A DNA stretch of 64,000 nt from Symbiodinium sp. CCMP2592 (Eukaryota; Sar; Dinophyceae; Suessiales; Symbiodiniaceae), in contig CAJNDT010001009.1 of NCBI GenBank assembly GCA_905221615.1, positions 1-64,000 on the forward strand, written 5' to 3'. Positions within the stretch are counted from its first letter, which is position 1. Each line of letters opens with the position of its first letter. This document shows, piece by piece, positions 1 through 64,000 of this stretch. The position numbers and the translations under genes are program-made. The notes beneath the pieces are model-generated. The model was given only the letters and a program-made list of their open reading frames with translations, searched no databases and had not been told where the DNA came from.

Positions 1-3000
1 AAATCTCCAGCAGACTTTTCCTTCCTCCATCGCTTGACTTCTTTAGGCTTCAGGGGAACCTCAAGACAGTATGCCTGCTCTGGGGAATTGTGTAATGGCT
101 CCGTCACATAGGGCAAATTATCCTCGGCTAAAGGAGCGGTAGAGGAATCTCCGGTCTGCAACGTCATGAAGTGCGAGAACTCGGACCCCTCTTCATCGTG
201 GAATCCAGCTTCTTCACAGGACAAGTACACCTCATCAGAAACCAATCCTTCATCGGATCCGGGAACTGGAATGTTTTGGGGCTCAGGTGGACTGACAACA
301 GGGGTCTCTGCATTAGGTACAGCAGCGGAAACTGGATCCACAGAAGGAGCAGCAGCAGAGCGGCGCTCAACTTCAGGTGTTTCCTGGCTCACCTGGGGGG
401 TGAGCTCCTGTTCCGGTTGTCCAAGATCTTCCACGGGCGCAGTTGAGGCATGGGGAGCTGGTGGCGCGGTGACCGGTGTGGGTTCCAAAACTACGGGATT
501 AGGTGGAGCGCCCAGACCAGGAGCCACTGCAGGCTCAGCATGATCAGACGAAACGCCTGTGAGATCAACAAAGGAGCTCGCTCCTCCAGCATTCTTCCAC
601 GGCTCTTCCAGCTGGGAATCGGTTAAGCTCTGCCACTCGCGGAGGGATGCCGGTCGAAGATTCTCGGGAGCACTCCGGATGACAGTCGTGCCGTGGGCCA
701 CCCACACAATGGACTTACCCTCTGCGCAGATTACTTTAGCTGGCCCATGCCAGCGACCCGCAGCCAATCTATTAGGGGAACTCTTCTTGGTCCAGTACAA
801 CACCCACATTCCCGGAACGAATGGCCCACGAAGCGGCGTGCTTCTTCGGAGCGCGGCTCGCCGAATCGCCTGTGAATTATCGGCTTCAAGGAATGCTCTT
901 CGGGCTTGACAACGAATGTCCAAACGCCGACGGTGGCGCTCAGCTTCTAGCTCAACTCCCTCAGTGAGGGCGTGGGAAGTCAGATCATTGTCCGATGTCA
1001 AGCTACCTGGAACTCGCAAGGCCTTGCCAAATACGATTTGTTCAGGTGAATACCCTTCATGTCGCACTAAAGCATTTTTGGCAAGTATGCAATGCAACAG
1101 GGCCTGATCAAAGCTAGAATCGTTGATTACAGGATTGCTGATGTCCATTCGTTCAAGCATTTCTTTGATGATATCACCATGCCTCTCCAGACGTCCTCTC
1201 TGCCATGCCGAAGCAGTGACGTGAGTCTTAATGTTCATTCCCTGAAAATGCTCCAACACTTCTTCCGAACGAAATTCTCCGGCCGGGTCCAAATACACCT
1301 GCTTAGGAGGTCCAGCCCAACTGATCCAGAAGTCATTAAGTGCCTGGAGAGCATCAGAGGCGTGTCTGGAAGTGGCTCGGCGCCCTTGCTGAAAACAGCT
1401 CGCTTCATCAATGGCATGAAGAACATACGTGCGATATCCGGACTTACTCTTAAAGTAAAAACCGTCTACCCCAATCACATCATTAAACTCATTGATTATC
1501 GGGAGCTTACTTGGCCGTTGGTGAAGCGGTTGCGTCGACTCCAGACAGGAGTCACATTGGTATTCGCGAGCAGCGGCAATCAAACGATGATCAGCCTTTG
1601 CTGCCTGCAGATGGCGTGCAAGCACCTCCGGAGACGGATGTCCTAGATTCACGTGTACACGGCGAAGCTCGGTCTTTTCCTCAGGATTTAGATTGCGGTA
1701 GGCAGGACCATGAAGGGGAACAGGAGGTGGTGCCCAGCCCTCAAGGTTTGGGAGAGGAGTCTCTCCGAGATCACTGGCTGAGGCAGACGAGTCCCCTGCT
1801 GATCGCTGCTGAGCAAAGACGGTCAGGAGCTGTCGCACCATTGTTATCCGTGCCCGCTTTTGTGCGTTTGTCATGTTTGACCGAACCTCTTCCCCTAAGC
1901 TCTTAAACTCTATTCCCCCATGTGGCATAGAGACCGCGGCAACGCTCACTCGCATCGGAGCCACAGTGGCAGGTAAGGCTCCTAGGGGGTGATGGAGGTT
2001 TCTACAGTTACTGCCCACAAACGCCTGAAGAACCTTATACTTCGGCAGAGCTTGCTCTATCAGGGCGAGTATCTCATGTTGGGGCGGAATCAAACAGGGA
2101 GATGCACGGGAGTTACACTGGGCTGCTAACTCGAAAATGGGCTTCCACGATGCTTCGGAAAGGCTGGCAGGCACAGAAACGCTAGGCGGGTCTTCCAGAC
2201 GACGGCTCGGTTGGCCGCGCTGGGCACTGTCCTGTGACGCATCTGCTGGTCGCTTTTGGGATCCTAGGGTACCCTGGGGACTAGGGATTCCAACCGAAGT
2301 CTTAAACCTCTTACGGGTCAGGATTGGTTCACCTTCGGAGGTCACCATGCCTTGCTCGACCGCTGGGGCCAGCAGATGCTTTGCCACATGTTGCGCGAAA
2401 CCCAAGCAGTACGAGGCAGCATACTGAGAAACGGTTTGTCCTCCTAGCTCACGAAGCCTACCGGATATGGTTTGATGATTTGGATGCCCCGGGCATTGCT
2501 TCGAGACCAGGCTACGCGTAAGGTCTGGCGATGTACTCAGAAACGTGGTGGCCTTCTTAATGGGTCTTCTACTTACAGGAGTCTGGAGACCAAAGGCGCA
2601 CATGTCGACGTTGATCTTATGGGTTCCTCGCACTATCGGGGCAAGGGAGTCTTCTTGTACCATGGTGGCTCCTGCAGGTTGCTCAAAATGAAACTCACGG
2701 CCATGCTGCTTCTGCCACTCAAACAACTTCGCATACAGCTGAAGGATAATCTGGCTCTGGCGGCGACCCTCAAGCATTTCTTGATTGTACTTATCACTTC
2801 TTGCAGCATTAAAGTGAGTCCAGGAACCCCAGAACCGACAATCAGGAGTTATCCATATGTGCTTAGGTTGTGTCTGTTGAACCAGATCCCACAAGAGCCT
2901 CTGACCTTCAACCGTCGAAAGATCTCCAGACTGGGGAGTGAATCGTTGTGCACGGCCTCCGAAGTCCATCACGGTCTGCGTCAGTCTGCTGTCTGACTTA

Positions 3001-6000
3001 GCGCCTATTTCGAGTACATCTAGCTGATCCTCAGTGGGCTTCTTGTACGTAAGAAGAGAATCTTCAAAGGTTTCCCAACTGGTCACTTGGGCTTGGCTAA
3101 AGGCCTGCAAACATGCCTCGATCGCTTGATTGGCTTCCGAGAACAAGGTGGGTGCTTCAAGAAGGTGAAGGCTTCTCTCAAGTTCCTGACGCAGTGGGGA
3201 CTTAGAAGCCTCAGGCGGATTTTGGGCACACATGGCGGTTCCTCCACTAGGGATACTCGGGTTAAACTTATCCACTTGATCTATGGGAAACCCATGATCC
3301 CGAAGCCAATCGTTCTCACCTTTATCAACCTTAAAGTACGATTTGGAGGCATACCCCACCACGAGTAGACGATTGCCGCTCCACGGCATCGTGGCGTGCC
3401 ACACGTGTGGATCGATCAGCATCGATTCGCGAAGGCAGTGCAGGGCTCCGGACAGCTTCTTGCCCGCGCACATCAGGCTTTTGGCTTGTTGGTTGGGACT
3501 CGGGGGATTTGCAACCCAGATTTCCCCTCCACTCCGCGGATACACTAGGGGACTCACTAGATTCGGAACCTCAAGACTATTGTACACATCCCTGTGAGGC
3601 TTAGCCTTTGTGTTGCAGGATACTGAAATGGAGGTGAACGGGTGTTCAGGCTGTAACTCGGAAAGCAATCGAGTAAGGACCTTGGTGAGGTAGGGATATG
3701 CTCGGGAGACATTCGTAATTCCCGTTAACCCACCATGCACGTATACCCCGAAAGTGACATAGGCCGGAGGGAGCTTGTAGTTGGCGCTGTCATTCTCAAG
3801 AATGGACCGACTTGTGCTACTAGGGGACTTTAGTTCAGACCATGGAACCTGGCGCAGAAAACGTCGCATCTCCTGAGACGATGCCTGGGCCTCAAGGAGA
3901 GTTCGTGCTTGGCATTCAATCCAATTGGAGTTGGTGGCTTCCTGGACGGCTTCTAAACATTTCTGAACTTCAGTCTTACAGGCCTGAACGTGCTCTAGGG
4001 CAATCACTGCTGGGGCTGGCTGAGCTGCTGAATTGCACTCAGCATCTGATGCATCATGCTCTCCATCTGCATGACTCGACCGTTCAGATCGTTGATCTGT
4101 TCGTTGACTCGGTGTGCCGAATCGGGATCCACGACCACATCCCAGTGATCTTCCCCGACCTTGGAATTGCTGCGAGGCGCAGCTTTGCTCTTGGGAAGTC
4201 CTGCACTCTTGATCGGAACCTCGGGAGTGGAAGCGAGATCCTCTTCCAGACCTTGGATCAATTCCTGCTCCAAAGCTTCGGCCTCTTGCACACACCGTTC
4301 GATGTACAACAGAAACATCTTGTGTTCGTGTTTCTCGCTCCCTGCCAAATGATCGCAACACCAACGGACCCATGACTGCTCCTGGGTCACCACATCTTCG
4401 AAGCTGCGACCTTTGACCTGCTTCCCAAAATTGATCGTAAGGCGGCCCAGTTCGGCTAGCGGCACCGTGCGTGCCTGCGACAAGGTGTATGTCTTCTCGG
4501 TTCGATTCATCCGGCTGAACCGTGCTCCGAGGGACAACCTCTCGGTCTCGGCTGGCACTTCGGCACTGCTGGCTGCTTTGCTCTGGGCCATCAGGACTCA
4601 GGGGAGCGACAAAGGAGTCAGGAATTGCGGGATCGGTTGATCTGTTCACGGCTTCGGGCTTCGGTAGGTTAGCATTCTTGGCTAAAACATCTGTACAGTG
4701 GGCCTTGAAGGACCTGACATTATCGGACTCCGGATATTTACGGAATCTGTTATCTGAATTCAAAACCCGGGGACCCCGAAAGGAGCGCCTTGCGGGTATC
4801 GCACATGGGGCTGTTGGCTCCTTATTCACCTCAGGCTGTGGTTTTAGCATGCATGGCCCAAAAATTGGGCACGACTCAGGGTCATCACGGGATTCTCGGG
4901 GCGATGGCTTGGGTTCCTTTGGGCATTGGGCGGTGACTTCACACGCATGCTGGCACTGATCATCACTGGCGGCACAGGTTTCTTCACTCAATCGGGCAAG
5001 ATCCAGCATGTAAAGTCCGGTAGCGCTGGTGCGCAGAAGCAACTTCTTGCCAAGACGCAGGAGACAGCACGTGTCATCATTAGTGTCAATGATACCCCCA
5101 AGTTGCTTGATTGCCCTCTTGGAGAACAATAACGGCGTGCTGCCCGCAACCACTTCTATCCCAAGCCACAAAACCTGGCGATCTACGGTCCTGATGGGCA
5201 CTAACAGTCGTTGGGAGCTATCCAGAGTCTGATTATTCCCAAACCTAAACTTCACGGAACTCTTAGTGACCCGAATCATGCCCCGGACCCTATCGCTCAG
5301 CTGGCTCAAGAACGGCTTCAAAAGCCGCTGTCCCATGACACAACGGCTTGCTCCAGTGTCCAGGATTGCTTCTACCTCGTCTGAGCATTGCAACGCTACC
5401 TCAGGAACCCTTTCTTCACATGTGGAGCCTGCCGTGGGCCTACGCGGAGGGCCCTCAGTCCAGCCCTTGGCTCCACATCTTGCCAGCCTGGATGGTTTGG
5501 TTTGGCTTAGGGGGCCCTTTCGGTTGACATTGGCTACTAGGGTCCTTAATCGCTCACGAATCCCAGGAACATTAGCGACCCCCGTAACATTCAACGCCTC
5601 GGCAAGGGAGACTGCTTCCTCGGGCAGCTCCGTCAGGATCTCCTCGCCAGCCATCCCGGTGGCCAGGCCTGTCATAAAGGCGGTAGCTTGCGCAGGGCAT
5701 TCCTCGGCAAAGGTCGTCGTGGCCTCTGTCTTGTTGGCCGCCGTCATCGATCTGGGGCGGCCATACTTCGGACATTCCGCTTTCCAATGTCCACGTTCCC
5801 CGCAAGCCCGACAAGTGGATTTGGCGATTCTCGCCAGGAGCTGCTCTCTGCTGCCCTTTCCCTTGCCTTTTCCTTTGGCCCCCTTCCCGGGGCCCTTTCC
5901 GCCCTTGTGCCCGCTCACAGGCCAGAATCCCCTGACCTTCCGCTTCGAGAGCAACCTCGATCGAGCCTCCATGTAGCTCACCAAGGCCTCTTGCATCTCC

Positions 6001-6848
6001 GGAGTTTCCTGGAAGAAGGATTCTAGTTCCTCCTCGAAGTTCTGGACGACGAGGGCGTCGCCATCTTCCGCCGCAACCAAGGCCTCCAGGTACTCGGGCT
6101 CAAGCTCTCCCTCGTAGTCCTCGGCGGTGCCCGGAGTCGCCGCCGCATGGTAGATGCGATCCGGCTCATCAAACCCCGATTCCTCTGCTACGTTGGCGTC
6201 ATAAGTCTTGTTCCGAAAAGCGCCTCGCTGGCCCTGCAAATCAGAAAAGAATCTTGACCCCAGCAGACGAATCGCCGAACGGACCTTATCATACTTGAGG
6301 GCTCCACTCATCTCCACCACAATCTTCTTCCGGTCCTCAGCCGATAAGGCTGATTGTCTGAGCAGAACATAAGCCCGAACCTCCTCCAGAGTCACACTCT
6401 GCGACAGAAGCTCCTCGAAGTGAACGTCATGCCTGGCCAAATAGCTGTCGTTGGACTCGTCGGCTTTCTGAATGGTTCCAAAAATGGCCTTCTCGAAAAC
6501 GTCGTACTTGGTCTCCACGTCGGAGCGTCCCCAGGAACCACCCAAAGTCGCCACCAGCAGCTGCACGCCGCTCTCATCATTGCTCTTCAGCTTGTCAGCT
6601 GCAAGCTTGGCCACCTTCTTGAAGGCGGTACCTTCACAAAGCAATGCCGCTCGAGGGGCGAGCAGCGATATGCTCTCCTTCGGCCACATGGCCGCCAAAA
6701 ACTGCAGCTTCTTGGAGTACTCAGTGACATCTGTCGTACCCGGAATAAATCTTGGAATGGCATTCCACGGCAGCTGATAGCTCGACTCATTGCCCCCACT
6801 GCTGGAAGCTGGGGCACTTTCAGTCGGCGCCTGTGTCGCGGGCGGCAT
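1..6848 (-). CDS. Gag-protease-dioxygenase-methyltransferase-integrase polyprotein, partial
   Basis: I translated the frame from the ATG at 6848-6846 (MPPATQAPTESAP...) to the window edge and found no stop. In order: Gag-like helical region (about 6790-5950); Lys/Gly-rich tract; CCHC knuckle CRACGERGHWKAEC (about 5813-5772); retropepsin motif LDTGAS (GAC at 5360-5358). Next comes a stretch at about 4600-4004 where this frame is Arg/Ser/Gly-rich and unlike a protein, and a different frame looks coding. Then a 2OG-Fe(II)-dioxygenase-like domain (about 3760-3330) with H 3596-3594, D 3590-3588, distal H 3398-3396 and R 3371-3369. Then a cytosine-C5-methyltransferase-like domain (about 2970-2350) with TPDC (Cys 2840-2838) and FEQP (Glu 2684-2682). 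Then integrase (about 1660-560) with an HHCC-type finger and catalytic D 1466-1464, D 1289-1287 and E 1187-1185. An acidic, Pro-rich linker runs to the edge. The motifs are seen directly; the enzyme activities are inferred. Confidence 0.88.
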   Translation of the reverse strand, partial: MPPATQAPTESAPASSSGGNESSYQLPWNAIPRFIPGTTDVTEYSKKLQFLAAMWPKESISLLAPRAALLCEGTAFKKVAKLAADKLKSNDESGVQLLVATLGGSWGRSDVETKYDVFEKAIFGTIQKADESNDSYLARHDVHFEELLSQSVTLEEVRAYVLLRQSALSAEDRKKIVVEMSGALKYDKVRSAIRLLGSRFFSDLQGQRGAFRNKTYDANVAEESGFDEPDRIYHAAATPGTAEDYEGELEPEYLEALVAAEDGDALVVQNFEEELESFFQETPEMQEALVSYMEARSRLLSKRKVRGFWPVSGHKGGKGPGKGAKGKGKGKGSREQLLARIAKSTCRACGERGHWKAECPKYGRPRSMTAANKTEATTTFAEECPAQATAFMTGLATGMAGEEILTELPEEAVSLAEALNVTGVANVPGIRERLRTLVANVNRKGPLSQTKPSRLARCGAKGWTEGPPRRPTAGSTCEERVPEVALQCSDEVEAILDTGASRCVMGQRLLKPFLSQLSDRVRGMIRVTKSSVKFRFGNNQTLDSSQRLLVPIRTVDRQVLWLGIEVVAGSTPLLFSKRAIKQLGGIIDTNDDTCCLLRLGKKLLLRTSATGLYMLDLARLSEETCAASDDQCQHACEVTAQCPKEPKPSPRESRDDPESCPIFGPCMLKPQPEVNKEPTAPCAIPARRSFRGPRVLNSDNRFRKYPESDNVRSFKAHCTDVLAKNANLPKPEAVNRSTDPAIPDSFVAPLSPDGPEQSSQQCRSASRDREVVPRSTVQPDESNREDIHLVAGTHGAASRTGPPYDQFWEAGQRSQLRRCGDPGAVMGPLVLRSFGRERETRTQDVSVVHRTVCARGRSFGAGIDPRSGRGSRFHSRGSDQECRTSQEQSCASQQFQGRGRSLGCGRGSRFGTPSQRTDQRSERSSHADGEHDASDAECNSAAQPAPAVIALEHVQACKTEVQKCLEAVQEATNSNWIECQARTLLEAQASSQEMRRFLRQVPWSELKSPSSTSRSILENDSANYKLPPAYVTFGVYVHGGLTGITNVSRAYPYLTKVLTRLLSELQPEHPFTSISVSCNTKAKPHRDVYNSLEVPNLVSPLVYPRSGGEIWVANPPSPNQQAKSLMCAGKKLSGALHCLRESMLIDPHVWHATMPWSGNRLLVVGYASKSYFKVDKGENDWLRDHGFPIDQVDKFNPSIPSGGTAMCAQNPPEASKSPLRQELERSLHLLEAPTLFSEANQAIEACLQAFSQAQVTSWETFEDSLLTYKKPTEDQLDVLEIGAKSDSRLTQTVMDFGGRAQRFTPQSGDLSTVEGQRLLWDLVQQTQPKHIWITPDCRFWGSWTHFNAARSDKYNQEMLEGRRQSQIILQLYAKLFEWQKQHGREFHFEQPAGATMVQEDSLAPIVRGTHKINVDMCAFGLQTPVSRRPIKKATTFLSTSPDLTRSLVSKQCPGHPNHQTISGRLRELGGQTVSQYAASYCLGFAQHVAKHLLAPAVEQGMVTSEGEPILTRKRFKTSVGIPSPQGTLGSQKRPADASQDSAQRGQPSRRLEDPPSVSVPASLSEASWKPIFELAAQCNSRASPCLIPPQHEILALIEQALPKYKVLQAFVGSNCRNLHHPLGALPATVAPMRVSVAAVSMPHGGIEFKSLGEEVRSNMTNAQKRARITMVRQLLTVFAQQRSAGDSSASASDLGETPLPNLEGWAPPPVPLHGPAYRNLNPEEKTELRRVHVNLGHPSPEVLARHLQAAKADHRLIAAAREYQCDSCLESTQPLHQRPSKLPIINEFNDVIGVDGFYFKSKSGYRTYVLHAIDEASCFQQGRRATSRHASDALQALNDFWISWAGPPKQVYLDPAGEFRSEEVLEHFQGMNIKTHVTASAWQRGRLERHGDIIKEMLERMDISNPVINDSSFDQALLHCILAKNALVRHEGYSPEQIVFGKALRVPGSLTSDNDLTSHALTEGVELEAERHRRRLDIRCQARRAFLEADNSQAIRRAALRRSTPLRGPFVPGMWVLYWTKKSSPNRLAAGRWHGPAKVICAEGKSIVWVAHGTTVIRSAPENLRPASLREWQSLTDSQLEEPWKNAGGASSFVDLTGVSSDHAEPAVAPGLGAPPNPVVLEPTPVTAPPAPHASTAPVEDLGQPEQELTPQVSQETPEVERRSAAAPSVDPVSAAVPNAETPVVSPPEPQNIPVPGSDEGLVSDEVYLSCEEAGFHDEEGSEFSHFMTLQTGDSSTAPLAEDNLPYVTEPLHNSPEQAYCLEVPLKPKEVKRWRKEKSAGD
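4004..4591 (-). CDS. 195-codon ORF nested out of frame in the polyprotein; ExoX-like C-terminal domain
   Basis: This ORF starts with its own ATG (MAQSKAASSAEV), two codons after an in-frame TGA, and ends at its own stop (...SQPQQ). It lies fully inside the larger open frame but is offset from it. Its composition is protein-like, while the enclosing frame here is low-complexity Arg/Ser/Gly. The segment ELGRLTINFGKQVKGRSFED, followed by W/C/H positions, resembles the small FGK-x-KG-x-(T/S)-F-x-x-V domain seen C-terminal to ExoX-type exonucleases (family recognition by eye, moderate certainty). A coiled-coil-like helix follows near the end (about residues 160-195). It may be a separate accessory protein, a product of two compensating frameshifts, or an ancestral polyprotein segment isolated by two indels. 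Confidence 0.6.
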   Translation of the reverse strand: MAQSKAASSAEVPAETERLSLGARFSRMNRTEKTYTLSQARTVPLAELGRLTINFGKQVKGRSFEDVVTQEQSWVRWCCDHLAGSEKHEHKMFLLYIERCVQEAEALEQELIQGLEEDLASTPEVPIKSAGLPKSKAAPRSNSKVGEDHWDVVVDPDSAHRVNEQINDLNGRVMQMESMMHQMLSAIQQLSQPQQ

Positions 6849-6910
6849 CTTCCAAAGGTCACTCAGATACTAGCTTTTCCGCCACCGATAGCGAAGCTCC
6901 AGTTGCTCCG

Positions 6911-6947
6911 CTACCAGTGTGAGACTGGTAAAGTCTCACCCTGGTAG
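6911..6947 (-). promoter_or_regulatory. Leader hairpin upstream of gag
   Basis: A near-perfect inverted repeat lies about 65 nt upstream of the polyprotein ATG: CTACCAG, one mismatch, GTGAGACT, loop GGTAA, AGTCTCAC, one mismatch, CTGGTAG. That is 15 paired bases. Its place in the 5' leader suits a dimerisation, packaging or translation-control structure; the role is inferred. Confidence 0.55.
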
Positions 6948-7224
6948 CCCTTGGCCCTGCCAATAGATCAAAAGATGAATGCAAGTGAGTGGCTCCCAGC
7001 CACTTCGAAGATGTCCAAAGGATTAGCCACAATCCAATGCAATGAAGAGCTGAACCCCGTCAGCTGAGGAATGCCCGGCACTCCCTTTTCCGTATCAGCA
7101 CTCGAGGTCCATGCGCTGCCCGGCAGCGACCGCAAGCCCTACCCTCCCGGACCCTAGAGCCTCGGAAAGGAGCAACGGAAGGTTGCTCAGCTTCAAGATG
7201 AACATGTACAGCTCCTGCACCAGG

Positions 7225-7980
7225 TTTCACAACCCTAAACCCCCTAAGCCCCAAACCCTAAGCCCCTCAGCCCTAAAAGGGTGGCAGGGGCCTGCCGCCT
7301 TCATTGGATTCTGGTCTGCCGCGAAAGGACAAGCACAACTTCGCGGTTGCAAACTAGGGTACCCAGTAACCTAAGAATAAAAAGGCCTCTCTTATTGGTA
7401 TTGGGTAACTTTATAAGGAACCTAGGACTACAAAAAGGGAATAAGGGTACTACTGGGCATCCTAGCAAATGACTTACAGTAGCTGGTAAACCCTAAACCC
7501 TACATCCTAAACCCTAAACTTGGGTTCAGGGTTTGGGGTTTCGGGCGTCAGATTTTGGATTTAGGGACTGGGATCGGTTGCGAGGGCCTCGGTAGCTTTT
7601 CAGGGCTCGGGGGTTTTAGGGATTAGGTTGGCTGAGGGTTGCTAGGTTTCTTCTTTGGGGCGTGGCAAGTTACGTCACACCTCAAGCTACGCCACTCCGA
7701 CACCCCTGAACAACGGCAAAGAGCGTGAGGTTCGGGGTTCGGGCAAGGCCCACGCCCGAATCGGAGACCGCATCCGTCAACCACAAAGTCTTAAAGCCCA
7801 AACTATCCTCCCACACCCTAACACCGAACTCCGCTAACTTTTAAATTCGCGACGCCGGCTAAGCCCTGAAACCCATGAACACGATCTTGCCGAGGTACGC
7901 TTTGAACTGGACGAAGACATCCTGATGGGATCCAGGAAAGCTGAGTTGCTTGCCAAGCTTGAGGGCTTTCCCTAGGAGTC
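7225..7980. repeat. Degenerate telomere-like repeat region, no gene seen
   Basis: Short runs of CCCTAAA / TTTAGGG and one-base variants (for example at 7491-7545 and 7600-7625) are mixed with unrelated sequence. Small ORFs here have no protein-like character. I see no gene. Confidence 0.7.
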
Positions 7981-7983
7981 CAT

Positions 7984-8064
7984 GTACCCAAATAGTATAT
8001 ACTTTGGGCCCAATGTACCTAGAAAGGGAGTACTTTAAGGCCAAAGTACATACTATTTGGGTAC
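7984..8064. mobile_element. MITE-like element with about 26-bp inverted ends
   Basis: The ends GTACCCAAATAGTATATAC and its complement at 8046-8064 pair almost perfectly, separated by about 28 bp. A related copy with CATGTAC ends lies at 25258-25346. It has no coding capacity. Confidence 0.6.
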
Positions 8065-8084
8065 AAAGGCCGAATCATCATATA

Positions 8085-8650
8085 CTTCAGGGCTTAGGCG
8101 TTTAGGGTTTAGGGATTAGTGGTTTAGGGTTTAGGGTCCTACACTACTCGCGAACAGGGACAGCCGCGGATCGAAAGGAACCTCCAGGAGGAGACCGAAG
8201 CCTAATGCCCAGAGACTCTAATCATGCCGTTTATGGATTTGGTTTTAGGATTTCAGGTTTAAGGTTTAGGGTGAATATACCCTTAAATCATATTGCGGAT
8301 CCTACTATACAAAGAAACCCTAAGCTCTCTAGTCCGGTCCTAGCTACTACTGTCAAAATTCCAAACCCGCCCTGAAACCTTAAACCTTGACGCTTCGAAG
8401 CCTTAAGCCCTACCTCCCAAAGATCCGACCTTAGCTGACGAAAACATTCATCCTAGCAGGGTCAAGGCTTGGGGTTTTGGGGTTTAGGGTTTCGGATGAT
8501 TTAGGAGACCCTAACCCCTAGACCCTGAACTCTGAACCCTAAAACCTAAACCCTAGCCCCTAAACCCTGAACTCTGAACCTTAAAACCCAAACCCTAACC
8601 CCTAAACCCTGAACTCTGAACCCTGAACCCTAGACCCTAACCAGCCAGCT
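8085..8650. repeat. Degenerate telomere-like repeats
   Basis: TTTAGGG runs at 8097-8135 and 8255-8272, then a dense CCCTAAA/CCCTGAA block at 8510-8640, with single-base variants in most units. No gene is seen. Confidence 0.75.
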
Positions 8651-8726
8651 TCCCAAGCTTTCAGCCGCGCCTTTCGCAGGATCAGCACGGTGGTCTTGCT
8701 CAAGGTCCCTGGGCTACGGCTTCTTT

Positions 8727-8831
8727 CTATAGGGGCCTGAATACCTAGAATAGGGCTTTGGGGTATCTTATACTATAAGTATAACAAGGAACCCTAACAA
8801 CAATCTTAGGAATTATCTAGGCTTCTATATT
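8727..8831. mobile_element. MITE-like copy of the AGGGGCCTNAATA family
   Basis: The left end ATAGGGGCCTGAATA and a decayed complementary right end (ATCTAGGCTTCTATAT) flank TATACTATAAGTATAACAAG. The same core occurs in better-preserved copies near 24732-24833 and 33911-34013. Confidence 0.4.
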
Positions 8832-8927
8832 ACTTAGATTCAGGGTTTGGAGGCTCAGGGTTTTGAGAGTCTCGCGAAGGGATTGAGGGGTTCAGGGCTT
8901 CAGGGCCTCAGGGCACTGAAGCCCCAC

Positions 8928-9070
8928 TACTTGGAGGGTCGGGGGACTTGGCAACTGGTTATATTAGGGACTTTTAAGTACCATAACCCAATTATGGTCC
9001 CTTTTGGGGTACTTATAAGTCTACTTACTAACTACTTACTAAATCCCCCGACCCCCCCCCAAATACAAGT
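8928..9070. mobile_element. MITE family A copy (TACTTGGAGGGTCGGGGG ends)
   Basis: The terminal inverted repeats read TACTTGGAGGGTCGGGGGAC and its complement, with CTTATAAGT-type internal repeats. Other copies lie at 25463-25599, 25818-26031 and 27765-27861, with a hybrid at 26371-26507. Confidence 0.65.
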
Positions 9071-9476
9071 CCGAGGAAAGCCACAAGTAAACTCCGCAAC
9101 AACACAACGGAGAGGCCGGCCTCTGCTTAAAAGCTCATGTGTAGTGATAAGTGGGTAGAAACAATTTCGGGTATAGGAATGACTTGGTCGTAGTTTCCTG
9201 ATATACTTTTGACCCAAGTGATAACGATGACCCTCCGAGCATCGACCCGACAGTGCTTAGCCTCCGGCGGACTGTAGCCGATCTCGGCGTGTCTTTCAAC
9301 AGTGCCTTCCGAGCATGGTCTATTACGTAGGGTTCCGCGTCACGGCGTGAGTAGAGGTCTTGAAATGGAGCTTAAGCATAAAGAGTGGAGTCGTGGGGTC
9401 CAGGTTTTGAGAGATTTCACTCTTGAAACTGCATAGATAAAGCTTTTGTTGCAAGCTTTGCTGTCAGGAAACCTAG

Positions 9477-9536
9477 ACCCTAAACCCCAAACCCTAAACC
9501 CCAAACCCTAAACCCTAAACCCCAAACCCTAAACTC
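9477..9536. repeat. CCCTAAA/CCCCAAA tandem repeat
   Basis: About eight units of CCCTAAA alternating with CCCCAAA form an interstitial telomere-type block. Confidence 0.85.
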
Positions 9537-9714
9537 AAGGCGCTTGCCGGTCGGCCATGTAGCCGACCGCAGCGACCCCTCAGCAGGCGACTGCATGGCA
9601 TTCGCACATACAACATGCCTAGACAGCACATCTGCTGTGCCATCAAGCTTTGGGACTTAGTCAGTACTGACCAAAAAATTAGACCTTTAAACCGCGGCTG
9701 CGTGACACAATCGC

Positions 9715-10170
9715 TTTTTTTCAAGGATTTAGGGCATCTTTTCTAGGATTTAGAAGCCGTTTTCAAGGATTTAGCGTGCCGTCTAGGGCTCAGCCCGGAT
9801 TTTCTAGGATTTTGTGTCGTTCTCAAGGATTTAGGTTCCCTCTAGGATTTAGCCAAGTCGTTCTCTAGGATTTAGCGCGATCCCAGGATGTAGGCTTGGA
9901 TTTCGCACAAGCGAATTTCGGAATATCGAGGGCCAATTTCTGAGTTCATAATTCTTTTCGTAAAAAGTGCATGTTTAATTGGGGCGAGGCCGATCTGGGG
10001 GGTGCCCCCCATTCTGGTGCCGAAATCCTAAAGATTGGTCTTTCTCAAGGATTTTGGGCCTGCTTTCAAGGATTTAGAAGCAATTTTCAAGGATTTAGCG
10101 CGATTAAAGCATTTTTTAAGGATTTAGAAGCCGTTTTCAAGGATTTAGCGTGCTGTCTAGGGTTTAGGCA
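9715..10170 (+). repeat. Irregular AAGGATTTAG array
   Basis: (C/T)AAGGATTTAG or CTAGGATTTAG recurs about nine times in 9718-9895 and about six times in 10043-10165. Spacers of 10-20 nt often read AAGCCGTTTT or CGCG. The unit shares GGATTTAG with decayed TTTAGGG but has a different period. Confidence 0.65.
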
Positions 10171-10750
10171 CAAGCGGCACTCGTGCGACGCGATCCCGGG
10201 AGAGCATCTCATGTGCGCTTTTGAAAGCCTGGCCGGCATTACCGGTAAGCAGCTTCGTGAGCTTGCAAAAGTTCGCGAATGTTGCATCGCGCGCAGCAGA
10301 GCCTGCAAGGCACACACACTGCTGCCGATGGTCGTCAAGCCCACCGGAGGACGGCGGCGGAGCTCGCTGTTCTTCGCGTCCAATATGCCTCTCATAGCCT
10401 CCTTGCTGAACGTCTCCCTGCCGGAACTTGCCGGGTCGGTCGCACAACCTTTATCGTCGGCATAAGGCCGAAGAACTGCTTTCGCGAATGCATAACGTCC
10501 TTCGAGCCGACGAACGCACTCCTTTTATCCTCCTTTCTGACTATCACTCGCTCCGCTGCCGCCCTTTCCTTTCTGATCCCAGGACGTCCAGGCCCCCTGT
10601 TCCTGCGCGCCGCCCCAGTGATCGCCTTCGGATGCGCCCCCCAGTTAGAAGAAGCATTCCAAGAGGTGCCCTTTCCCTTCCAACTGGTGCTCCTGCCTTT
10701 GTTTCCACCCTTGCCGGACCAGTTGCCCTTGCTCCACATTGCAGCGCAGC
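10157..10750 (-). other. Coding-like island of unknown nature
   Basis: This stretch is nearly free of telomere-like repeats. On the minus strand it has a Gly/Lys/Trp-rich segment beginning MWSKGNWSGKGGNKG (10739) that resembles basic tails of dinoflagellate retroelement or RNA-binding proteins. Two overlapping short minus-strand ORFs follow. No complete reading frame or known domain is visible. It may be a decayed gene or element fragment. Confidence 0.2.
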
Positions 10751-10911
10751 CACTTACGAAGCTACCGGTCCTCGAGCGAAAATAGCCTACAGCATCCGAC
10801 GATGTAAATCAGCACACATGGCGGAACGTCTACATATCAATATGTGTACTCTGCATGCATCGCTCCCCTGCAGTGATTCTTCGTTCTCACCAACGACTCT
10901 TGATGCTACCT

Positions 10912-10970
10912 CCCCAAACCCTAAACCCTAAACCCCAAACCCCAAACCCTAAACCCTAAACCCTAAACCC
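10912..10970. repeat. CCCTAAA block at the 3' side of the copia insertion
   Basis: About eight CCCTAAA/CCCCAAA units end in AACCC directly against the LTR. The same kind of sequence resumes after the other LTR, so the element inserted into telomere-like repeats. Confidence 0.85.
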
Positions 10971-11122
10971 TATAGAATACACCAAAACCGTTAAGCCATG
11001 AGCGGTCAACCTAACCTTTTACTCAGAGGGCTTGGGCACAATAGTCAGCGGTATATAGTACACAACATGATGACTGTACACGACCATACAAACTCCTACG
11101 CAAGCTGCGATGCAAAACTACA
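10971..11122 (-). repeat. 3' LTR
   Basis: Identical to 24187-24338. In element sense it begins TGTAGTTTTG and ends GTATTCTATA, so the TG start is kept but the canonical CA end is not. A TATATA tract lies inside and could serve transcription. Confidence 0.92.
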
Positions 11123-11133
11123 CCCCCCTCACC
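11123..11133 (-). promoter_or_regulatory. Polypurine tract
   Basis: In element sense the sequence GGTGAGGGGGG directly precedes TGTAG of the 3' LTR. This is the expected place and composition of the plus-strand primer. It fixes the LTR boundary. The 315 nt between ORF3 and this tract hold no further ORF that I can support. Confidence 0.85.
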
Positions 11134-11448
11134 TAAAGGCACGGTCACTGCATTCAAAAACACAGCATACCTTCGCCTGCAGGTGGAAGAGCGCTTCGGC
11201 TCGGAGTTCGACGATCGGCGTGGAGTTGCCTCCCGCGTCATCAGTTGTATCAGCAAAAGTACATGTGACTATCGTGTGCCTCGAGGAAGGGTGCGAAAAC
11301 TGCATACGAGCTTTTCTTCAAATGCAATACGCTGGTTTCAGCGTGGAGCAAGGACGATAGGAGTTCGCCGCACAGCCACTTGAAAAAATATCACAGGCCG
11401 GGTGAACATCCCTCTTGCTCGAAAGAATCAGACTACTGGGTCGGCTTA

Positions 11449-12654
11449 TCAGTACCAACGCCATCCGCGATTGTGCCACTCACGCCAGTCCTGGTTGTCC
11501 CAGTTCTGGCCGCGCCATGATCCCCAGGATGACGAAGACCAATTCTGCCACCAGGATTGATCATCCCAGTCCCAGTCGCGGTTGGTGCGATCGGCGGCCT
11601 CGGCGTTAGCCGGGCGTTTGCCTTTTCCCTTCTCTGCTGCTCGGGCATACGTAGAGCCCTTGCCACCACCTGGCGGATGCTGCTGGGCATACTTCGGCTG
11701 GGCAGCACGACTTTGATTGGCCTTTTTGATGGTTTCATCAACCGTCTCCACCATGAAGGGTAGGTCCTTTGCCAAAACGGTCTGTAGGTCCACACCCACT
11801 GCAGCGGGATCGTAGTTGAGAAGATCCACCTTGCCGTGGCCAAAAGTCTGTAGACGGATGCCCCCCTTTTGCCTGGCGATGTTGTGAGCGAAATCTTGGA
11901 ACGAAAGGATGGCTCCGTACCAAGTAAATGCTACTGGCGTATCCTCCGGCGTGGACGTTAGTCCCGCTGCGCACAACTTGCCGCCAATGCCATCGTCTCC
12001 GGTAAAGAAAACGATACGACACTCTGGAACCTCGTCCGTGCGGATCTGGTGCGTGGTACTCGCCGCTCTGGAGGATCCAATAGCCAGCATGCGTTGCGAT
12101 CGAGTGCGGCCAGGGTTCGGAAGGTAGGCGAAGCAGAGGCAGTCGAGGGCACGAATCGTTCTGCGTGTATATCCCTCTTTGGCCATTGAAATTGCGTATT
12201 CATTGTTATGATTGAACCTCGCTACGCAATCAGTGTAGCCCTTTTTCACGGCTCTCTGCTTTGCCACTTTGGCTTTCCGAATAACTTCGCCTTCTAAGGA
12301 GTTCATGCCACGGCCGGCGACATCTTTCGATGCGCTTTGAAGGCTTGGCCTCACTCCCACTCGTTCAGCGGCATCACCCATCTCCTGAAGCAGAGCTTCG
12401 CGCCCACGTGCCAACAGCGTCCGTCTGCCCTGTGCCTTCAATTGACCTGGTCGAACTGGCCCTCCGCATTGAGAGCAAATCCTTTGGCCTTGAAGACACT
12501 CAGCTTTGCAGTGGTAGCATTTGATCTTCTCCAAAAACGCGGCGGATGGCTTGGTCTCACTACCAGCATAAAGTACTGGTTCTGGCCTTCCCACCGGCTC
12601 CTGGATTGCTTCAACTGGTGTACCCTCAGCATCCAGCGTCACCGTTGTCGCCAT
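11449..12654 (-). CDS. ORF3: zinc-ribbon, Trp-rich C-terminal protein (401 aa)
   Basis: The ATG at 12654-12652 overlaps the last 16 nt of ORF2 in the -1 frame. The frame is open for only about 50 nt further upstream, so restart after ORF2 termination or a second frameshift are both possible; I saw no canonical slippery heptamer. Near the N-terminus a zinc ribbon reads CYHCKAECLQGQRICSQC. The middle is globular and unrecognised. The last 40 residues are a Trp/Asp/Ser/Arg-rich tail (WDWDDQSWWQNW...) ending WRWY. One copy of the GCC...AGGC hairpin family lies at 11597-11615. An RNA-binding or packaging role is a guess from composition and position. Confidence 0.75.
   Translation of the reverse strand: MATTVTLDAEGTPVEAIQEPVGRPEPVLYAGSETKPSAAFLEKIKCYHCKAECLQGQRICSQCGGPVRPGQLKAQGRRTLLARGREALLQEMGDAAERVGVRPSLQSASKDVAGRGMNSLEGEVIRKAKVAKQRAVKKGYTDCVARFNHNNEYAISMAKEGYTRRTIRALDCLCFAYLPNPGRTRSQRMLAIGSSRAASTTHQIRTDEVPECRIVFFTGDDGIGGKLCAAGLTSTPEDTPVAFTWYGAILSFQDFAHNIARQKGGIRLQTFGHGKVDLLNYDPAAVGVDLQTVLAKDLPFMVETVDETIKKANQSRAAQPKYAQQHPPGGGKGSTYARAAEKGKGKRPANAEAADRTNRDWDWDDQSWWQNWSSSSWGSWRGQNWDNQDWREWHNRGWRWY
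11597..11615 (-). other. Hairpin family copy 1 (in ORF3)
   Basis: RNA sense GCC-CGGC-UAAC-GCCG-A-GGC, followed by CG. UAAC is a UMAC-type loop. It lies in the basic linker before the Trp-rich tail. Confidence 0.75.
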
Positions 12655-15600
12655 TCCGTCACCGATGTACACGTCCTGATTGGAGGACCCGGCTGTGCAA
12701 TGATGGTGCCTGGTTCAACAAGCGGCCTCTCCTCTACGGAGGGCATTTGCTCATCATCAGGGGCTTCATCGTCGTCAGCCTTTGCAGGGGCATCAGTGAT
12801 AGCCAACGATCCCTCAAGCACATCAGCAACATCTGGAATGGGCGGCAGGGATGTTTCCTCAGCTGGAAGGGTACCATGTTCTTCATCAATAGGCGGTGCG
12901 AAATTGTCCTGAGTCGTCTCCTCGGGCTCGGGTTCATCAAGAACGATATCGATGCCGGCCTCAGCGTTAGCTGGGCTTTCTCCCTGCTCTTCGTCAGGAG
13001 GTACAGCACCACCTGCACGGGACCAGAGTACGACATCGCGTTGAGTATCGTTGATGAACAGGATTGTTGATCCGGGCACTGCTTCGGAACACAATATGCC
13101 ATCAGATTCCGTAACGAATAGATCGCAAGCAGCTTCGAGGACCTCCCGAGTGTCAAAGACGATCTCGATTGGTGAGCTCGCACGGAGTCCTGAACGTGCC
13201 TTCTGCTCCTCGAGCGGCAGCGGCGCAAAGTAGCAATGCGCCTTCTCAGAACCCCCAAAACCCGGCAACAAACGATCTTCCAGAATCGCATACGCCGCAT
13301 CATGTGTTGTGCGGTGATAGAGCCTGGGCGGCGCCTTGTCAATCGGGATCAACGGCCTGCCCTCTCGGGCGGCATTAGCCAGCTCCTCAGAACGCTGCAG
13401 CGTAAGATATGCCTTTGCAATAGAGGCATTGTCAAGCTGCAGATTGCTGGAGTGGCCTTGCGTACACCCGACGTAGACCGGAAAAGCCGGTTGCCCAATT
13501 GCATCGGCAGCACTGTCCATTGGTCCGCGAAACATAAGGCGCTGTTTGTTGTCGGTAGCGATCATGTCGAGGAGGCTTCCTAGACCAATGTTGTTTCCAG
13601 GTCTGCATCGATTAGCAACCTCAAGCACTTCCATGGCCAATACCCATGGCCCGTTCCACGATCGCAGTTTAAATTGATTACCCTTGTTTTCGAAGTTTCC
13701 TCTGATGAGTCCAGTGACGAATGTAACCATTTTGTGATCACATCTCGGGTAGTGTAGGCCTGGCGTCATGTCTTTTTGGAACACTTCGATGTACTGGTCG
13801 GCCTCCTCTTGCGAGGGGCATTCGTTCCAGTAATCATACAGGGTAATGCCAGTCATCTCGGCGAAGTCATAGGTGTCGTTCATGAACCTCATTCCGCGCG
13901 ATCCCTGCACTGCGAGCTTGGTCAATCGCTGCTTGTCGGCCTCAGCCTTTGCAAGGCGAGCTCTTTTTGCAGCGTGCTCGGTGCCAGAGTCGCCAGACAG
14001 AATGCCTCCACCATAAATGGATGCGTCGATCGGCATCGGTCGAATATCGCCAGAAGACGAAGCTGCAGTACTCGCCGGGGTAACGGCCTCCACCTTAGGT
14101 GGGGCTTTGTTCCATTCCGGCGAATTGATCTCCTCTTCTGTTGCGAAAACACCGGGTGCGACGCTGATGACATTCTGAATCTTCATCTCCTTGAGGAAGT
14201 CGGGGACCTCAGGCGCAGGCAGTTCGGCGTGACTTTCGTCACGCTTCTCCTCCCAGTATGCGTCGTCCCACGGATCCTCCTCCGTTGGCTCCGCCTTGAC
14301 CTGCTTGCTTCTCGTCATCCTCGCAAGAGCCGCTTGCAGGACATGGTTATCGACTGCGTAGCGACCACGGGAATCAAAATAATTGTCAGCAAGCAGTGAT
14401 TGAAAGGCGGCTTCGCCCATTTTCGCTATCGCTCTGGAGGCATAGCGCTCGGCGATCTCGATCTGCATGATGTGGGCTAAACCCGAAACCATCTTGCGGC
14501 GGGATTCACTGTCCTCGCGGAAATGGACGTTGTCGTTATAGAGCGCCAAATCTCCAAGGAAGGGGTGGATGTCACAGGCGGCGAGTCCTCTACGGACCGC
14601 TTCGTCCTTGAATCGCGCAATGCATTCATCGAACTGCTTTGGCAACCCGTAGACGAAGCTGCGAACTCCTGTGCAGATCACAATGGACCCCACGTATGGA
14701 GAACGGCGCTGCAGGTCTGCTAGCGCTTCAAGATTTTGGCAAACTCTCCGACAGATCTTTTGCCAATCTCCGCGTGCCTCTATGGGCGATTGATGGTCCC
14801 ACCACGTCGGGACGCCGGGGCTGCAAAATATCCCGTATCTGCCGACGATCTCATTCGCCATCCAGACAATCTGCACGTCCACCAGCAACTCTTGGTCGCC
14901 AGAGTAGCGCAGAGCCGTCTGGTCACAGAGGATCTGAGCCCTCTCCCGAAGTTCGGACAATGTTTTGCCCCACAGGGGTTCGTAAATTATCTCCCTGTAC
15001 TGCAGATAGACCCCCGAGCTCGCTGCCTTCAAATCCGAGGAAAGGTCTGTCCTTGTTCTCTTGCCAGCAACGAAAACAGTCGTAGAGTCGGAGAGGAGGA
15101 TGAGCACCCGCTTTCGGCCTCGATTTTCATCGGGCTTTAGCTGCGACATGCCAGACTGCGTCAATGCTGCCACTCGGTTGAGCCCTGGATATCGATCCGT
15201 TTCAAAGCAGTTGTGAGCAGCCACTTGCACCGGCATGTACTGAAAAAGTGCTCGCAACTCTCCTTCGTCAATCGACTCTTGGAAGCCTATCGACTCGTGA
15301 CTGATGACGGCCGCCCAAAGCTGGCGGCCCCAAAAATCGGCCAACTGCTCTTCGTAGGTCGCCATCGCTCTTCTACTCTCAGCTGCTACCACGGGACTAG
15401 GACCCGGCCTCAGCGTTAGCTGGACTTTAGTTGTACAGTAAAGCGATGACAAAGCTGCGCATGCCAATCCTTCATGTACCTTAGATCCATCATTATCCTT
15501 AGTGGTATGCACTTGCCAATCAGCATGCAATGCCGAAACCTTGGTTTTCGATGTCCTTAGTCGTCCACAGTCCTGGGTAGCTTCGAGCAGCAGCCGCTTC

Positions 15601-18600
15601 AATCGAAAAGACGATGCAAAGATCAGCGACCCACTCTTGTGTTTCTCAAGACCGAAATCGTGTGCCAACTTAACAACAGCAGGCAAACACCACATCTCGT
15701 TGTTAGCTGAAGCTTCCAACAGCAGGTGGGGCCTAAGACGTTTGGTTAGTCGGCATAACGACATCAACGATTTCAGACATTTGTTCCATTCGTGGTCCGG
15801 CAGCGATGCAAAGTAGAGAATCGGTTTAGTGCTTCCCCCCTCGTCGCAGAGGGCACGAAGATTGTTAGCGATTTTTGACATTGCTTTCGGATTCATAGTT
15901 TCAAGATTGTTCGGGACAGGGACAACACGACAGGAACCATTTCCTGACAAGGTGGTTTCACTAGCGTTCCCAAAGTCAAGCAAAACCCTGCAAAAGTCCA
16001 TCGGCCTCGGCGCGAGCCGGGCGTCTGCAGGAGCGGCCGCCGCAGACCCGAGCCTAAAGCCGTGTTTGTTGAGGGTTTCAAGGTCAGTTGTGGAAAGCTT
16101 GGGAAAACCACGAGAGGTATACGCGGTGATAGAAAAACGTTTTCCGGTATAAGGTAACACGCAGTGTTTCTTGGCTGGGTCAAAGACAAGAGGTTTGCAA
16201 TGGGTGTCATGCACATCCCCCTTAATGGAACGTCCTTGAGCGTCTTTCTGGAACTGCGCCTTAGTATCCGAAACAGTCTGATCTTCAACCCACAATCCAC
16301 CTCCTTTGTGGTCACCAAAGCTAACCATCAGGTTCTTAGAACCCTTTAAGTTATGGGAATCAGCATGAACTTTTGCCATGTTGTCCTTGCTAATCACCAC
16401 TGAAGTCCATGTGAAACCTGAGTCGGGAGAATGAGCTTTCACGAACTCATTCAAGTACCTGGCAACTGCGGGATACCTAGTGGTGCTTCTGGTAACACCT
16501 TGCATTCCACCGTGTGTCCAAGTTCCGTACACTTGATAATAGCCTTGTTTCTTTGATGCAATGCGAGGTCGCTTGGATTTCTTAGCTGTATGATTTGATG
16601 CAATCTCTTCACACAACCTTTCCAAAGCATCACAGCCATACTCCTTCAGGCGGGAAAGTTCTGAAGCAACCATCTCAACCTCCTGAATGGCAGCAGCTGC
16701 TTTAGCACGTTTGCCTTGAACCTCGTGTGGTGTAGGAGAGCGGCCTGGCTTTTCAGCCGGCTTCGCATTCTGCGCATCAGGTACATGGTTGATGAGCCTA
16801 AGCGCGTGTTCCCACTTACCACGTTCAGCAAACGGCTTTGTGAAGATGTCTGCGACCTGTTCTTTGGTATCAACATTAATCATGTTGAAATGGCCCTTTT
16901 CGAACTGTTGCTTCATCCATGCAAACGAAAGTCGTTGTGTCCTATCGGTGTGACGAAGCTTTTCACTGTCACCTTTCGCGATGATGGTGATAGTAGCTTG
17001 ATTATCTTCTAAGAACTGAACCTGAAACTTTTCAGAAAGATGAACATCCAAGCCATTTATATCCGCGACAGAGCGTCCTTCATGACTGAGTTCACCATAC
17101 CTGATTTCATCAAGCTCCGGGTCAATCCTTGCAACGATTGTTTCCGTGACTTTAGGTGATTCCGCCGGCGGCCTGGTCTTTCGACCGGCTGCATTAGCGG
17201 TAACCTCTCCCCAAAGGTAACACCACAAGCTTAAGCTAGGCAGGCCTTGTGCTCTGATGCCGTGATTCGCTGAAACTACTTCACTTTCGGTGCTAGACGT
17301 CGTGATGCTGGTCTGTTTCTTTGAAAAGGCGTTCAACGGATAGTAAGTGTTGGGTCCAACCAAGAACAGTGCGCATCCTGATGTGGATTTGGAATCAAAT
17401 TCTCCTGCCCAATCAGCGTCACAGAAGAGCCACAACTTACAGTCCGAAATCTTATCGCCAATGAAACCCTGCATCGTGATGTCCAAGCTCGAATTAATGT
17501 AGCAGATCAGCCGATGTAAACCGACATCGCAGTCCCTTGACCACTTCGTGACCCTAGAAGCAAGCGACTGGGTACACCGAAGTAAGTCCCACCTTGCCAT
17601 TCTTGCTGCAAACAACACCTTCATGAGGACCCGACTGGCAATCGGTTGCAACCTCCCCTGGGGTTCGTTGCCTTCCACAGGTTTGGCTACTCTGTTCTCA
17701 TGAAACGGCGTAGCTGCAAACTTCAGGGAATCACGTGAAACTTTAGCTAATTCACAGTACTTGTCGACACAGGAGACCAGGAAGTCCTTCATGTCATACG
17801 TCACAACGTTGACAGGCTTAGTCATAGCGGGGACGGGTTCCTTGATGATCGTATCAGTGCTCTTGAATCTAGACTGCTTAGCTTCGCGCTTAGCGTCTGA
17901 TTTGCTTCTCATCGGCCTGCCCTTTCGGGCGGCAGCAGCGAGCTTAAAGTCGTCTGCCGTCGTCGGCATGATAGAGAAGATTGTTTTGCCCGTCCACCAC
18001 TCGTTTCGCCTAGCAGGGCCCCCCTGATTGGAATCGTCCTGTATCTGATCTCCGTTCTCAAACTCTGTTATGCGTTCAGTTCCCAGAGTGGGAAACTGTC
18101 TCATGTCGTCTTCACTTGGTACGTACAAACGCTTTCTGGGGTACCTGTGATGTCTGATTGCAAGCGCAGCATCCGGATCAACCTCCCAATAATCTTCTGT
18201 TCTACTCGGCCTGGAGTTTCCTCCGGCTGCTGGTGCTGCAATTTTCTTGTCGAAGACGTAAGCAAAAGGATGTGCGCTACGGTCAAGCATAACACCGTTC
18301 TGCTCTCGATGATTGCAACCAAAGTATCTCCCAAATGGTTCCGAAGGATCCATATCCAAAACCTTCCCAATCCCCTCCCAACCCTTAGCAAGATTGTCCT
18401 TTGGTCCTGCCATTTTGAAATCGTCGACGTAGACGACGAGGAGGAGATCTAATTCCGGATGATAAAAGATACTTTGCCATATATCTGGAAGAACCGGGAT
18501 CCACCCTATGCTCTTCAACTGAGCAGTGCAGTGTCGTTCCCAGATGCCGCCGCTGTCAGGATGTCCATACAAAGCGAGTCTGAGAGGACAAACTGGGTCG

Positions 18601-20975
18601 CGAAAGTTGCGCCACTCGGGCGGTCGACGATTCTTGGGAAGTCGAACCCAAGTCGCAATCCCTTTAAACAAAGCTTGAGTATACGCTTGTCGAGCATCAG
18701 CTTGCTGTTTTGCATAGCCTGGTTGGCTTCCGAACACATCGATGATTTTACCCGCTTCCATACTTGCAGGGCTAGAACCCAGTTCGGCGAAGATCGCGTG
18801 ATCCGCATTTTCATCTCGAACCTGGTTCCCCTGGAACACAGAGCGTCCCTTGTAGTACTTAAGCGGATTACCATCCTGCAACTCGGAACCCTTAAGGCTG
18901 CAAATTTCGAACACGTTCCCGAAGTGAGCCTTTTCGCCTTTTGCCTTGGTTTCAGACAAGACGTCATCGTACTCACGAACCTGTTTCTCAAGCCAACACC
19001 CTTTATCAAGAAGTTTCTTCCATTCTTTGTCCATAGCAGCCTGAGCCTCAGGGTTTCTGGCAACATCGTTCTGATTGATAAGCTTGGCAACCGCAGCGAA
19101 AAGATCCTCGCAAGTTTCCTCTAGCTTATCCAGAAATAAACCGTGCAACCTCTTCCCATCCTCAGGCGTCCTCGGTCGATGAGGTTCTCGATGTCCAAGG
19201 AGAACAGGCATAGCGGGAGCTTCTTTCTCTCGTTCTTCTTTTAACCTAGCTTCCTCCCGCGCAACCTTCTTCTCCCATCGTTCGATTTCCTCTTTTCGTT
19301 GTTGTGCGGAATACATGTGCCAGAATTCAGACGGGACATCAGGAGGTCTTTTGGAGCCTTTCTTGTTCCTCACAAGTCTAACCCCATCCCAATTGTAACC
19401 AGCAGGAACCGGTCTACCATCAGGATATTTCGTGGGATCAAACAGATCACCTTTGGAACTAGATGATGGCTCACTGGGCTTAGGCGCGGCCTCACCTTTC
19501 GGTGGGCTTTGATCGTCATCGGGTTCGGGTTCGGATAAGCCGATTTCATCAAGAAGTTCGCCTGCCTCACGAAGTCCCCGTTCCTTTTCTTCATCTGAAG
19601 CATGAATGTTCTGATCATCCAACAGTGGAACCTCGTGTGCCTCGCGATCCTTGATCCTTCCCGATTGAAGTGGGAACTCAAAACTTCCCTCAATCAACTC
19701 AACGCGCTTAGCCCTGATGACCTTGAGGTTTCCGTCCTCAATGGCAAACTGTGCGTCTTTCACGGGTGCAATCAAATACTCCTTCTTCCAAACAAACCCT
19801 GGTTGGATATGGTATCCCAGGAAGATCCCTTCAACCCCAGTTGACGAAAACTTGGAAGTCTCCGGAACATTCTGTTTAGGGTTATGCCAATACAAGACCT
19901 TAGCTCCGAAAGGAACAATCAATCCCGCAAAGGACTCCCCAAAGCGTGCCTCCCATGGGATTTCACCAGTATCCACTCGTTTTGTGAGATTGAGCGCAAT
20001 GGAGTGGTGCTGAGCTGCTAAAGGCCAAAACCGTTCTGGAAGACCGGCTTGCTCCAAGTTCGAGCGCGTACCCTCTAGTACGGTGCGGATTTCCCGTTCG
20101 ATGACGGCCTTAGTTTCATCCACGTACTCTCTAGAGGTGTTGTGCCTACATCGGAGTTCCTTCACAGCTGCTCCCAACTCCGGCGCGTTGTCAGAGTAGA
20201 TAACCCCAACTTCGTCTTGCGTACCGAAAAAGTGCAGAAGGTCCTCATGCACTTGTTCCGATGATTTTGTTGCGCTAGGATACACATACCTGAATTGCGA
20301 AAACACATCTTTGATAACAAGCGCCACCCTCTCATCCTGAAATCCAAAGTCCCTCAGATCTCTTGTCACGAGATGATCAATGGTAACATGATCCCCATAC
20401 TTTTCACTGTGTATGGTCGAAGATCCCCCCTTTCTTCGAGCTTGGGGAGATAGCATCTTCGCCTTTTGGCACACTTTGCAGAATGGGTTCTTAGGACGAT
20501 GGCAGAATTGATGATGGATGCTTTCGGCCTCGGCGCGAAGCCGGGCTTCTTGCGAGATTTCCCTTCCCTCATCTTCTTCCTTGTCACTATCGGGCTCGAT
20601 TAAGGGGTCGTCTTCGGGTCTTTTGAAAGCAGTAATCGACAGAATTGGCGATCCATCAATCTTTTGATTTTTAACCCTTAGACTTCTGATGTCAACAGAA
20701 TCCTCAATCTTGCTCCAAGCAGAGTCCTTGTAGATCCAAGTGGTCCTTAGCACGAACCTTGGATGACGAGGTGCAGGTACTCGCAAAGCCTTTGGCCGAT
20801 GACCAATAATGATCTTTGATGCGGCAATTTCACTGCTAGTGATCCAACCTGGCTTGGCTAAATCTTTAGGCTTGATTGCAATTGGTGGTGCGGCATTGAT
20901 TGCTTCTTCTATCTCGGAGTCGCTGTGGACGACTCTTTCATCCCCGGCCGGTCCTCTCGGACGGCTTTCTACTGG
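12639..20975 (-). CDS. ORF2: copia Pol polyprotein with four extra domains
   Basis: Open from 21011 to TGA 12641-12639. Translation should enter at 20975 after -1 slippage on GGGTTTC; there is no ATG near the N-terminus. Residues are counted from the TTG at 20786 (2,715 aa). Integrase: HHCC finger 91-106 (HHQFCHRPKNPFCKVC), catalytic D137, D199, E230. RVT_2 reverse transcriptase about 586-835 with D697 and VYVDD (D788-D789). RNase H about 1000-1330 with FCDADW, SSTESE and EDNQA. After these copia-standard parts come a 2OG-Fe(II)-dioxygenase-like domain 1416-1560 (H1474, D1476, distal H1541, R1550); a degenerate methyltransferase-like region 1596-1740; an SGNH-hydrolase-like domain 1890-2110 (SDS at 1899-1901, N1978, DxxH 2085-2088); and a Tpt1/KptA-like domain 2435-2590 (QGHS 2443-2446, LYH 2489-2491, AH 2516-2517). 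An acidic tail ends it. Standard Pol domains are certain; accessory identities rest on motif recognition. Confidence 0.93.
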   Translation of the reverse strand, partial: PVESRPRGPAGDERVVHSDSEIEEAINAAPPIAIKPKDLAKPGWITSSEIAASKIIIGHRPKALRVPAPRHPRFVLRTTWIYKDSAWSKIEDSVDIRSLRVKNQKIDGSPILSITAFKRPEDDPLIEPDSDKEEDEGREISQEARLRAEAESIHHQFCHRPKNPFCKVCQKAKMLSPQARRKGGSSTIHSEKYGDHVTIDHLVTRDLRDFGFQDERVALVIKDVFSQFRYVYPSATKSSEQVHEDLLHFFGTQDEVGVIYSDNAPELGAAVKELRCRHNTSREYVDETKAVIEREIRTVLEGTRSNLEQAGLPERFWPLAAQHHSIALNLTKRVDTGEIPWEARFGESFAGLIVPFGAKVLYWHNPKQNVPETSKFSSTGVEGIFLGYHIQPGFVWKKEYLIAPVKDAQFAIEDGNLKVIRAKRVELIEGSFEFPLQSGRIKDREAHEVPLLDDQNIHASDEEKERGLREAGELLDEIGLSEPEPDDDQSPPKGEAAPKPSEPSSSSKGDLFDPTKYPDGRPVPAGYNWDGVRLVRNKKGSKRPPDVPSEFWHMYSAQQRKEEIERWEKKVAREEARLKEEREKEAPAMPVLLGHREPHRPRTPEDGKRLHGLFLDKLEETCEDLFAAVAKLINQNDVARNPEAQAAMDKEWKKLLDKGCWLEKQVREYDDVLSETKAKGEKAHFGNVFEICSLKGSELQDGNPLKYYKGRSVFQGNQVRDENADHAIFAELGSSPASMEAGKIIDVFGSQPGYAKQQADARQAYTQALFKGIATWVRLPKNRRPPEWRNFRDPVCPLRLALYGHPDSGGIWERHCTAQLKSIGWIPVLPDIWQSIFYHPELDLLLVVYVDDFKMAGPKDNLAKGWEGIGKVLDMDPSEPFGRYFGCNHREQNGVMLDRSAHPFAYVFDKKIAAPAAGGNSRPSRTEDYWEVDPDAALAIRHHRYPRKRLYVPSEDDMRQFPTLGTERITEFENGDQIQDDSNQGGPARRNEWWTGKTIFSIMPTTADDFKLAAAARKGRPMRSKSDAKREAKQSRFKSTDTIIKEPVPAMTKPVNVVTYDMKDFLVSCVDKYCELAKVSRDSLKFAATPFHENRVAKPVEGNEPQGRLQPIASRVLMKVLFAARMARWDLLRCTQSLASRVTKWSRDCDVGLHRLICYINSSLDITMQGFIGDKISDCKLWLFCDADWAGEFDSKSTSGCALFLVGPNTYYPLNAFSKKQTSITTSSTESEVVSANHGIRAQGLPSLSLWCYLWGEVTANAAGRKTRPPAESPKVTETIVARIDPELDEIRYGELSHEGRSVADINGLDVHLSEKFQVQFLEDNQATITIIAKGDSEKLRHTDRTQRLSFAWMKQQFEKGHFNMINVDTKEQVADIFTKPFAERGKWEHALRLINHVPDAQNAKPAEKPGRSPTPHEVQGKRAKAAAAIQEVEMVASELSRLKEYGCDALERLCEEIASNHTAKKSKRPRIASKKQGYYQVYGTWTHGGMQGVTRSTTRYPAVARYLNEFVKAHSPDSGFTWTSVVISKDNMAKVHADSHNLKGSKNLMVSFGDHKGGGLWVEDQTVSDTKAQFQKDAQGRSIKGDVHDTHCKPLVFDPAKKHCVLPYTGKRFSITAYTSRGFPKLSTTDLETLNKHGFRLGSAAAAPADARLAPRPMDFCRVLLDFGNASETTLSGNGSCRVVPVPNNLETMNPKAMSKIANNLRALCDEGGSTKPILYFASLPDHEWNKCLKSLMSLCRLTKRLRPHLLLEASANNEMWCLPAVVKLAHDFGLEKHKSGSLIFASSFRLKRLLLEATQDCGRLRTSKTKVSALHADWQVHTTKDNDGSKVHEGLACAALSSLYCTTKVQLTLRPGPSPVVAAESRRAMATYEEQLADFWGRQLWAAVISHESIGFQESIDEGELRALFQYMPVQVAAHNCFETDRYPGLNRVAALTQSGMSQLKPDENRGRKRVLILLSDSTTVFVAGKRTRTDLSSDLKAASSGVYLQYREIIYEPLWGKTLSELRERAQILCDQTALRYSGDQELLVDVQIVWMANEIVGRYGIFCSPGVPTWWDHQSPIEARGDWQKICRRVCQNLEALADLQRRSPYVGSIVICTGVRSFVYGLPKQFDECIARFKDEAVRRGLAACDIHPFLGDLALYNDNVHFREDSESRRKMVSGLAHIMQIEIAERYASRAIAKMGEAAFQSLLADNYFDSRGRYAVDNHVLQAALARMTRSKQVKAEPTEEDPWDDAYWEEKRDESHAELPAPEVPDFLKEMKIQNVISVAPGVFATEEEINSPEWNKAPPKVEAVTPASTAASSSGDIRPMPIDASIYGGGILSGDSGTEHAAKRARLAKAEADKQRLTKLAVQGSRGMRFMNDTYDFAEMTGITLYDYWNECPSQEEADQYIEVFQKDMTPGLHYPRCDHKMVTFVTGLIRGNFENKGNQFKLRSWNGPWVLAMEVLEVANRCRPGNNIGLGSLLDMIATDNKQRLMFRGPMDSAADAIGQPAFPVYVGCTQGHSSNLQLDNASIAKAYLTLQRSEELANAAREGRPLIPIDKAPPRLYHRTTHDAAYAILEDRLLPGFGGSEKAHCYFAPLPLEEQKARSGLRASSPIEIVFDTREVLEAACDLFVTESDGILCSEAVPGSTILFINDTQRDVVLWSRAGGAVPPDEEQGESPANAEAGIDIVLDEPEPEETTQDNFAPPIDEEHGTLPAEETSLPPIPDVADVLEGSLAITDAPAKADDDEAPDDEQMPSVEERPLVEPGTIIAQPGPPIRTCTSVTEWRQR
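12725..12744 (-). other. Hairpin family copy 2 (ORF2 tail)
   Basis: RNA sense GCC-CUCC-GUAGA-GGAG-A-GGC, followed by CG. It has a five-base loop and sits in the acidic C-terminal tail. Confidence 0.75.
12958..12976 (-). other. Hairpin family copy 3 (ORF2 tail)
   Basis: RNA sense GCC-CAGC-UAAC-GCUG-A-GGC, followed by CG. Nearly identical to copy 8. It follows the Tpt1-like domain. Confidence 0.78.
13355..13373 (-). other. Hairpin family copy 4 (within Tpt1-like domain)
   Basis: RNA sense GCC-GCCC-GAGA-GGGC-A-GGC, followed by CG. It encodes AAREGRP between the QGHS and LYH motifs, where family members vary in length. Confidence 0.8.
13801..13819 (-). other. Hairpin family copy 5
   Basis: RNA sense GCC-CCUC-GCAA-GAGG-A-GGC, followed by CG. 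GNRA loop. Confidence 0.78.
14086..14105 (-). other. Hairpin family copy 6
   Basis: RNA sense GCC-CCACC-UAA-GGUGG-A-GGC, followed by CG. Five stem pairs with a three-base loop, or four pairs with a five-base loop. It lies in the linker after the SGNH-like domain. Confidence 0.72.
15117..15135 (-). other. Hairpin family copy 7
   Basis: RNA sense GCC-CGAU-GAAA-AUCG-A-GGC, followed by CG. It lies just before the SGNH-like block I. Confidence 0.8.
15407..15425 (-). other. Hairpin family copy 8
   Basis: RNA sense GUC-CAGC-UAAC-GCUG-A-GGC, followed by CG. One outer pair is a G-U wobble. It lies between the methyltransferase-like and SGNH-like regions. Confidence 0.75.
16004..16022 (-). other. Hairpin family copy 9
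   Basis: RNA sense GCC-CGGC-UCGC-GCCG-A-GGC, followed by CG. It follows the dioxygenase-like domain. Confidence 0.75.
16743..16761 (-). other. Hairpin family copy 10
   Basis: RNA sense GCC-GGCU-GAAA-AGCC-A-GGC, followed by CG. It lies between RNase H and the dioxygenase-like domain. Confidence 0.8.
17171..17189 (-). other. Hairpin family copy 11
   Basis: RNA sense GCC-GGUC-GAAA-GACC-A-GGC, followed by CG. It lies in a loop within the RNase H region. Confidence 0.8.
17915..17933 (-). other. Hairpin family copy 12
   Basis: RNA sense GCC-GCCC-GAAA-GGGC-A-GGC, followed by CG. It lies between RT and RNase H. Same stem as copy 4. Confidence 0.8.
18209..18227 (-). other. Hairpin family copy 13
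   Basis: RNA sense GCC-GGAG-GAAA-CUCC-A-GGC, followed by CG. It lies just after the RT core. Confidence 0.8.
19489..19507 (-). other. Hairpin family copy 14
   Basis: RNA sense GCC-CACC-GAAA-GGUG-A-GGC, followed by CG. It lies in the linker between integrase and RT. Confidence 0.8.
20527..20546 (-). other. Hairpin family copy 15
   Basis: RNA sense GCC-CGGC-UUCGC-GCCG-A-GGC, followed by CG. It lies immediately upstream of the integrase zinc finger. Confidence 0.75.
20947..20965 (-). other. Hairpin family copy 16 (frameshift stimulator position)
   Basis: RNA sense GCC-GUCC-GAGA-GGAC-C-GGC, followed by CG. It is the only copy with a bulged C instead of A, and it sits 9 nt downstream of the slippery heptamer. 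Confidence 0.82.
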
Positions 20976-20981
20976 AAACCC
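20947..20981 (-). promoter_or_regulatory. -1 ribosomal frameshift signal
   Basis: In the ORF1 frame the sequence is TCG GGT TTC CAG TAG. G GGT TTC fits the canonical X XXY YYZ slippery heptamer (20981-20975), one codon before the stop. ORF2 is in the -1 frame and overlaps ORF1 by 43 nt around this point. After a 9-nt spacer comes a 7-bp hairpin with a bulged C and a GAGA tetraloop (20965-20947), a suitable stimulator. The mechanism is known from retroviruses and luteoviruses; its use here is inferred from an exact match of heptamer, frame, spacer and structure. Confidence 0.88.
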
Positions 20982-23900
20982 GAAGACTCGTCCTCCGCAG
21001 GTGCCGCCAGTTCAACCTTGACTGTACCGGCGTTAAACACCTGAGTTCCAGCAGATTTCTGGGAATCATCAGCACTTGCTGGGCTCGCTACCGAGTCATC
21101 ATTTGAGATCACTGGGACTCTACCCTTCATCTTACACTTGATGACTTTACCATCGGGAGCTATGAAGTATGGAACCTTGCCCGCAGGCCAATGGAAATCA
21201 TATCCATCGTCCATGCATCTTCTCCCAACAGAACAAACCGGTGGCGTGCTTTCCAGTAGATAGCACTCAATGTTTTGCTTCAGTTCAGGCATCGGGATGT
21301 TGGTTGACTTGATTCCCTGAACTGGACCATTAGCTGTAATCAAGTTGACCGGCCTACTAGCGTTTTCGATGGGAGCCTCTGGATAGTAGATAGAGTGATC
21401 GTGCCTACTGATCAGATCTTCTTCACTGCCAGTATCGGCGAGGAATTCTAATCCCGCATTAAAGCTAGAGCATGCTGTTCTTTCCACGCTAGAACACAGC
21501 TCACACTTCAACACTGCAACTGGGATCTCACCCTCTTCGCAGTCATCTGTGCACTCGTACTCACAGTGGCTTTCAATCCCATTGAGCATACAGGACATGA
21601 TCCTGGCAAGCTCGTTCGCTGTTCTTATGGCCGTGCTTAGGTCCTGAACTGGAGGCTTTGGGCAGCTTTCAGCATCCAAGTAACAAACTTCGAAAGTTCG
21701 CGGTTTGGTCCTATGCTTCTTACCCTTACCATCCAATGGAATCTCCCGAATGCTTGGCTTCTCCTTGAACCTTAGTTTCTTGAACGTTCCTGAAGCATCA
21801 CCCTTAACGCCTTGCCCATTGGGCACAGCTGCCAGCGCATACGAAATGCAACAAGCTGCCGTGCGTCCGCCAGACTTTTCCTTGCTCTTGGACCTGCCCC
21901 TGTGTTTCTTTTCCTTCTTTGCTTTAGGATCCGGGGTCGGGCTCCTAGGCTTTTCATCGTTCTTCGCAGGGGCGGCCTGCTCGGTAGGAGCGGCGTCAGT
22001 TGGATTGGGCTTATCTTGATGCAGGAACCTACAGTCTTTGCCTTTGTTGCACTTGCCTTTCTTCCAAAAGGTGCAAATCGCGTTGATCTTCTTCTGAGGC
22101 GTTCGATGAGGACTTGGGGATCTTGACTTTGGTTTGTGGAGAAACTTACACTTGTCGCCTCTTGTGCATTTTCCTTTCTGGAAGTCGTAACAAACCTGTT
22201 GTGTTTTGGGACTCTGAGATCTAGGCGGTGTTCGTTGGCTCGATCCTTTGCTGCTTGTTCTGGATTTTGAGCTACTTCGGGACATGCTTCTTCCACGGCC
22301 TCCTCGTGAAGAGGGGCGACGTTCAGATCCGTACGCTGGGGCTCCGTATCTATCGCCATGCGACTTAGCGATGCGATCACGATTCTTGCGCATACGCTCT
22401 CTAGTCAGATGCTCCCTAATGGCATTGACGAGGAATTCATACGTGTGTACGGGGTTTCCTTCCTTTGCCCTGTCGTACAGCTGAAGATCGTACTTGATGT
22501 GGTGGGATTTCCGAATTTCCCTCAGCAAAATGTCCCTCAAGGTAACTTCATCCGGAACATGACTCATTCCAGCAATCACCGACTCGAAGTTGTAAAGGAA
22601 GGTAGCCAAGTCGTCCCCAACCAACTTCACTTTTAAAAGGTCTTCTACGCTATAGAGGCTTCCGACTTCTTCATTAGTCTTAAAGTGTTGATGAAACATC
22701 CACAATACTTGTCTTCCCCTGACGGCACGTCCTCCTGTGGCCTCTGTTTCCTTGAAGTTTAGGACTTGCCTTGAAATCTCTCCTCTAGCGACTCTGGTAA
22801 GTGCAGCCAACAACTTCGTGTCCAATGTTAAGAATTTCCCAGTGTCATGTAAGGACTTGAGGGTAGCCTCTTTATCATATACTTCCTGCACCCAGCGAAA
22901 TGCCTCATCCGGGCGATCGCTCGCAGCCCGCACAATCTCGCGGACCGAGATCCGCCACGATCGGTAGGTCTCTGGATTAGGGTAATCGGGAAGCTTGATG
23001 CTTTCGGCTTCTTTCACCTTTGGTTTGCCCTCTTCATCTTCGGTCTTAGGGGTAAGCAAGCGTGCTGCCCTAATCAATGCCTCAGCTCCGAAATCAACAT
23101 GTGGAACCCCGTCTGGATCAACAGTCGCCGGCTTACCCGTTTGGGCAGCTTTAGGAGACTTTTCCTTTTGTGGCTCTCTGTTCTCAAACCCAGGTGGTAC
23201 AGAAGTTCCTTGCGGAGGTTCCTGAGCTTGCGGCGTTCTTCCGAAGATGTCCTTCATGTTCTCGGGAATCTCAAATGGATTGGAGAACGGGACAGTAGGA
23301 TTAGGTCCTGGCTTCGGCGTGGCATATTGTCTGCCCGCTTCGTCCGCATTGGCTTCCATTCTTAGGGCTCGTTCTGCGGCAGCCAGTTCATCCTGCAGTC
23401 TGTCGTTTTGTGCACTCATTTCAGCGATTTCAGTAATGAAACGCCGTTCCATACTCGCTTCGGTTTCTTCAAGAACTTGTTTGAATCGGATTCCAAGAAA
23501 ATCAAGGTGTTGTGCTTTGTTGCGTTCGCTCTCAGCAATCAGAGTAGTTCTGAGCTTAGCGATTTCCGACTGATGTCGTTGTTGGAAAATTGATTCCAGA
23601 ATGTTCATTTCATTCCTGCATGTTGCAACTTCGTTCAACAAAAACTTTTCCCTTTGGGATGCGTTGAACTCAAATTCCGCAAACTGTGCTTCGCATTCTG
23701 CCATCTTCACCTCATGAAGGCGCTCGGCCTGTTCAGCCATGCCAGCCATTCTCACAAGATTATCATGCGATTGTTGGTTCAGAATGCTTGCGTGTCTTCT
23801 TTCAGCATCTGCCTCCGTTCGCTCTATTGCCATTCTTTGTTGTTCGGCTGTTTCACCCTGGTTCACAACATTGTACAAGGTATACTGCACGTTTGAGATG

Positions 23901-24121
23901 TCGACCGTTGGATTTGAGACAAATGGAGATAGGGTAGGACCCACTGGACCGAAGATCCTATCAAGTGCTTGGGATCCTGAGCTCGGTGCCATAGGGCCCG
24001 CGCCAGCTGCTGTAAGTTGTTCATCAAGCAGTCGATCTCTTGTTTCGTCGTCCATCTCGTCCGATGATACTTCGGTTGTTTCTCCCTTCTCAGTAGTGAG
24101 CAGAGAGGGCGAAGTACTCAT
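20969..24121 (-). CDS. ORF1: Gag-protease with two CCCH zinc fingers (1,050 aa)
   Basis: The first ATG in frame is at 24121 (MSTSPSLLTTEKGE), 65 nt after the 5' LTR. A long coiled-coil-like Gln/Glu/Arg-rich region (about 23950-23350) precedes a Gag-like core (about 23000-22400, LPDYPNPETYRSW...). A basic Arg/Ser tract follows. Two CCCH fingers of C-x7-C-x5-C-x3-H type are at about 22198-22140 and 22076-22021, where most Gags carry CCHC knuckles. A retropepsin motif FLADTGSEEDLISR is at about 21444-21404. The stop TAG (20971-20969) lies one codon after the slippery heptamer, so most ribosomes make ORF1 alone and a fraction make ORF1-ORF2. Hairpin copies are at 21976-21995 and 22298-22317. Confidence 0.9.
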   Translation of the reverse strand: MSTSPSLLTTEKGETTEVSSDEMDDETRDRLLDEQLTAAGAGPMAPSSGSQALDRIFGPVGPTLSPFVSNPTVDISNVQYTLYNVVNQGETAEQQRMAIERTEADAERRHASILNQQSHDNLVRMAGMAEQAERLHEVKMAECEAQFAEFEFNASQREKFLLNEVATCRNEMNILESIFQQRHQSEIAKLRTTLIAESERNKAQHLDFLGIRFKQVLEETEASMERRFITEIAEMSAQNDRLQDELAAAERALRMEANADEAGRQYATPKPGPNPTVPFSNPFEIPENMKDIFGRTPQAQEPPQGTSVPPGFENREPQKEKSPKAAQTGKPATVDPDGVPHVDFGAEALIRAARLLTPKTEDEEGKPKVKEAESIKLPDYPNPETYRSWRISVREIVRAASDRPDEAFRWVQEVYDKEATLKSLHDTGKFLTLDTKLLAALTRVARGEISRQVLNFKETEATGGRAVRGRQVLWMFHQHFKTNEEVGSLYSVEDLLKVKLVGDDLATFLYNFESVIAGMSHVPDEVTLRDILLREIRKSHHIKYDLQLYDRAKEGNPVHTYEFLVNAIREHLTRERMRKNRDRIAKSHGDRYGAPAYGSERRPSSRGGRGRSMSRSSSKSRTSSKGSSQRTPPRSQSPKTQQVCYDFQKGKCTRGDKCKFLHKPKSRSPSPHRTPQKKINAICTFWKKGKCNKGKDCRFLHQDKPNPTDAAPTEQAAPAKNDEKPRSPTPDPKAKKEKKHRGRSKSKEKSGGRTAACCISYALAAVPNGQGVKGDASGTFKKLRFKEKPSIREIPLDGKGKKHRTKPRTFEVCYLDAESCPKPPVQDLSTAIRTANELARIMSCMLNGIESHCEYECTDDCEEGEIPVAVLKCELCSSVERTACSSFNAGLEFLADTGSEEDLISRHDHSIYYPEAPIENASRPVNLITANGPVQGIKSTNIPMPELKQNIECYLLESTPPVCSVGRRCMDDGYDFHWPAGKVPYFIAPDGKVIKCKMKGRVPVISNDDSVASPASADDSQKSAGTQVFNAGTVKVELAAPAEDESSGFQ
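21976..21995 (-). other. Hairpin family copy 17 (in ORF1)
   Basis: RNA sense GCC-GCUC-CUACC-GAGC-A-GGC, followed by CG. Five-base loop. It lies just after the second CCCH finger. Confidence 0.75.
22298..22317 (-). other. Hairpin family copy 18 (in ORF1)
   Basis: RNA sense GCC-CCUC-UUCAC-GAGG-A-GGC, followed by CG. Same stem as copy 5. It lies in the Arg/Ser-rich tract before the CCCH fingers. Confidence 0.75.
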
Positions 24122-24168
24122 GTACCAGTGTGAATACCAGTGTAAGAATACCACGGAGACAAAGTCAG

Positions 24169-24186
24169 CGAATACGGCTGATAACC
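24169..24186 (-). promoter_or_regulatory. Primer-binding-site position
   Basis: GGTTATCAGCCGTATTCG directly follows the 5' LTR in element sense, where the primer tRNA should anneal. The first six bases match the complement of the initiator-tRNA anticodon region used by Drosophila copia, but the match then fails. The primer is not identified. Confidence 0.4.
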
Positions 24187-24338
24187 TATAGAATACACCA
24201 AAACCGTTAAGCCATGAGCGGTCAACCTAACCTTTTACTCAGAGGGCTTGGGCACAATAGTCAGCGGTATATAGTACACAACATGATGACTGTACACGAC
24301 CATACAAACTCCTACGCAAGCTGCGATGCAAAACTACA
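24187..24338 (-). repeat. 5' LTR
   Basis: Identical to 10971-11122 over 152 bp. AACCC follows at 24339-24343, as it precedes the other LTR. Confidence 0.92.
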
Positions 24339-24426
24339 AACCCCAAACCCCAAACCCCAAACCCTAAACCCTAAACCCTAAACCCCAAACCCTAAACCCC
24401 AAACCCTTAACCCTAAACCCCAGACC
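24339..24426. repeat. CCCTAAA/CCCCAAA block beyond the 5' LTR
   Basis: About ten telomere-type units continue the array interrupted by the copia element. Confidence 0.85.
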
Positions 24427-24518
24427 CGTGAACTTCTGAATCCGCAGCTTCCGGGGAGCGGTCTCTACACACCTCGGGCCCTCCTTGAGAACCTGAGCCA
24501 CTGGATAAGCTAAACGTC

Positions 24519-24642
24519 TACTTAAAGGGTCATGGGACTTAGTAACTAGGCTTATAGTTAAGGTAACTGTACTTATAATTACTTATAGCTCCCATTAAGT
24601 TACTTATAACCTCACTTACTAAGTCCCATGATCCTCCAAGTA
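24519..24642. mobile_element. MITE family B copy (TACTTAAAGGNTCATGGGACTT ends)
   Basis: The ends TACTTAAAGGGTCATGGGAC and the complement AAGTCCCATGATCCTCCAAGTA flank AT-rich TTATAA repeats. Other copies lie at 36279-36402, 57340-57463 and 59653-59773. Confidence 0.7.
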
Positions 24643-24731
24643 CTGTAGGGGCCTTAATAATTAGAGTAGGGTTCCTTTAGGGGGTTCCTTTAAGGGATAC
24701 TATACGAGATCTATAGTAGGGCTCTATATTA

Positions 24732-24833
24732 GGGGCCTTCATGATTAGAATAATTAAGCTTTCGGGGTCCAAAATACTATAGTCATGATAACGAACCCCC
24801 AAAATAGTACAGGTAACCATTGAAGCCCCTATA
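24732..24833. mobile_element. MITE-like copy of the AGGGGCCTNAATA family
   Basis: It starts TAGGGGCCTTCATGATTAGA and ends with a partly complementary GAAGCCCCTATA. It holds CCCCCAAAATAGTACAGG, shared with 33911-34013. A second partial copy lies just upstream at 24650. Confidence 0.45.
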
Positions 24834-24839
24834 TTAACC

Positions 24840-25257
24840 CGAAACAATCATCGAGAAAGCCTGAACGACCCGCCAAACCCTAACCCTAAAAGGAGAGTAA
24901 AGCACCTCCATCAGGCTCGGCCGCCTTTCTGCCTTCAAGCGCCTAAGCATTGCGGAGCCTGACCCGTAAAGCCCCAACCCTAAACCCTAAACCTGAGACC
25001 CCGACGCCTGAGCTCTATGAACCCGTTTCACAAAGGTGCCACAAAGCCCCACAAGACTGTATGAAATGACATGAAGCCCCATAAAACCCTTACAACCGGC
25101 ATGCAGCCCAAATTGAAAAAAGAATCTCGAAACCACTATGAAGCCCTGTCATACATCCCACTGCAGCTGTTCAATCCAAAACCCGATTCTGAACCCTAAA
25201 CCCCTAAACCCAAGAAACCCTACAGCTAAAGCCTAAACCGTAACACTCCCTCAGGGT
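24840..25257. repeat. Intergenic stretch with scattered CCCTAAA, no gene seen
   Basis: Short telomere-like runs lie at 24880 and 24970-24995. The rest is non-repetitive sequence with no supported ORF. Confidence 0.6.
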
Positions 25258-25346
25258 CCATGTACTCATATAAGATATACATTGGCCTTAAAGTACTCCC
25301 TATATAGGTACGTTGGGCCCAAAGTATGCACGAATTGGGTACATGC
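25258..25346. mobile_element. MITE-like element, CATGTAC ends
   Basis: The ends (CATGTACTCATATAAGATAT and the complement of GAATTGGGTACATG) match the 7984-8064 element. It abuts the next element directly. Confidence 0.5.
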
Positions 25347-25455
25347 CCAGAGATCCCGATACCCCTTAATGAAGGAATATACCTTCAGTCATAATATGAA
25401 GGCCCCTATTGTTTAAGGTATATTCCTTAATTAAGGGGTATTGGGTTCTCTGGGC
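25345..25455. mobile_element. MITE family C copy (GCCCAGAGA ends)
   Basis: The ends GCCCAGAGATCCCGATACCC and the complement GGGTATTGGGTTCTCTGGGC flank paired GGAATATACCTT / AAGGTATATTCC. Copies lie at 26334-26621 (interrupted) and 62724-62895. Confidence 0.7.
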
Positions 25456-25462
25456 GGACCCT

Positions 25463-25599
25463 TACTTGGAGGGTCGGGGGACTTAGTAACTGGTTATTTT
25501 CAGGACTTATAAGTACCATAACCACAATTACGGTCCCTTTTAGGGTACTTATAAGTCTACTTACTAACTACTTGCTAAGTTCCCCCCGACCCCCCAAGT
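25463..25599. mobile_element. MITE family A copy
   Basis: TACTTGGAGGGTCGGGGGAC and its complement ending CCCCCCAAGT bound TTATAAGTACC repeats. It is the third small element in a contiguous run from 25258. Confidence 0.7.
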
Positions 25600-25665
25600 T
25601 GTCAGACCCCAAGCGCCTGCTCCCCAAAGTGCGGATGCTTGCCGTTGATGGAATCCTTGCAGAAG

Positions 25666-25768
25666 TGGGAGTTTCCGAAAATAGGGGACCCTCATATAGT
25701 ACCCTAAATAGTAGGATCCTTATTATAGGGACCCAAAATAAGGTACCCCCTATTTTTGGAAACTCCCA
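25666..25768. mobile_element. MITE-like element, TGGGAGTTTCC ends
   Basis: TGGGAGTTTCCGAAAATAGG and the complement of CCTATTTTTGGAAACTCCCA form about 25-bp inverted ends around a short AT-rich core. Confidence 0.65.
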
Positions 25769-25817
25769 AGTGGCACTGGGCTTCTCGGGTCGGATTCCGC
25801 CAGTTCTTCGGGCCTGC

Positions 25818-26031
25818 ACTTGGGGGGTCGGGGGACTTAGTAAGGGCTCCTTTAAAGGGGATTCTGAAGGTTCCTTTAAGGGGCTCTAAGGTAGTATAGG
25901 GTTTAGGGTTCAAGGTTCAGGGGACTTCTTAAGTAGTTAATAAGTAGACTTATAAGTACCCTAAAAGGGACCCTAATTGGGGTTCTGGTACTTATAAGTC
26001 CCTAAAATACTAAGTCCCCCGACCCTCCAAG
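25818..26031. mobile_element. MITE family A copy with internal insertion
   Basis: It has left end ACTTGGGGGGTCGGGGGACT and right end ...CCCCGACCCTCCAAG. About 75 bp of CTCCTTTAAAGGGG-type and telomere-like sequence separates the left end from the rest, so it was interrupted or rearranged. Confidence 0.55.
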
Positions 26032-26333
26032 CAGGGTTTTCCGGAGTTGAAGGCACAGGGATCTTGAGCTGTTGGGCCTTGCTTGGACCCCAAACCCTAA
26101 ATCCTAAATCCTAAACCCTAAACCCTAAACCCTACCCAAGAGTATGTAGACTAATAGCCTTTTGAAAGCCTGTGGGCCATCATTTCACCTACTTCGGGGG
26201 TTTTGGTAATCAAGCATGGTTGCTGCCTTGGGATCCCTAAACCCTAAGCCCTAAATCCAGGCGTTTCGGTTTACGGACAGCTGAAGGCTGTCGACCAAGG
26301 GAACGAGCCTGGCAGAGGTGCGTAAGATGAGAT
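26032..26333. repeat. Telomere-like block and unannotated spacer
   Basis: CCCTAAATCCTAAA units at 26089-26138, then spacer sequence without a supported ORF. Confidence 0.6.
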
Positions 26334-26621
26334 GCCCAGAGAACCCAATGCCCTGTAATGAAGGAATACCTACTTAAAGGCTCATGGGACTTATTAACTG
26401 GTTATTTTAGGGACTTATAAGTATCATAACCCCAATTAGGGTCCTTTTTAGGGTACTTATAAGTCTACTTACTAACTACTTACTAAGCCCCCCGACCCCC
26501 CCAAGTAGGATTCCTTTAAAAGGATCCTTTAAGGGATCTACAGGGTTTAGGGTTTAGGGAATTCTAATACCCCTTAAGGATTGAAGGAATCCTGAATTAA
26601 GGGGTAGTGGGTTCTCCGGGT
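26334..26621. mobile_element. MITE family C copy split by another MITE
   Basis: GCCCAGAGAACCCAATGCCC on the left pairs with AATTAAGGGGTAGTGGGTTCTCC on the right. The A/B hybrid element at 26371-26507 lies between, followed by a TTTAGGG-like run. Confidence 0.55.
26371..26507. mobile_element. MITE with family B left end and family A right end
   Basis: The left end TACTTAAAGGCTCATGGGAC is family B. The right end CCCCCCGACCCCCCCAAGTA is family A. The interior is family A-like. Confidence 0.65.
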
Positions 26622-27176
26622 GGACAGGAGCTAATTAAGGGTCTCCAAACGGAAACTTATCCGCAAACCCTAAATTTAAACCCTACTAAACTAGTGCTAG
26701 TATATACTTTTGGCCAGAGGGTCTTTCCTCAACGAGTTCAGGTCATTTCGACGCCGCCGAGTGGCCGCTTCCAAATTTGCGACCAGCTTGTCGTCAACGA
26801 TGACCTCCAGACCTTTCTTGCGGATCAGCTTTCATAAGGGGTTCTAGAAGAAACGCTGCACACATGTTTGCATAAGGGGTTCTGTAAGCAATGCTACACA
26901 CAGGTGTTCAAGGGTCTCTGTAGGGGCTTCAAGGAATACACCTGAGATTGTAGTAGGACCCTGATATGATTTAAAGTAAGTATATTCCTTAATCGAGGGA
27001 TGTTGGAGTCTCTGGGAAGGCAGGCTAGTTGCGGTTGAAGCGGGGGTTCACCAACAATAAAAGTAGGATGTAGCATCTACGGTCGCTTAAGAATGGGACT
27101 GCTTGCGCCAAGTACTAAAGGCCTCACTAAGAATCCCAAACAGGTCCAGACACTTTGCTCCCATCCCCCTGCAAGC
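26622..27176. other. Spacer with a partial family C fragment
   Basis: No gene is seen. A family C right half (TATATTCCTTAATCGAGGGATG...GTCTCTGGG) lies at about 26975-27020. Two related CATAAGGGGTTCT copies lie at 26833-26885. Confidence 0.45.
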
Positions 27177-27272
27177 ATATGGGTAGTTGTCAAAATTATG
27201 GTTCCTTTTTGGATCCCTGTCATAATACCGCACCTATTATTTAGGGTATCCAAAAGGGACCATAATTTTGAA
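27177..27272. mobile_element. MITE family E copy (GGGTAGTTGTCAAAATT end)
   Basis: CAAAATTATGGTTCCTTTTTGG pairs with CCAAAAGGGACCATAATTTTG. The left side continues as ATATGGGTAGTTGT, as in the fuller copy at 63884-63990; the right outer end is lost. Confidence 0.6.
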
Positions 27273-27764
27273 TTATTGGCAAATAGGAAGACAGTGCAAG
27301 AGGCACCAAAAGCCCGACTCAGACCTACGAGGATGTATCGAACCACTTTCCGTTAGATTCGAAGGTGTGACACCTTGCAGCTTCTGTGCTTCATTAGGGC
27401 TTAGGGTGTAGGGTTTAGGTTTTAGGGTTAGGGCTTCGGGTCTCGGCTTTAGGGTGTGGTCTCTTCATACGGAAGGGGGCATGACAGCAGGAGCAACATC
27501 GGCCACTACCCCATCCCAAGGCCAAGGTATCTGTGTGAAGCGTTGGACCTGCGGTGGTGCGAACGCTGGAAGGGCCTTGATGATGAGAATTGGGTTTTGG
27601 GTTATACTATAGTGCTCATAGTAACGAAGCCTAAGGCATAAAGTTATAAATGATTCAAGCTTCTTTTTCTTAGATTAGTAGTAGGCGTACCGGGGAAACG
27701 CTGAAATCTAGACGACGTAAGAGACCTGTCAACCCCGTTGACCCCCAACATTCTAGATTCCGGG
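27273..27764. other. Spacer, short TTTAGGG runs only
   Basis: Telomere-like repeats at 27398-27455. No supported ORF or structure elsewhere. Confidence 0.5.
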
Positions 27765-27861
27765 TACTTGGAGGGTCGGGGGGCTTAGTAACTGGCTATT
27801 TTAGGGTACTTATATAAGTCTACTTACTAACTACTTACTAAGTCCCCCGACCCCCCAAGTA
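27765..27861. mobile_element. MITE family A copy, short form
   Basis: TACTTGGAGGGTCGGGGGGC and its complement ending CCCCCCAAGTA, about 97 bp, lacking the central CCATAACC...AATTA part of longer copies. Confidence 0.7.
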
Positions 27862-28118
27862 CTTGATATTCTACGCAGCCCTTGCGGAAGGGAAGTTTGC
27901 TTCTGGTTCTGAGTGCTTCATCCCTGTTGCAGGAGGCCTGAACTATAGCTACCTTGACGATCATCCTACACCCTAAACCCTAAACACTAAACCCTATACC
28001 CTAAACCCTACATTTCAAATCACTGAGTACTCTGAATCGTGGACCCTAAAACCCAAACCCCTAGGACATCGAAGCTGAAACCCGTGGCCTGAACCTAACC
28101 CCAAAGACCTTCATGAAA

Positions 28119-28256
28119 CTTTAGGGTTTAGGGTTTAGGGTTAAGGGTTTAGGGTTTAGGGTTTAGGGTTTAGGGTTTAGGGTTTAGGGTTTAGGGTTTA
28201 GGGTTTAGGGTTTAAGGTTTAGGGTTTAGGGTTTAGGGTTAAGGGTTTAGGGTAAC
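28119..28256. repeat. Best-preserved TTTAGGG tandem array
   Basis: About 19 nearly perfect TTTAGGG units with a few TTAAGGG variants. This is the longest regular telomere-type array in the window and lies internally, so it is interstitial. Confidence 0.92.
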
Positions 28257-28388
28257 CCTGAAACTTCCGGGGATCTCCCAAGCCCTAACCGAGTGGTTCC
28301 AAGCTCCTGGCGCCCAGAGAAGAGGATGAAGAACTCATTGCCTTCCTGGGGTTTTGGGGTTTGGGGTTCAGGGATGTAGTAATCCTAG

Positions 28389-28488
28389 AGGCTCCATATA
28401 CAGTACCATGATGGAATTAGGTCCCAAAAGCCATGATATGGATGGTCTTTTGGGACCTAATTCCATAATGGTACTATATATGGAGCCT
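28389..28488. mobile_element. Long near-perfect palindrome (foldback element)
   Basis: Arms of about 42 bp (AGGCTCCATATACAGTACCA... and its complement) with two mismatches enclose 16 bp. No coding capacity. Confidence 0.65.
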
Positions 28489-29807
28489 TTGGGAATGTTA
28501 CTTTTGGGGGTTAGGGGTTTCGGCGCTGTCGAGTGACAGGGTTTGCCTTTCTGGCTTCGAAGTTGCGAGTAGGCTCCAAGATTTAGAGTGCAGGGCTTGA
28601 GGCCTTTTTTTAGGGTGTGGGGCTTGGGGTACGGGATTTAGGGTCTAGGGTTTCGGGGTGTAGTGTTTAAGGTTTAAGACTGAGGATTTAGGCCTAAAAC
28701 CCTAAACCTTCGAATCTACAGCAACCCTAAACCCTAAACCCCAAATTCCTCTAAACCCCTGATCACTGAATCCCTAAACCCTGAATCCCTACATCCTCCC
28801 TAAACCTTCAACCCCAAATCCCCAAACTCTAAATCCTTGAAGCCCTAAACGGTTTAGAGTTTAGGGTTTAGGGTTTCGATTCTACAGCGAAGCCCAGTGA
28901 GCAGGAAGGCCTCCCCTTGCGACACGATGGTCTGGCCAGCCTCCGATACGACTCGATTTGGGGTTTAAGGCTTTGGGTTTTAGGGTTTTGGGTTTTAGGG
29001 TTTAGAGTTCAGGGTGCCAGGGCTAGTGTTTAGAGTCTAGAGTCTTTAGGATTTAGGGAGTAGGGTTTTAAGTCTGGGGCTTAAGGCTGTAAAATTTAGG
29101 TTAAACAGTACTTTACTATACTATGCTATAGCACTTGACAATACCACTGAATTAGGGCTCTGGTCCCCCAAAATACTACGGTGTACGGAAGTTTACGGCG
29201 TAGTGTTGCACCGTCCTGGTTGTAAGTCGAAGAAGACCACCGAAAGCCCCCCTTAACAAAAAAACAAACGAAGACAGCAGTAGCACCGCCACACAAACAC
29301 CCACAATAACCGGCACCACCACGGCGACGAACCCTGAGGAAGGTCCTAGCCTAAACTGCCCTAAACCTCAAGCCCTAAGCCCTTACCGCGGAACCTCTGA
29401 GTCATACATAACCCCCAAACCCCTATGTGAACATGAGCCTTCACTGAACGGCAAGACCCACAACCTAAGACCGAAACCACAACGAAGCTCAGGACAGGGG
29501 CCGGACCTTCAGCAAAGAAACATCTCAAGAGCCCTGAACTCGAAAATGAAGAGCTAAACCCGACAACCCCGAAAGGCCAATGGCTGAATGAATGACTACA
29601 AGCTCCCATGCCAACCATGCTACACATAAAGATCCCTTGTCGACAACCTGTACGGAGACATGGAACAGCCTGCGTAACAAGACCGTAAGATCGTGCAAAA
29701 GGCGTTAAGAGCTTTAGAGGCTGCTGAGGCATCCTAACACAAGATCTCTTTGGCACCATGCTACTAGTATCGTGTCGAAGTTTAACCCTAAACCCTAAAA
29801 CCGGCCT
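28489..29807. repeat. Degenerate telomere-like repeats, no gene seen
   Basis: Both TTTAGGG and CCCTAAA orientations occur in short decayed runs (28600-29080, 29335-29390) mixed with unrelated sequence. Short ORFs here have no recognisable features. Confidence 0.6.
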
Positions 29808-29910
29808 AAACCTTTAACCCTAAACCCTTAACCCTAAACCCTAAACCCTTAACCCTTAACCCTAAACCCTTAACCCTTAACCCTAAACCCTTAACCCTAA
29901 ACCCTAAACA
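29780..29910. repeat. CCCTAAA/CCCTTAA array
   Basis: About 15 units of CCCTAAA and CCCTTAA in alternating order form a regular higher-order pattern. Confidence 0.85.
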
Positions 29911-30141
29911 ACTCCACCAAACCCCGCAGGGTCGACCCCGAGAGGCCTCGTAGCTCACCTCGAGCAAGGCCGCAGCTACGGCAGAGCGCTGGAACGAGGA
30001 GAGGCACTCGAGGTGCGGGACGTTCTCCAATCTGGGTTCGGGATTTCGGGAATCTGCGGATGGTTCAGGGCGTGGATGCGATATCAGGGTTTAGACGGTT
30101 TCGAAGTAAGAAGCTACAGGAGCAGTAGCAGTCAACAGCAA

Positions 30142-30263
30142 TGACGACGACTACTGCTACTGCTACTGCTACCGCTACGGCTACTGCTACTGCTACTGCT
30201 ACTGCCGCTGCCACTGCCACTGCTACTCCTACTACTACTACTACTACCACTACGACAACAACA

Positions 30264-30326
<63 letters not shown>

Positions 30327-30345
30327 GCAACTGCTACTGTATTGC
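30142..30345. repeat. (CTA)n / (CTG,CTA)n trinucleotide microsatellite
   Basis: About 65 triplets, mixed CTACTG at the left and almost pure CTA at the right. Homopolymer-like ORFs here (polyThr, polyVal) are by-products. Confidence 0.92.
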
Positions 30346-30714
30346 GAGTCAATGTTAGAGTAGGGCTTGGGGAGAAAATATAATGTGCATAGTTATTATA
30401 CGAGGGAAGCCCAAGAAATAATACTCGCCATTATTCAGGCCCAGTTCTGAATCAGGGATTGCGGACCATTTCGATCACAGGGACGTACGCACATCTACAA
30501 GCCCTTCACCCAAAAGCCTGCGCGCCTTGTAGCACTCCGAGCCCTTCATCCCTGAAAGCAAAGAAAACCCTCAAACCCAAAAAGGCCCAACAATCTCAAT
30601 CCCTGAGCATCCAGCCCCCAAGGCAACCTGAAAACAAAAGCATTACAAACCAACCAATATGACAAAAGCTATTACGACAGTATCTGTAATCATACGAAGA
30701 GCTCGAACAAAAAC
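30346..30714. other. Spacer, no gene seen
   Basis: No repeat array and no supportable ORF. Confidence 0.45.
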
Positions 30715-30995
30715 ATGATATGATATGCTATGCTGTGCACTGCTACTCTATGCTATGACATGGTACGGCAGGTTGTGGCGTGGTATGGCATGGCATCTTA
30801 GTATGGTACGGTATGGTATGATATAGTGTCGTATGATAAGATGAGATATGACATTACGAGGTATGTTAGGATAAGATACGACATGATACGGTATGGTATG
30901 GTATGGTATGGTATGGTATGGTACGGTAAGGTATGGTATGGTATGGTATGGTACAGGTTAAGGTATGGTATGGTATGACATGACGACCTGATACG
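30715..30995. repeat. Degenerate (GGTAT)n pentanucleotide array
   Basis: GGTAT/GATAT/GGTAC units dominate, with the cleanest GGTAT run at 30890-30975. Most variants are transitions. Confidence 0.85.
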
Positions 30996-31059
30996 ATCTG
31001 ATGTGATCTTATATGCCGTGAACGCGACGAAACGATAGAGGTGTCTTGAAAGTGATCAC

Positions 31060-31300
31060 CGATGACAACGAAAACCCTAAGTCCCAGACACCTAGAGCCT
31101 AAATCCTAAACCCCAAGCCCGAAATCCTAAACCCCACACCCTTAACCCCTAAACCCGTAAACCCCTAAAATCCCTAAACCCCCAAAACCCCTAAACCTTA
31201 AACTCTAAACCCCTGAACCCCTTAGACCCTAAACCCTTTAAACCTTAAAGCCCCAAACTCTCTAAACCTTAAACCCCGTAACAAAAAGCCCAAACCCCGT
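31060..31300. repeat. Degenerate CCCTAAA block
   Basis: CCCTAAACCCC, CCTTAAA and CCCGTAAA variants run through most of the interval. Confidence 0.75.
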
Positions 31301-33128
31301 GCGGACGAGTCACATCTTCGCGTAAGTCTCAAACTTGGCCTGCAGCCGGTCCTTCGAACAGCAACGAAAAGGAACCCTTTACGGAACTCTTCAAGGAACC
31401 TTAAAGGGATCCCTTAAAGGAGCTCTTTGAGTTGAGGAAAGAGGGGTTCGGAGATAGGGTTTAGGTTTTTATGAGATTTTGGGGGGTTAGGGTCTGCGGT
31501 TTAGGATTTTTTATAAAAAAAAATGCAGGGTGTTATAGGGTTTCACCTCGATTTTTCTGTGAGTTTTAGAAAACTAGGGTACCTTATTTCGGGATCTCAT
31601 GTTGAGGATCCTATTCTTTACGGCTCTACATGAGGGGTCCCCCATGTTCCGAAACTCGCGGGTCTCGCGTCGAAGCTTTTGTACCTCGCCGAATGGCCCC
31701 TAAACAGCGGATACGCCCGACACCCGAAAGAACTTGCCCAGAATCCTCCGAGCATGTTGCCCTCCTGAATCAAAGAAAGGGATACTAGGATGCTTCGGCC
31801 TGCGTAACCTGGCGCAGGTCTGCACTAGTCAGCGTCCAGAGGTCGCATGTCCTGGCGAGGTGTTTGACCCCACTGGGCTGCATCTAAACCCTAAAATCCC
31901 TAAACCCTAAACCCAAAACCTGCATCTAAACCCTAAACCGTACAGATGTCTCTTAGGGGCCGTATGGGGGGGTACAGGGTCCTTTCGGACGCTGCCGGTG
32001 ATACTTTCAGGCTTTTGACAGCTATTGCAGGGTGGTTGGTCAGGGTGTTGGTGTTCTTTTTTGGAAGCTCAGGGGATATCGGCAAGTAAGTTTAGGGTTC
32101 AGGATGTAGAATTTATTTGAGATATGTTGGGTTCTTGCTGGGGAACTGAATGTGGGTACCTTTTACAAAAAAAAAAGTTATGTAGTGCTTACCTTGCCAT
32201 GGCAACTTCACGTACACCCCAAACCCCAAGCCCTAAACCCCAAACCCGAAACCCTAAACCCCAAACCCTAAACCCTAAACCCCAAACTCCAAACTCATGG
32301 CCTAGGCCGCCTTCGTTGGTGGGCGGCGCTTAAGCCCCTCGACATCGATGGTGCCGGGCCCGGTACCGGGACACGTTCTCCCAGGGACCAGCACTGTTCT
32401 CTTAATCCACGGTTTAAGGTTTAGGGTTTAGGGTTTAGGGTCCGAAATCCTGGAGGTGCGGAGCTGGTTTGGGCACCCCCCAAAAACGGACCTTTCAGGG
32501 GGGGCCTGGAAGCTCCAGCGAGCAGAGTTCCAGGACCTAGGGGCTCCGCGCCGGTCCTAAGGGCGGACTTGGACAAAACTGCAATTTTGTGCGCCTGCCC
32601 TGCCCTGCCCTGCCCTGCCCTGCCCCGCCTGCCCGCTAGCTTGGCTGCAGAATTGTGTGGTTGTTACCCAACATGGACCTGACAGAGTTTAGGCCTAAAA
32701 GGTATAGGTGTGGGTGGTTTGCCGCCTCGGACGGCGTGGGGTGGGTGAGGTATGTGATGGCCCGCCGCAGTCGGGCCATGGCTGCGATTCGCAGGCAACA
32801 AAACCGCTAATAAATCTTACAATCCATGTTAGACTACCGCTACGCAATCTTGCAGCAAACCCTAAAACCCAAACCCTAAACCCTAAAGCCCTAAACCCTA
32901 AACCCTAAACCCCCAAATCCCTAAACCCCGAACCCTAAATTTTCTAAACGCTAAACCCCCAGCTTGGTGGGTCGCAGCTTCGGAGCTGTAAGGGTTCTCT
33001 GGGAGTAGGGGCGGCTTGGCCACTGAAACCCAAGGCACCCACAAAAGGAGCTTAGGTTTTTCTTAAGCACCTTTTTCCGACTGCAGAGAGAGTTTAGGGT
33101 TTAGGATTTAGGGTTGAGGGTTTAGGGT
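31301..33128. repeat. Repeat-rich spacer, no gene seen
   Basis: Telomere-like blocks at 31880-31945, 32216-32292, 32410-32440 and 32858-32960. A (CCCTG)n tract of about six units lies at 32597-32630. Short ORFs read through repeats and end in NPKP-type peptides from CCCTAAACCC. Confidence 0.65.
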
Positions 33129-33560
33129 ATGCATGCCGCCAGTCTAAGTGTGTTCCGACGGTGTGGAGGCGTAAGCGAAAATGGCCAAGCAGTATCAGTA
33201 GCAAACGCCCCAGTTACCTTGACCACAGTAAGGCTCAGGCTTCGTTGCCCGGATGGTGGCTGTGCGCGTGGTGCGCATCAACAAGGCCTCGTGGTGGCCA
33301 GCGCCCTACTACAACAAACCAATCTCGCTTTACCAAGAAAAGCACGCATCGCACACGGTGTTGTCAATGTTTATGAAACTGTTCTGCATAAACGCTATAA
33401 CAATGTCTTAAGGAAAATGCACTCGCCACATGACAAAGCAGCAGAAGCACCACAACAGCAGCAGAACGGTAACAGCAAAACCGCCAGCAGCAGCAGCAGC
33501 AGTTGCAAAAAGACCAGCAGCGGCAGCAACGCCAACAAGCAAAACCTGGAGACCACAACC
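33129..33560 (+). other. Open stretch with CAG repeats, doubtful gene
   Basis: A 149-codon ORF runs MHAASLSVF... and ends in poly-Gln/poly-Ser encoded by CAG/CAGCAG, then CCCTAAA. No domain is visible, and the ORF terminates in telomere-like repeats, so it is probably not a gene. Confidence 0.12.
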
Positions 33561-33625
33561 CTAAACCCTAAACCCTAAACCCTCAACCCTAAACCCTAAA
33601 CCCTAAAACCCTCAGCCCTAACATC
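33557..33625. repeat. CCCTAAA array
   Basis: About eight telomere-type units. Confidence 0.85.
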
Positions 33626-33695
33626 CTCAGGCCCATCACAGCAAACCTTTCAGCCCAAGCCCTTCATTTTGCTCAGCACTAAAGCAACATAGACA

Positions 33696-33802
33696 TACCC
33701 AGGGGCCCCAAAGTAGTTCCTTTTTGGGTGTGCCCTCTTTTTTGATTAGGGACTCTAATATACTACCCAAAAAGGAACTACTTTGGGGCCCCTGGGTAGA
33801 AA
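33696..33802. mobile_element. Long palindrome (foldback element)
   Basis: Arms of about 33 bp, ACCCAGGGGCCCCAAAGTAG... and its complement, essentially perfect, enclose about 40 bp. Confidence 0.7.
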
Positions 33803-33910
33803 CTACAAGAAGAAACTTCTCATGAGCCGTATACCCTGCAGCCCAGAACCGCTTAAACAACACGAAAGCCGGAAAGCCAAAAAGCAAGACAAAAGCGTTT
33901 GCCCCGGATA

Positions 33911-34013
33911 TAGGGGCCTTAATAAATAGAATAGGCTTGTGGGGCCATTATACTATAATTATAACAAGGAACCCCCAAAATAGTACAGGAAATTATTCAG
34001 GCCCCCATAGTAG
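33911..34013. mobile_element. MITE-like copy of the AGGGGCCTNAATA family
   Basis: ATAGGGGCCTTAATAAATAG and the complement of AATTATTCAGGCCCCCATAG bound an AT-rich core containing ACTATAATTATAACAAGGAA. Confidence 0.6.
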
Positions 34014-36152
34014 GTTCTAGATCTTGGGCTGCCCGCCACCTCGCCGAAGCTCGCCCCCGATCCCAGCCTCAGCTAAGCGTCCACAAAATTGCCAAAGAGA
34101 CTCGGGGGAGGCAAACATTTGTAGATCGGATGGGTCAACACATGTAAGACTGGCAGCAAAGCAACAGCTCCCCGCAATAAATGAATGCAACCTGCCAAAG
34201 ATGTCCGAGCCGAGATAAAAGAATCCCATTATGCAGAGTATAACTACCAGTTGAGGGGCGCGTGCTTTGCCCCTTTGGATTGTGAACATAAACTGCGCTT
34301 GGCACTCGAGTTTTGGCACAATTCCCGTGTAAAAACGTTGTTGTTGGAGGGTACTGGAAACTACTTCCTTTTCATACAATCTCATGCGTATGCCAGCAAT
34401 TCGTGTCAATATCCAAGCTTCGGGCATGGATGTGCTGCCAATCGGATGGGGTCTGAACGGAAGCCATTGCGGTTGGGGCGTGGATGCGCTGGTATTCGGA
34501 TGGGGTCTGAGTGGCGGGGCTTAAGCTTGAGGGCTTAAGGGTTAGGGTTTAGGGCTTTAAGGTTCGCAGCAACCTCTAAGGTTGAAGGTTCGAAACTAAG
34601 ACTTAGAAAACAAAAAACTGAATGTGGGTCTAAAGCCTGCGCCACAACACCCAAGATTGCCACACTCTGTCACGACGGCTGGGAACCGGGCTTTGCCATA
34701 ACCTCACCACAGGGAGCGCATGAAAATAGGCGTGAAGTCATCCCAGTGGGTGCGTTTGTGCTTGACGGCCCGTGTGCATCTATGAATCCAAGACCTAGGA
34801 GTGGGCTTTGAAGTACCGCACTTCGAGCTCCAACTAGCCGTAACCACTGCTCTTACTGACATGTGGGTCTAAAAATAGGTGTACACAAATATGATACATG
34901 TACATACACATTTTATCCCCACATAACTTCCCATGAACCTTCATGTACACGGTTGAACGTATGGGGGCTGGCAGAACTAGAAAAAGCTTTTGGGGTTTCG
35001 GAATCAGGAGTCTGAATCAATGGAGCTGGGTACTGCTTTGTCCGCTCCAGTCACTGCGCCTGACCCGTTCGCATGACAGTGCATTGCTAGGGGAAACCCG
35101 ACCAAAAGCACTGGTGCCATATCACATTTTGGAGCTGCGGGGCTCTTTCTCGCAATTTTGTTGCCACTTTGATGCATGCATCGGGGCATAGTGGAACAGG
35201 ACAGAAGGAAGCCTTCAACGCTAAGCCCTAAACCCTAAACCTATGAAGGAAGAGCAGAGCTGACTTTGAGGCTTCTGCCGCAAGTATTTTTGAAATCCGA
35301 GGGCCCTCAGCCCTCAAACTTTAAGCCCCTAAGCCCGAAACTACCATGGTATTCATGGTTGCCTTCTTGGTCCGGTTTTGCCGTTTCTAGTAACCGGAAG
35401 TCCTGAAACAAACAGTTGCTACTTTCGGCAAGGTCGCCTTGCCGTTCTGAACCACTTCGACCTCGCCGGTCTCTATGATGTAGAACCTTGAATGAAGGGC
35501 TTGAGGCTTAGGGGTTAGGGTTTGGGGGTTTAGGGTTTAGAGTTTAGGGTTTAGCGGTTTGGGTTTAAGGTTTCGGACTTGCAGCCTCTTTCCAACTTAG
35601 GTGCTTGTCTTCTTTACCCAAGAAGTCTCGAATTGTAAGCTAAGGACACGCATCTCAAGAGAGGTTTGAGGAGACACAATCCAGGCACAAATCACAGATC
35701 CTACGACTTGTTGCCTAAATATACCATGGCCACCCCATAACCGCGAGCTGAAACCCAACAGGCTAAACTCCAGACTTAAACCCCCACAAACAAAGCTCTA
35801 AAAACATAGACAGGCCCAAGGCCAAAGACGAAACTCTAAAGCTCAACCAGTGCATTCAAAACCAAACTGGGCGGAAACCTTACCAAGACCCAGCCTCCGA
35901 AATTCAAAAAGCAGGGTTTGCGGGTATATTACACTTCTAATATACTAAGGACCATAATATTGGGGCCTGATTCAGGCCCCTGTACTATCAATCTGGACTT
36001 CTAGGGTCGTGAAACCAATATTTGGGGCTTAGGGGTTGTGTAAACACTTTAGGAAAAAGCTTGCGGAATGTTCATTCGCAGTTGCAGGGTAATTTGGGAT
36101 CGGTGTGAGCGCTGTCTTCATGTAGGGTATCCTTCCCATACTGGAACCCTAA
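34014..36152. other. Non-coding stretch, no gene supported
   Basis: Mostly unique sequence with short telomere-like runs at 34520-34560, 35222-35240 and 35500-35565. Several 60-136-codon ORFs occur on both strands, but none has a start context, domain or composition that I can defend. Confidence 0.5.
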
Positions 36153-36457
36153 TGTAGGAACCTGATTAAGAAACCCTGGGCCTATAACCTCAAAAATAGT
36201 AGGATTCATAGAAGGAGACCCCTGGTTTCTTCACCAGGTTCCCACTTCAAACCCCTCAAAACCCTTCTAGTACCCTTCTACTTAAAGGCCCATGGGACTT
36301 AGTAAGTAAGGTTATAAGTAGGTTATAATTAGGATAACCCCACTTAGGGGACTTATAACCCCAGTTATAACCTACTTACTAAGTCCCATGATCCTTCAAG
36401 TAGTACCCTTAGAGGAACCCTAATAAAGGCGCAAGGTTTCTTAATCAGGTTCCTACA
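36153..36457. mobile_element. MITE family H copy with 23-bp perfect ends, interrupted
   Basis: TGTAGGAACCTGATTAAGAAACC at 36153 is the exact complement of the sequence ending at 36457. A family B MITE (36279-36402) lies inside. A second family H copy is at 60163-60266. Confidence 0.75.
36279..36402. mobile_element. MITE family B copy nested in family H
   Basis: TACTTAAAGGCCCATGGGAC and the complement ending ATCCTTCAAGTA, with paired GGTTATAAGTAGGTTATAAT. Confidence 0.75.
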
Positions 36458-37574
36458 GTACTGTACCCAGCATCCTTCTAGGGCCAGTACAATGGACCTT
36501 CGAATCTTGGCCGGGATATATCCGAGGTTCCGGAGTAGCCCCTTTGTACTAAGGGGACCTACAAGGGTGCTATAAGGGTTTAAGATTTATTTAGGACCTA
36601 GAGGCCATAATCCTAAGTCCTTGAGTAGCCCCTTTGTAATAAGGGCACCCTTTTTCCTATTATTCGGCGTTAGTAAGGGGGCCCGAAAATAAAAAGGGCA
36701 AAAGGGTACTACTCAGGAACCTAAATCCGAGGCTACGCAGGACCCAGCAGCTACACATGTTTCCGGTCCAGAATGCAAAGACTTGCAGAAGTTTTCACCG
36801 CCAAACCCTGAACCCCAAGCACCTTACAATCCTAAAGCCCCACAACCCAGGCAAACCCTGAATCCGAAGCCAGACCCGCAAATATCAACACCGCAAGCAA
36901 GTTGAATTGACAAGTTCCTGAGGACCGCGCACCTCTGCCTTTGCATCGCCCTGACGGACGATTTGGGTGCCTGGCGTCACCTGTACCGTGTAGCTCTGAG
37001 GGTGTGAGGGTTTAATGTTGAGTGTCTCGGATTTAAGAACCCTAAACCCTAAACCCCTATACCCCTAAACCCCTAAACCCCTAAACCCTAAACCAGTCGT
37101 TGGCAGGCGATGTTCATGTCTTGCAAAGTCTTCAAAGGGTTAAGGTCGGCCACGTTTTACGGTGTCTCAAGGAGGTTCATGGGCTCACTTTTAAGGGCCT
37201 CCGAAAAAAAACCTAACCCCTAAACCATAAGCTTTAAGCTAGGGTTTATGGCCCAGGGCTGTCCGAAGCATCTCTCACAGTGAAGACTCAGGTTCACGAA
37301 AACATGTACATTTAGAAACCTTAGACCCTGAACCAGACCCTGCCTGCCGTGGAACCGCTTGCATGGCAATCTGCTGCAGTTCCTGCGATAGCGGTTTTAG
37401 GGTTTAGGGTTAGCAAGAAGGAACTAGCACGGTTTCGGGGTGTAAGGGCGTGGGGTTCATAGGGTCGTGTGAGACTTAGGGTTTAAGGGTTCTCAAGGTG
37501 TTTTTGAATGTCGGGACCCTAAACCCTACATAACTACATCCTAAACCCTAAAGTTTTCGGATTTCGGGTTTCGG
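36458..37574. repeat. Spacer with CCCTAAA runs, no gene seen
   Basis: Telomere-like runs at 37038-37095 and 37510-37550. A CTTGAGTAGCCCCTTTGTA direct repeat is at about 36530 and 36620. No supported ORF. Confidence 0.55.
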
Positions 37575-38066
37575 GTTAAAGGCGTCGCGGCCCGAGCTCG
37601 TTTTGTCGCCCTGTCACCGTTGGTGTTGGGGTGCCATACGCGCATTCCCGACCCCAGCGTAGTGCCCTCGCTGCGCGATTTCGACTTGCCCCTTGGTGGG
37701 GATCGAAGGGTCATCGACCCCACTTGGTCACTGCTGCTTACCCAGCTGACCTCTATCCGGAGGCGCGCTCTGGATATATTCTTTGGTTCCTGGTGGTGAA
37801 CCTGGTTTTTGGGGGGTTGCTGCCTTTACTGTGCCAACCCCGGGCTACGTGCCCTTCTATGACTGCCCTGGCTCGATATCTCCCAATATTGCCGCTTTTT
37901 CTGGTTGGCTTGGGACTTATTTGGCTGGGACACGACGGCGCGGCGGCCGCGCAGTCCCACGTGGCACAGAAGACAAAGGAGGGCGCGGCACAAGGCCAGG
38001 AAGGCCTTGAAGAGCGGCTCGCATACGGCGAGGCACCTCTTCCTCATCGCGACCCACCACGGAAGC

Positions 38067-39553
38067 ATGGCTCCCAAACAGAATGCTTCCAATGCTGGGG
38101 GCAAAGCTGGCGGGAAGACCCAGGGCAAGACCGACGTTCCACAACAATCGCGTGTGGAATACGGCTTACCTTCGGCCGTTGCGTCTGCCCTGCAGTCTAT
38201 ATCGACAAGAGCCACCCAAGATCTTTGGGGTCAGCATGCATTCGCCACGGACGAGGCGTCCGTGGAACAGCTCGCACAAAGGCATGCAAACTCTCTGGCC
38301 CGGCTCTCCAAACGTCTGGCAAGCGACTTGCGTGCGAAAGAGGAGCTTGGCACGTCCTTGGGTGCATGGTTGACGATGATCAGCCAGCACTTGCTCGGAC
38401 TTGTGGGTCGTGTCGAGCCATTGGCAACAAGCTCGACGAGGACATCGTTGCAGCCGTGGGAGAACTGCAGGAGGTTCTCGTACATCAGCCATCAACGGCA
38501 TCCTCCGAGAAGGTGGCTGCGGCGACATCGGCCCTTGGTGCCGTCTGGCACGGTGCGCAGGAGGCCGAAATACAGCGCATTGCTGTCGCGCTGAAGGCTT
38601 TCGCTGCTGTCGGTGCGCCGATGCCTATGCCGAGCCATCTGGGCCACACGGGCGGTGGCCAACTGAGCTCGGGTCAACTGCCGGCACCAGCTCCTTTCCA
38701 CATGGGCGACATCCTTGCTGGACCGACTGCTGTGCTGCCCTCGGCCCACGAGGGCTCCGAGGTCAGCTTTGGTGGTGCGTTTCAGGATGTGAACATGGCG
38801 CCCCATACTGGGAGTGTGACTGTGGACCCGGCCCATATACAGGTCACACGATGGCGGAAACGAGGCAGTGGGACTGTGGACAGACCATCCAAAAGTCCCA
38901 GACGAGGCCCGGGACCTGTGGATGTGGGCGAGCCATGGGCGCAACCTTCCACGGGGCTTACTCCCCAAGGCATACCCAAGCCCCAACAGACCGAAGTGGA
39001 GGACGACGTGGAACTTGTGCCAGATCCTGGTGCTGTCCAAGAGGCTTGGTGCCGCGCATGGCTGGCAGTCTTAGCCATGGTTGCCGACAGTGGATCGGAC
39101 GTTGTCGGGGAGCTGTCTTCGTGTCCGGAGCAGGACGCCGCCCTGCCAAATGCCGTCGACGAACAAGCGGTGGAACAGGTTGTACAAGCTGCGGGTGGTG
39201 CCTGGGATCAGCTGCTCCATGTGGTTGCAGGGCCGTCTCTACAGCTACTGGAAGACCTCCATCTTCGTCTGCAAGACGTTTTGCATCGCCTGCGGAGCTG
39301 CACCGGAGCCCTGTCCAAGGTACGCCAGGGCGTACTGGTGGCAGCACATGCAGCAACGGGGAGCATCAACGATCCCTTCAGCTATGCCCCCGGGACGTGG
39401 CAAGAATGGCTGCACCCATCGCTTGTGGTGGAGCAGGGCCTGCCCCAACAGGGGTATCTTGCAGCCGAGGTCGCTTCCAACGCGCATGTGCAGATTCTGT
39501 GTCGACTCACATGTCCTTTCCCACGGAATGTGGCGCCTCCTACAGACCGATGA
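38067..39553 (+). CDS. LINE N-terminal ORF, with a frame break near 38420
   Basis: ATG 38067 (MAPKQNASNAGGKAGG) opens a basic, Gly/Lys-rich then helical segment, which loses frame near 38420. The continuation is in the -1 frame (AIGNKLDEDIVAAVGELQEV) and runs to the stop at 39553. The second part has a helical block, a Pro/Gly-rich linker and a second helical block. No RNA-binding motif is recognised; position and composition suit a LINE ORF1-type protein. An alternative upstream start in the -1 frame at 37631 adds two hydrophobic segments (YILWFLVVNLVFGGLLPLLC) that may be real. Confidence 0.5.
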
Positions 39554-40430
39554 CTGTACGACACGGGCTGCCGCGGTCCTTTCAACGGGGAGTTCCGAGC
39601 AGCACATGTCTCCACACCTGCCGGGGCGCTTTGACACATGTGACAGTTTGCCCTGCTGATGGCGACTCGGTGGGTTCTGCTTGGGCAGACCTCACTTGGG
39701 CAGCCATTAGCATTTTCCTCGGGCGCTGTTTAATAGTGTATATAGCTCTCCGTCGGGTTTCAATTGTTACGGAACGCTTCTTGCGGTCGTATGGGCCAAG
39801 ACTCTCGTGGCGCCGCTCTTGGCAGCTTGGCAGTACTCTGTCAGCCACAGCATGGTGGACCGCGGCTGTGATTGGACCACCTGTCTCCTCCGTGGGCTGT
39901 GCTCTTGCCAGTGAGGCCCTTGCCTTGCTTGCTTTACTCCCGGATGCCGCCTTGAGCCCCAACCCTAGACTGTTGTGCGCCGGCATCAGCGACCTCATTG
40001 CCTTCCTCCCAGGCAGGGGTATGGTCTTTTGCCCCCAGGCCCTCCTCGCCCTGTCTTGGGCTTCGCATCGATGGCACTGTGCCTATGAGCTGGTCTTGAC
40101 CTTTTCTTGGGTCACCTGTCTCAAGGCTGCTGTATTTGGGAAGTCTAGTGCGGCCTGTGGCGCCAGAGGTTCTTTAGCGGGTCTTAGGATACAAGGGGCT
40201 CGTTTCCGCACCAACGTGCGTCTGCGCCGCTCCAGTGGGCCTCGCTTCAAGGTGACGCTTCTTCTGCTCTACCTTTCAGTTGCTGATGGCGCCACTCTCC
40301 ACCTTGGCGCGGCGGTTGTCTCCTCCTGGTGGCTGAGATCCCCCACTGCTGTGCAACTGCATGCCCACGGCTTTCATGAGGGCTTGTCCTCAGTACGGGG
40401 CCGGTTCTGCCCACTCCTACTGCTGAGGAA
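39554..40430 (+). CDS. LINE polyprotein segment, hydrophobic (frame 1)
   Basis: Between the previous stop and the next long ORF, only one frame gives protein-like sequence: AWADLTWAAISIFLGRCLIV, then further hydrophobic stretches and a segment near VTLLLLYLSVADGATLHLGA. It has no ATG of its own at the junction, so it must join its neighbours by frameshift, or frame was lost through an indel. It contains at least three likely membrane segments. Confidence 0.4.
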
Positions 40431-43400
40431 ATGTGCGAGGTATACCCCGTCGGCCGCACGGGTAACTTGCTTCTCCCGCGCACCGACCGCAGTCGTCGGC
40501 ACCTTGCTGCTTTTGTGGGTACACCGCCTGGGGCTCCCATTCTCGAACCTTGCCCCGTCCCTTTCTTGGTTGACGAATGGCTGCATGGGCCGCTCTTGCA
40601 TGCCCGGCTTGCCGCCACCTTGGGATTCCCTGCCGGTGTCTTCTCTGTCTCAGCCATCCGTGGGGTACTTCCCGGCCTGCCAAGTGAGCAGCTTCTTCTC
40701 ACTCCGGCTGCCTGTTCATGGCGTCAAGTCTGGCTGCCGGTTGACCTTCGTCCGCTGGGTGGCCGCATCTGCATGCTTATGTGCCCCCGCGACTCTACTT
40801 GCAGAGCCATTGCGGTGCTCGCTCTCGCAGCTCAGACGATGCAGACTGAAGTTGACCTTCTGCTTGCTAAGTGCCCCTGGGGTTGGTTGACGCTGATGTC
40901 CCAACCCCTCCTTCTGCAGGACGTTGACACTCTGCAATTTCAGATTGGCCCAGCTGCGGATGCGTTGCAAGGACCTGTCGGTTCTTCTTTGGACCCGCCC
41001 CTTTCGTTGTTCTCGGCCATGCAGGTGAGCCTCCCGACGGCACCCTCAGCCCACGAAGCATTCCCGGGCCACTCGCATAACCAAGCTGTCCTCATCACCC
41101 CTAATGGACTGGTCTATGTCGAAGCCCCGGTGTTTGCTGACGCTGCTACGTTTCGACGTATTGTGTCTACTAGGGCGTCTCCCAGTGCCCGTGGGGGGGT
41201 CCTCCGCATCTGTCATCCGCTCCCTTCACTACCCCTTGTGCAGTTCATGGAGGTACACTGTACTAGGGATGAGGTACCCTGCATTCTTGATTTCCGTCCA
41301 GTTGGCTGGAGGCTGACTACTGTTTGCGTTCCTCCTCCTGTTTCTGCTCTCGCGGCTGTTACGGTTGCTTCCCGACGGGACCGCAGCAGCCTCCCCCACG
41401 AGTGGGTCGAACAGTGCGCTCGTGGCGGGTTCGGCCTCCTCCATCGAGAGCTTGCGGTATTACCAGACCAGGTCCTCACCAGCAGTGTCCCGATTGTTGT
41501 CATGTTCTTCCCGCATGTTTTCCGTCAAGATTCTTCCTCCTCCTCGGAGGACCAGGTAGGCGGCTGGGACACCCCAGGTACCTCTGACACCATTTCGGCG
41601 TTGCAGCACACCCTGTTGCCCTCCCCCGCTAGGGCTTCCACGTCTACTGCCTTGCCCGCATGCACTGGAGTCACCCCGTCTGAGTTTCTCAACACCTCCC
41701 CCCCCAGTGCCTTGGAGCCGGCCGCCGAGCCTGGCTCTGCTTCCTCATCGGTTGTTAGCCAATTCAGCGGTACTCGGGGTATTCTCTTGGCGGCTTGTGT
41801 GTTGCGTGGGCTGCATCATGACGTCGGGAGCCTCCTTGCCTGGGGTGTGTGCCTCGTCATCTCCTGTGGGATGCCAGGTAATGCCGTTCAGATGCACAGT
41901 GCACCTGCCACTCCTAGGGATGTTGTGGTTTCAGCTAGTCGGGCTCCTGACCGTCAGGTTGCGGCCCCAGCCGGTGCCCACACGCATTTACAGGCCAGGT
42001 GGCTTCAGATTGGCGACTTTGGCGAGGGGCCGCTTTGGTCAGCTCTTCCCTCCGCCAGTGAGGTGTTCCTCATCACCTGCCGCCTTTGGTGGCCCGGATC
42101 TTCGGTCCGCCTTGAATTCGCCAACACTGAGAGTGCTCGTGACGCTGCCGCCGAGCTCTACCGTCAGGCCATTCGACTTGGTCGCCCCCAGATTGTTGCT
42201 GCTTCTTCAGGCCCTACTCTTGAGGCGGTTAACCTTGTCTCTCTCCCGCCCCGCCCTGAGACCCTGACGGTTCTTCTGGATCTAGGTAGAGAGGTTGTCT
42301 GTGTTGAACTGCCAAAGGACTACAGTGCTGATCATGTTCTTGCGGCTGCGCAGACCGCGGCTGCTTCGGCTGACGTCCAGATCCTTCGGGGCACTGCCCA
42401 TCGTCTTCGCCAAGGGGACGTGGTACGAGTGCGTGTCAGCACAGAGGCGCGCACCCTCGACGTCTCAGCCTTTGTTATTCCACATAATGATGGCACTGCA
42501 TCGCGCTGGCTTCAGGAAGGTCGAATCGTGTCGCTGCTCCATCCTGTCGCAGGCGTGTTATCTTTCGAGGTCCCGCGTGCATGCGACCTTGACGCTTCTG
42601 TGCTGGGTGCGTTGCTGCGCAGCGTTACCCCAGGCCAGCATGTCTTCGTTGCGCTGCCCGGAGCTGACATTCTCCCTCATGCCGCCTTCGTCGCCGCCTT
42701 CCCTGGTCAGGACTGTGTCACATATCGGTTGACAGATGCGTCTGACCCCTCTGCTGTGGGTCTGCACTTGGCCTTCTCTGGAGTCTTTGAATCTTTCCCG
42801 GCCTTCTTGGAAAGCCTTCTTCGCAGCAACCGCCCCGCCGCGGCTCTGCTTCGGAGGTTGCAGCCCTTCGGCCTTTCTGTTCTAACCTGGGAATGCACTT
42901 CCTTTCCTGGTCGGGCTGACTGTCGCTACTGGCATGTCCATGTGCAGGCCGACTTTGCACGGGCCCGGGAGCACCTTCTGAGCATCAGCTGGGAGCCGAG
43001 ACTTGTTCGCACGCCTCCGCCCCTTCCTCCCCCTAGGACCCGGGTTTTCCATAGCATAGGTTCCCAAACTAATGCCCCCTTCATTTCTGCCAGCACGCCG
43101 GCTGCTGTACTCCAGGCACCTCCGTCTGTTTGCGGTGCCGGCGTCACACCCGACTCTGCTTCCGAACTCGTTGACCTCTGGTGCGATGCATGGCACGTCA
43201 AGTGCTTGGTTGCATGTTTGCCTGGCTTCACTGTATGGGCTCTTCGAGAAGGGAGCCGACTCTACGGTATGTGCACCCCTGCCCCCTCTTGGGAAGCTGT
43301 CGCACAGGCCCTATCCCTGTCCCTCTGGGAGCTCCCACAGACGTTTCTGTCCAGCGACAGCCGTGTTTGGCCGTTTCCCCGTGACATCACAGGTGTTGCG

Positions 43401-46220
43401 ATGCAGTGTGTCAGCGTTGGATACGACTCTCCTGAAGGGGTTTCCCAACTGGTGCGTAACTGCGAGGCTGAGACGCCTAGCCCGCCACCGCCTCCGAGCC
43501 CTTTAGCCTCTGCTGCTCTTGGCTTGCCCTGCTTGCGGCGTCACTCGCTACTGTGTGCCCTCAGTCTCCTTCTCCCTGTGGTGTCAGTCCGCGTGACGGT
43601 CGAGCCTGCTCCCTTGATCTCTCATCTCGCGGAATCCGAGACACTGCAAACCCGTCGAGATTTCTCGCGGCCCTGCACTATGTCTTGGACTCACGAGCTT
43701 GCCCGACAGACGCACGGGTTCGCCCTTTCTGCACCTCAACTCGGCGCGTATGTTACTGGCGCCTCACCCCACTCAGAAGTGCAGATGCACCTTTGGCTTC
43801 CTGGGCAAGGCCCCGTCCACCTGAGGGTTGGTGCTCGACACCTCGACCAGCATCTTAGTGCTTACCTCGGCGCCTTCTTGCCAGACTGCGAATACGGATT
43901 GCACGTGGCTTTCGATTCCAGCCCCCAAGTGCTCGATCTCCTCGTCTCCCCGCCTTCACCTTATGGCTGGTGGATACTGCGAGACTCGATTGGTTGTGAG
44001 CTTCTCCGACCGGTGGTCCAGCACTACACCTCCCATTGTTCCTTTTTCTTCTGCGCTGTGGAGCCGGATGGGGTTGTCCATAACGTTGAGCCCTCTGCTG
44101 AAGTCCGCCATATGTCTCCCTGCCCGCAAGGGGCCCGGGCACTTATTACTAGAGTTTTTCCGGGTTTAGAGGGTAAACTTGTTGATGGAGTTCTTCAGAT
44201 TGTCGCAGCCCGGGCTCGGCCCCCCTCGCTTCTCGGCAGTCTCGCGTTGCTCATGCTCTGCCGCCACGTGGCCTCTATGCAACCTCCTCAACTGCTTGCT
44301 CTTGCCCCAGTCGCCGAGGCTCCGCCGCCTCCTCCGACAACCATTCGCATCTGGACTCTCAACATTAACGCACCTGTTGACCTGCCTTGGCGTCCTCAGG
44401 GTTACCCGACACGGTGGTTGCGAGAGCTGATGTGCCGTCTACACCATATTGACGATCCCGGCGAGTTCCGGCCCACTCATTCCACCACGGACAGCTCTGT
44501 CCAGCATGTCCTGTTCGTGCCGGTCGTACCTGCCACTCGACCCACGGTCCGGTTTTGGCTGCTCCACTGGGGGGACGCTGCGGCTGTTACTTTCGGGCAT
44601 TCGCCTTTCAGTTGGGATGTCGTCTCTGCCCATCTCAGAGCTCTCTTCCCGGGGGGCCATTTGCCAGAGCGGAGCCCTGCTCTCTCTTACGCCGGCCAGC
44701 TGTACCCGCCAGGGGCTGCCTTGCCTGATTTTCCATCGGGAGCTGTCATTCAGATTTTGATTGGTGCTCTTGCGAGGATCCCGGGCGATGACGACCCTTG
44801 GAACCCGGACCCGCTGGTGGTTGAGGGACCTTACTTCCGGCACGTTCCTAGCAGGGGCCCGGCGCTAGAACCGGCCATACTCCTCGATGGACACGGGAAC
44901 CGACGTGCTGCCGGCGCATCGCATGTCCCTCTGGTTGATCAGGAAGTCCAAACTGACCTCTCAGGCAATGGCACTGGCCTCGATCATGCTACGGTTTCCC
45001 GAGTTCACATGCTGTCTCAGGAGCTTTCTTTTCACACTTCACGACTCTGGGCCGGCCTTGCTGAACCCGATGCAGAACCAGCTGGGGAATCGCAACCTGT
45101 TCTGCGACTCGCCTCGCAAAGTACCTGCGCTGCGGTGAACCCCTCCACCGTTGATCTGCTCGATATTGCGAGTGTTTCGAGCTGTCGGCGACAGGATAGG
45201 CTTTCGGTGGTTATTCTGACCTTAATATGTACTCGGGGTTACTTTGGAGCTTCAGCATTCGGGCGCCTCCTTGCCCTGGCAACCTTAGGTGCAGGTTCCA
45301 TCATCAGTGCGCCGCCTGCTAGTTCGGATGACGAACAGTCCGAGGATGAAGGTCCACCGCCTGTCCAAGCCTTCAACATGTCTGCTGCGGAGCCCAACCC
45401 GGTCTCTCGCCCTGCTGGCCCACCACCACCAGAGCCTGTCAATGCCCCTTTCCAGCCTCGTATGTGGTACCTCCGCGCCGCCCGGCCGCTGGAGGACTAC
45501 GCGCTAGGCCTCTGGCCGTCTTCAATTGAAAGGGAGCCCGCCGCGGACGAGGACACTGTCCGCCGCGTTCAGGCTGACTTGCTTGGTCTTCAACGTGGCT
45601 TGCGCTCCTTTGCTGCCGCTATCCCCCTTGGCACCCCTTTCTGCATTCACAATCCCTTCACCGCCCGACAGCAGTGCGAGCTTGTCGAGTATTCTGCTGG
45701 CCCTGAGATCAATCCCTTTGTACTATTCAGGGGACACGCCCGCAGCCGGGGTTGGGCCGATATTGTGCCTCTGCAACCGCAGCCTGATGCTACCGCTGTA
45801 CACCTCATCGGGTGTCCACAGGCGCCTGGGAACGCCGCTGTCGGTATTGTGCTGGAAGGCCGCCTTGTGCCCTGCTGTCTCCCGGTCTGTGTTGGGACCG
45901 CGGCATTACGTGCTCTGCAGCTTGACGGGAGTGAGTACGACCTTCGCCCCCCAGAGGTTCAGGAAGGGTCCTCGGTCGTCCAATTTCGTAATGGCGACTG
46001 TCTGGCTGTGAGACCTCGTTCTCAGTCACGGTCTCCTCCCCCGCCGGCCCAAGCCGCCGCCCTTGCTGCACCGACTAGCGAAGCCGAACCTGCTGCCGGC
46101 AGCCCCGACATCCCCTTCTCCTCACAAGGTCGCCCCTTTTTGTCTTGGGGCTGCTTCTCACTGATCTTTTGTCGGGTTACCCCACCCTCTCTCTTGGGCT
46201 CCTTGCTGGCGTCGCTCTAG
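40431..46220 (+). CDS. LINE polyprotein segment: membrane-spanning repeats with RxGD domains (1,929 aa)
   Basis: The longest uninterrupted frame of this part. Globular blocks alternate with hydrophobic segments near 41780-41890 (GILLAACVLRG, LLAWGVCLVISC), 43500-43600 (LLCALSLLLPVVSV), 44220-44300 (LLGSLALLMLC), 45200-45310 (LSVVILTLICTRG, LLALATLGAGS) and 46130-46210. Two copies of the short motif RxGD followed by alternating hydrophobics are seen: RLRQGDVVRVRV (about 42403) and VQFRNGDCLAVRP (about 45978). I do not recognise the globular domain. The end overlaps the next frame by 76 nt at a C4T5 run. Confidence 0.6.
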   Translation: MCEVYPVGRTGNLLLPRTDRSRRHLAAFVGTPPGAPILEPCPVPFLVDEWLHGPLLHARLAATLGFPAGVFSVSAIRGVLPGLPSEQLLLTPAACSWRQVWLPVDLRPLGGRICMLMCPRDSTCRAIAVLALAAQTMQTEVDLLLAKCPWGWLTLMSQPLLLQDVDTLQFQIGPAADALQGPVGSSLDPPLSLFSAMQVSLPTAPSAHEAFPGHSHNQAVLITPNGLVYVEAPVFADAATFRRIVSTRASPSARGGVLRICHPLPSLPLVQFMEVHCTRDEVPCILDFRPVGWRLTTVCVPPPVSALAAVTVASRRDRSSLPHEWVEQCARGGFGLLHRELAVLPDQVLTSSVPIVVMFFPHVFRQDSSSSSEDQVGGWDTPGTSDTISALQHTLLPSPARASTSTALPACTGVTPSEFLNTSPPSALEPAAEPGSASSSVVSQFSGTRGILLAACVLRGLHHDVGSLLAWGVCLVISCGMPGNAVQMHSAPATPRDVVVSASRAPDRQVAAPAGAHTHLQARWLQIGDFGEGPLWSALPSASEVFLITCRLWWPGSSVRLEFANTESARDAAAELYRQAIRLGRPQIVAASSGPTLEAVNLVSLPPRPETLTVLLDLGREVVCVELPKDYSADHVLAAAQTAAASADVQILRGTAHRLRQGDVVRVRVSTEARTLDVSAFVIPHNDGTASRWLQEGRIVSLLHPVAGVLSFEVPRACDLDASVLGALLRSVTPGQHVFVALPGADILPHAAFVAAFPGQDCVTYRLTDASDPSAVGLHLAFSGVFESFPAFLESLLRSNRPAAALLRRLQPFGLSVLTWECTSFPGRADCRYWHVHVQADFARAREHLLSISWEPRLVRTPPPLPPPRTRVFHSIGSQTNAPFISASTPAAVLQAPPSVCGAGVTPDSASELVDLWCDAWHVKCLVACLPGFTVWALREGSRLYGMCTPAPSWEAVAQALSLSLWELPQTFLSSDSRVWPFPRDITGVAMQCVSVGYDSPEGVSQLVRNCEAETPSPPPPPSPLASAALGLPCLRRHSLLCALSLLLPVVSVRVTVEPAPLISHLAESETLQTRRDFSRPCTMSWTHELARQTHGFALSAPQLGAYVTGASPHSEVQMHLWLPGQGPVHLRVGARHLDQHLSAYLGAFLPDCEYGLHVAFDSSPQVLDLLVSPPSPYGWWILRDSIGCELLRPVVQHYTSHCSFFFCAVEPDGVVHNVEPSAEVRHMSPCPQGARALITRVFPGLEGKLVDGVLQIVAARARPPSLLGSLALLMLCRHVASMQPPQLLALAPVAEAPPPPPTTIRIWTLNINAPVDLPWRPQGYPTRWLRELMCRLHHIDDPGEFRPTHSTTDSSVQHVLFVPVVPATRPTVRFWLLHWGDAAAVTFGHSPFSWDVVSAHLRALFPGGHLPERSPALSYAGQLYPPGAALPDFPSGAVIQILIGALARIPGDDDPWNPDPLVVEGPYFRHVPSRGPALEPAILLDGHGNRRAAGASHVPLVDQEVQTDLSGNGTGLDHATVSRVHMLSQELSFHTSRLWAGLAEPDAEPAGESQPVLRLASQSTCAAVNPSTVDLLDIASVSSCRRQDRLSVVILTLICTRGYFGASAFGRLLALATLGAGSIISAPPASSDDEQSEDEGPPPVQAFNMSAAEPNPVSRPAGPPPPEPVNAPFQPRMWYLRAARPLEDYALGLWPSSIEREPAADEDTVRRVQADLLGLQRGLRSFAAAIPLGTPFCIHNPFTARQQCELVEYSAGPEINPFVLFRGHARSRGWADIVPLQPQPDATAVHLIGCPQAPGNAAVGIVLEGRLVPCCLPVCVGTAALRALQLDGSEYDLRPPEVQEGSSVVQFRNGDCLAVRPRSQSRSPPPPAQAAALAAPTSEAEPAAGSPDIPFSSQGRPFLSWGCFSLIFCRVTPPSLLGSLLASL

Positions 46221-48049
46221 CACAGGGCATGCATAGACCAGGTGGCTTCCCTTGGGGTACTGATCCAATCAACCGGGACTTCTCCGCCATTACGGCGGAG
46301 GACCCGGTCTACGTTGTCCTGCACAGTCCTTTCTTGGGGGTGTTTCCCCCATACACAGCCTCCCATGGCACTCGTCACGGCCAAGTCTGGGCCCAGTTCC
46401 TCAACGACGACCCAGGATGGGCATCTGACTTCTTTCCTGTGTGGCCGGGCCCCGCCTTCAACGAGTTGTCCATGGTCCCGGTGGGACAAGATGCGGCCCT
46501 TGTAACCATAATGCTGATGTGGCGGGGTCACCATCGGGCCACGCTCACTCCGCGGACCATGACAGTGGCGTGGTTGACAGACTTTATCTCGCGCCACATC
46601 AACAGCCCCGTTGATGGCATTTCCCTGCCGCACGGGCTCGCGATCTGCGAGCTCTTTGATGTTCCGCCTGCGGCTTTCCGTTTTCGCAACGGAGATGTCG
46701 TGTACATCCATGACCCTCCGGAGGACCCTTCTGAGCCGCTCGAGTTTGTCGATCCTTGGCACCTTCAGGATGGCCTTGCAGCTCATCACGCTCCCTGGGC
46801 TACGGGCTTTCAACTTATGTTCGGCATTTCTGTACACCTGCTTCGCCCTAATCGCCCACCCTTGTTGGCCTCTGTTTCCGCTGGAGAAGCCTGGTGCCCA
46901 GAATCCTTTACGTTCACCGGCACTTTTCGTAACCACTTTCCAGGTATGTGGACACCCGTCCAGTGGTCCAGTGCCCGGGCATTACAACTGATCGAGGTCC
47001 ACGGTGTCGCGGCTCAGGTTAACGTGGTTGCTGCCTCTCCGGAAGGCCGCCTCTGCCGTACAGTTGACCGGATCGCCTCGCGCGATAGTCTTGCCGATCA
47101 GCTGCACTTCCTCCCTGGATCCCTGCAAGTGGGGGGAGTCCCCTCCTACGCTCTCAATCAGGCATGTGAGCTTCGGAATGGGGACGTCGTGTTCGGGGAC
47201 TTTGCCCGAGGGGCCTGCGGCGGCCGCCCACTTCTGTGGGGTTTGGTCCTGGGCTTAGTTCCAGCTCTCTCCTCCTGTCGAATGGGAACCTTTCTTTCGC
47301 TCCTGCTGGGTTCCCTTGTGGCCCATTCCGGCCTTTTCTCTCGTCTCCTCATGCTGACCTGGTGCCTCCCTGGCTCGCAAGCTATGGTTCCGGAAACTTC
47401 GGTGTTGAGCCAGACCACATCCTCTGCTATTCCACAAGCTGCTCCACCCAGGGTCTTGGTTACTGTGGCCAACCCTTTTGCGCCATGGCATCGTGTTGAG
47501 GCTGACCCACGTCACCTCTTTGACGATGTTATGGCAGACGCCCACCGCACTCTGACATCGTGGCATCGGGGATTTGCTGCCACTGGCCTGGTTTTAGAAG
47601 GGTCCCAGGTTGTAGTCCCTCTCCCGGGAAGTAGGCTGGTTTGCCTTATTGTCTTGGGTTTAGGCCAGATGCTCTGTGTCATCCTGCCGTCCTTCCTTAC
47701 CCCTAGAGACCTCACTCAGGCCCTCCAGATGAGGCTTGGCCGTCGTGTGAGCCTTAAACTCCAGCCCGGACTGGGGGCCACCGTTCACTCCGATCGGCCA
47801 GTCCTCGAACTCCGTTCTGGAGACGTTCTAGCTGTCTGCCCTTTGCAACTTGACCCTCTCGCAGGGCCTCGTGAGCCCCCGGTCTACTTGACATGGGGTG
47901 CTGCCCATGCTGCCTCGGCCTGGCATTCTGATTTTGTGGTGGCCCAAGCCTCCTGCGTGCTACTGTGGTCCCCTAGCCGCTCAGCTAGGGTCGTGTTGCT
48001 GGGCCATCAGGCCAGGGGACGCAGCGGCAGCCACGATCCTGCATCATGA
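46145..48049 (+). CDS. LINE polyprotein segment, -1 frame continuation (634 aa)
   Basis: It begins in a membrane segment (LSLGLLAGVALAQGMHRPGG), then a globular unit with FRFRNGDVVYIHDP and ELRNGDVVFGDF, two membrane segments (about 47220-47390), and another unit with LELRSGDVLAVCPL. The unit order repeats that of the neighbouring segments. The change to the next frame is near 48015 at a GGGG run. Confidence 0.6.
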   Translation: MGLLLTDLLSGYPTLSLGLLAGVALAQGMHRPGGFPWGTDPINRDFSAITAEDPVYVVLHSPFLGVFPPYTASHGTRHGQVWAQFLNDDPGWASDFFPVWPGPAFNELSMVPVGQDAALVTIMLMWRGHHRATLTPRTMTVAWLTDFISRHINSPVDGISLPHGLAICELFDVPPAAFRFRNGDVVYIHDPPEDPSEPLEFVDPWHLQDGLAAHHAPWATGFQLMFGISVHLLRPNRPPLLASVSAGEAWCPESFTFTGTFRNHFPGMWTPVQWSSARALQLIEVHGVAAQVNVVAASPEGRLCRTVDRIASRDSLADQLHFLPGSLQVGGVPSYALNQACELRNGDVVFGDFARGACGGRPLLWGLVLGLVPALSSCRMGTFLSLLLGSLVAHSGLFSRLLMLTWCLPGSQAMVPETSVLSQTTSSAIPQAAPPRVLVTVANPFAPWHRVEADPRHLFDDVMADAHRTLTSWHRGFAATGLVLEGSQVVVPLPGSRLVCLIVLGLGQMLCVILPSFLTPRDLTQALQMRLGRRVSLKLQPGLGATVHSDRPVLELRSGDVLAVCPLQLDPLAGPREPPVYLTWGAAHAASAWHSDFVVAQASCVLLWSPSRSARVVLLGHQARGRSGSHDPAS

Positions 48050-50120
48050 GGTGGAGCTTGGCCATCACCGCTGGGCCCCCTGCCATGGACACCTAGGTGC
48101 TCCCCCCTGGCTCGTCGAGCAGTCTTCCACTCCGGGGCATGCCAACATTATTCAGTCTAGTGGGGCCACAAGGTGTGTTGAGACCGCTCGGGACGCTGCG
48201 CATGATTTCTACATTGCCGGGTTCTCCCTCCGACCTGCTTCCAGTCGGGCTTGTCAGGTTGCTCAGACCAGGGACGGAGACTGGTTCGGTCTCCTGGGGA
48301 GGCGTCCTCTCCTCCCTGCCCAACTTGCCCTTATCTTCTTCGGGCTTCTTGAACCAGCGTGGGGAGCGTCCTCGAGTGCCTCTGGCCGCTGCCCCAGCGC
48401 GGACTCTTCCGAGGCGCGTACCATCCGCACTAGGCGACGGCCCAGCAGAAGTCGCTCACCCTCCCATCCCTGGCCTGGGAGGTTCTTTCCCCCTGCCATT
48501 GATTTCAATGATGGTGAGCCTTATGTACCGCTAGGTGGTTGGCAGCCCGATAACCCCGATGGCCCTCTTGCACGTTGCTTCCCTGGTCCCCGACCACTCA
48601 CGGCTCGTGTTTTGTGCCCCCTGCGGGGATGGAGCGAGACCAGCTTCCTCGACACGACCAGATCATGGAGGTCTATCGAGCAGGAAGGTACGCGCCACTG
48701 CGGGCTTTGGGCCCATCGCTTTTTCCCTGTCCGGGCGGTTCTCCCAATCTCCCAGATCACAATCGCCCCGGTTGCCCCATACGGTCTTGCTACTGTGGCC
48801 CTGCACATTGAGGGTTGTTCGGCCGTTGCTCTTGCCTCGGTTGACTCGTCTCTTGATGACATTCACCGGCTTGCTGTTCGCGTCTTTCCTCACACCCGGT
48901 TTTGGCGAGTCATAGCGCCACCTGTGCTGCGCACTACTATCCCGAATGTGCATATCAGGCTCCGCAACGGAGACGCTTTTAGCCTCCTTCCCGAGCCTTC
49001 CGACCCCGGTGCTACCCGTTATCCCTTGCTGCAGTATGCCTCCCTGGAACGGGCACGGCAAGTTGCCAGCTGGTCGCTCCCCTTTCGATTCGACTCGGGC
49101 GGATACGTCTGCTTGTGGTATACGGGCCGTCGATCTGGCCATAGCATCCGGATCAGAGATACCGGCTATTGGGATCCCGAGGGTCCCACCTTCTGGAGTC
49201 TTAATGGCAGAGCGCTGTCAGGGTCATGGGTCCCTGTTCTCTCTGGGGATCTATCCAGTCTGCACCTGGTGCACAGCACCTCCACTGGTGAGGCCCATGT
49301 CCTCCTCTTAATGCCCCCCGATCTTGAGCCTCAGGGGTTGTTGCTCGCTGGTTGCAATGCCTTCCGTGCACCGCCTGGGTGGCGCCTTCTACCCGCTCTG
49401 CAGTACGTTCGGGCAGACAGTCCTCTCCGAGATGGGGATGTTCTTGTGCTGGACCCGACTGCTGATACGGTTTGGGACCCTACCGGACCGCCCCTGCAAA
49501 GCCTTGCGGGTCCGGCCCCGGGCCCTGTTGCGCGCCCACGTTGGGGGCCCTCGTCCTCTGTTGCCGCGGCCATTTCTGGCCGCTGGGTCTGGCTTGCTGT
49601 CCTTTCCGCCAGATGGCCCCGGCTTCTCGCCCTTGCTTGCTTGGTTGGTGCCGGTCAGGGCATGATTCCCGCTTTAGATTTGCCGGAACAGCCCATACGA
49701 GTGGGTTTCTTCCCGTGGCGGGCCCCAGCCGCTGCGGCCGATCTGGTTGATCTCACCAACCGCACAGAGATTGACATTGTCCTTCTTAGTCCCTTCACAG
49801 GTCCCCAGGAGGCTGGGCGCCTGCCCACTGCCTCGACTACTGAAGAGCTTAATGCTCTGACACGCTCCTGCGACCCAAATTGGGGTGCTGAAGTTGCACC
49901 TGTGTGGCCGACAGCTGCCATACCGGCCCTACTGGTTGTTCCCCGCCCCCCGACACCTGACCTTGTCTGCTTAGCAGTCTCCTCCTTAGATCGGCACTTC
50001 TCTATCCTGGTGCCTTGCACTACCTCTGTGTCCTGGATGAGCGCGGCTCCGCTTCTTACAGCCGATGCAAACTCTCTCTGTTCGCGCACCCAGTGCTCTC
50101 ACAGCCGATGCCACATCTGA
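47898..50120 (+). CDS. LINE polyprotein segment (740 aa; coding from about 48015)
   Basis: The +1 frame relative to the previous segment. Membrane segment near LALIFFGLLEPAWG (48330), an Arg/Ser-rich linker, a globular unit with IRLRNGDAFSLLP (48955) and PLRDGDVLVLDP (49424), then WVWLAVLSARWPRLLALACL (about 49600) followed by GQGMIPALDLPEQP. Same alternation as before. It overlaps the next frame at a CTCTCTCTG run near 50070. Confidence 0.6.
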   Translation: MLPMLPRPGILILWWPKPPACYCGPLAAQLGSCCWAIRPGDAAAATILHHEVELGHHRWAPCHGHLGAPPWLVEQSSTPGHANIIQSSGATRCVETARDAAHDFYIAGFSLRPASSRACQVAQTRDGDWFGLLGRRPLLPAQLALIFFGLLEPAWGASSSASGRCPSADSSEARTIRTRRRPSRSRSPSHPWPGRFFPPAIDFNDGEPYVPLGGWQPDNPDGPLARCFPGPRPLTARVLCPLRGWSETSFLDTTRSWRSIEQEGTRHCGLWAHRFFPVRAVLPISQITIAPVAPYGLATVALHIEGCSAVALASVDSSLDDIHRLAVRVFPHTRFWRVIAPPVLRTTIPNVHIRLRNGDAFSLLPEPSDPGATRYPLLQYASLERARQVASWSLPFRFDSGGYVCLWYTGRRSGHSIRIRDTGYWDPEGPTFWSLNGRALSGSWVPVLSGDLSSLHLVHSTSTGEAHVLLLMPPDLEPQGLLLAGCNAFRAPPGWRLLPALQYVRADSPLRDGDVLVLDPTADTVWDPTGPPLQSLAGPAPGPVARPRWGPSSSVAAAISGRWVWLAVLSARWPRLLALACLVGAGQGMIPALDLPEQPIRVGFFPWRAPAAAADLVDLTNRTEIDIVLLSPFTGPQEAGRLPTASTTEELNALTRSCDPNWGAEVAPVWPTAAIPALLVVPRPPTPDLVCLAVSSLDRHFSILVPCTTSVSWMSAAPLLTADANSLCSRTQCSHSRCHI

Positions 50121-50997
50121 CCAAGAAGTGCGCTGGCGCTCTGGAGACCTGGTTGTCGCACTTCCTCCTGCAGCTTTTGCGCCCGAATATCAACCCCCGT
50201 GCTTTCACTCCGACGCTCAAGTGCGGCATTGCGCCATCTGGGCTGTTGACTTTTCGGTCTCCACCCGCGTCAGCTTCATACTCTGGAGGCCCGCTGTTCG
50301 AGCAACCCGGGGACACGCGCCGGCAGGCAGCCGCTGGCGCGCTCTTGACTATACTTTTGACGGTGACTTTAGCCTGCATTATCCTGGGCGTTGGGTTCCG
50401 GTTCCCTGGATCGCCCAGGATCACGCCCACTTGGTTTTGCTGCCGGAGGACCCCACGCGGGTCAATGTCATTGTGGAAGCAGACGGCCATTGCTGGTGTG
50501 CCCTTGTCACAGCCGTTACTGATGCCTGGCAACTCTGGACTGAGCTCCCATCTATCTCCTCTCAGCCCCGCGTCCTTGGTGTCCCACACCAGGAACTGCG
50601 CCAAGGGACGACCCTTCGCAGCGGCGATGTTGTTTCCGGCTGCCCAGGGCTCCTCCCCCCCTGTTGGCTCCCCTGCTCTCTGGGGCTTGCGGCTTGGTGG
50701 GCACTCGGCTTTGCCTCCTCGGCCCCGGGCTACTTTCTCCTGCTTGCTTGGTTGTTCGCTCTCCCTCCGGTGTCGGGGGCGCGTCTTCCCCACGAGGGCG
50801 GCAGTCGACAGTGGTCTCTGGCTGCGTCAAGCTGCGACGGATCAGCTGCCGAACCGCCTGGCTTTCGCCACCGCCTCTGGGACCCTGCTAGGGGCCTCCT
50901 TGGACCTTTTCCGGGGCCCACCTGCTCTACAGGAGGCCGCACCAGCTTGGTCCGATTTCACCAGGGTCCGTCCACCTCAAGACCACCGGTTCATTGA
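50065..50997 (+). CDS. LINE polyprotein segment (coding to about 50815)
   Basis: A unit with RWRSGDLVVALPP (50130) and TLRSGDVVSGCP (50614), then membrane segments LGLAAWWALGFA and YFLLLAWLFALPPVSG. After about 50815 the protein-like reading moves to the next frame, and the rest of this ORF is shadow. Confidence 0.5.
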   Translation: MQTLSVRAPSALTADATSDQEVRWRSGDLVVALPPAAFAPEYQPPCFHSDAQVRHCAIWAVDFSVSTRVSFILWRPAVRATRGHAPAGSRWRALDYTFDGDFSLHYPGRWVPVPWIAQDHAHLVLLPEDPTRVNVIVEADGHCWCALVTAVTDAWQLWTELPSISSQPRVLGVPHQELRQGTTLRSGDVVSGCPGLLPPCWLPCSLGLAAWWALGFASSAPGYFLLLAWLFALPPVSGARLPHEGGSRQWSLAASSCDGSAAEPPGFRHRLWDPARGLLGPFPGPTCSTGGRTSLVRFHQGPSTSRPPVH

Positions 50998-51190
50998 TTG
51001 GGTCCCGGTACCTTCGGCTCCGTTGTTTGCCACTGTTCTGATCCAATGCCCGCCTGCCACTAGAGCTGCACTTCTGCCCGCTACCTGTGCTGTGGCTGAT
51101 CTTGCTCGAGCCAGCAGACACTCTATTCCTGACCTGTCATACGTCTTGGCTTTTTTCAGAGGCTTGGTGCGGTACTGCCACGACTTGTAA
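50815..51190 (+). CDS. LINE polyprotein segment, frame 2
   Basis: It continues as RQAATDQLPNRLAFATASG to a stop at 51190 in the frame of a longer ORF that starts upstream at 50015. It is short and globular; no motif is recognised. Confidence 0.45.
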
Positions 51191-51404
51191 TCCCACCTTA
51201 TTCCTCCGGTCTGGTGATGTCCTGACTCTGGCCAGCGCCACGTGGGCACCGCGCCTCCGCTCACCCGTCGGGCGGTTCTGGGAAACTCTTCTCCAGGCTC
51301 GTCAGCTAGCCTTCTGGGGCAGCCCCTTTCGCATCAGGCAGCCTGGACTTCTCTTTGCATGGCCCGGGAGATCCGGTCCCGCTTACTGTCCCCACTACCA
51401 GTGA
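51165..51404 (+). CDS. LINE polyprotein segment, frame 0
   Basis: A short bridging piece carrying FLRSGDVLTLAS (51202) and a Trp/Phe-rich stretch. It links the preceding segment to the large RT ORF, again by +1 changes on both sides. Confidence 0.45.
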   Translation, partial: WCGTATTCNPTLFLRSGDVLTLASATWAPRLRSPVGRFWETLLQARQLAFWGSPFRIRQPGLLFAWPGRSGPAYCPHYQ

Positions 51405-54400
51405 TGAACAGTGGGATCCTGAACATTGCACTTTCCGCCCTTCTTTGGTCCGGTTCAGTGTTGGCCGCTGGATTCCAGCAGCCCGTGTCGACGACCTTGG
51501 GCTTCATCTTGTCCCTGAAAGCCCTAATCTACATTGGGCCCATGTCTTGCCTGCCCAACCCCCCCTAAGCGTTCGCGTGGTGCCTCGCCATGGTGCAGAT
51601 GGACTCCTGCGGGATGGTGACAGCGGCTCCCCTCTGGGCAGCGCTCCCTCCCGCACTTTGCTTCCGTTGCTTGCCAGCCTGGTCGTTCACGGGCGCCTGG
51701 GTCGGCACTGGTTCTTTCTTCTCAGTGCTTGGGTTATTCTGGCTGGGCTGCCCGAGTTGTTTCCGGGTAAGATGGCCCTAGGTTTCCCGCCGGTCCCCAT
51801 TAATGCCCTTGCTCGGACCCCAGGTCCATCGCCTAATGAAGTGGATTTCGGGCTGCTCTCCCGCACCAGTTGCTATCTTCGTGCATGGGGGGCGCCAGAT
51901 TGGCACAGCCCGGATGGAATCTCCTGGGCGGCAGATATCCATCAGGAGTGTGCCGCTCAAGCCTCCTTGCACCAGTTGTGGTGGATGCACGACCTCTTCC
52001 CGAATCTCCCGGCAACCGCTTTAGCGCCTTATCGCCAGGCCTTCTCCAGCTTCCCACTCTGGTCTGGCGGTGTACCCGATCAGGTTCTCATCGCCACTGA
52101 TGGGAGCGGCGAGCGGGGAGGAGCATGGGCCTTCTGCGTATGGGTTTGGTGGCGTCACAAGTGGCACCGGGTTGGTTGGTTCGGCGCCGCGGGGGCCGAT
52201 ACCCCTTGGATCTCTGGCACTGCGGCCCCCGGGAGTGGTGTCTCCTTTCAAGCTGAGCTCTGGGCCCTGCAAGCCGCGGGCCTCTGGCTCCTCGCTTGGG
52301 CCGACCGTCTCTCCCTTCTGACGTCGGCAGCGCCTACCAAGGTCACCATTGCGGTTGACAATGCCTCTGCGCTCCAGATCGCGGCTGGGCAAGCGCAGGC
52401 CAGTGAGCCAGTCACCACCCTCACTCGATATATCTGGCAAGCTGTCCAGTCCCGCATGTCCACTCGCTTTCAACACGTGCACAGCCATGTCGGCATTCTC
52501 CCTAATACGATCGCCGACTTTCTCGCTGGCTGGGCCGGCCGGACTTCGTGGCATCCCTGGAAACATGTCGATGCTGCCCTCCCCGCTCTGCTGCAGGAAG
52601 CGGCGCCTTGGCTCTGGCTCATTCCACATGCCAAGGTGATCCAAGGCAGACCCTGTGTCCGCCTCACCGCACAATCACTCCCCCATGCGCCAGCCGGTCG
52701 AGGGTCCGAGGTCCAGTGCCCTCCCCCCGAGGTGCCCTGTGCTGCTCCGTCGCTAGAGCCCCAGCGATCGTTGTCGCTAGCACCCTCGCTTTCCCTTCGC
52801 ATTGTTACGGCTAATGTTCAAACAATGCGAGATTCTTGTGCCTCCTTCTTTAACCCGTCGGGTCATGGCCAGAGGCGTCAATACTTGTACTCTCAAGTCG
52901 CCCAACTGGGCCTCGATGTAGTCTGCCTTCAGGAGACGCGCAGCAAAGGAGGCCGATGGGACACAGCTGGCCTTCTCACCTGGCGCTCCGGTGCCCAAAA
53001 AGGTAGCTACGGTTGCGAAATTTGGATTAGGCCCCAGCTAGTTAACCCCCCCCTCCGCCTGGATGACTGGCGTATTGCCTGTGCAGACCCAAGACTTTTA
53101 GTCATAGTCTGTAAAAGGGCGGACCTCCCTTTGGCCGTTGTCGCGGCGCATGCTCCACACGCCGACAGACCAGTGCCCGAAATCCACCACTTTTGGTCCT
53201 CACTGCAATCTCAGCTGTGCCAGCTCCCACGGGCCCTCACTTTGGTCCTGGGTCTCGATGCTAACGCTGATCTTCTTTGGGCCGATGACGACCATGCATA
53301 TATCGGAGATGCTCTTGGTAATGGCGAGGAAGGAGCGGGCGAGCAAGGCCTTTTTGATACCATCCAGCGTTTTGGCCTCCTCGCCCCTGCCTCCTTCTCG
53401 GACCTTCAAGACGGCCCGGGCTGGTCCTGGGAGCATACTGGCGGCACCCGCAAGCGTCTAGATCACATCTTGCTCCAGGCTGGCCCCTGGTCCTGCCGTC
53501 GCACCCGACAGCTTCCTGAGCTGGACATTCTCAATGGTCGTCGGGATCATATGCCGCTTCTGGTAGAGTGCGACCTCCGGGGCCAGGCCACCCGGCCCAA
53601 GGCGCCGGCCCCGCCCCGCGCCACTGTGCACCAGGCACGAGCCATCGCTGCCGATCTTTGGGGAGCTCTGCCGTCCACCCTCAGGCACATCGATAGCGTG
53701 GGCGCCGAAGTGCAGGCTCTTAAAACCCAGCACTCCTCCTTCCTTCGGGCCCTTCCTCGCCCTCCACGCCGCCCCATCCGACAGCCCTACATCACAGCGG
53801 CCTCGGTCACCGCACTCGATCGAGTTCGGCAGGCGCGAGAACAGCTCCCCCGGCTGCGAACTAATTTGGAGTGGCAGCAGCGCCGCTTTCTCTTGCAAGT
53901 GTGGCGACTGGGTTGCACACACCGACACCCCGATGCTGCACCCTTGCGCCCTGATCCGACGGGCCTGCAGCATGCCCGCCTTCTTCTCCAGGCTTGTAAT
54001 CTCCATGTACGGGGTCTTCAGCAGAAGGCCCACTATCTAGCGAGGTCCGACAAGCTGGCTCATTTCCGCACACTTACTCTGGAGGCGACCAAACACTGGG
54101 AAGCCACCGGAGTCCCTTTGGAATCCATCCGGCATCTTCGCTGGGCCTCTCGCAAGGCACACGAACGTCGGTCTGTTCACGCAGCCGGTGGCTTCGACAT
54201 TGATAGCGAGTTGGAGGCCCAGTTCCGCGACCAGGAGGGGGCCAGTCTGGTCAGCCCAGTGCAGCTCTCCAGCGCCGCTGAGCGATGGATGAACGAACCG
54301 CGCCTCCCGTGTGCCGAGGCGGTTCCCACCCTCCTGCAGATGGAACAAATGCGTGTCCGACAGGCGGCCGCCAAGGCCCCAGGACCAGACGGACTGCGGA

Positions 54401-57186
54401 ACGAGCTCTGGCGCACGCAGGGAGCCTCAGCAGGGCAGTGGCTCTGGCCCCTGTGCGTGCGCATCGCTCTCCAAGGAAGGGAGCCTTTTGACTTTAAGGC
54501 GGCCATTGTATGCGCCCTTTACAAGAAGGGCCCAGCCTCTCTCCCTGCTAATTACCGCTCTATCGCGCTACTGAACGGCATCGCGAAGCTATGGCACTCG
54601 CACCTGCGCTCCACTGTGGGAGGCCACGTCTTGTCGCGATACGAGCCTATGCAGCTTGGGGGCCGCAAGGGTGTCCACACAGGATTTGCGTTGGCCGCCT
54701 TCCGTTGTGCCTGGGACCTTTCCATCTCAGCTGGCCGATGTGTTGCCGTGGTCTTCGTCGATATCCAGGCCGCGTACTATGAGGCCAGCCGGGATCTCCT
54801 CTTTGAAGGCTTCCCTGATGACACTGCCCTGCCAGAGCATCACCACCTTGCTGGGCTGGTGCTCAGTCTTCAACAACAAGGGGCCCTTACTGCCTTGGGT
54901 GTTGCAGAGGATGTTGTTGCACTCCTCCGTGACTGTGTCGCCCTCTCCCACTGGTCACTCTCTGGCTCTTCCAACATTTTTCTTGCGTCACGGGGGTCTC
55001 GTCCAGGTGATGGCCTAGCCGACATCCTCTTTGGAGCCCTTTTCGCTGTTGGCCTTCAGCATATCCAGCGCGCTGCCACCCGTCAGGGAATTGTTCACAC
55101 CAGCGCCGGTGCTGAAGTTGGCCTCTCCCCAGGGGTCAAGCCCATCGGTTGGGCTGACGACCTTGCGGTTATGGCCGATTTTGACCGACCAGCTGATCTT
55201 CTTGTTCAACTGCCCGCGCTGGTCGGCATTATCCTTGACACTCTCCGACTCCTCCGATTTCGTGTTAATTTGGGTGCGGGTAAAACTGAGGCCCTTGTTG
55301 ACATCCGGGGGGAGGGCGCTCGAGCGGCCCGCGGAGCTCTCCTCACCGGCGATGCCATGTTAAAGATCTCTGACTCTGACAGCATCAAGTTGTGTCCCGA
55401 GTACAAGTATCTGGGTGTGGCTCAGCTGCCTCGGGATACGGGCCGCCGCGACTGTGAGCTTGCCGCCCAACGAGGCGCCGCTGCGGCCTCCCTTGCTCGC
55501 ACTCTCCTCTGCAGCAATTGCTTGCCCTGGGAACTTAAACGGGCTTGGGTCGCGGGACGAGTCCTGCCCTCTGCTTATTCCTCCCTTGCTATGTCTCTGG
55601 CCGACTCCGGCCGTGCCACGGCCCCTCTCGCTGGCCTTTTTGAACGCACGGCCAGGATCCTGCTGTCCTCATGGCAGGTTGGGGACAAGCTCACCACTCC
55701 ACTGCTCCGGCTCCTCGCTGACATTACTCCTCCTGACCTGGCTACCACCATCAGCCAGTGTCGCCTCTGCGTCCAGCTTTTCTGTAAAGCACCCACGGCG
55801 GTGCGTGACATCGTCGATGCGGCGTGGAACAGGGCCCTCCCTTGGTGCCAGGCCCTCGTCGCGGCATGTATGAGGGTGGGCGTTGCGCTTGAGGTTTGGG
55901 ACCCTAATTCCCCCCCCGCCGTCACAGCTCTGTTTGTCCAAGACCACAGCCGTGCTCTTCTTCGTGCCTGCAAGGCACTCAGCAAGTTTGGACATCGGTA
56001 CATTGCCTGTGCTCAGCTTTGGGATGACCTTTCTACCCGTAGGGCCACCCTAATTTTAGGACCCCCCCAGGCCCATCGATGCCCTGTGTGCAGCATCATC
56101 TTCCCGAGCCTGCACGCGGTCCGAGCCCACCTGCATCGCAAACATGGTGTGCTGTCCGATGTGACAGCTTACATGGCCGGCTCTGTCTGCCTCTGGTGCA
56201 TGCACGACTTCCACTCTTCGGACCGGTTGAAATACCATCTGCAATCCCACCGGGCCTGCTTGCATGGACTGCGGGTGACGGTGGGGCCTGTCTACCAGTA
56301 TGGGTCGGGCACTAAACGCAAGGGTAGAACGGCCCACAGGGGTGTTCCCCCACAACGCCTATACGGGCCCTGCAATGCCACCCCAGCACAGCGCCGGGCC
56401 GCGGATTTGGGTCTGCCTGCTGATGAGGAGGAGCTGCAACAGGAGTGGGATGCGGTGCAGCCGCCGGCCCTCTCCGACCTCGTCCCCGGCAATTTGCAAC
56501 GGGCCGCTGCGGGGTCCTCCCTCGCTGCTCCAACCCTTGCCGAACTTGGATTTCCCCTCGCCACGGCCCCAGTCTCGGAGCCCTCCCTGTCCCGCATTGC
56601 TCCATCTTTGTCATCTGTGGGCTCTCTGCCCCCTTGGCTCTCCTTTGTTGATGGGGCTGCCTCAGGCCAGGATTGGGCTCTGCCTACGCCCTGGTGGCCC
56701 GGGCTTCTTGCCATGGGTGGGGTCTTTCGGCTTCCTTCATCGTGGCATGGCTTCTGGCCCTTGTGGTCGGCCTTGGAGCTCCTTGCTCCTTGGGAGTTCC
56801 GGGCCTTCCGGTCGCTCGGCGTCCTCCGTCGCGCCTCGTCTTCCGGGCTTGGTGCTCCTGTGTCTCTCGGCGATGCGACCTCCGGCAGATGGTCTCTGTT
56901 GGGGATTGCTGCCGCCTTGGTCTCCTTCCGTATGACCTGCAAGGTCGTTCTGCGGTTTGGCGCCCTTTGGATTCCCGGGCGTCCCAGTCAACAGGGCCTT
57001 GTCCTCTTGCGGCGGTTGCTTCCTTCTGCCGTCTTCCTGGACTTCTGGTCCCCTGCTGGTCCTGTGTTTCTGGCTGCGAGCTCTGCTTCCTTGGCCTCGT
57101 CTGCTCGCGCCGTCATCGCCGGTTCTTCTCTTGCGGCCCCGTCCTCGCTCTCCGTGCGAGCTTTCTGGGCCTATCCGGCGGCTTGA
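51355..57186 (+). CDS. LINE ORF: RNase H - AP endonuclease - reverse transcriptase - C2H2 fingers (1,943 aa)
   Basis: Residues from the ATG at 51355. The first 140 continue the upstream repeats (LLRDGDSGSP at 84-93; membrane segments about 101-135). RNase H 240-395: D249 (IATDGSG), E301, D335 (VDNASA), H378 and D388. AP-type endonuclease 480-745: N488, E527 (LQET), D635 and N637 (GLDANADL), D731-H732 (RRDHMP). RT about 1000-1330: AKAPGPDGLRNELW, NYRSIALLNG, D1136 (FVDIQAAYY), D1268-D1269 (GWADDL). Two C2H2-type fingers at about nt 56080-56260 (CPVCSIIF...HLHRKH and CLWCMHDF...HLQSH). A hydrophobic C-terminal region follows. All catalytic residues are present, so the enzyme may be active. RNase H stands before the endonuclease, whereas in known I-clade LINEs it follows RT. 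Confidence 0.9.
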   Translation: MHGPGDPVPLTVPTTSDEQWDPEHCTFRPSLVRFSVGRWIPAARVDDLGLHLVPESPNLHWAHVLPAQPPLSVRVVPRHGADGLLRDGDSGSPLGSAPSRTLLPLLASLVVHGRLGRHWFFLLSAWVILAGLPELFPGKMALGFPPVPINALARTPGPSPNEVDFGLLSRTSCYLRAWGAPDWHSPDGISWAADIHQECAAQASLHQLWWMHDLFPNLPATALAPYRQAFSSFPLWSGGVPDQVLIATDGSGERGGAWAFCVWVWWRHKWHRVGWFGAAGADTPWISGTAAPGSGVSFQAELWALQAAGLWLLAWADRLSLLTSAAPTKVTIAVDNASALQIAAGQAQASEPVTTLTRYIWQAVQSRMSTRFQHVHSHVGILPNTIADFLAGWAGRTSWHPWKHVDAALPALLQEAAPWLWLIPHAKVIQGRPCVRLTAQSLPHAPAGRGSEVQCPPPEVPCAAPSLEPQRSLSLAPSLSLRIVTANVQTMRDSCASFFNPSGHGQRRQYLYSQVAQLGLDVVCLQETRSKGGRWDTAGLLTWRSGAQKGSYGCEIWIRPQLVNPPLRLDDWRIACADPRLLVIVCKRADLPLAVVAAHAPHADRPVPEIHHFWSSLQSQLCQLPRALTLVLGLDANADLLWADDDHAYIGDALGNGEEGAGEQGLFDTIQRFGLLAPASFSDLQDGPGWSWEHTGGTRKRLDHILLQAGPWSCRRTRQLPELDILNGRRDHMPLLVECDLRGQATRPKAPAPPRATVHQARAIAADLWGALPSTLRHIDSVGAEVQALKTQHSSFLRALPRPPRRPIRQPYITAASVTALDRVRQAREQLPRLRTNLEWQQRRFLLQVWRLGCTHRHPDAAPLRPDPTGLQHARLLLQACNLHVRGLQQKAHYLARSDKLAHFRTLTLEATKHWEATGVPLESIRHLRWASRKAHERRSVHAAGGFDIDSELEAQFRDQEGASLVSPVQLSSAAERWMNEPRLPCAEAVPTLLQMEQMRVRQAAAKAPGPDGLRNELWRTQGASAGQWLWPLCVRIALQGREPFDFKAAIVCALYKKGPASLPANYRSIALLNGIAKLWHSHLRSTVGGHVLSRYEPMQLGGRKGVHTGFALAAFRCAWDLSISAGRCVAVVFVDIQAAYYEASRDLLFEGFPDDTALPEHHHLAGLVLSLQQQGALTALGVAEDVVALLRDCVALSHWSLSGSSNIFLASRGSRPGDGLADILFGALFAVGLQHIQRAATRQGIVHTSAGAEVGLSPGVKPIGWADDLAVMADFDRPADLLVQLPALVGIILDTLRLLRFRVNLGAGKTEALVDIRGEGARAARGALLTGDAMLKISDSDSIKLCPEYKYLGVAQLPRDTGRRDCELAAQRGAAAASLARTLLCSNCLPWELKRAWVAGRVLPSAYSSLAMSLADSGRATAPLAGLFERTARILLSSWQVGDKLTTPLLRLLADITPPDLATTISQCRLCVQLFCKAPTAVRDIVDAAWNRALPWCQALVAACMRVGVALEVWDPNSPPAVTALFVQDHSRALLRACKALSKFGHRYIACAQLWDDLSTRRATLILGPPQAHRCPVCSIIFPSLHAVRAHLHRKHGVLSDVTAYMAGSVCLWCMHDFHSSDRLKYHLQSHRACLHGLRVTVGPVYQYGSGTKRKGRTAHRGVPPQRLYGPCNATPAQRRAADLGLPADEEELQQEWDAVQPPALSDLVPGNLQRAAAGSSLAAPTLAELGFPLATAPVSEPSLSRIAPSLSSVGSLPPWLSFVDGAASGQDWALPTPWWPGLLAMGGVFRLPSSWHGFWPLWSALELLAPWEFRAFRSLGVLRRASSSGLGAPVSLGDATSGRWSLLGIAAALVSFRMTCKVVLRFGALWIPGRPSQQGLVLLRRLLPSAVFLDFWSPAGPVFLAASSASLASSARAVIAGSSLAAPSSLSVRAFWAYPAA

Positions 57187-57239
57187 GGCCTTCCGTTTTT
57201 GTACAGGCTCCCGCTTTGTCTTTGTCATTTAGTTTGGCT

Positions 57240-57260
57240 ACGATCCTACAGCAGGATCGT
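57240..57260 (+). other. LINE 3' hairpin
   Basis: ACGATCCT-ACAGC-AGGATCGT: eight perfect pairs and a five-base loop, 47 nt before the 3' tail repeat. Many LINEs have such a 3' stem-loop that their RT recognises for target-primed reverse transcription. Confidence 0.75.
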
Positions 57261-57307
57261 TTTTGGCCTTGCATGCTTTGGTTAGCACAGGATTTCCCTC
57301 TGGCATC

Positions 57308-57325
57308 AGTGAAGTGAAGTGAAGT
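57308..57325 (+). repeat. (GAAGT)n tail of the LINE
   Basis: Three and a half units (AGTGAAGTGAAGTGAAGT) directly end the element, before telomere-like and MITE sequence. Simple-repeat 3' tails are usual for non-poly(A) LINEs. Confidence 0.75.
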
Positions 57326-57339
57326 TTCGGGTTAATGAT

Positions 57340-57463
57340 TACTTAAAGGCTCATGGGACTTAGTAAGTAAGGTTATAAGTAGGTTATAATTAGGATAACC
57401 CCACTTAGGGGACTTATAACCCCAATTATAACCTACTTACTAAGTCCCATGATCCTCTAAGTA
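57340..57463. mobile_element. MITE family B copy beside the LINE end
   Basis: TACTTAAAGGCTCATGGGAC and the complement ending ATCCTCTAAGTA. The interior GGTTATAAGTAGGTTATAAT pairs with ATTATAACCTACTTAC. Confidence 0.75.
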
Positions 57464-59652
57464 GACATTAAACCCTAAACCCCATAGATCCCTTTAAGGA
57501 ACCCTATAGATCCCTTTAAGGAGCCCTTTAAGAACCCTTACTAAGTCCCATGATCCTTCAAGTAAGGGTTCCCTTTTCATGTTGTGGCTCGGGATTGGGT
57601 GCCCAGTGTCCACCTTTCGGATGCTGCATTTAGGATTTTACAGGGTTTACGGTTTAGGGTTTAGGGATTTAGGGTTTTACAGGGTTTAGGGTTTAGGGGT
57701 TTAGGGGCTTTACAGGGTTTAGGGAGTTTAGGGTTTAGGGGCTTAGGGTTTTACAGGGTTTAGGCCTCTGTGCGTTTAAGCCGTTTCGGGGCTTAGGGCC
57801 ATCGGGGATGACTTATGGCCCAGATGATTAAACCGTGGCTTTCGAGTATCACACACTACATTTGGGTACTGCCGCCATACAGTATCAGTCTATAATAGGC
57901 CTACTAATAAGGTGCTAATATAATTATACTATGAATATTATCCAACTGTTACTGAGTGGGGGCAGTATCCAACACTACATGCCTATGGCTGCGGAAGGAA
58001 TCATCGTAGTATCTGTTGAGGCTTCGGCTTTTGCTCCTCAGAGAAGAAGGATGCCTCTGGAGAATTCAGAGAAAGCCTTGAAGCCCAAGAGCCCCAAACC
58101 CTGAACCTCGAAGCCCTAATGCCCCAACAATAATGAGGTTTATAAAAGGAAGCCTGATAAAGGCCCAAGGTTTCTGAATCAGGCTCCTACTTTAAAGCCC
58201 TCAAGCCCTGAATGTGAACAGGAAACCCTAAACCCCAAGACGCTCTTGAGATCCTTGTGCAAAGCCTTCCACCAAATTTGCAAAATTGTCACCCGAGAAC
58301 ACGTTCTGAAGTCCATCTACACCCTTTACACCCAAAAACCCTTAATCCTAAACCCCTAAAACCCTAAACCCTCAACCCAAAACCGTCAACCCTCAACCCC
58401 AAACCCCTAAACCCTAAACCCTCGACCTAGATCCTTGCAATCCCCTTAAGCCCTCCTAACCCATATGCAAACCCCAAGATCAGCCATTTGTCCAGGCCTT
58501 CTCCTCGAACTTCTCGAGTAAAGGCCTGGCAAATGCACCGGAAGTCTCGATGAAACCCTAAGCAACCCTAAACCCCAAAGTTAAGGCTTGAGGGCGTTAA
58601 GCTTTCGGGTGAAGGGTCTAGGGTATAGGGTTTAAGGTTTAGGGTTTAGGGAGTCTCGATGGGTGGGGAGGTTGCTTTGGAGGGCTTAGGCTCTAAATCC
58701 AAGCCCTTAAATGCATTCTCGGAAGCTGGTGGCTGAGAGTCCTAGTGAGTCGAGGGTTTAGGGTTTTTTTGAGCTCCTCTTTACGACTGCAGGACCGTCC
58801 TACTATCGCAAGGCCTGGGGTTTAGGGTTTAGGTCTAGGGTATAGGGTTTAGGGGTTTAGGATTCAATTCTTTGTGGCTCGGATTTCGGTGTAGAGCTTC
58901 GGATATAGAGCTTCGGATTCTGGGCTCAGGGTTTAGGGCTTCGGGTTTTGGGTGTTTGGGTGTAGGGGTCTAAACCGAAGTCGCTGAGGGATGAAGGCTT
59001 ACTAAGCTAAGGGCTTAGGGATCTATAGCTCATGGGGTTTCAGGGGCTCGCCTCTCCCGTACACCCTAACCCCTACACCCCTAAACCCGAGACCCTAACT
59101 CCCAAACCCCTAGACCCTAAACCCTAAACCCCTAGACCCCTAAGGTTTAGGATTTAGAGTTTAGAGACCCCAACTCCTAAACCCCCCTAAGATTTAGGTT
59201 TAGCGGTAGGGGTTTAGGGGTTTAGGGCTTAGAGACTCTAAATCCTAAAGTCTTCGAGTTTGGAGAGCTCTGGGCTAGGCTTCAAAACGCAAGCACTTTG
59301 GGTTTAGGGTTTAGGGTTTAAGGTTGAAGGTTTAAGGTTTAAGGTTTAGGGCTTATAGTTTAAGGTTTAGGGTTTAGGGTTTAAGGTTTAGGGTTTAGGG
59401 TGATGCTTAATCTTTCGAAACGCTAAACCTTAAACCACTGACTGAGACTTACTCAAATCCTCAGCCGCCAGCTTCCGAGAATGCGTTTAAGGGCTTGGAG
59501 TGTAAACCTGAAACTCTGAAACTCTGAGCTGCAGAGTGTATGAATGAGTTACTGAAAGACGTCAGATTTGAGCTGGGCATTAAACCCTCTACGCTGACGT
59601 ACGGAATTCATCGCAGTTGGATCTGCACCATCTTGCTTTGGCTTTGCTCTTG
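57464..59652. repeat. Degenerate telomere-like repeats, no gene seen
   Basis: TTTAGGG or CCCTAAA blocks at 57640-57770, 58330-58430, 58615-58655, 58815-58865, 59060-59240 and 59298-59402. A fragment with the family H end sequence lies near 58150-58185. No supportable ORF. Confidence 0.65.
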
Positions 59653-59773
59653 CTTGAAGGATCATGGGACATAGTAAGTAGGTCATAATTGGGGTTATAA
59701 GTCCCCTAAGTGGGGTTATCCTAATTATAACCTACTTATAACCTCACTTACTAAGTCCCATGAGCCTTTAAGT
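59653..59773. mobile_element. MITE family B copy (reverse orientation)
   Basis: CTTGAAGGATCATGGGACAT and the complement ending CATGAGCCTTTAAGT, with TTATAA repeats inside. Confidence 0.7.
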
Positions 59774-60162
59774 GCTTCTTTAAACCCGAAACCCACGGAG
59801 AGGTCCCATTCGGTTTCATACAGCACAGGCAGAACCATCCAGAATTCTAAACCCTAAACCTGAGACCCTAAATCTGCAACCCTACACCCTAAATCTGCAA
59901 CCCTACACCCTAAACCCTCGGCTGAGGTCGGCACGCGAGCTTCGCATTGGATTGCATGCCTTTTACCTCGCGACAAGCATAGGGTTTAGTCTTTAAGGTT
60001 TAAGTTTAGGGTTTAGGGTTTACGGTTTAAGTTTAGGGTTAAGGGTCTACGGTTTAAGTTCAGAGTTTAATGTTTAGGGTGTAGGGTTACAAACGAGCCC
60101 GTAAACTCAAAGAAACTCTTGGGTGTGGATTTCTGGTTTCAGGATTTGAGGATGTCGTGTAA
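59774..60162. repeat. Telomere-like spacer
   Basis: CCCTAAATCTGCAA repeats at 59865-59920 and TTTAGGGTTTA/GTTTAAG runs at 59985-60090. No gene. Confidence 0.65.
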
Positions 60163-60266
60163 TGTAGGAACCTGATTAAGCAACCTTGGGCCTTTACTAG
60201 GGCTCCTCTTATGAGTCCTACTACCTTTGGGTTATACGCCCGGGGTTTCCTAATCAGGTTCCTACA
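60163..60266. mobile_element. MITE family H copy
   Basis: TGTAGGAACCTGATTAAGCA and the complement of CCTAATCAGGTTCCTACA at the ends. Uninterrupted here, unlike 36153-36457. Confidence 0.75.
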
Positions 60267-60720
60267 CTCAACCCTAAAGCCTAAACCCTAAACCCTAAGG
60301 GTCCTAAACTCCTAGACCCCAAACCCCCTAAACTCCTAAACCCTATAGATCCCTGTAAAGGAATCCTAAAAACCCCCATAGATCCCGTTAAGGGAACCCT
60401 ATAAACCCCCGTAGACCCCCTTTTGTAAGGTCAAGGGTTCTGACTTGAAAACCTGCGAATTGAGGCTTTGGGCCTCTTGTTCGGGTGGGGGTGTTGACGA
60501 AAAGGAGATAGAGCCCGGTAGGGTTGAAGGTTTAGGGTTTAGGGTTTAGGGTTTAGGGTTTAGGGTTTTAGGGTTTAAGGTTTTAGGGTTTCAGGTTTAA
60601 CTTAACCCTGAATAGCCTACCTTTTTCAGGACCTATATAGGGAAATCATAATAAGGAGCCCTCGGTTAAGGTAGGGTTAGGTTGGGGTCGAGGGCTTGGA
60701 GCTCCAGGGAGTCGTAGTTG
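60267..60720. repeat. Telomere-like spacer downstream of the ankyrin gene
   Basis: CCCTAAA runs at 60275-60350 and TTTAGGG runs at 60530-60600. A GATCCCTNTAAAGGAA-type repeat lies between. No gene. Confidence 0.65.
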
Positions 60721-60907
60721 CTTGGCGCAGTAGTCCATAGGACAGCCACAAAAGCCCATAATGAGAGTAAGAGAGTCCCACGTCAGCATCGGCAAGAGTG
60801 CTACATAATTAGTTTGATATGGATGTATGTGTGTCTGCTTCAGCTTTGGAGAAGAGTGCTGTCGCTTGGTCTTTTACCCACTTTCCCGCTTTCAGGCACG
60901 GATGTCA

Positions 60908-61939
60908 TCAGCGACGATACGACTCCCGCAGGCGCCGTGCATAGTCCTGGCTTTCCAGCATCATCTCCCTGCACATTTGAACAGAATCCCAGTTTGAAAT
61001 CTCACGTGGAGGTGGCCCTCCTGGTGACAGCAAGTCGTCAGACCAGGGGGCCAAGTCTATCACAGGATTTCCTCTGCAGCGCTTTTCCACATCTGCACGT
61101 TGTTCCAGCAGCAAGCGCATGACATCCCTATGCCGGCACCAGGCTGCCAAGCCAAGAGCAGTAAGGCCGTGCTCGCCGTGCTCTTCCACGTCAGCTCTGC
61201 TCTCTAGAAGCATACGGGTCGTCTCCACATCGTCGACAAGGATTGCAACGTGAATAGGTGGCATCCCTCCAGCGCTGGTCTTGCCTGCGTCGGCCCTTGC
61301 ATCCAGCAGCAGCCGTACAATTTCAGGCTTTCCTTTTGCAGATGCCCAGCTCAGGGGAAGAATCCCAGCGCTTTTCTTTTGGACACTGGCGCTGAATTCC
61401 AGCATCAAGCGTACCATGTCCGTATGACCATTCTGACATGCTACACCGAGAGGCGTAGTAGCGTCATAGCTGTAGTGCCGCAACACCAGGCTGGGTTTAT
61501 CCTTGTCGGCCCCTGCCTCCAACAAAAGCTCCGCAATCTCAGCATAGCCAAGTTTAGCTGCCACGCACAGAGGGGTTTCACCCTGAGTGCCGGCTGCATT
61601 TGGATCCTGGGCTCGATTCAAGATTTCCTCGATACCAGATACTTCTTCCATGCGAACAGCCTCAAGGAGTTCATCAGCTTGTTCGGCAGTAGGGCGAAGC
61701 AAGGGAAGAACAACCAGGCTGACATCTTTAGGAGAATCCAGCACCATGTCATCTTCGAGTGCTACACCGTCGTGCAAAAGCTTCTGCCGAAACCTCGGGG
61801 GCAGCTCACAAGTCCGCTGCAGATGCAGCTTCAAAGACTCCACGTCACGCAACTCTTCCACGGGTATAGCAGCCAGTTCTTCTCCCGACAGTTGCCACAC
61901 CCGGATGAGCTGCACGGACGGATCAAACTTGCGCTTCAT
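60908..61939 (-). CDS. Ubiquitin-like domain plus ankyrin-repeat protein (343 aa)
   Basis: The ATG at 61939 (MKRKFDPSVQLIRVW) and TGA at 60910-60908 bound an intact single-exon frame. Residues about 8-80 resemble a beta-grasp ubiquitin-like fold (LSGEELAAIPVEEL..., RQKLLHDGVALEDD). From about 90, five to six ankyrin repeats follow (GETPLCVAAKLGYAEIAELL, TTPLGVACQNGHTDMVRLML, LTALGLAAWCRHRDVMRLLL). The C-terminus is charged. This combination is common in dinoflagellate gene sets and suggests a protein-interaction adaptor; partner and process are unknown. It is the only host-type gene in the window. I saw no spliced-leader relic upstream. Confidence 0.85.
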   Translation of the reverse strand: MKRKFDPSVQLIRVWQLSGEELAAIPVEELRDVESLKLHLQRTCELPPRFRQKLLHDGVALEDDMVLDSPKDVSLVVLPLLRPTAEQADELLEAVRMEEVSGIEEILNRAQDPNAAGTQGETPLCVAAKLGYAEIAELLLEAGADKDKPSLVLRHYSYDATTPLGVACQNGHTDMVRLMLEFSASVQKKSAGILPLSWASAKGKPEIVRLLLDARADAGKTSAGGMPPIHVAILVDDVETTRMLLESRADVEEHGEHGLTALGLAAWCRHRDVMRLLLEQRADVEKRCRGNPVIDLAPWSDDLLSPGGPPPREISNWDSVQMCREMMLESQDYARRLRESYRR

Positions 61940-62723
61940 GATCTCTACATGCTGCTGCTGTCTCTAACCAGACAGCTGGAGCTCTAAATCCGCTAAAACT
62001 ACTTCCTTCATGGTTCTTGGGCATAAAGTCCTTACCATTTATGGTCTGAGATGTTGAGGGGAGTGGAACCAGGACTAGAAGACATTTCCGCAGGTACCTG
62101 CCCGGCAAGGATTAAGAAGCTCCAGTTGCACACAACACTGGCTGGAATTGCTCGTGCTGAGCCAAAGATGGCGACAAAAGCTGGCTTCTGCTGGATCTGA
62201 ACGTACATGACTCAATGCGTATCTAGAAAAGAGGCACACGCATTGGAAATATGCGCAAACGAGAGTCTGCGATTCAAAGCCGAGCATGACTTGCGCAAAC
62301 CCCATTCTCGAAACTATGCAACTTGTATAAACCCTGGAACCATTTGCATCAATCCTAACCCCTAAACGCCCTAAACCATTCATACATTTTGTATAAACCC
62401 TTAACCCTCAACCCTTTCCCTTGCAGCTTCTTGGCCTGAGTGTGCTACAGTCACACGGCCTGTTGGACTACAAGCTGTGCACGACCTGCTTCGGAATGCT
62501 TCATGCGGAGCTGCAGAGAAAACATGAGAAAACCACATGTAGGCAACAACCCTGCAGCCCGCGTGTAAGAAATGCGCAGTAAAAGATTTAAGTGGTCTGG
62601 CAAAGACCCCCGTAAAGTGCCCTCGGTCCTTTCTTTCACAGCTGCCACCTTCAAGACTGCCTTTACGCTGTCGACCCATCGAAGCTTCGTCAAAGAACCC
62701 TAAGACCTGTACTCTATACCCCA
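61940..62723. other. Region upstream of the ankyrin gene, no gene seen
   Basis: Unique sequence with two short CCCTAAA-like runs (62345-62410). The promoter of the ankyrin gene should lie here, but no known dinoflagellate signal is identifiable. Confidence 0.5.
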
Positions 62724-62895
62724 CCCAGAGAACCCAATACCCCTCAATTAAGGAATATACCTTAAACTATAGAGGCCTTAGAATTATGATCTAAGGTATA
62801 TTCCTTAAATAAGGAATATACCTCAACTTATAGAGGCCTTAGTATTATGATTTTAAGGTACATTCCTGAATTAAGGGGTATTGGGACCTCTGGGC
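62724..62895. mobile_element. MITE family C copy with duplicated interior
   Basis: The ends CCCAGAGAACCCAATACCCC and complement ...GGTATTGGGACCTCTGGG bound two tandem copies of a TATAGAGGCCTTAG-(A/T)ATTATGAT unit. Confidence 0.7.
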
Positions 62896-63770
62896 AAGAC
62901 CCCAAAGACCAAAGCCTCCAACAGCCAAAGACCCCGAAGACCTCAGAGACCTTCAGGCCGGAGTTTGAAAAAGCCTTCATTCAGAGGCACTGGTTTCATA
63001 GGGACCCTTAGGGGGGTAGGGAGACTAAAGTCATCAGGACCTGCAGGGTTTAGGGTTTAGGGCTTATGGGGGTAGGGGAGCGAGAGATTGGGGACTATAC
63101 TTCCTTAAATCATCCTTTTATGGGCATTAAGGCCCGCTCCCCTCCCCGTTTCACATGTGCACTGAGAGCCCCCGAGCTCCCCACGACCACAGCGATCTGC
63201 AGCGGGTTTGGGGTTAGGGTTTAGGGCTTAGGTCTTGTGGATGCTATGCTGTGGTGAGGAGGTGGCTCCTGGAACAAAGGTCGAGCAGGCGAGGCATACA
63301 AGGCAGGCTTTTAAGCGGTCTACTGCAGGTGCTATGCAGGAGACTCATCCCCCTTAAACATTAAACCTGAAAGCCTAGGATTCCGCCTTGATTCCATGGT
63401 TGGATGAAAGGGGAAGTCAGGCTCAGCTCAGCACTTTGGGGTCTTGATTTTCCCGCCTGGTGATCCAACCCCTCAACCGGAAACCTTGCACATCAAACCC
63501 TCTCTCGACCCTGAACTCTAAACCCAATGCACTGCCTGTTCTGCCGGTAATAACACAGACCCGCACGCTGAACCTTGACACGCCTCAAACTAGCAGGTCC
63601 GTAACCTAAACCCTAAACCCTAAAATCCTAAAGCCTAAACCCTAAAGGCCCTAAAGGGGAGCCTGAAGAAATGACGGTCGCTGGGCGCAGACTCTTGGGA
63701 TGAATCTAGAGGCATGGAATCATCAGACCGGAGGTTATATTATAACCTTATAATAAGGTATATTATAGCA
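62896..63770. repeat. Spacer with telomere-like runs, no gene seen
   Basis: TTTAGGG at 63048-63062 and 63215-63230; CCCTAAA at 63605-63655. Remaining sequence has no supported feature. Confidence 0.55.
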
Positions 63771-63772
63771 TA

Positions 63773-63773
63773 A

Positions 63774-63804
<31 letters not shown>

Positions 63805-63807
63805 TAA
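63773..63807. repeat. (TA)n microsatellite
   Basis: About 12 pure TA pairs followed by CATATATAAATA. Confidence 0.9.
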
Positions 63808-63883
63808 ATAGAGTGAATGCATCGCAGGAAAGCAGGGCTGAAGCTCCTCGGATGCTAAAAAACCATCCCTGGCAAGGGTCTAT

Positions 63884-63990
63884 ATGGGTAGTTGTCAAAA
63901 TTAGGTTCCCTTTTTTGGGTACCCTAAGTATTAGGTGCCGTATTATAATATGGACCCGAAAAGAGACCATACTTTTGACAACCACCCATA
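63884..63990. mobile_element. MITE family E copy
   Basis: ATGGGTAGTTGTCAAAATTA and the complement of TACTTTTGACAACCACCCAT form its ends; the interior holds GGTTCCC...GGGTACC. Confidence 0.7.
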
Positions 63991-64000
63991 GATATATATA

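Follow-up and report, generated by a model that had tools for sequence, protein, structure and literature searches.

A copia-type LTR retrotransposon in the window (the whole 64-kb stretch of DNA, from a dinoflagellate alga, that was analysed) carries about 27 short hairpins, a count reached with a covariance model plus a relaxed scan; two of them are weak and one lies in the 3' UTR. The array runs from gag to the 3' UTR on the sense strand only and is a selected nucleic-acid structure, neither a peptide feature nor a product of chance. Its most likely role would be recognition by a protein, suspected to be Gag, during packaging. We propose, with a probability of about 0.5, that the hairpins are family-specific recognition sites, spread along the genomic RNA to allow its packaging, much like the packaging signals of phage MS2.

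The host element is bounded by 154-bp direct repeats that are identical and ungapped (10969-11122 versus 24185-24338), the LTRs. Its layout is as follows.

10969..24338, minus strand: LTR retrotransposon bearing the hairpin array, about 13.4 kb (direct repeats at both ends)
24185..24338, minus strand: 5' LTR (154-bp repeat)
20972..24226, minus strand: ORF1, Gag-like, with CCCH zinc fingers (stop-to-stop frame)
12642..21011, minus strand: ORF2, Pol plus a Tpt1/KptA-like domain (stop-to-stop frame)
11452..12714, minus strand: ORF3 (stop-to-stop frame)
10969..11122, minus strand: 3' LTR (154-bp repeat)

ORF1 matches zf-CCCH (E=4.7e-10) and zf_CCCH_4 (E=8.7e-11). The RVT_2 match in ORF2 is weak (E=0.043), and PF07727 is precomputed for relatives such as P0012 and P0014. 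The hairpin peptides of ORF3 share one frame with Pol in relatives such as P0001.

The first-pass annotation had listed 18 copies of a hairpin composed of GCC, four stem nucleotides, a loop, four complementary nucleotides, A and GGC. A hairpin is present at all 18 coordinates on the minus (coding) strand, is followed by CG at each of them, as had been stated, and folds alone at every site (-7.9 to -12.8 kcal/mol), in agreement with the claim that all stems pair. The proposed pattern holds strictly for 16 of the 18; the other two are one-step variants, in that 15407 begins with GTC, giving a U-G pair, and 20947 carries a bulged C and folds in a slightly different register from the other sites. 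The copies do not share sequence: where at least 11 stems had been reported, we count 13 distinct 4-nt stems among the 18 sites. The reported loop tally (six GAAA, two GAGA, one GCAA, three UAAC and six others) is correct, and all three codon phases do occur within ORF2.

The strict motif matches 16 times on the two strands of the window, every time on the sense strand inside the element and followed by CG, and has no match on the element's antisense strand or, on either strand, elsewhere in the window. Synonymous-codon shuffling (2000 shuffles per ORF) yields a mean of 0.35 strict matches for the three ORFs together, that is, 0.02, 0.27 and 0.06 for ORF1, ORF2 and ORF3 against 2, 13 and 1 observed, with a highest shuffled count of 3 in ORF2. 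The array thus withstands the refuting comparisons proposed in the first-pass annotation, being absent at this density from shuffled coding sequence (0.35 versus 16) and lacking from the window's other large ORFs. Chance and codon bias are rejected by these shuffles.

The 18 copies are real but incomplete. Nine candidates, starting at 23315, 23129, 21436, 18785, 14579, 14225, 12315, 11947 and 11216, had escaped the earlier pattern because they have a different third pair or a different bulge. Covariance model R1 was trained on 13 sites, which match by construction; beyond these, it finds 10 additional matches with E<=0.03, all ten within the element and sense-oriented, and its best match outside the element has E=0.37. 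The relaxed pattern finds 26 sense sites in the element, plus 15405. The weakest candidates are 18785 (R2 E=0.6) and 21436 (R2 E=0.11). The sites are listed below with coordinates that include the 3' CG; L060 denotes a second family in the same genome.

23315..23338, minus strand: hairpin, 7-nt loop, GCG/CGC foot (relaxed scan)
23129..23149, minus strand: hairpin, AAAC loop, GCT/AGC foot (covariance model)
22296..22317, minus strand: hairpin, 5-nt loop (strict motif, fold)
21973..21994, minus strand: hairpin, 5-nt loop (strict motif, fold)
21436..21457, minus strand: weak candidate hairpin with a 2-nt bulge (R2 E=0.11)
20945..20965, minus strand: hairpin, GAGA, bulged C (fold, genomic copies)
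20525..20546, minus strand: hairpin, 5-nt loop (strict motif, fold, genomic copies)
19487..19507, minus strand: hairpin, GAAA (strict motif, fold, genomic copies)
18785..18806, minus strand: weak candidate hairpin with a 2-nt bulge (R2 E=0.6)
18207..18227, minus strand: hairpin, GAAA (strict motif, fold, genomic copies)
17913..17933, minus strand: hairpin, GAAA, alignment column shared with L060:1968 (strict motif, fold, genomic copies)
17169..17189, minus strand: hairpin, GAAA, alignment column shared with L060:2703 (strict motif, fold, genomic copies)
16741..16761, minus strand: hairpin, GAAA (strict motif, fold, genomic copies)
16002..16022, minus strand: hairpin, UCGC (strict motif, fold, genomic copies)
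15405..15425, minus strand: hairpin, UAAC (fold, genomic copies)
15115..15135, minus strand: hairpin, GAAA, alignment column shared with L060:4376 (strict motif, fold, genomic copies)
14579..14600, minus strand: hairpin, GUAGA, bulged U, GCG/CGC foot (relaxed scan, genomic copies)
14225..14244, minus strand: hairpin, GAAA, no bulge, GCG/CGC foot (covariance model, genomic copies)
14084..14105, minus strand: hairpin, 5-nt loop (strict motif, fold, genomic copies)
13799..13819, minus strand: hairpin, GCAA, alignment column shared with L060:5569 (strict motif, fold, genomic copies)
13353..13373, minus strand: hairpin, GAGA (strict motif, fold, genomic copies)
12956..12976, minus strand: hairpin, UAAC (strict motif, fold, genomic copies)
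12723..12744, minus strand: hairpin, GUAGA (strict motif, fold, genomic copies)
12315..12335, minus strand: hairpin, GAAA, bulged U, GCG/CGC foot (covariance model, genomic copies)
11947..11967, minus strand: hairpin, UAAC, GCG/CGC foot (covariance model, genomic copies)
11595..11615, minus strand: hairpin, UAAC (strict motif, fold, genomic copies)
11216..11236, minus strand: hairpin, GCAA, GCG/CGC foot, past the ORF3 stop and before the 3' LTR (covariance model, genomic copies)

Folding of 14084 gives a UAA triloop on five inner pairs, and the T of GTC at 15405 occurs only in the window copy among the copies compared. Tetraloops are found at 20 of the 27 sites (12 GNRA, 4 UAAC and 4 neither GNRA nor UNAC); the longer loops also fall outside GNRA/UNAC, and one copy is without a bulge. 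UNAC loops are reported as GNRA mimics (PMC5311481). An Rfam search of 10900-24500 returned a single match up to E=1 (12857-12921), which is under the gathering score and off the array hairpins. A known Rfam family is rejected as the identity of the array, nothing in the element scoring above gathering.

The hairpins are evenly spaced, with a CV of 0.45 versus 0.97 for random placement, and none of 20000 random placements is equally even. This distribution bears on a role in translation, either by stimulating frameshifting or by pausing ribosomes between domains so that these fold co-translationally. The first-pass annotation placed many copies in linkers and suggested frameshifting, and 20945 and 12723 adjoin the ORF1/ORF2 and ORF2/ORF3 overlaps, respectively. 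However, those are the only 2 of 27 hairpins near an overlap, where frameshift stimulators would be expected; the 11216 copy lies outside any ORF, and 20525 is embedded in a stretch of peptide that relatives conserve. An array of about 27 copies at even intervals, one of them in the 3' UTR, is not accounted for by frameshifting, and we regard a translational role of either kind as improbable. A role in reverse transcription or on single-stranded cDNA, as pausing sites, template-switch sites or marks for an element enzyme, is given a similarly low standing. Copies confined to the sense strand and reaching from gag into the 3' UTR would suit a strand-specific single-stranded intermediate, whereas the bulge at a fixed distance and the preference for GNRA and UNAC, known as loops with a common RNA fold, point to RNA recognition. 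The latter argument is not decisive, as DNA hairpins of the GNRA type can also be stable.

Selection on the nucleotide structure is supported by covariation and by comparison among genomic copies. The covariation score is 0.834 versus 0.172 in shuffles, and 119 of 119 cells are paired in 17 rows that were chosen by hairpin fit, which makes the paired share partly a matter of construction. Five of the seven stem pairs changed on both sides, one on a single side and one never. Among 16 other copies of the window family from the same 1.1-Gb genome, third-codon positions within stems are variable at 0 of 84 sites versus 744 of 2645 elsewhere in ORF2 (Fisher 2.1e-12), and therefore selection acts at the nucleotide level rather than the peptide level. 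Two of these copies (L038 and L043) cover the element in part only, and in two others (L036 and L041) small deletions affect or adjoin a hairpin. Differences among the copies number 0 of 336 for the bulge and 16 of 4725 for the stem, 15 of these 16 being one window-private base, and the tetraloop changes stay within GNRA or UNRC. The 3' UTR copy alone gives 0/14 variable versus 30/275, which is not significant (p=0.38). The family is estimated to have ~89 copies in the genome, (573-39)/6, from 573 places that match the pattern; among 100 of these 573 places listed, 92 have one of six window-element stems and 8 are unpaired.

That the nucleotide structure is selected, as the first-pass annotation had argued, is strongly supported by the covariation and the near-invariant synonymous stem sites, and further by relatives that, as far as their proteins tell, pair with other stems and by the second family. 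This part of its interpretation stands; hairpin spread as the main origin is not supported, and frameshifting does not account for the array. Some hairpin peptides are common to relatives, as would be expected if the peptide were constrained. However, the three codon phases, the synonymous invariance, the codon-shuffle control and the noncoding copy leave peptide-level constraint or chance with next to no probability: the codon shuffles and the absence of synonymous variation (0/84) refute it, and peptide conservation as the cause is rejected by synonymous invariance and by pairing with other stems in relatives. A glutamate-proline peptide pattern was also rejected; it gives 105 matches versus 40 in the control, and most of the listed stems are unpaired.

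How did the copies arise? Miniature hairpins might insert and spread as units within the element. A few copies have a common stem and loop (12956 and 15405), AALAGRP occurs three times in each of P0016 and P0017, and at 15405 the window residues are absent or ambiguously aligned in P0001 (column 2523). However, rows that permit neither bulge register, and are thus hairpin-incapable, align with no or a one-residue indel at columns 524 (P0014, P0015), 1482 (P0009, P0011), 2817 (window ORF2, P0001) and 3408 (P0011); moreover, all copies have a single orientation and their stem differences are compensatory changes. Given these four columns and the one orientation, with 15405 ambiguous, the evidence does not favour self-spreading hairpins as the main source of the array, and we consider them very improbable.

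The array had been described from one retrotransposon. It is present there but is not private to it, since the related family L060 has its own array, in which the bulge lies one pair farther from the loop. In the one stretch of one L060 copy that was scanned (9.1 kb), 10 hairpins have their bulge after 5 pairs, versus 0.2 in shuffled sequence; with the bulge fixed at 4 pairs a single hairpin is found, at 5 pairs ten, and one fits both. At the column shared by 15115 and L060:4376, stem, bulge position and peptide are all different; the column of 13799 and L060:5569 sits within a ragged part of the alignment. L001, a more distant relative, has no bulged hairpin in 3.6 kb. In a peptide scan of 33 gag homologs, most are near the shuffled background, and the clear exceptions are P0059 (4 versus 0.5), P0060 (6 versus 0.8) and a few with counts of 3-5. 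By the strict motif, array peptides seem confined to one 17-row clade, which counts among its members the window peptides used to define the motif; by the general motif, they extend to sister clades. The protein-level counts behind this clade comparison take in near-identical rows, which are not independent. A CCCH finger alone does not track the array because P0027, P0028, P0030 and P0043 carry fingers with few or no array peptides. A search of viral contigs for DNA relatives was unproductive, and genome contigs gave one contaminant contig only.

What is the function of the array? Among the roles proposed in the first-pass annotation, packaging sites for Gag would fit best. Several features expected of packaging signals are found here, namely many sense-only stem-loops along the RNA (26 plus 15405, evenly spaced), a common loop and bulge with a variable stem, and selection independent of coding (0/84 versus 744/2645). 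The genomic RNA carries ~27 copies of a hairpin in which a GC foot and a third pair support a 4-bp stem whose sequence is free; the loop is GNRA-like in most copies, and one base on the 3' side is usually unpaired. Under this proposal, a protein would read the loop shape, bulge and foot and ignore the stem letters; the likeliest reader would be Gag of the element itself or some other RNA-binding protein that it encodes. Many evenly spaced sites could allow Gag to select its own long RNA from cellular RNA and to condense or assemble around it, and the differing loop-to-bulge distance in a related family would separate co-resident elements. Extending this proposal, we tentatively suggest, at well below even odds, an address code in which families of these giant dinoflagellate copia elements would each tag their RNA with ten to nearly thirty hairpins of similar shape, marked by the loop-to-bulge distance (4 pairs for the window family and 5 for the neighbour) and read by the family's own RNA-binding protein, restricting packaging to self; the array would predate the family split, and its sites would evolve mainly by point change in place.

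The hairpins may instead be bound by a protein, of the host or of the element, that acts in export, stabilisation, silencing or translational control of the 13-kb RNA. The structure and conservation data suit any repeated RNA-protein contact, and the array would suit export, stability or translation control as well. Stability or localisation elements are usually found in the 3' UTR, where the 11216 copy lies. However, two families with different bulge distances in one genome suggest an element-specific reader, which is less expected of a shared host factor, and export or stability has no obvious need for even spacing along the whole RNA. We consider this alternative possible but rather unlikely.

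The packaging proposal matters because own-RNA selection by LTR retrotransposons is unsettled, the cis-acting structures of Ty1 and Ty3 being described in a review as lacking clear definition (PMC4974528). The array offers an unusually clean natural experiment, with many free-stem hairpins that covary and show no change at those synonymous stem sites that were compared. Because the bulge distance differs between two families that share a genome, each Gag is predicted to prefer its own spacing. In addition, protein sequence can reveal hidden RNA arrays, because six sites of the neighbour's array were predicted from its peptides and then confirmed in DNA.

No comparable hairpin array was found in the literature searched. 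Rickettsia palindromic elements and bacterial REP are short palindromes repeated within or between genes, inserted as units of related sequence; unlike them, the hairpins here occupy one strand, have free stem sequence and show no trace of insertion at the four alignment columns inspected. The lambda boxB, whose pentaloop folds GNRA-like, and the histone stem-loop each present a short protein-read loop at a single site, whereas the hairpins here form an array. Ty1 and Ty3 Gag packages genomic RNA, and the review expects multiple scattered sites, while noting that cis-acting packaging sequences and structures lack clear definition; its main text has no occurrence of "hairpin" or "packaging signal" in a word search (PMC4974528). 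The element resembles Ty1/Ty3 in being an LTR retrotransposon with genomic RNA for which Gag packaging is proposed here. According to PMC6281560, which also names hepatitis B virus pregenomic RNA among dispersed packaging-signal cases, MS2 carries many short stem-loops on the packaged strand with a common coat-protein recognition motif, a bulged A plus a loop motif. By comparison with that account, the array differs from MS2 in being retrotransposon-borne, in its 3'-side rather than 5' bulge, in its seemingly more uniform, mostly GNRA/UNRC copies and in a contact with Gag that is suspected; it shares with MS2 sense-strand stem-loops with a common loop and bulge motif.

One RNA hairpin recurs along the sense strand of a ~13.4-kb LTR retrotransposon in the window.

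10969-11122 and 24185-24338, element on minus strand: identical 154-bp repeats bounding the element
11216-11236, minus strand: 3' UTR hairpin, downstream of the ORF3 stop and upstream of the 3' LTR

The first-pass annotation had described 18 coding-strand hairpins of one pattern, each followed by CG. A strict scan covering the full window on both strands (GCC, four bases, a loop of 3-8, four complementary bases, A, GGC) returned 16 sites, every one on the minus strand within 11597-22317 and every one followed by CG. The pattern therefore stands at 16 of the 18 sites; the other two, 15407 (with GTC at its beginning) and 20947 (with a bulged C), lie one step away, and all 18 adopt the hairpin when folded alone. 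Shuffled coding sequence, the control that the annotation had proposed, does not reproduce this density: with synonymous codons shuffled in the three ORFs, strict matches average 0.35, compared with 16. When neither the foot (the outer GC-rich pairs) nor the CG was fixed and only a GNRA or UNRC loop on seven pairs, interrupted by no more than a small bulge, was required, the sense strand of the element yielded 16 hairpins versus 0.1 in shuffles, and all 16 had the GC foot and the CG. The three antisense matches are complements of those sense hairpins whose loop is GCAA or UCGC. The same scan of 36000-58000 found none on the plus strand and one on the minus strand. Large plus-strand ORFs without the hairpins occupy that stretch, and Pfam returned a single weak match (PreAtp-grasp, E=0.01) for four of them.

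A covariance model trained on 13 tetraloop sites extended the array. It recovered 23 sites at E<=0.03, all sense and inside the element and 10 of them absent from the model, and its best match beyond the element had E=0.37. In the new sites, the third pair is GCG/CGC or GCT/AGC, and the bulge is A or U or absent. A general pattern (GC-N-N4-loop-N4'-bulge of 0-2-N'-GC-CG) has 26 sense sites in the element and 4 elsewhere, one of the latter on the element's antisense strand. With the 15405 site (15407 in the annotation) added, the total is 27, the weakest being 18785 and 21436. The hairpins are evenly spaced, with a mean gap of 465 and a CV of 0.45 versus 0.97 at random placement (0/20000 random sets as even); the annotated 18 alone give a CV of 0.56 (P=0.005). 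The pentaloops GUAGA and UUCAC/UUCGC (hairpins 14579, 12723, 22296 and 20525) resemble GNRA or UNRC plus one base. The lambda boxB pentaloop is likewise GNRA-like with one extra base.

Selection acts on the hairpin structure, one of the two readings (selection or spread) that the first-pass annotation had offered. Across 17 ungapped rows, 119/119 cells are paired and covariation is 0.834 versus 0.172 in shuffles; when one strand is shifted by one to three columns, the paired share is at most 45.4%. Five pairs changed on both sides (equalled in 78/500 shuffles), and there are 13 further pair types (91/500). Because these rows were found by structure, comparison of genomic copies is the stronger test. 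We fetched 16 other copies, 91-99% identical to the window copy, from the 1.098-Gb genome. They differ from it at 2.44% of positions outside hairpins and at 5.81% of ORF2 third positions. Stems differ at 16/4725 positions, 15 of which are one window-private T at 15425, and ORF2 stem third positions at 0/1295. Differences number 0/336 in bulges, 1/674 in the CG and 6/1415 in loops; the 5' flank (22/1015) is at background level. Counting variable sites, which avoids counting shared descent twice, gives 0/84 ORF2 third codon positions in stems versus 744/2645 (Fisher 2.1e-12), and 2/168 versus 296/5289 at the other two codon positions. The 3' UTR copy (0/14 versus 30/275, p=0.38) is too small for testing alone. 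Changes among copies keep GNRA/UAAC tetraloops within GNRA or UNRC (GAAA to GAGA, GCAA to GGAA or GAGA, TAAC to TGAC), and one pentaloop changes from GTAGA to GCAGA; one report describes UNAC loops as GNRA mimics (PMC5311481). All five hairpins in gag persist in two copies that are 10-11% diverged there, with two U-G pairs and changes in the 7-nt loop.

DNA of relatives is scarce, so peptides were scanned to see whether any choice of codons would let them encode the strict motif. The homologs come mostly from ENA contigs and some from Symbiodinium. The window ORF2 has 15 entries (14 places) versus 0.85 in shuffles, and 58 homologs have 260 versus 47.6. Among distinct window-clade peptides matching the fixed letters only, with no selection for pairing, 32/41 allow pairing in phase 0 with a 4-nt loop (32% with halves swapped) and 17/27 in phase 1 (15%), compared with 4/22 and 0/22 in outgroup proteins; the other four phase/loop classes show the same tendency with fewer peptides. 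Matching sites in relatives stay hairpin-capable with other stems (for example SPANAEA, SPTKVEA, SPAKAEA; AAREGRP, ALREERP, ATWEGRP). A general peptide motif, permitting any bulge but only GNRA or UNRC loops, occurs 440 times in 117 homologs versus 28.75. It is absent from the window's own ORF1 and from the window-clade proteins P0010, P0012 and P0019, and occurs 2-3 times each in P0009, P0011, P0014 and P0018. Despite these low counts, the strict foot with any loop occurs 11 times in P0009 and 9 times in P0011. In the peptide scan, most gag homologs are near background.

The protein P0107, which NCBI assigns to Symbiodinium sp. CCMP2592, represents a neighbour family in the same genome, where residues 997-2210 match at 98-100% identity at no fewer than 21 places. 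The window therefore most likely derives from this alga or a near relative. Ten hairpins were predicted from P0107, in a register off by one pair. The DNA sampled, one 9.1-kb stretch (L060), encodes a protein whose identity to the window ORF2 is 53% across residues 388-1657 and 25% beyond. It contains six of the ten peptides; the other four lie in the part of P0107 unmatched by genome copies. Scanning its frame gave the same six and one more, and 7/7 fold in DNA, with 43/49 pairs in the predicted register versus 30.9 expected by synonymous resampling (maximum 39 in 2000). The protein-based prediction for this family thus held in DNA for the seven L060 peptides. In the correct register, L060 has 10 hairpins with loop and bulge five pairs apart (0.2 in shuffles). 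All 10 have a GC foot and a bulged A or U, with GCAA, GCGA or UCGC loops; hairpin 1968 fits both bulge registers, CG follows in 3/10, and a single hairpin is located past the stop codon in the frame read. Four of the nine in-frame hairpins share an alignment column with a window hairpin, one of the four in a ragged stretch. Where window position 15135 aligns with L060 position 4376, the hairpin is kept despite a different stem, a different bulge position and a different peptide. The bulge type predicted from protein follows clade. Arginine before proline in phase 0, corresponding to a bulge after four pairs, occurs in 30 peptides of four window-clade groups versus 0 in five sister groups, which mostly have glutamate, valine or lysine there, and in 2 and 1 peptides of two more distant groups (rows not independent).

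The element itself has further features. ORF2 combines a weak RVT_2 match with a Tpt1/KptA-like RNA 2'-phosphotransferase domain near the Pol end (12642-20786, aa 2381-2567 counted from 20786; PF01885, E=5.7e-8), which is also precomputed for many relatives. This domain is unusual retrotransposon cargo and may act in RNA repair. At 12642-12714, ORF2 and ORF3 differ in frame in the window, and P0001-P0005 hold ORF3-type peptides within one long frame; the difference may be a frameshift of the window copy or a programmed frameshift. Telomere-like AAACCCT repeats flank the insertion on both sides (10881-10968 and 24339-24440), and a 5-bp duplication, AACCC, fits there, although it is indistinguishable from the repeat. 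Elsewhere in the genome (G000:C58:16050-22152), hairpins switch from minus to plus within ~6 kb, indicating two partial copies side by side in opposite orientation, either a real inverted pair or an assembly artefact. A contig assigned to a Chitinophagia MAG (L001, RGVM01000345.1) encodes a relative of the element with 53% identity over the matched part and is therefore probably dinoflagellate contamination.

What might such an array do? Repeated contact with a protein would select for a hairpin of this kind, free in stem sequence, near-fixed in its bulge, mostly GNRA-like in its loop, fixed in its foot, and evenly repeated along the packaged strand from gag into the 3' UTR. We propose with a probability of about 0.5 that the array serves packaging or assembly via the element's own protein; other RNA-level roles for it are about half as likely. 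ORF1 has CCCH fingers, and such fingers also occur in relatives that have hardly any array peptides or none (P0027, P0028, P0030 and P0043), which disfavours the CCCH finger as sole reader. Among the matches listed in open-licence PMC, titles and abstract starts reported no comparable array for dinoflagellate or Symbiodinium retrotransposons, nor did those on packaging signals of dispersed or GNRA type. Among known patterns, the MS2 packaging signal comes closest; it is described as a loop motif with a bulged A and many dispersed relatives (PMC6281560).
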